Positions 1 through 11,824 of a stretch of DNA of 11,824 bases are shown here, piece after piece. This DNA comes from Candidatus Woesearchaeota archaeon. GTDB taxonomy: Archaea > Nanobdellota > Nanobdellia > Woesearchaeales > GW2011-AR9. The notes under the pieces are model-generated. The model was not told where the DNA came from, ran no database searches, and saw only the letters and a program-made list of their open reading frames with translations. The stretch spans positions 1-11,824 of the forward strand of contig JACOZM010000114.1 in assembly GCA_016181345.1 (NCBI GenBank), written 5' to 3'. The translations under genes were made by a program, and so were the position numbers. Positions within the stretch are counted from its first letter, which is position 1; each line of letters begins with the position of its first letter.

Positions 1-228
1 ACATCCAGTATATATTTTTCCTTCTCTTCTTAAGTTCCCGACAACCCCTAAAGATTCTGCATTAATAATACCTAATATGTATAATAAATCAATATCGGAT
101 ATCCCTTGAATAAAGTCTGTATTATTTGCACTACCTACTAAAATTATTGCTTTTAGATTGTCATCTATCTTTTCTATAGATTCTCTAACAAGCGTTTCAA
201 TTCCTTTTTTTACTTCTGTTGAATCCAT
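1..228 (-). CDS. Nucleotidyltransferase-fold protein, 5' part only (runs off the left edge)
   Basis: This is an open frame of 76 codons from ATG at 228-226 to the window edge with no stop, so only the N-terminus is present. It shows the nucleotidyltransferase signature: a beta strand (AIILVG) leading into G32-S33, then 11 residues later D45-I-D47 followed by hydrophobics. In that superfamily the two Asp residues bind the catalytic metal. The family includes MNT-type antitoxins, aminoglycoside nucleotidyltransferases and other small GSx(n)DxD enzymes, and 76 residues do not decide between them. The start codon lies one base after the aldehyde dehydrogenase stop (TAA-A-ATG), so the two genes are almost certainly co-transcribed. 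No clear Shine-Dalgarno sequence precedes it, which suggests translational coupling. A partner HEPN toxin, if present, would lie outside the window. Confidence 0.75.
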   Translation of the reverse strand, partial: MDSTEVKKGIETLVRESIEKIDDNLKAIILVGSANNTDFIQGISDIDLLYILGIINAESLGVVGNLRREGKIYTGC

Positions 229-229
229 T

Positions 230-1597
230 TTAATGGGAATAGTATCTTATATTTTTTCTATTAGTAAATTGTCGAACTCCTTCGGGGGAAAGGATATTCC
301 CTATTCCACTCATTTTTACGCCATGCCAGGTACAATAATTATGTGTTCCAGGAAGCATATTAACAGTTACAGTTCCTGATTGGACCTGTGAAGCTAAACC
401 AATAGCTTCTTCAACGTTATCATGCCAAATTGAAGCGTTCAATCCAAACATAGATTCATTTAGATAAGCAACAGCTTCTCTTAAATCTCTGACCGGAATT
501 ATGGGTATAACAGGTCCAAAAGTTTCCTGTCGAACTAAATCCATCTTAGGATTAGCATTCCCAATAATGGTTGGTGGATAAAGTCGCCCGGCTCCTTCCT
601 GGCCTCTATAAGCTATTACACCACCTTTAGTTAAAGCATCTTCAATCTGTAAGTCAAGAGTCCTTTTTTGCCTATCGGATTTTAAAGGACCAACAACAGT
701 ATCTTTATCTGCCGGATTTCCAACTTTGTAATCTTTAATTTTATCTTTAAGAATTTTTAGATATTCTTCATATTCTCTTTCAACAATATATACTCTTCTA
801 ACAGAAGAACAAAGCTGTCCCGCATGCCTAAGAAAACCAACTAAGATTTGATCGGCAGCTTTTTCTTTATCAGTATAATTTCCTACTATTAAAGCATCCT
901 TACCTCCATTTTCAAGAATCAATCGTTTCATGTTTTCAGCGGCTTCACGATATATCTTCTTTCCTACTGCAACCGAACCCGCAAAAGAAACCATATCAAT
1001 ATAAGGAGATGCACTTAGGTATCTTCCTAATTTTCCATCACCATATGCTGTGCTTACTAAACCTTCTGGTAAATCTAATTCTTCAAAAAGATCTTCAATT
1101 CTTTTTCCTACAAAGGGGACTAATTCTGAAGGTTTGAATAATACATTATTACCGGCAATCAATGCAGGAATAATTGTCCAGAAAGGAATCATGAAGGGAT
1201 GATTCCACGGCATAATTACTGCTACAGTCCCTATCGGTTGATATAACACCCTATTAATACGTCCATCTTTTAAGTCAATGTCTTCACTTTGTAGGTATTC
1301 TGGAGACTTTTCTACTAAAAATTTAATCCTGTCAATAAGTTTCGTCGTTGATGATCGAGCCTCATTAATAGGCATTCCTGCTTCTCTTACCAAGGTTTCT
1401 ATAATATCACTTAACCTTGCATTTACTAAAGATGCTAATGGTTTCAGACGCGATGCCCTCTCTTCAAGGGAAAACTTGCTCCATTCCGCTTGGGCTACTT
1501 TTCCTTTATCTAAACATTGATCCAACTGAGTTATTGTAGTTTTTGAGACCTCCCCAATTAACTCGTCTGTAAATGGATTGTAAGATTTTAAGGTCAT
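230..1597 (-). CDS. Aldehyde dehydrogenase superfamily protein (NAD(P)+-dependent)
   Basis: This 455-residue protein is close to the usual ALDH length (about 450-500). Expected landmarks are all present: PWNHP with oxyanion-hole Asn132; FKPSE with cofactor-binding Lys155; the general-base Glu229 in LENGGK (usually ELGGK); the nucleophile Cys263 in GQLCSS; and ETFGP with Glu358. It should therefore be an active, soluble enzyme oxidising an aldehyde to an acid. The overall pattern, including the GVKMSGIG end, looks more like succinate-semialdehyde/general ALDH than classical pyrroline-5-carboxylate dehydrogenase, so the substrate is open. A proline dehydrogenase 1.1 kb away makes glutamate semialdehyde a reasonable candidate. 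The ATG at 1597 lies about 24-31 bases after a TATA-like element, which suggests a leaderless transcript. The nucleotidyltransferase gene follows after one base. Confidence 0.93.
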   Translation of the reverse strand: MTLKSYNPFTDELIGEVSKTTITQLDQCLDKGKVAQAEWSKFSLEERASRLKPLASLVNARLSDIIETLVREAGMPINEARSSTTKLIDRIKFLVEKSPEYLQSEDIDLKDGRINRVLYQPIGTVAVIMPWNHPFMIPFWTIIPALIAGNNVLFKPSELVPFVGKRIEDLFEELDLPEGLVSTAYGDGKLGRYLSASPYIDMVSFAGSVAVGKKIYREAAENMKRLILENGGKDALIVGNYTDKEKAADQILVGFLRHAGQLCSSVRRVYIVEREYEEYLKILKDKIKDYKVGNPADKDTVVGPLKSDRQKRTLDLQIEDALTKGGVIAYRGQEGAGRLYPPTIIGNANPKMDLVRQETFGPVIPIIPVRDLREAVAYLNESMFGLNASIWHDNVEEAIGLASQVQSGTVTVNMLPGTHNYCTWHGVKMSGIGNILSPEGVRQFTNRKNIRYYSH

Positions 1598-1615
1598 ATA
1601 CTACTTAAGAGTGGC

Positions 1616-1628
1616 ATTTATATTTAAA
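1616..1628 (-). promoter_or_regulatory. TATA-box promoter of the aldehyde dehydrogenase gene
   Basis: Read on the minus strand, TTTAAATATAA begins about 31 bases before the ATG at 1597. This is the usual archaeal spacing for transcription starting at or near the start codon. The same 11-mer occurs at the matching position before the proline dehydrogenase gene (3716-3726). No Shine-Dalgarno sequence lies between box and ATG. Confidence 0.6.
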
Positions 1629-1644
1629 CATTATGTTTGAAAGC

Positions 1645-1657
1645 AAATATTTAATAA
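1645..1657 (+). promoter_or_regulatory. TATA-like promoter of the 2H phosphoesterase gene
   Basis: An ATATTTAATAATAA element starts about 33 bases upstream of the ATG at 1680, with no Shine-Dalgarno sequence between them. The divergent aldehyde dehydrogenase promoter lies about 20 bases away in the same 82-base spacer, so the two genes share a compact divergent control region. Confidence 0.5.
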
Positions 1658-1679
1658 TAACGTCTAGATTATCACCATC

Positions 1680-2255
1680 ATGGAAGAATGTTTTATTGCT
1701 GTACTGCCTCCAGAGCCATTATTAACCAAATTAATGAAAAACATCTCTAGGTTACTATCCTCTAAGAAAGCCTTAACTTTTCCTCCCCACATTACTTTAG
1801 TTCCTAGATTTAGGACGGAAAAGTATTCTGAGCTGCTTTCCGCATTAAGCAAATATTGCAAACGAAAGGATTCATTCGAATTAAATTTAGTTAGATGCAG
1901 TCATTTTTTAGAACCACCGATAATCTATATTGAAGCAAATTTTCCAGCGAACATTCATGAAGAATTGTTGAAGTTAGCAAGTAATTTTCGAACACCATGG
2001 ATAAGAGAAAATTTTCTTAATGGAACATTTTCTGAAAAACAACAGAAGTATATTAAAAAATATGGAAGTCCGTATGTTAAAGAATTCTATAATTCTCATA
2101 TAACTATAGCTGGACCTGATATTGATCCGAAAAAATTTCAATCATTGTTAAAAAGAGGCTTGCCAGCATTCTCAGGCATTTATGTTATTGATAAGATTGC
2201 TGTTTTAAGAAAGGTAGATGGGAAGTGGATAGTTGATAAGTTCATTAACTTTTAA
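1680..2255 (+). CDS. thpR: 2H phosphoesterase: RNA 2',3'-cyclic phosphodiesterase / 2'-5' RNA ligase family
   Basis: This 191-residue soluble protein carries the two HxT motifs that define the 2H phosphoesterase superfamily: H37-I-T in PPHITLV, and H140-I-T in NSHITIAGP. They sit about 100 residues apart, one per lobe. In archaeal ThpR/LigT relatives the two histidines hydrolyse 2',3'-cyclic phosphates to 2'-phosphomonoesters and can catalyse 2'-5' ligation in vitro. The length matches the family (about 180-190). The protein is more divergent than typical ThpR outside the motifs, so it could be another 2H subfamily (for example LigT-like or CPDase-like); the family is secure, the exact substrate is not. 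The start is supported by a TATA-like element at about -33. The gene is monocistronic, divergent from the aldehyde dehydrogenase. Confidence 0.85.
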   Translation: MEECFIAVLPPEPLLTKLMKNISRLLSSKKALTFPPHITLVPRFRTEKYSELLSALSKYCKRKDSFELNLVRCSHFLEPPIIYIEANFPANIHEELLKLASNFRTPWIRENFLNGTFSEKQQKYIKKYGSPYVKEFYNSHITIAGPDIDPKKFQSLLKRGLPAFSGIYVIDKIAVLRKVDGKWIVDKFINF

Positions 2256-2291
2256 TCAATTTGCAAATGATACTTAATTATAGCGATGGAA

Positions 2292-2318
2292 GATAGTTTT
2301 TTAAATCCTTAAACTATC
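2292..2318 (+). promoter_or_regulatory. Promoter of the 107-residue gene, with an 8-bp inverted repeat around the TATA box
   Basis: A TATA-like TTTTTTAAAT (about 2297-2306) lies some 32 bases before the ATG at 2330. It sits inside a perfect inverted repeat: GATAGTTT at 2292-2299 and AAACTATC at 2311-2318, separated by 11 bases. A regulator bound there would block TBP/TFB access, so this may be an operator. The T-run could also help end the upstream transcript. Confidence 0.45.
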
Positions 2319-2329
2319 ATCTAAATATT

Positions 2330-2653
2330 ATGGATGAAGAATATGGATGTCCTACTTCGACAGTTGATAGCAGAGTGCTTTGGCTTCTAGCCATGTATCA
2401 CCAGAATGGATTAAGCCAAATATCAGGAACTGCAGTAAGAGACGTATTAGAACAAGATTATCATCTTACTTTTAGTTCGGCTGCTGCTCATGTACTTCAA
2501 TGCCAGGACTGTCATCGCCAATATGATGCAGAAGTTCTGGATATTTCTCAAAAAGGAAAATTAGAACAGAATCTCGATCCGGTTTCTGCCTGGCTTGTTC
2601 GAACTGATCTAGAAAGAAGAAGGAGCCATCTCAAAGTAGTTGAAGAAAAATGA
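2330..2653 (+). CDS. Small protein with an anti-sigma-like H-x3-C-x2-C zinc motif
   Basis: I do not recognise a named family. The 107-residue soluble product has no membrane segment or signal peptide. Residues 54-61 read HVLQCQDC, an H-x3-C-x2-C arrangement followed by HRQYD. This is the spacing seen in bacterial zinc-binding anti-sigma (ZAS, zf-HC2-like) domains, but archaea have no sigma factors, so any shared role would be as a zinc-dependent adaptor or regulator. The preceding segment (about 13-53) is predicted mostly helical. The C-terminus (about 83-107) is charged, with an ERRR run. The start codon is supported by a TATA-like box at about -32. The gene ends 48 bases from the end of the convergent proline dehydrogenase. 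That it is a real gene is fairly secure; its function is unknown. Confidence 0.7.
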   Translation: MDEEYGCPTSTVDSRVLWLLAMYHQNGLSQISGTAVRDVLEQDYHLTFSSAAAHVLQCQDCHRQYDAEVLDISQKGKLEQNLDPVSAWLVRTDLERRRSHLKVVEEK

Positions 2654-2660
2654 CATTTAA

Positions 2661-2672
2661 CAGAAAAAAATT
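2661..2672 (-). terminator. T-rich terminator after proline dehydrogenase
   Basis: Read on the minus strand, a run of seven T (2664-2670) lies about 32 bases beyond the proline dehydrogenase stop, in the short convergent spacer. Archaeal RNA polymerase commonly terminates at such non-template T-runs. No stable hairpin is evident. Confidence 0.4.
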
Positions 2673-2701
2673 AGCAAGAAACAATTCAACCAAACACGAT
2701 T

Positions 2702-3694
2702 TTACTCTCTCATCCTTCGCATCATTCTTCCTGCTCTATCTACAACATAATTACGCACAATCTCTGTATTCATGACTATCCGTCTTCGCATGTAGGCATT
2801 ACCATCACCTTGCTTAAGCTCTACTGGAAGGTATATTCGAACATTTTCATGATTCCTTAACGCACCGGGCAGAATAACATCTTCAAATGAATAAACCCCT
2901 TTTAATCCTTGAAATTCATACCTCTCTTTAGGAATTTCTTTCTTCTCAATAATTCCTTCTTTGATCCTTTTCTGCAGCTTAATATCGTGAGTGGCAATTC
3001 CGACAAAATATCCCAAGTCAAATAACTGTTCAACTAAAGCATAAAGTCTTTTTTTTGCTTCTGTTGGGCTTTGAGTGGCAATCTCTGCCGGTTCACGATA
3101 AATTCCTCGGCAAGCCCGAACTGTTGTACTGCTTCTATCGGTGGGCAAACCTCCTCCTAAGAATGAAGAAACATCGTCGGGAGTAGAATGAAGGTAGGAT
3201 TGTAAAACGATATCTAACGGCAGTCCACTTGCCCACATCCGTGATGCCAATTGTAATGTTGGGTATGTCCAAGCATGATCTTCCATATCAATCGTCAGAG
3301 GTATTTGATGTTCCATCCCTGCTTCAATGACTCTTTGAACATTAGTATCCAGCGTTTGGTCTATTCTTACTTCATCATTTTCTCTTACTGATAGGCTTAC
3401 TGCAGAAGGTTTAAAGGATACGCTGAATGGATTCCTAACAGAATATGTTTTGGCTAAAGCTCCTGTGTCTTGAGCTAAACTTCCCAATTCCTTAATGATT
3501 TCTAAATAAGCTAAAACATTTCGTTCTACATCCTCATCAGACTTTGCTTCTTCTCCTAGGATGTCGATCGTTGAAGAGACGGGGTGCCCAAATCTAAAAA
3601 TTCCTCGACGGAATAAAAGTTCTGCAGTTTCAATACCTTCTTTTAGCGAATGACCTGCTAAATATTCCTTGCCTAAAAAAGAAATCAATCCCAT
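2702..3694 (-). CDS. Proline dehydrogenase (FAD-dependent, monofunctional)
   Basis: This 330-residue TIM-barrel flavoenzyme oxidises L-proline to 1-pyrroline-5-carboxylate and passes electrons from FAD to a quinone or other acceptor. The PRODH signature motifs are in order: LGE (46-48), FKPSAV (94-99), DMEDH (136-140), VLQSYL (163-168), VRACRGIYREP (192-202), ATHD (234-237), YEFQ (259-262), RIYLPVE (286-292) and YMRRR (301-305), the last matching the Arg pair that holds the proline carboxylate. The length fits monofunctional bacterial-type PRODH (about 300), not fused PutA. It has its own TATA box and lies downstream of FtsY on the same strand with a 108-base gap, so it is probably transcribed independently. 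The aldehyde dehydrogenase at 230-1597 is a candidate for the second step. Confidence 0.92.
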   Translation of the reverse strand: MGLISFLGKEYLAGHSLKEGIETAELLFRRGIFRFGHPVSSTIDILGEEAKSDEDVERNVLAYLEIIKELGSLAQDTGALAKTYSVRNPFSVSFKPSAVSLSVRENDEVRIDQTLDTNVQRVIEAGMEHQIPLTIDMEDHAWTYPTLQLASRMWASGLPLDIVLQSYLHSTPDDVSSFLGGGLPTDRSSTTVRACRGIYREPAEIATQSPTEAKKRLYALVEQLFDLGYFVGIATHDIKLQKRIKEGIIEKKEIPKERYEFQGLKGVYSFEDVILPGALRNHENVRIYLPVELKQGDGNAYMRRRIVMNTEIVRNYVVDRAGRMMRRMRE

Positions 3695-3715
3695 AAGTGC
3701 GGAAAAAACATCTGC

Positions 3716-3726
3716 TTATATTTAAA
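3716..3726 (-). promoter_or_regulatory. TATA-box promoter of proline dehydrogenase
   Basis: On the minus strand, TTTAAATATAA begins about 32 bases upstream of the ATG at 3694, with no Shine-Dalgarno sequence following. It is identical to the element at the same distance from the aldehyde dehydrogenase start. The 108-base spacer is otherwise AT-rich and featureless. Confidence 0.6.
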
Positions 3727-3802
3727 TAAATGTATTATTTTTAGTATATTTTTAAGTATCTTCTTAACTCAAAATATTTCTATTTATTTTTTCTCTTCTT
3801 TT

Positions 3803-5260
3803 CTACAATCCCAATCGCTGTAACATTTTTTCTTTATTAAATTCTTCTAAATCTTCATATCGCTGTCCCATACCTAGAAATAAGATCGGCTTTTTGATCA
3901 CATACGAAATAGATAATGGTGCTCCGCCTTTTTCGTCTACGTCAGCTTTCGTCAGGATAATTCCATCTTGCTCAACAAGATCATTAAACTGCCGAGCCTG
4001 TTCAATACAGTCATTTCCAGTGATAGATTCGCCGACAAAAATCTTCAGATCTGGTTTGCTGACACGGATCAATTTTTCTAATTCCGCCATAAGGTTAGTG
4101 TTGCTATGCAGCCTTCCTGCAGTGTCTATTAAAACAACATTAATGGAATTTTTCTCTGCATATTTGATGGCATCAAAAGCAACAGCAGCAGCATCTGATC
4201 CATAATCCTGCTTGATCATTTTTACTTTTAAGGCATCAGCGTGTTCTTGTAATTGCTGGATAGCCGCAGCTCTAAATGTGTCACAGGCAGCTAAAACAAC
4301 AGAAAGCTCTTGTTTTTGGAAATACTTTGTTAATTTTGCAATTGATGTTGTCTTTCCAGCTCCGTTGATGCCGAAGAAGGCAATGATATACGGCTTTTTT
4401 GTTTTATTTTTTTCTTTTGCTTTCGAAACAACGTCAAGATGTTCAACATCTAAAATTTCCGATAAAGTTCTCTTTAGTGTTTCTAATATTTTTCCTTCTA
4501 CATCTCTTGGGAGGGGTTTATTGATCAGTTCCTGCTTCAAATCTTCCTTTATTTTTTCAATGACTTCAACAGAAACATTATTTTCTAATAAAGTAACTTC
4601 CAACTCCCAGAACAACTCTTCAAATTTTTCAGCAGAGATAGTTTTCGTCGTTAAGGCTTGCTTTATTTTTCCAAAAAAGGACTTTTGCTCAACTTCTTGT
4701 TCTGATTTTTTTTCTTCATCTTCTTTTTGTTTTTGCTTTATATCTGGCTTAGACTCCTGCCGTAGTTCTGTCTTAACTTCTTGTTTTGGCTTCACTTCCG
4801 GCTTAGTTTCATGCCGTAATTCTACATTAATTTCAGATTTATCTTCTCGTCTAACTCTCTCTTCCTGCTTTGTTTTATCCTTTCGTCTAATCTCTTCCTC
4901 TTGTCTAATACTATCTCCTTGTCTAATTCTATTCTCTTGTTTTGAGATAATTTCTATTTTCTTTTCTTCTTGCTTAGCCTTAATTTCTGGCGTCTCAACT
5001 TGATGGGTTTTAATCTCGGCTTTCTTTTCGATAATTGGCTTAGCAATAAGCTCTTCTTCCTCGGTTTCTTCTTGAATAGATTCTTGAAGTAATTCTTCTG
5101 CAGAAATAATTTTTGTCTTAGTTATCTGTTCTATATTTTTTTCCTGCTCAACTTTTTTTTCAACAATCCGTTCTACATTTTTTTCTTCTACTTCTTCTTT
5201 TGCCTTCCGAGAAAAAATAGAGAGCTTCTCTTTCAACTTTTCTTTTAGCTTTCCAAACAT
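3803..5260 (-). CDS. ftsY: Signal recognition particle receptor FtsY
   Basis: This 485-residue SRP GTPase docks ribosome-SRP complexes at the membrane for co-translational insertion. The NG core occupies about residues 194-485. The helical N domain starts at SFFGKIKQAL. The G motifs are all present: GINGAGKT (298-304 region), DTFRAAA (327-333), DTAGR (379-383), TKAD (437-440) and the closing GMGQRYEDL. The N-terminal 190 residues are a long, highly charged Lys/Glu linker. It includes five tandem six-residue units (112-141, pattern [I/V/T][R/K][R/Q]xxx) and an 18-residue unit repeated twice (147-182). Many archaeal FtsY proteins have only a short N-terminal region, so this one is enlarged. A GGAGG Shine-Dalgarno sequence lies inside the end of the prefoldin gene, and the intergenic gap is 5 bases, so translation is probably coupled. 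Confidence 0.96.
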   Translation of the reverse strand: MFGKLKEKLKEKLSIFSRKAKEEVEEKNVERIVEKKVEQEKNIEQITKTKIISAEELLQESIQEETEEEELIAKPIIEKKAEIKTHQVETPEIKAKQEEKKIEIISKQENRIRQGDSIRQEEEIRRKDKTKQEERVRREDKSEINVELRHETKPEVKPKQEVKTELRQESKPDIKQKQKEDEEKKSEQEVEQKSFFGKIKQALTTKTISAEKFEELFWELEVTLLENNVSVEVIEKIKEDLKQELINKPLPRDVEGKILETLKRTLSEILDVEHLDVVSKAKEKNKTKKPYIIAFFGINGAGKTTSIAKLTKYFQKQELSVVLAACDTFRAAAIQQLQEHADALKVKMIKQDYGSDAAAVAFDAIKYAEKNSINVVLIDTAGRLHSNTNLMAELEKLIRVSKPDLKIFVGESITGNDCIEQARQFNDLVEQDGIILTKADVDEKGGAPLSISYVIKKPILFLGMGQRYEDLEEFNKEKMLQRLGL

Positions 5261-5265
5261 TAGAA

Positions 5266-5688
5266 TTATTCCTCCATGTTCTCTTCTAATTCTTGATAGA
5301 TTTTCATTGATTGATTCTGAAGTTCTTGTTTAAAGCCTTCTAGTTCTATCACTTTAAGAGTGATCCCTTTTTTCTGTTCTTCAATAAGCTTCATAACTTC
5401 AGCAACATTTTTTTCAATAACTACGTCCGCTCCTACATTTAAGATGAGCTTTTCATTATCCTTTAGTTGAGTTTTCATAAATATCCCGTCTGCCAGAGGA
5501 GCTAGGATTTCAGTATCTTATTTTGTCTTTCCAATCTCTTTTAATGATTCCAGGGTTGTATCTAGCTCAGAATTCCTTTGCTTAAGCATTTCTCCATGCT
5601 CTTGAAGCTTTTCTAATTGCTCCTGCATCATTTTGAACTGCATGTACTTTTCTTTCAATTCTTCTTCATTCGGTTCTGTTTTAGGCAT
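5266..5688 (-). CDS. pfdA: Prefoldin alpha subunit interrupted by one in-frame TAA
   Basis: The two reading-frame pieces here are one gene split by a stop. From ATG 5688 there are 56 residues of coiled coil (NEEELKEKYMQFKMMQEQ...), then TAA at 5518-5520. The same frame continues with DTEILAPLADGIF and KTQLKDNEKLILNVGADVV, which is the prefoldin-alpha beta-hairpin core, then the C-terminal helix. With one residue in place of TAA the product is 140 residues, the normal archaeal length. Prefoldin alpha-beta hexamers hold unfolded proteins for the chaperonin. The upstream ATG at 5775 would add a 29-residue extension unlike prefoldin. I chose 5688 because a TATA element sits 24-31 bases before it. 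The downstream partner ftsY is the usual archaeal neighbour. The stop may be a sequencing error, a recent mutation, or read through. Initiation at the internal ATG (5478) would lose half of the hairpin region. Confidence 0.85.
5271..5275 (-). promoter_or_regulatory. Shine-Dalgarno site for ftsY inside the end of pfdA
   Basis: GGAGG on the minus strand, 10 bases before the ftsY ATG, overlaps the last Glu codons of prefoldin alpha. The gene behind it is internal to an operon, in contrast with the mostly leaderless first genes of this window. Confidence 0.65.
5518..5520 (-). other. In-frame TAA inside prefoldin alpha
   Basis: The local codons are GGA AAG ACA AAA TAA GAT ACT GAA ATC, reading GKTK-stop-DTEI. 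The downstream frame is unchanged, so no insertion or deletion is involved. A single base change from GAA, AAA or CAA would explain it. Elsewhere in the window TAA, TAG and TGA all end genes normally, which argues against a changed genetic code. Confidence 0.9.
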
Positions 5689-5710
5689 CTTATCCAAGAA
5701 TTTGACGGGC

Positions 5711-5720
5711 GTTTTTATAA
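5711..5720 (-). promoter_or_regulatory. TATA-box promoter of the pfdA-ftsY operon
   Basis: On the minus strand TTATAAAAAC, preceded by a CC, lies 24-31 bases before the ATG at 5688. The position supports transcription starting at that ATG (leaderless) and rules against the upstream ATG at 5775 as the real start. Confidence 0.6.
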
Positions 5721-5797
5721 GGTTTTTGTCAAAATTAACTGATTTAGAATGATGACTCATTTCCCATAAGAACAACTTTCCTCTCTAAAAACTCCTC

Positions 5798-5861
5798 TCT
5801 CTCCTCAAACTTATCTTTCCTCAAACTCATTTCTCTTCAAAGCCATCTCTCTTCATGTTAA
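5798..5861. repeat. Degenerate tandem repeat, four units of exactly 16 bp
   Basis: Units at 5798-5813, 5814-5829, 5830-5845 and 5846-5861 have no gaps. On the plus strand the first ten columns of each follow TCTCTCYTCA with at most one mismatch; the last six vary. Units 1 and 2 match at 14 of 16 positions, 2 and 3 at 11, 3 and 4 at 10. The array is pyrimidine-rich on the plus strand and sits between the divergent pfdA and PRPP-synthetase-like promoters. I see no open frame across it on either strand. Confidence 0.7.
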
Positions 5862-5896
5862 AACAGCATAGTCTCTATCATCATATTTCCCCTACC

Positions 5897-5926
5897 TATA
5901 TATCACCCATTGGAAAAGCATAAAAA
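5897..5926 (+). promoter_or_regulatory. Candidate TATA elements for the PRPP-synthetase-like gene
   Basis: Two candidates exist. TATATATC at 5897-5904 lies about 41 bases before ATG 5938 and would give a short leader of some 15 bases. CATAAAAAC at 5919-5926 lies about 31 bases before the in-frame ATG at 5950 and would make that codon a leaderless start. No Shine-Dalgarno sequence is visible. Confidence 0.45.
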
Positions 5927-5937
5927 CACCTCTCTCT

Positions 5938-7356
5938 ATGGTTCAAGTTATGCCGGTAAAACATCATCATGCTTCTTATCAGTTGGGAGAGCGCGAATTA
6001 CGTCCTGATGAACGGATCGTCGTCAGCACAAGAATCGGCCCTAGCGAACCATTACGGATTGCCGACCATTTAGGAGTTTCACCTAACCAGCCGGCAATTA
6101 TTCTGGAACATATTCTTCATGAAGATGGCTTATATATCCCTACATTTGCAACCAAAAGAGGATTAGATGGTGATCAACTATTTGCCAGGTATGTTTCTAA
6201 TTATGTTGGTCCTGATGGTGAGAGAATTTGGGGTCAAGGACTAAAGGGAAGGACAGTCTATGTTGTTCATGTTCAAGATGATAATTTAACTGCTGCTGAT
6301 TTAAACACAAGGGTTTTAGATATTGCTGGAACATGTAAATATCTGGGTGCAGATGCAGTAGTGCTTTTAGCATATACTTTAGATCATGATGCACAAGAGC
6401 GAGGCGTTCATGATACTACTCATCCAAGAATGCAGACGGATGCAGCTAGAGCTCGTTATGATGGACAGGGTAAGCTTTTGGAAGATAGATTTAGACAATA
6501 TTTAACTGCAGGATATGATGCAATAATAGTTCCACAAATTCACGCTGAAGAAGAGGCTCTTCAAACTTGTGCAGATGTTAATGAAGAATTTGCTCCTATG
6601 CATCAACGTGCTTTAGATGCAGGAAGTAATCATCGTTATCATCTTAAATTAATTTGTGTTGATCTTGCTCCGGTAGTTTCGATGTTGATTACTGATTATG
6701 GAACGGAACTAGGAATTGATCTTTCTGATGGTGGTAGAAATGTAGTATTGATCAACCCAGATGCTGGAATAACCGGATTTGGCCATCGCGTTAGGACATA
6801 TACAGAGCTGCCTAACATTGCTTCAGCCGTGATGAAAAAAACGAGAGCAGCTGATGGAAAAATTGAGCATTTAACACTTGAGGATTCTATAGGTTTAAGT
6901 CCAGAACGGGGAATAGAGGGCATGCATGTCTTTATGTTTGATGATCGAATCAGGACAGGTGCAACTATGGGCAGAAATATCGAAGCTCTTTGTGGAGGAA
7001 CAGTTGAAGGCCTGGAGCGAGATCCGAGAATAAAAGGCAAGCCCGCATCAGTAACTGTCTATACAACAAGAACGAATCTGGCCGGATATTCTCGTGATGT
7101 TTTAGGTACGCCATTTATTGATCATTTACTTATTGCAAATGGTGATCCGCGAGCTTTTTCACGTCTAGGATCCTTAGCTTGGAAGACGCAGATGCCCTAT
7201 ATCAATTTTCTTATGGCCGAAGCAGCAAAATGTGCTGAGCGAGGAGTCGATCCTAACAGTATTTTAACTCCATCATTTATTCGCTCCAGTCATCTATTGA
7301 GAGTAGAACGTCCGCATGGCCATCGAAGTACATCTAAAGGCAGTCATATCATCTAG
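5938..7356 (+). CDS. PRPP-synthetase-like protein, enlarged and divergent
   Basis: This is a type I phosphoribosyltransferase-fold protein resembling ribose-phosphate pyrophosphokinase, which makes PRPP from ribose 5-phosphate and ATP. Matches, in order: GRTVYVVHVQD (104-114), like the Prs strand DVFIVQ; LLAYTLDHDAQERG (143-156), in place of the ATP-loop PYFGYARQDR; VPQIHAEE (198-205), in place of the DLHAEQ metal region; VVLINPDAG (269-277), for VVSPDAGG; a KKTR (300-303), for the catalytic KRR; and the PRPP loop FDDRIRTGATMG (334-345). At 472 residues it is far longer than usual Prs (about 285-320), with extra sequence between the ATP loop and PRPP loop and about 125 residues after the PRPP loop. 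The start may be ATG 5938 or ATG 5950. Whether it makes PRPP or uses another sugar phosphate cannot be decided from sequence. It stands alone, divergent from pfdA. Confidence 0.8.
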   Translation: MVQVMPVKHHHASYQLGERELRPDERIVVSTRIGPSEPLRIADHLGVSPNQPAIILEHILHEDGLYIPTFATKRGLDGDQLFARYVSNYVGPDGERIWGQGLKGRTVYVVHVQDDNLTAADLNTRVLDIAGTCKYLGADAVVLLAYTLDHDAQERGVHDTTHPRMQTDAARARYDGQGKLLEDRFRQYLTAGYDAIIVPQIHAEEEALQTCADVNEEFAPMHQRALDAGSNHRYHLKLICVDLAPVVSMLITDYGTELGIDLSDGGRNVVLINPDAGITGFGHRVRTYTELPNIASAVMKKTRAADGKIEHLTLEDSIGLSPERGIEGMHVFMFDDRIRTGATMGRNIEALCGGTVEGLERDPRIKGKPASVTVYTTRTNLAGYSRDVLGTPFIDHLLIANGDPRAFSRLGSLAWKTQMPYINFLMAEAAKCAERGVDPNSILTPSFIRSSHLLRVERPHGHRSTSKGSHII

Positions 7357-7361
7357 AAATA

Positions 7362-7384
7362 AAAAATAGCCCCTTATTATTTTT
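7362..7384. terminator. Bidirectional terminator between convergent genes
   Basis: AAAAATA (7362-7368) and TATTTTT (7378-7384) form an inverted repeat in the 31-base gap between the PRPP-synthetase-like stop and the taw1 stop. It puts a T-run on each strand just after each gene, as expected for archaeal T-rich termination in both directions. Confidence 0.5.
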
Positions 7385-7387
7385 CTA

Positions 7388-8626
7388 CTAACTTTCTTTA
7401 ATCTCTATCTCCTCAATACCTATCTCCTCATAACATTCATCGGCATTTTCATTCATTTTCTCTTGTTCATTTTCTTCTTTTTCATCCTTATCTAAATCTA
7501 TTTCTTCAATATTCTCTGCAGCGCTATAATTCTGAGCATTAACCTGTTTCTTTCGTAAATCCTCAGAATGATAATCTAACGTTCCTTTTCCTGAAATTCC
7601 TATGACTGGAGTAGCTTTCCAATACTCTTCAACCCGTATTTCTTTTTTATTTTGAACTAATTCATTCCATCTTGGAAAATCAATCCACGTCATCCATTTT
7701 CCTTGGACGTAAAATTTCTTTTTCGCAAACATCACGACTCTTGACGGAATATGTTCAGAAACAATCTCATAATCTTCTAAATATTTCACTAAAATATTGC
7801 AGAAAGTCACAACCTCTTCATGCATGGGCATATTCTTTTTGTCTAAATGCTGTCGAGACTCGCCTACGTGCATATACGATTTAACCTCAATAAAATCAAA
7901 ATCTCCTCGCTTGATCAGTTCAGCATACTGCTCAGGACTATGGTCATTTAGTCCTTTAATCATGGTTAACCGTACACATGTCCGCTCAGTTTTTTCTGCT
8001 GCATAATCTAAAGAGCTTAGTAATCGTTCCCAATAATCAGCAAATAACGGCTTGTCAATGGATTTTAACAATTCTTTATTGGGTGCGTCTAAGCTTAAAT
8101 AAAGTTGAGTTACTGGTGCTAAGTCTCGGATAGCTTCAGGATACTGAGCATTCGTTACTAAAAAAGTTGATATCCCCTGCTGATTAAAGAGTTTAAGCAG
8201 CTCATTCATTCTTGGATATGTGATTGGCTCCCCGGTAAGAGATAATGCAACATGCTTGACGGTTTCAGAATCTTTGTATAACTTTTTGCTGGCTTTCTCT
8301 GACCCTTTAAATCCGACGAGAAGCTTCTGCTGAGCTTTTAAACTTCCAGCGAGAATATCCTCGGGATTGTCAATATCCCAGGCCCAATCTTTAGAGACGG
8401 GAGCTTTATATCCTCTCCAACAGAACACGCATCTATTGGCGCAGCTGATAGACGTTGTCATTTGCATGCATTGGTTAGACATGATACCATAGAATTTCAG
8501 TTTGTAGCATCCCCCTTGTCCGCGGATCATGTTTTTTGTCCAGCCGCAAGTCTTAACAGCCGAATGGCTGCCGACGATTTTATAATGCTGATGTTCAAGT
8601 TCCTCTCGGGCTTCTTTAGTGAGCAT
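7388..8626 (-). CDS. taw1: 4-demethylwyosine synthase (radical SAM, Taw1/TYW1)
   Basis: This enzyme converts N1-methylguanosine at position 37 of tRNA-Phe to the tricyclic 4-demethylwyosine using pyruvate, an archaeal and eukaryotic pathway. Both cluster sites are intact: C62-x3-C66-x2-C69 (SCANRCVFCWR) for the radical SAM cluster, and C27, C40 and C53 for the second cluster. The spacing corresponds to Methanocaldococcus TYW1 Cys26/39/52, and Lys42 corresponds to the pyruvate-binding Lys41. LSLTGEP and LYLSLDAP are typical radical SAM strands. The catalytic core resembles the family to about residue 345. Residues 371-412 form an added, strongly acidic tail (repeated EEI/EEN). The start is supported by TTTTTTAAAAG at about -33. 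The trm5-type methylase needed upstream in the pathway is not in this window. Confidence 0.95.
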   Translation of the reverse strand: MLTKEAREELEHQHYKIVGSHSAVKTCGWTKNMIRGQGGCYKLKFYGIMSNQCMQMTTSISCANRCVFCWRGYKAPVSKDWAWDIDNPEDILAGSLKAQQKLLVGFKGSEKASKKLYKDSETVKHVALSLTGEPITYPRMNELLKLFNQQGISTFLVTNAQYPEAIRDLAPVTQLYLSLDAPNKELLKSIDKPLFADYWERLLSSLDYAAEKTERTCVRLTMIKGLNDHSPEQYAELIKRGDFDFIEVKSYMHVGESRQHLDKKNMPMHEEVVTFCNILVKYLEDYEIVSEHIPSRVVMFAKKKFYVQGKWMTWIDFPRWNELVQNKKEIRVEEYWKATPVIGISGKGTLDYHSEDLRKKQVNAQNYSAAENIEEIDLDKDEKEENEQEKMNENADECYEEIGIEEIEIKES

Positions 8627-8647
8627 AGAATGAGGGATTTTAAGACT

Positions 8648-8659
8648 CTTTTAAAAAAG
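8648..8659 (-). promoter_or_regulatory. TATA-box promoter of taw1
   Basis: Read on the minus strand, CTTTTTTAAAAG spans about -22 to -33 from the ATG at 8626. There is no Shine-Dalgarno sequence, so a leaderless transcript is likely. Confidence 0.5.
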
Positions 8660-8719
8660 TTTGTGAAAAAATTAGCGAACAATCTCATTGAAAGGTATAT
8701 CTTTAAATAATTTTATTTA

Positions 8720-8784
8720 ACAAACTCATGTGACAATCTCATTGAACAATTTAATAGAACAATTTCATTGTCTAACCCCATTGA
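8720..8784. repeat. Degenerate tandem repeat, five units of exactly 13 bp, plus a solo copy
   Basis: Units at 8720, 8733, 8746, 8759 and 8772 follow a consensus ACAATYTCATTGA without gaps. Neighbouring units match at 9, 10, 10 and 7 of 13 positions. An exact copy of unit two also occurs alone at 8679-8691, 54 bases upstream and next to the taw1 promoter. The array has no open frame and does not resemble the 16-bp or 18-bp arrays elsewhere in the window. Confidence 0.7.
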
Positions 8785-8925
8785 ATCAATAAACTCTTAG
8801 ATCCAAGATTCTTCTTCATCAATAAATTTATTAACTTTCTTTATTTACTATGACTATCCTTGGTTTTACTAATAACTAACATTTAATCATCCCGATGGCC
8901 AGAGACCAAAGAAAGAGTAATAAAA

Positions 8926-8931
8926 GAGGTG
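8926..8931 (+). promoter_or_regulatory. Shine-Dalgarno site deciding the start of the membrane-protein gene
   Basis: GAGGTG followed by six bases and ATG at 8938. An upstream in-frame GTG at 8929 lies within this site and is therefore not the likely start. Most other single genes here lack such a site. Confidence 0.65.
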
Positions 8932-8937
8932 GAAATT

Positions 8938-9312
8938 ATGGAAGGTATAGACATCTTAGCATTAGTTTTTTCTAGCATTGTTCTGGTAAAGATGGCATCA
9001 TTGTTCTTTATGCCAAAGTGGATAGCTTTATTTTCAGAGAAAGTGTTAGAGTCTAGCCGGATGATGCTCAGCGGAGTCTCAGCTATTTTTATCGTTATTG
9101 TAGGTTATATCATTTTCAGCGAGTTGCCCATTCAGACAATCTTAGCAGTAATGCTTTTCGCTCACGTTTTGATTGGCCTGTTTTTACTGCAATATCCGAA
9201 AGAAGTAGCTTCATTAACTAAGAAAATCATGCAGGACAGGAGTAAATTTTGGCTTTCTGCGGTAATCTATGTAGCTTTGTGCTTGTGGGGTTTAGTAACG
9301 ATCCTAGCATAA
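8938..9312 (+). CDS. Four-helix integral membrane protein, unknown function
   Basis: I do not recognise a family. The product is 124 residues from the ATG at 8938. Four hydrophobic segments are visible at about 3-25, 43-63, 67-87 and 104-124, joined by short loops with Lys/Arg (SEKVLESSR; YPKEVASLTKKIMQDRSK). There are no obvious catalytic residues and no signal peptide cleavage site; the protein is almost all membrane. The segment between helices 1 and 2 and that between 3 and 4 are both charged, so they probably face the cytoplasm. The start was chosen on the Shine-Dalgarno sequence. The following aminotransferase-like gene has its own TATA-like box overlapping the end of this one, so an operon is not required. 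Confidence 0.75.
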   Translation: MEGIDILALVFSSIVLVKMASLFFMPKWIALFSEKVLESSRMMLSGVSAIFIVIVGYIIFSELPIQTILAVMLFAHVLIGLFLLQYPKEVASLTKKIMQDRSKFWLSAVIYVALCLWGLVTILA

Positions 9313-9324
9313 TTTTTTAAATAG
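9313..9324 (+). promoter_or_regulatory. TATA-like promoter of the aminotransferase-like gene (and T-run after the membrane-protein gene)
   Basis: TTTTTTAAATAG starts immediately after the membrane-protein stop and 34 bases before the ATG at 9347. The T-run could end the upstream transcript while the AT core acts as the TATA box. Confidence 0.5.
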
Positions 9325-9346
9325 ATTTCTTTTTTTCTATGATATC

Positions 9347-10228
9347 ATGTCCATAAATAAAGAAACTCCTCTTAAGGAAAAGAGTATCCTTAAGGCAAAT
9401 ATCATCAAACAAATAAAGAAACTCATCAAAACTGATTTTGTAGAAATAACTCCTCGAGGAAACTCTGCTATTACCGCTGCACTGTCTATCGTTCAAAAAA
9501 ATAAAATAATCTTGATTCCTGAAGAAGGGGGCTGGCTTCATTATCCCATTGCTCCAAAAGCATTAGGATTAGGTGTAGAAGAAGTTAAATGCAGTGATGC
9601 GGTGATTGATCTATCTGATTTGACAAAAAAATTTTCTAGCAGCAAAGATCATAACCATAACTATGGCGCGGTACTCTACCAAAATCCTGGAGGATATTTT
9701 GCTGAGCAGCCGATGAAAGAAATTTATAATCTTTGCAAAAAAAATAATTGTTTAGTCATCCTCGATGTTTCTGGAAGTATTGGAACAAAGCTCTGCGATC
9801 CTAGGTATGCAGATATCCTCATCTGTAGTTTTGGAGAATGGAAATTAGTTGAAGCTAAAGTAGGCGGGTTTATTGCATGTAAGGATTCTAAGTTGTGGAA
9901 GCAATTAGTTGATGTCAACATTGAAAAATTAGAAGATAAAACTGCTTTTGCTAAGATCCAGCAAAAATTGGAAAATTTACCTCAAAGAATCGACTATCTG
10001 AATGGACTGCGTAAGAAAATTTTGCACGACCTTTCAAACTACAATATTATTCATAAGGATGATCTTGGCTTTGTTGTCGTAGTAAAATTTAATAAGGAGA
10101 AAGAAAAAGAGGAAATTGTAAGGTATTGTAAAGAGAATAACTTACCTTTCCGCGAATGTCCAAGATATATCCGTTTGAAGCAAAAAGCGATTTCCATTGA
10201 AGTAAAACAATTGGAAGAGGAAATGTAG
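9347..10228 (+). CDS. Compact PLP-dependent aminotransferase-like protein (fold type I)
   Basis: The 293-residue protein follows the fold-type-I pattern used by DegT-like and class V aminotransferases. It has a PRGNSAITAAL segment (36-45) that would bind the PLP phosphate, and EEGGWLHYP (59-67). VILDVSG (137-143) supplies D140, which would contact the PLP ring nitrogen. SFGEWKLVEAKVGGFI (161-176) offers Lys166 as the Schiff-base lysine, ahead of the GG turn seen in the DegT group. The small C-terminal domain is short, so the protein is well below the usual 370-400 residues. The substrate is unknown: amino-sugar, amino-acid or cysteine-desulfurase-like roles are all possible, but no active-site Cys loop is evident. 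It may be co-transcribed with the zinc-ribbon gene 55 bases downstream. Confidence 0.75.
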   Translation: MSINKETPLKEKSILKANIIKQIKKLIKTDFVEITPRGNSAITAALSIVQKNKIILIPEEGGWLHYPIAPKALGLGVEEVKCSDAVIDLSDLTKKFSSSKDHNHNYGAVLYQNPGGYFAEQPMKEIYNLCKKNNCLVILDVSGSIGTKLCDPRYADILICSFGEWKLVEAKVGGFIACKDSKLWKQLVDVNIEKLEDKTAFAKIQQKLENLPQRIDYLNGLRKKILHDLSNYNIIHKDDLGFVVVVKFNKEKEKEEIVRYCKENNLPFRECPRYIRLKQKAISIEVKQLEEEM

Positions 10229-10271
10229 ACGAACAACATTTAGAAGAACAATAGTAAACATAAAAACAATA

Positions 10272-10278
10272 AGGTGAT
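10272..10278 (+). promoter_or_regulatory. Shine-Dalgarno site of the zinc-ribbon gene
   Basis: AGGTGAT lies five bases before the ATG at 10284. It supports that start over later in-frame ATGs (10296, 10308) and suggests the gene is read from a longer transcript, possibly starting before the aminotransferase-like gene. A weak TATA-like CATAAAAAC at 10259-10267 is too close to this ATG for a leaderless start there. Confidence 0.5.
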
Positions 10279-10283
10279 GCAAC

Positions 10284-10724
10284 ATGACGTTAAAGATGCC
10301 GAATTCTATGGATGAATGTTTATATTTTAGCAATAGGAGTATTGGAGAAGGGAATGTTATTTCTTGGGTATATCGAAAAAATTGTCCAAAATGTAAGAAA
10401 GCCAAGATGGGCAAACCAATAGTAAAAGGAAAAGTAAAAACCAGAGCAGATTACTATGAATGTCCTTCGTGTAAATATCAAGAGAAAAAAGTTGAACATG
10501 AAGAGTCGTTAACTTTAGAGGCGCAATATACTTGTCCTGAGTGTAAGAAAGACGGTGAAGGCACAGGACCATATAAAAGAAAAAGTTATTTGGGTGCGCA
10601 GGCGTATCTTGTTGAGTGTCAGCATTGTAACGCTAAAATCCCTATTACTAAAAAGTTAAAAGAACTCAAGAAAAAAGGCAAGGGTAAACCAGCTGAAGTT
10701 GAAGCAGATGTAGATTTAGATTAA
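10284..10724 (+). CDS. Double zinc-ribbon protein, conserved-looking, unknown function
   Basis: This 146-residue soluble protein has four CxxC knuckles: CPKC (34-37), CPSC (60-63), CPEC (84-87) and CQHC (112-115). The pairing gives two successive zinc ribbons with similar loop lengths. An N-terminal MDECLYFSNRSI motif precedes the first ribbon. The Lys-rich stretch (122-135) and an acidic end (139-146) follow the second. Zinc ribbons with basic surfaces usually bind RNA, DNA or large complexes. From memory the MDECLYF start and the KMGKP segment recur in DPANN proteins, but I cannot check this. The start at 10284 rests on the Shine-Dalgarno sequence; ATG 10308 would give the shorter MDECLYF version. 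Function unknown. Confidence 0.8.
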   Translation: MTLKMPNSMDECLYFSNRSIGEGNVISWVYRKNCPKCKKAKMGKPIVKGKVKTRADYYECPSCKYQEKKVEHEESLTLEAQYTCPECKKDGEGTGPYKRKSYLGAQAYLVECQHCNAKIPITKKLKELKKKGKGKPAEVEADVDLD

Positions 10725-10764
10725 GGGGATATAGGTAGAGAATCAGCTTAACCTGGTAATCCGT

Positions 10765-10818
10765 CTGTATAAAGAAATCAACCTCTGTAAACAAATCAAC
10801 TTATGTAAATAATATCCT
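10765..10818. repeat. Degenerate tandem repeat, three units of exactly 18 bp
   Basis: Units at 10765-10782, 10783-10800 and 10801-10818. Units one and two match at 15 of 18 positions (shared AAATCAAC end); unit three keeps the first 12 columns best (TATGTAAATAA). The third unit overlaps the TATA-like GTAAATAA, about 34 bases before the next ATG, so the promoter itself seems to be part of the repeat. Confidence 0.65.
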
Positions 10819-10838
10819 CCCAGATAGATAATTAAACT

Positions 10839-11105
10839 ATGACTCCTCCATTAGAATTAGAGAAAGAACTTCACGCGATTAAAGAGCGGAATAAACGAGT
10901 AGAATTGGATAAATCCTGGGAAACATCTTTGACAAGGAAAATAATTGTTGCCGGGCTAACATATTTTATTATCGTTCTTTTTTTCTACGTTGCCGGACTT
11001 CCTAAACCCTTCATCAATTCTATTGTTCCAACGATTGGTTTTATGCTTTCAACGTTGTCATTGCCCTGGTTTAAGAAGTTGTGGATAAGATTTCATTCTC
11101 CTTAG
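10839..11105 (+). CDS. Small two-helix membrane protein
   Basis: The product is 88 residues. Residues 1-32 are charged and helical (LEKELHAIKERNKRVELDKSWE), with the SWETSLTRK segment leading into the first membrane helix (about 34-54). The second helix is about 58-76, interrupted by prolines (INSIVPTIGF; LPWF), and ends in a basic KKLWIRF tail. This gives a hairpin with both ends in the cytoplasm. From memory, proteins with the same KRVExDKxWETSxTRK...PxFxKKLW pattern occur in candidate-phyla bacteria and DPANN genomes; I cannot verify this here. Function unknown. A TATA-like box at about -34 supports the start, and no Shine-Dalgarno sequence is seen. Confidence 0.8.
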   Translation: MTPPLELEKELHAIKERNKRVELDKSWETSLTRKIIVAGLTYFIIVLFFYVAGLPKPFINSIVPTIGFMLSTLSLPWFKKLWIRFHSP

Positions 11106-11123
11106 TTCTGATCTACCGCAATC

Positions 11124-11134
11124 AATTTAAACTC
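11124..11134 (+). promoter_or_regulatory. TATA-like promoter of the 132-residue gene
   Basis: CAATTTAAACTC begins about 30 bases before the ATG at 11154, with no Shine-Dalgarno sequence, so a leaderless start is likely. It lies in the 48-base gap after the small membrane-protein gene. Confidence 0.45.
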
Positions 11135-11153
11135 TTTATGCTTTCTTAATCTC

Positions 11154-11552
11154 ATGGCTAGAAAAAGAACGAGTCAGATAATGACCGAAGACGAAAAAAA
11201 AAGACTTCAGTTTAATGATGAGATTGGTTTGACTCACGATTATTATAATGTGTGGGCATCGAAATCTACAAAATTTCAACTGTTCTCTATTGCCCGCAAG
11301 AAAGCGCTTCCAGTAAAATCATATTTGGAATTTATTCGGAAGGAAATACCCTATTATCAAGTCTATCTTCGCGAGAAATATCCTGAAGATGCAGAAAAGA
11401 TCATCAACGCAAGCAATAGGGATAATGTTCAAAAATTAAATGCTCTGGCTGATGCTTATAATGGACGGGTAAGAGCAGGTGATTATACTGAAAAGACATT
11501 TAGTGAATTCTTTTTAGGCGTGTCCATCATTTATCAACTAAAAAAGTTTTGA
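11154..11552 (+). CDS. Hypothetical soluble protein, 132 residues
   Basis: I do not recognise this protein. It is soluble and mostly helical, with no membrane segment, Cys motif or nucleotide-binding loop. The N-terminus is basic (MARKRTSQ), followed by an acidic/basic helix (TEDEKKRLQFNDE). The middle has aromatic residues (HDYYNVW; YYQVYLREKYPED), and the end is hydrophobic (FFLGVSIIYQLKKF). The aromatic, helical composition could suit a protein-protein or nucleic-acid adaptor, but this is only composition. Coding potential is supported by the TATA-like box at -30, a frame that fills the space between neighbours, and codon choice like nearby genes. Confidence 0.7.
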   Translation: MARKRTSQIMTEDEKKRLQFNDEIGLTHDYYNVWASKSTKFQLFSIARKKALPVKSYLEFIRKEIPYYQVYLREKYPEDAEKIINASNRDNVQKLNALADAYNGRVRAGDYTEKTFSEFFLGVSIIYQLKKF

Positions 11553-11610
11553 GCTCTTATTATCTTTGTTTCCCTTACCTCTTTAAAATCAACTCCATGC
11601 CTTAGAAATC

Positions 11611-11627
11611 CTTTCTTTTCTTTTTTT
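11611..11627 (+). terminator. T-rich termination tract
   Basis: A pyrimidine tract CTTTCTTTTC followed by seven T lies some 60 bases after the stop of the 132-residue gene and just before the next promoter. It fits a factor-independent archaeal terminator on the plus strand. Confidence 0.5.
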
Positions 11628-11636
11628 ACAAATAGG

Positions 11637-11644
11637 TTTATATA
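11637..11644 (+). promoter_or_regulatory. Consensus TATA box of the basic-protein gene
   Basis: TTTATATA, preceded by AATAGG, starts exactly 30 bases upstream of the ATG at 11667. It is the best match to the archaeal TATA consensus in the window and predicts a strong leaderless promoter. Confidence 0.65.
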
Positions 11645-11666
11645 TTCGCGGTTTTGTCTACAAACT

Positions 11667-11824
11667 ATGGTTGCAACTACCAAAAAGACGAAGGGAAAGA
11701 AGAACAGTACCACTCCAAAAAAACGTCTCAATAGCGGCACAAAGCGTATCAATAGGTTAAGAAGCATTTCATCTACTCCCCTAGGAAAATCTACTCTCAA
11801 AAGAAAACCTTCTCCTCAAAGAAA
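11667..11824 (+). CDS. Lys/Arg-rich basic protein, 5' part only (runs off the right edge)
   Basis: The frame is open from ATG 11667 to the end (52 full codons). Residues are dominated by Lys, Arg, Ser and Thr (MVATTKKTKGKKNSTTPKK...), with almost no acidic or aromatic residues: a disordered, strongly positive tail. Such composition fits a histone-H1-like or other nucleoid protein, or a basic extension on a ribosome- or nucleic-acid-associated protein. The rest is outside the window, so the fold is unknown. Support for it being real comes from the consensus TATA box 30 bases upstream and the terminator-like tract before it. The opposite-strand open frame here (11534-11800) has neither. Confidence 0.7.
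   Translation, partial: MVATTKKTKGKKNSTTPKKRLNSGTKRINRLRSISSTPLGKSTLKRKPSPQR

Follow-up and report, generated by a model that had tools for sequence, protein, structure and literature searches.

The closest described systems for the locus reported here are the archaeal prefoldin alpha subunits, assigned to the families TIGR00293 and PF02996 and represented by the solved structures 1fxk_C and 2zdi_C, and the isolated in-frame stop codons discussed for conserved prokaryotic genes in PMC7918605. In the portion of that paper drawn upon here, in-frame stops in prokaryotic genes are described as widespread, with most of the orthologous ones persisting briefly, for about as long as SNPs; the vast majority are assumed to be without functional recoding, and conserved in-frame stops are taken as a sign of frequent and widespread readthrough. 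The recoding cases named in that portion use TAG and TGA, whereas the stop considered here is TAA. Searches of the literature on archaeal readthrough, prefoldin deletion, premature stops in metagenome-assembled genomes, and the Woesearchaeota genetic code gave no paper on this case among the matches listed.

Set against these systems, the interrupted gene described below is very probably an ordinary prefoldin alpha gene (pfdA) with a private, isolated nonsense codon of no recoding function, arising from either a very recent mutation or a consensus error.

The interrupted pfdA gene and its neighborhood

The window analyzed here is one whole contig, 11,824 bases long, from a draft assembly of an archaeal genome that comprises 902,592 bases in 146 contigs and is 68.39% complete. 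On the minus strand, pfdA (prefoldin subunit alpha; 5266..5688) reads from 5688 to 5266 as 56 codons, a TAA (5518..5520, codon 57 of 140 codon positions), 83 codons, and a terminal stop, and the internal TAA leaves it without an uninterrupted reading frame. The PF02996 profile matches the gene across this stop at 60.3 bits (curated cut-off, 23.2; E 1.2e-16; profile positions 2-117 of 120, with one TAA inside the match), so the continuity of the two halves is not due to chance. A first-pass annotation had described a single in-frame TAA between conserved halves in a gene of normal total length; both descriptions hold, and the minus strand, which it did not give, can be added. Relative to its homologs, the gene keeps its frame and equal length with no indel, and the intact relatives P0003, P0004, and P0005 are likewise 140 positions long. 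The 56-codon N-terminal piece (5521..5688, minus strand) corresponds to the first coiled-coil helix. As read from the sequence, a TATA-box-like stretch (5712..5719, minus strand) lies ~30 bases upstream of ATG 5688. This reading follows the general rule for archaeal promoters and suggests a leaderless pfdA transcript starting near ATG 5688.

Directly downstream of pfdA, ftsY (3803..5260, minus strand) is intact, matching TIGR00064 at 307.5 bits (cut-off, 260.7), and ftsY is also present in 28 of 30 pfdA loci of relatives (loci of up to 3.4 kb). The neighboring tyw1 passes its family cut-off as well. Divergent from pfdA, a frame of 472 aa (5938-7356, plus strand) has no Pfam match at E 0.001; its residues 267-351 give a sub-cut-off match to ribose-phosphate diphosphokinase (23 bits versus 113), and it may encode a diverged PRPP-synthase-like protein. 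Elsewhere in the window, proline dehydrogenase and aldehyde dehydrogenase genes lie close together at 2702-3694 and 230-1597 (both minus strand) and resemble a proline catabolism pair.

A search for another prefoldin alpha gene, as the first-pass annotation had proposed, found no second PF02996 match in the assembly, which is 68% complete, so an intact copy that frees this one to decay may exist beyond the assembled part. The same assembly carries an intact beta-type prefoldin (PF01920), so this lineage probably makes use of the prefoldin complex.

Comparison with relatives and age of the stop

The distribution of the stop was examined by a profile survey of 60 genomes including this assembly, that is, 59 relatives (36 of the same family and 23 of the same order). 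PF02996 was matched in 54 of the 59, comprising all 36 same-family and 18 same-order genomes, and none of the 36 same-family matches, some of them partial (e.g., in G003 and G028), contains an internal stop. This comparison with sister genomes, also proposed in the first-pass annotation, rules out a split gene common to the lineage. Two apparent parallels were set aside: the TAA flagged in G059 is the natural C-terminal stop, overrun by the profile match, and the short match in G053 ends 2 bases from a contig end (3634 of 3636), so that gene is cut by the contig. In five of the 23 same-order genomes (G042, G048, G051, G056, and G058, four of them listed as at least 90% complete), PF02996 was undetected, and prefoldin alpha has possibly been lost or strongly diverged there. 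The earlier description of this chaperone subunit as essential is weakened by these five genomes and is not established.

A protein search in which X stood for the stop codon recovered six relatives (P0001-P0006), all continuous through the site, with identities to pfdA of 93% for P0001, 76% for P0002 and P0003, and 54-60% for the other three. P0001, the closest protein found, is intact, passes TIGR00293, and represents three sequences clustered at 90% identity, one of which may be an intact copy from the same species. P0003, a close match, is named by its source as a Candidatus Woesearchaeota archaeon, and the lineage of this assembly is thus probably Woesearchaeota-like. When the 56-aa N-terminal and 70-aa C-terminal pieces were searched separately, only the window's own contig was returned from a protein set in which short proteins may be poorly covered. 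Likewise, a contig search for same-species DNA gave no relative in a genome collection from which near genomes may be left out. Among the relatives examined, the TAA is private to this assembly.

Residue differences on the two sides of the stop bear on its age. Relative to P0001, 3 of the 56 residues preceding the stop differ, as do 6 of the 83 following it; each of these six substitutions scores positive in BLOSUM62, in agreement with the earlier claim that decay has not begun. The corresponding counts before and after the stop are 8/56 and 24/83 for P0002, 11/56 and 22/83 for P0003, 24/56 and 32/83 for P0004, 26/56 and 38/83 for P0005, and 24/51 and 36/83 for P0006; the pace differs between the two parts in comparison with P0002 and P0003, and is about equal or slightly reversed in comparison with P0004-P0006. 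Thus, the intact relatives indicate no special relaxation of the part after the stop. The stop column itself is variable among the six relatives, and many surrounding residues are invariant. A stop at a variable linker position, followed by a segment with six conservative changes, points to either a nonsense mutation of very recent date or one wrong base in the consensus, and the stop is probably not old.

The linker assignment derives from an AlphaFold2 model of P0003 built with six sequences (mean pLDDT 77.3, with low values for the beta region), which places helix 1 at residues 8-55, short strands at 64-65 and 69-71, strands at 80-85 and 89-94, and helix 2 at 95-137. Stop position 57 falls, at low confidence, in the linker that joins helix 1 to the first short strands. 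The segment following the stop, described in the first-pass annotation as the undamaged start of the conserved hairpin, is indeed conserved, but in this low-confidence part of the model it forms a linker rather than a strand. The first in-frame start after the TAA is ATG 5478 (codon 71, 14 codons past the stop), and its possible reinitiation product of 70 aa (5266..5478, minus strand) would lack helix 1 and the first beta segment of the P0003 model, in agreement with the earlier statement that this start loses part of the hairpin. This piece scores 32.9 bits against TIGR00293, below the cut-off of 53.9. The Met at this position is conserved in all six relatives and internal in each, so no start was newly created here. 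A split prefoldin alpha, assembled from separately made 56-aa (helix) and 70-aa pieces, is therefore scarcely credible, although an ATG does lie shortly beyond the stop and the pieces would share out the two helices of the model.

Stop codons and tRNAs across the assembly

Whether the pfdA stop is one of many was addressed in a sample comprising the window and 20 other contigs (110,586 bases, ~12% of the assembly), which holds 237 in-frame stops with at least 30 open codons on each side. These were ranked by codon score on both sides, and the best 16 of the 237 were considered. The pfdA TAA ranks second, and it is one of four stops among these 16 with scores of at least 0.1 on both sides. In those ranking first and third (L041:1224 and L042:4004), an apparent start Met of the following gene comes within six codons. 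Beyond the fourth stop (L047:3473) the score is 0.10 and a Met lies 21 codons on; this stop was tentatively read as a gene boundary, with that Met starting the next gene. Hence, no clear second interrupted gene emerged by codon score among the best 16 of 237 stops in 110.6 kb, and the assembly is not obviously rich in errors.

An alignment-based scan identified 23 stop positions inside alignments. Twenty-one were set aside as antisense shadows: five opposite ftsY, one opposite tyw1, and 15 in L032, L034, and L036, where the antisense call was made from stop clusters and the coding strand is not proved. One further stop, in L051, was set aside as lying upstream of an apparent start. These alignments span only 24,309 bases, so the codon-score scan carries the weight. 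As had been noted in the first-pass annotation, all three stop codons terminate other frames: across all six frames of the 110.6 kb, antisense frames included, the 63 stop-ended frames of at least 200 codons close with TAA (32), TGA (18), and TAG (13). A changed genetic code is unsupported by the sampled stretches.

The whole assembly contains 14 tRNA matches, 12 of them above the cut-off. ARAGORN in its bacterial setting identified six anticodons (Asn, Gly, His, Ser, Ala, and Val), and Rfam alignments read by eye gave Lys, Thr, Thr, Cys, and Ser, as well as one anticodon beginning with GA. No UUA anticodon is present among the 11 that were fully read from this incomplete tRNA set, in which one is partly read (GA) and two (L114 and L115) are unread. 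Five of the matches (L106, L107, L109, L111, and L113) have anticodon-loop insertions of ~38 to 44 bases, consistent with introns, and were omitted by ARAGORN in the bacterial setting.

Origin and significance of the pfdA stop

The preferred reading is that one pfdA codon reads TAA in this assembly only, through a nonsense mutation of very recent, possibly strain-level, origin or through an erroneous single base in the consensus; the two are about equally likely. An error of sequencing or assembly, with the organism's own pfdA intact, has somewhat less than an even chance: the change of one codon in a gene that is normal elsewhere, within a fragmented draft, would fit it, as does the near-identical intact P0001 from another source. 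The lack of a clear second such stop among those ranked best by codon score counts against an error, but weakly, because most substitution errors leave no such trace. A true nonsense mutation in the sampled strain, with prefoldin alpha lost there, has close to an even chance. It agrees with the undecayed codons downstream of the stop and with the same-order genomes, most of them nearly complete, in which PF02996 was undetected, suggesting that loss may be tolerated in the order; on the other side stand the retention of pfdA in every same-family genome and the intact beta-type prefoldin of this assembly. If the mutation is real, translation would stop after the first helix, prefoldin alpha would be lost or made only in traces, and the downstream ftsY frame would remain intact. 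We infer both the recent origin of the stop and the lack of a functional protein.

What counts against the preferred reading as a whole is that all 36 same-family genomes keep pfdA: its loss would be expected to be short-lived, so that some partial readthrough is conceivable. In addition, the readthrough view in the cited portion of PMC7918605, arguing that in-frame stops are widely read through in prokaryotes, weighs against it for any one case. Readthrough of the TAA to full-length prefoldin alpha, whether from leaky termination or from a suppressor tRNA, would also account for two conserved halves in one frame and for a pfdA that is the sole copy found in the assembly. This explanation is nevertheless improbable, given a stop confined to one contig, the use of TAA as a normal terminator here, and the lack of a UUA anticodon among those fully read from the incomplete tRNA set. 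The hallmark of recoding, a stop conserved at the same site, is found in 0 of the 36 same-family genomes and 0 of the six closest proteins, and efficient decoding of this single UAA, as site-specific readthrough setting the prefoldin level, would amount to UAA recoding in an archaeon but is extremely unlikely. Nothing in the analysis gives positive support to programmed readthrough or a changed code. Of the options offered in the first-pass annotation, error and very recent mutation therefore fit, and readthrough is left without positive support.

As an error or a young nonsense mutation, the pfdA stop matters little, beyond illustrating that a single codon can cost a draft metagenome bin a conserved gene at the gene-calling step. 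Should the TAA prove real and be crossed by peptides, the gene would exemplify UAA readthrough in an archaeon and be of real interest. The isolated in-frame stops in conserved prokaryotic genes treated in PMC7918605 are alike in having a single stop with conserved flanks and, in the portion cited, are mostly short-lived; the pfdA stop differs in being known from one genome of its species. Compared with archaeal prefoldin alpha as represented by 1fxk_C and 2zdi_C, this pfdA is alike in its whole-length sequence, its 140-codon size, and its ftsY neighbor, and adds to them one in-frame TAA at codon 57.
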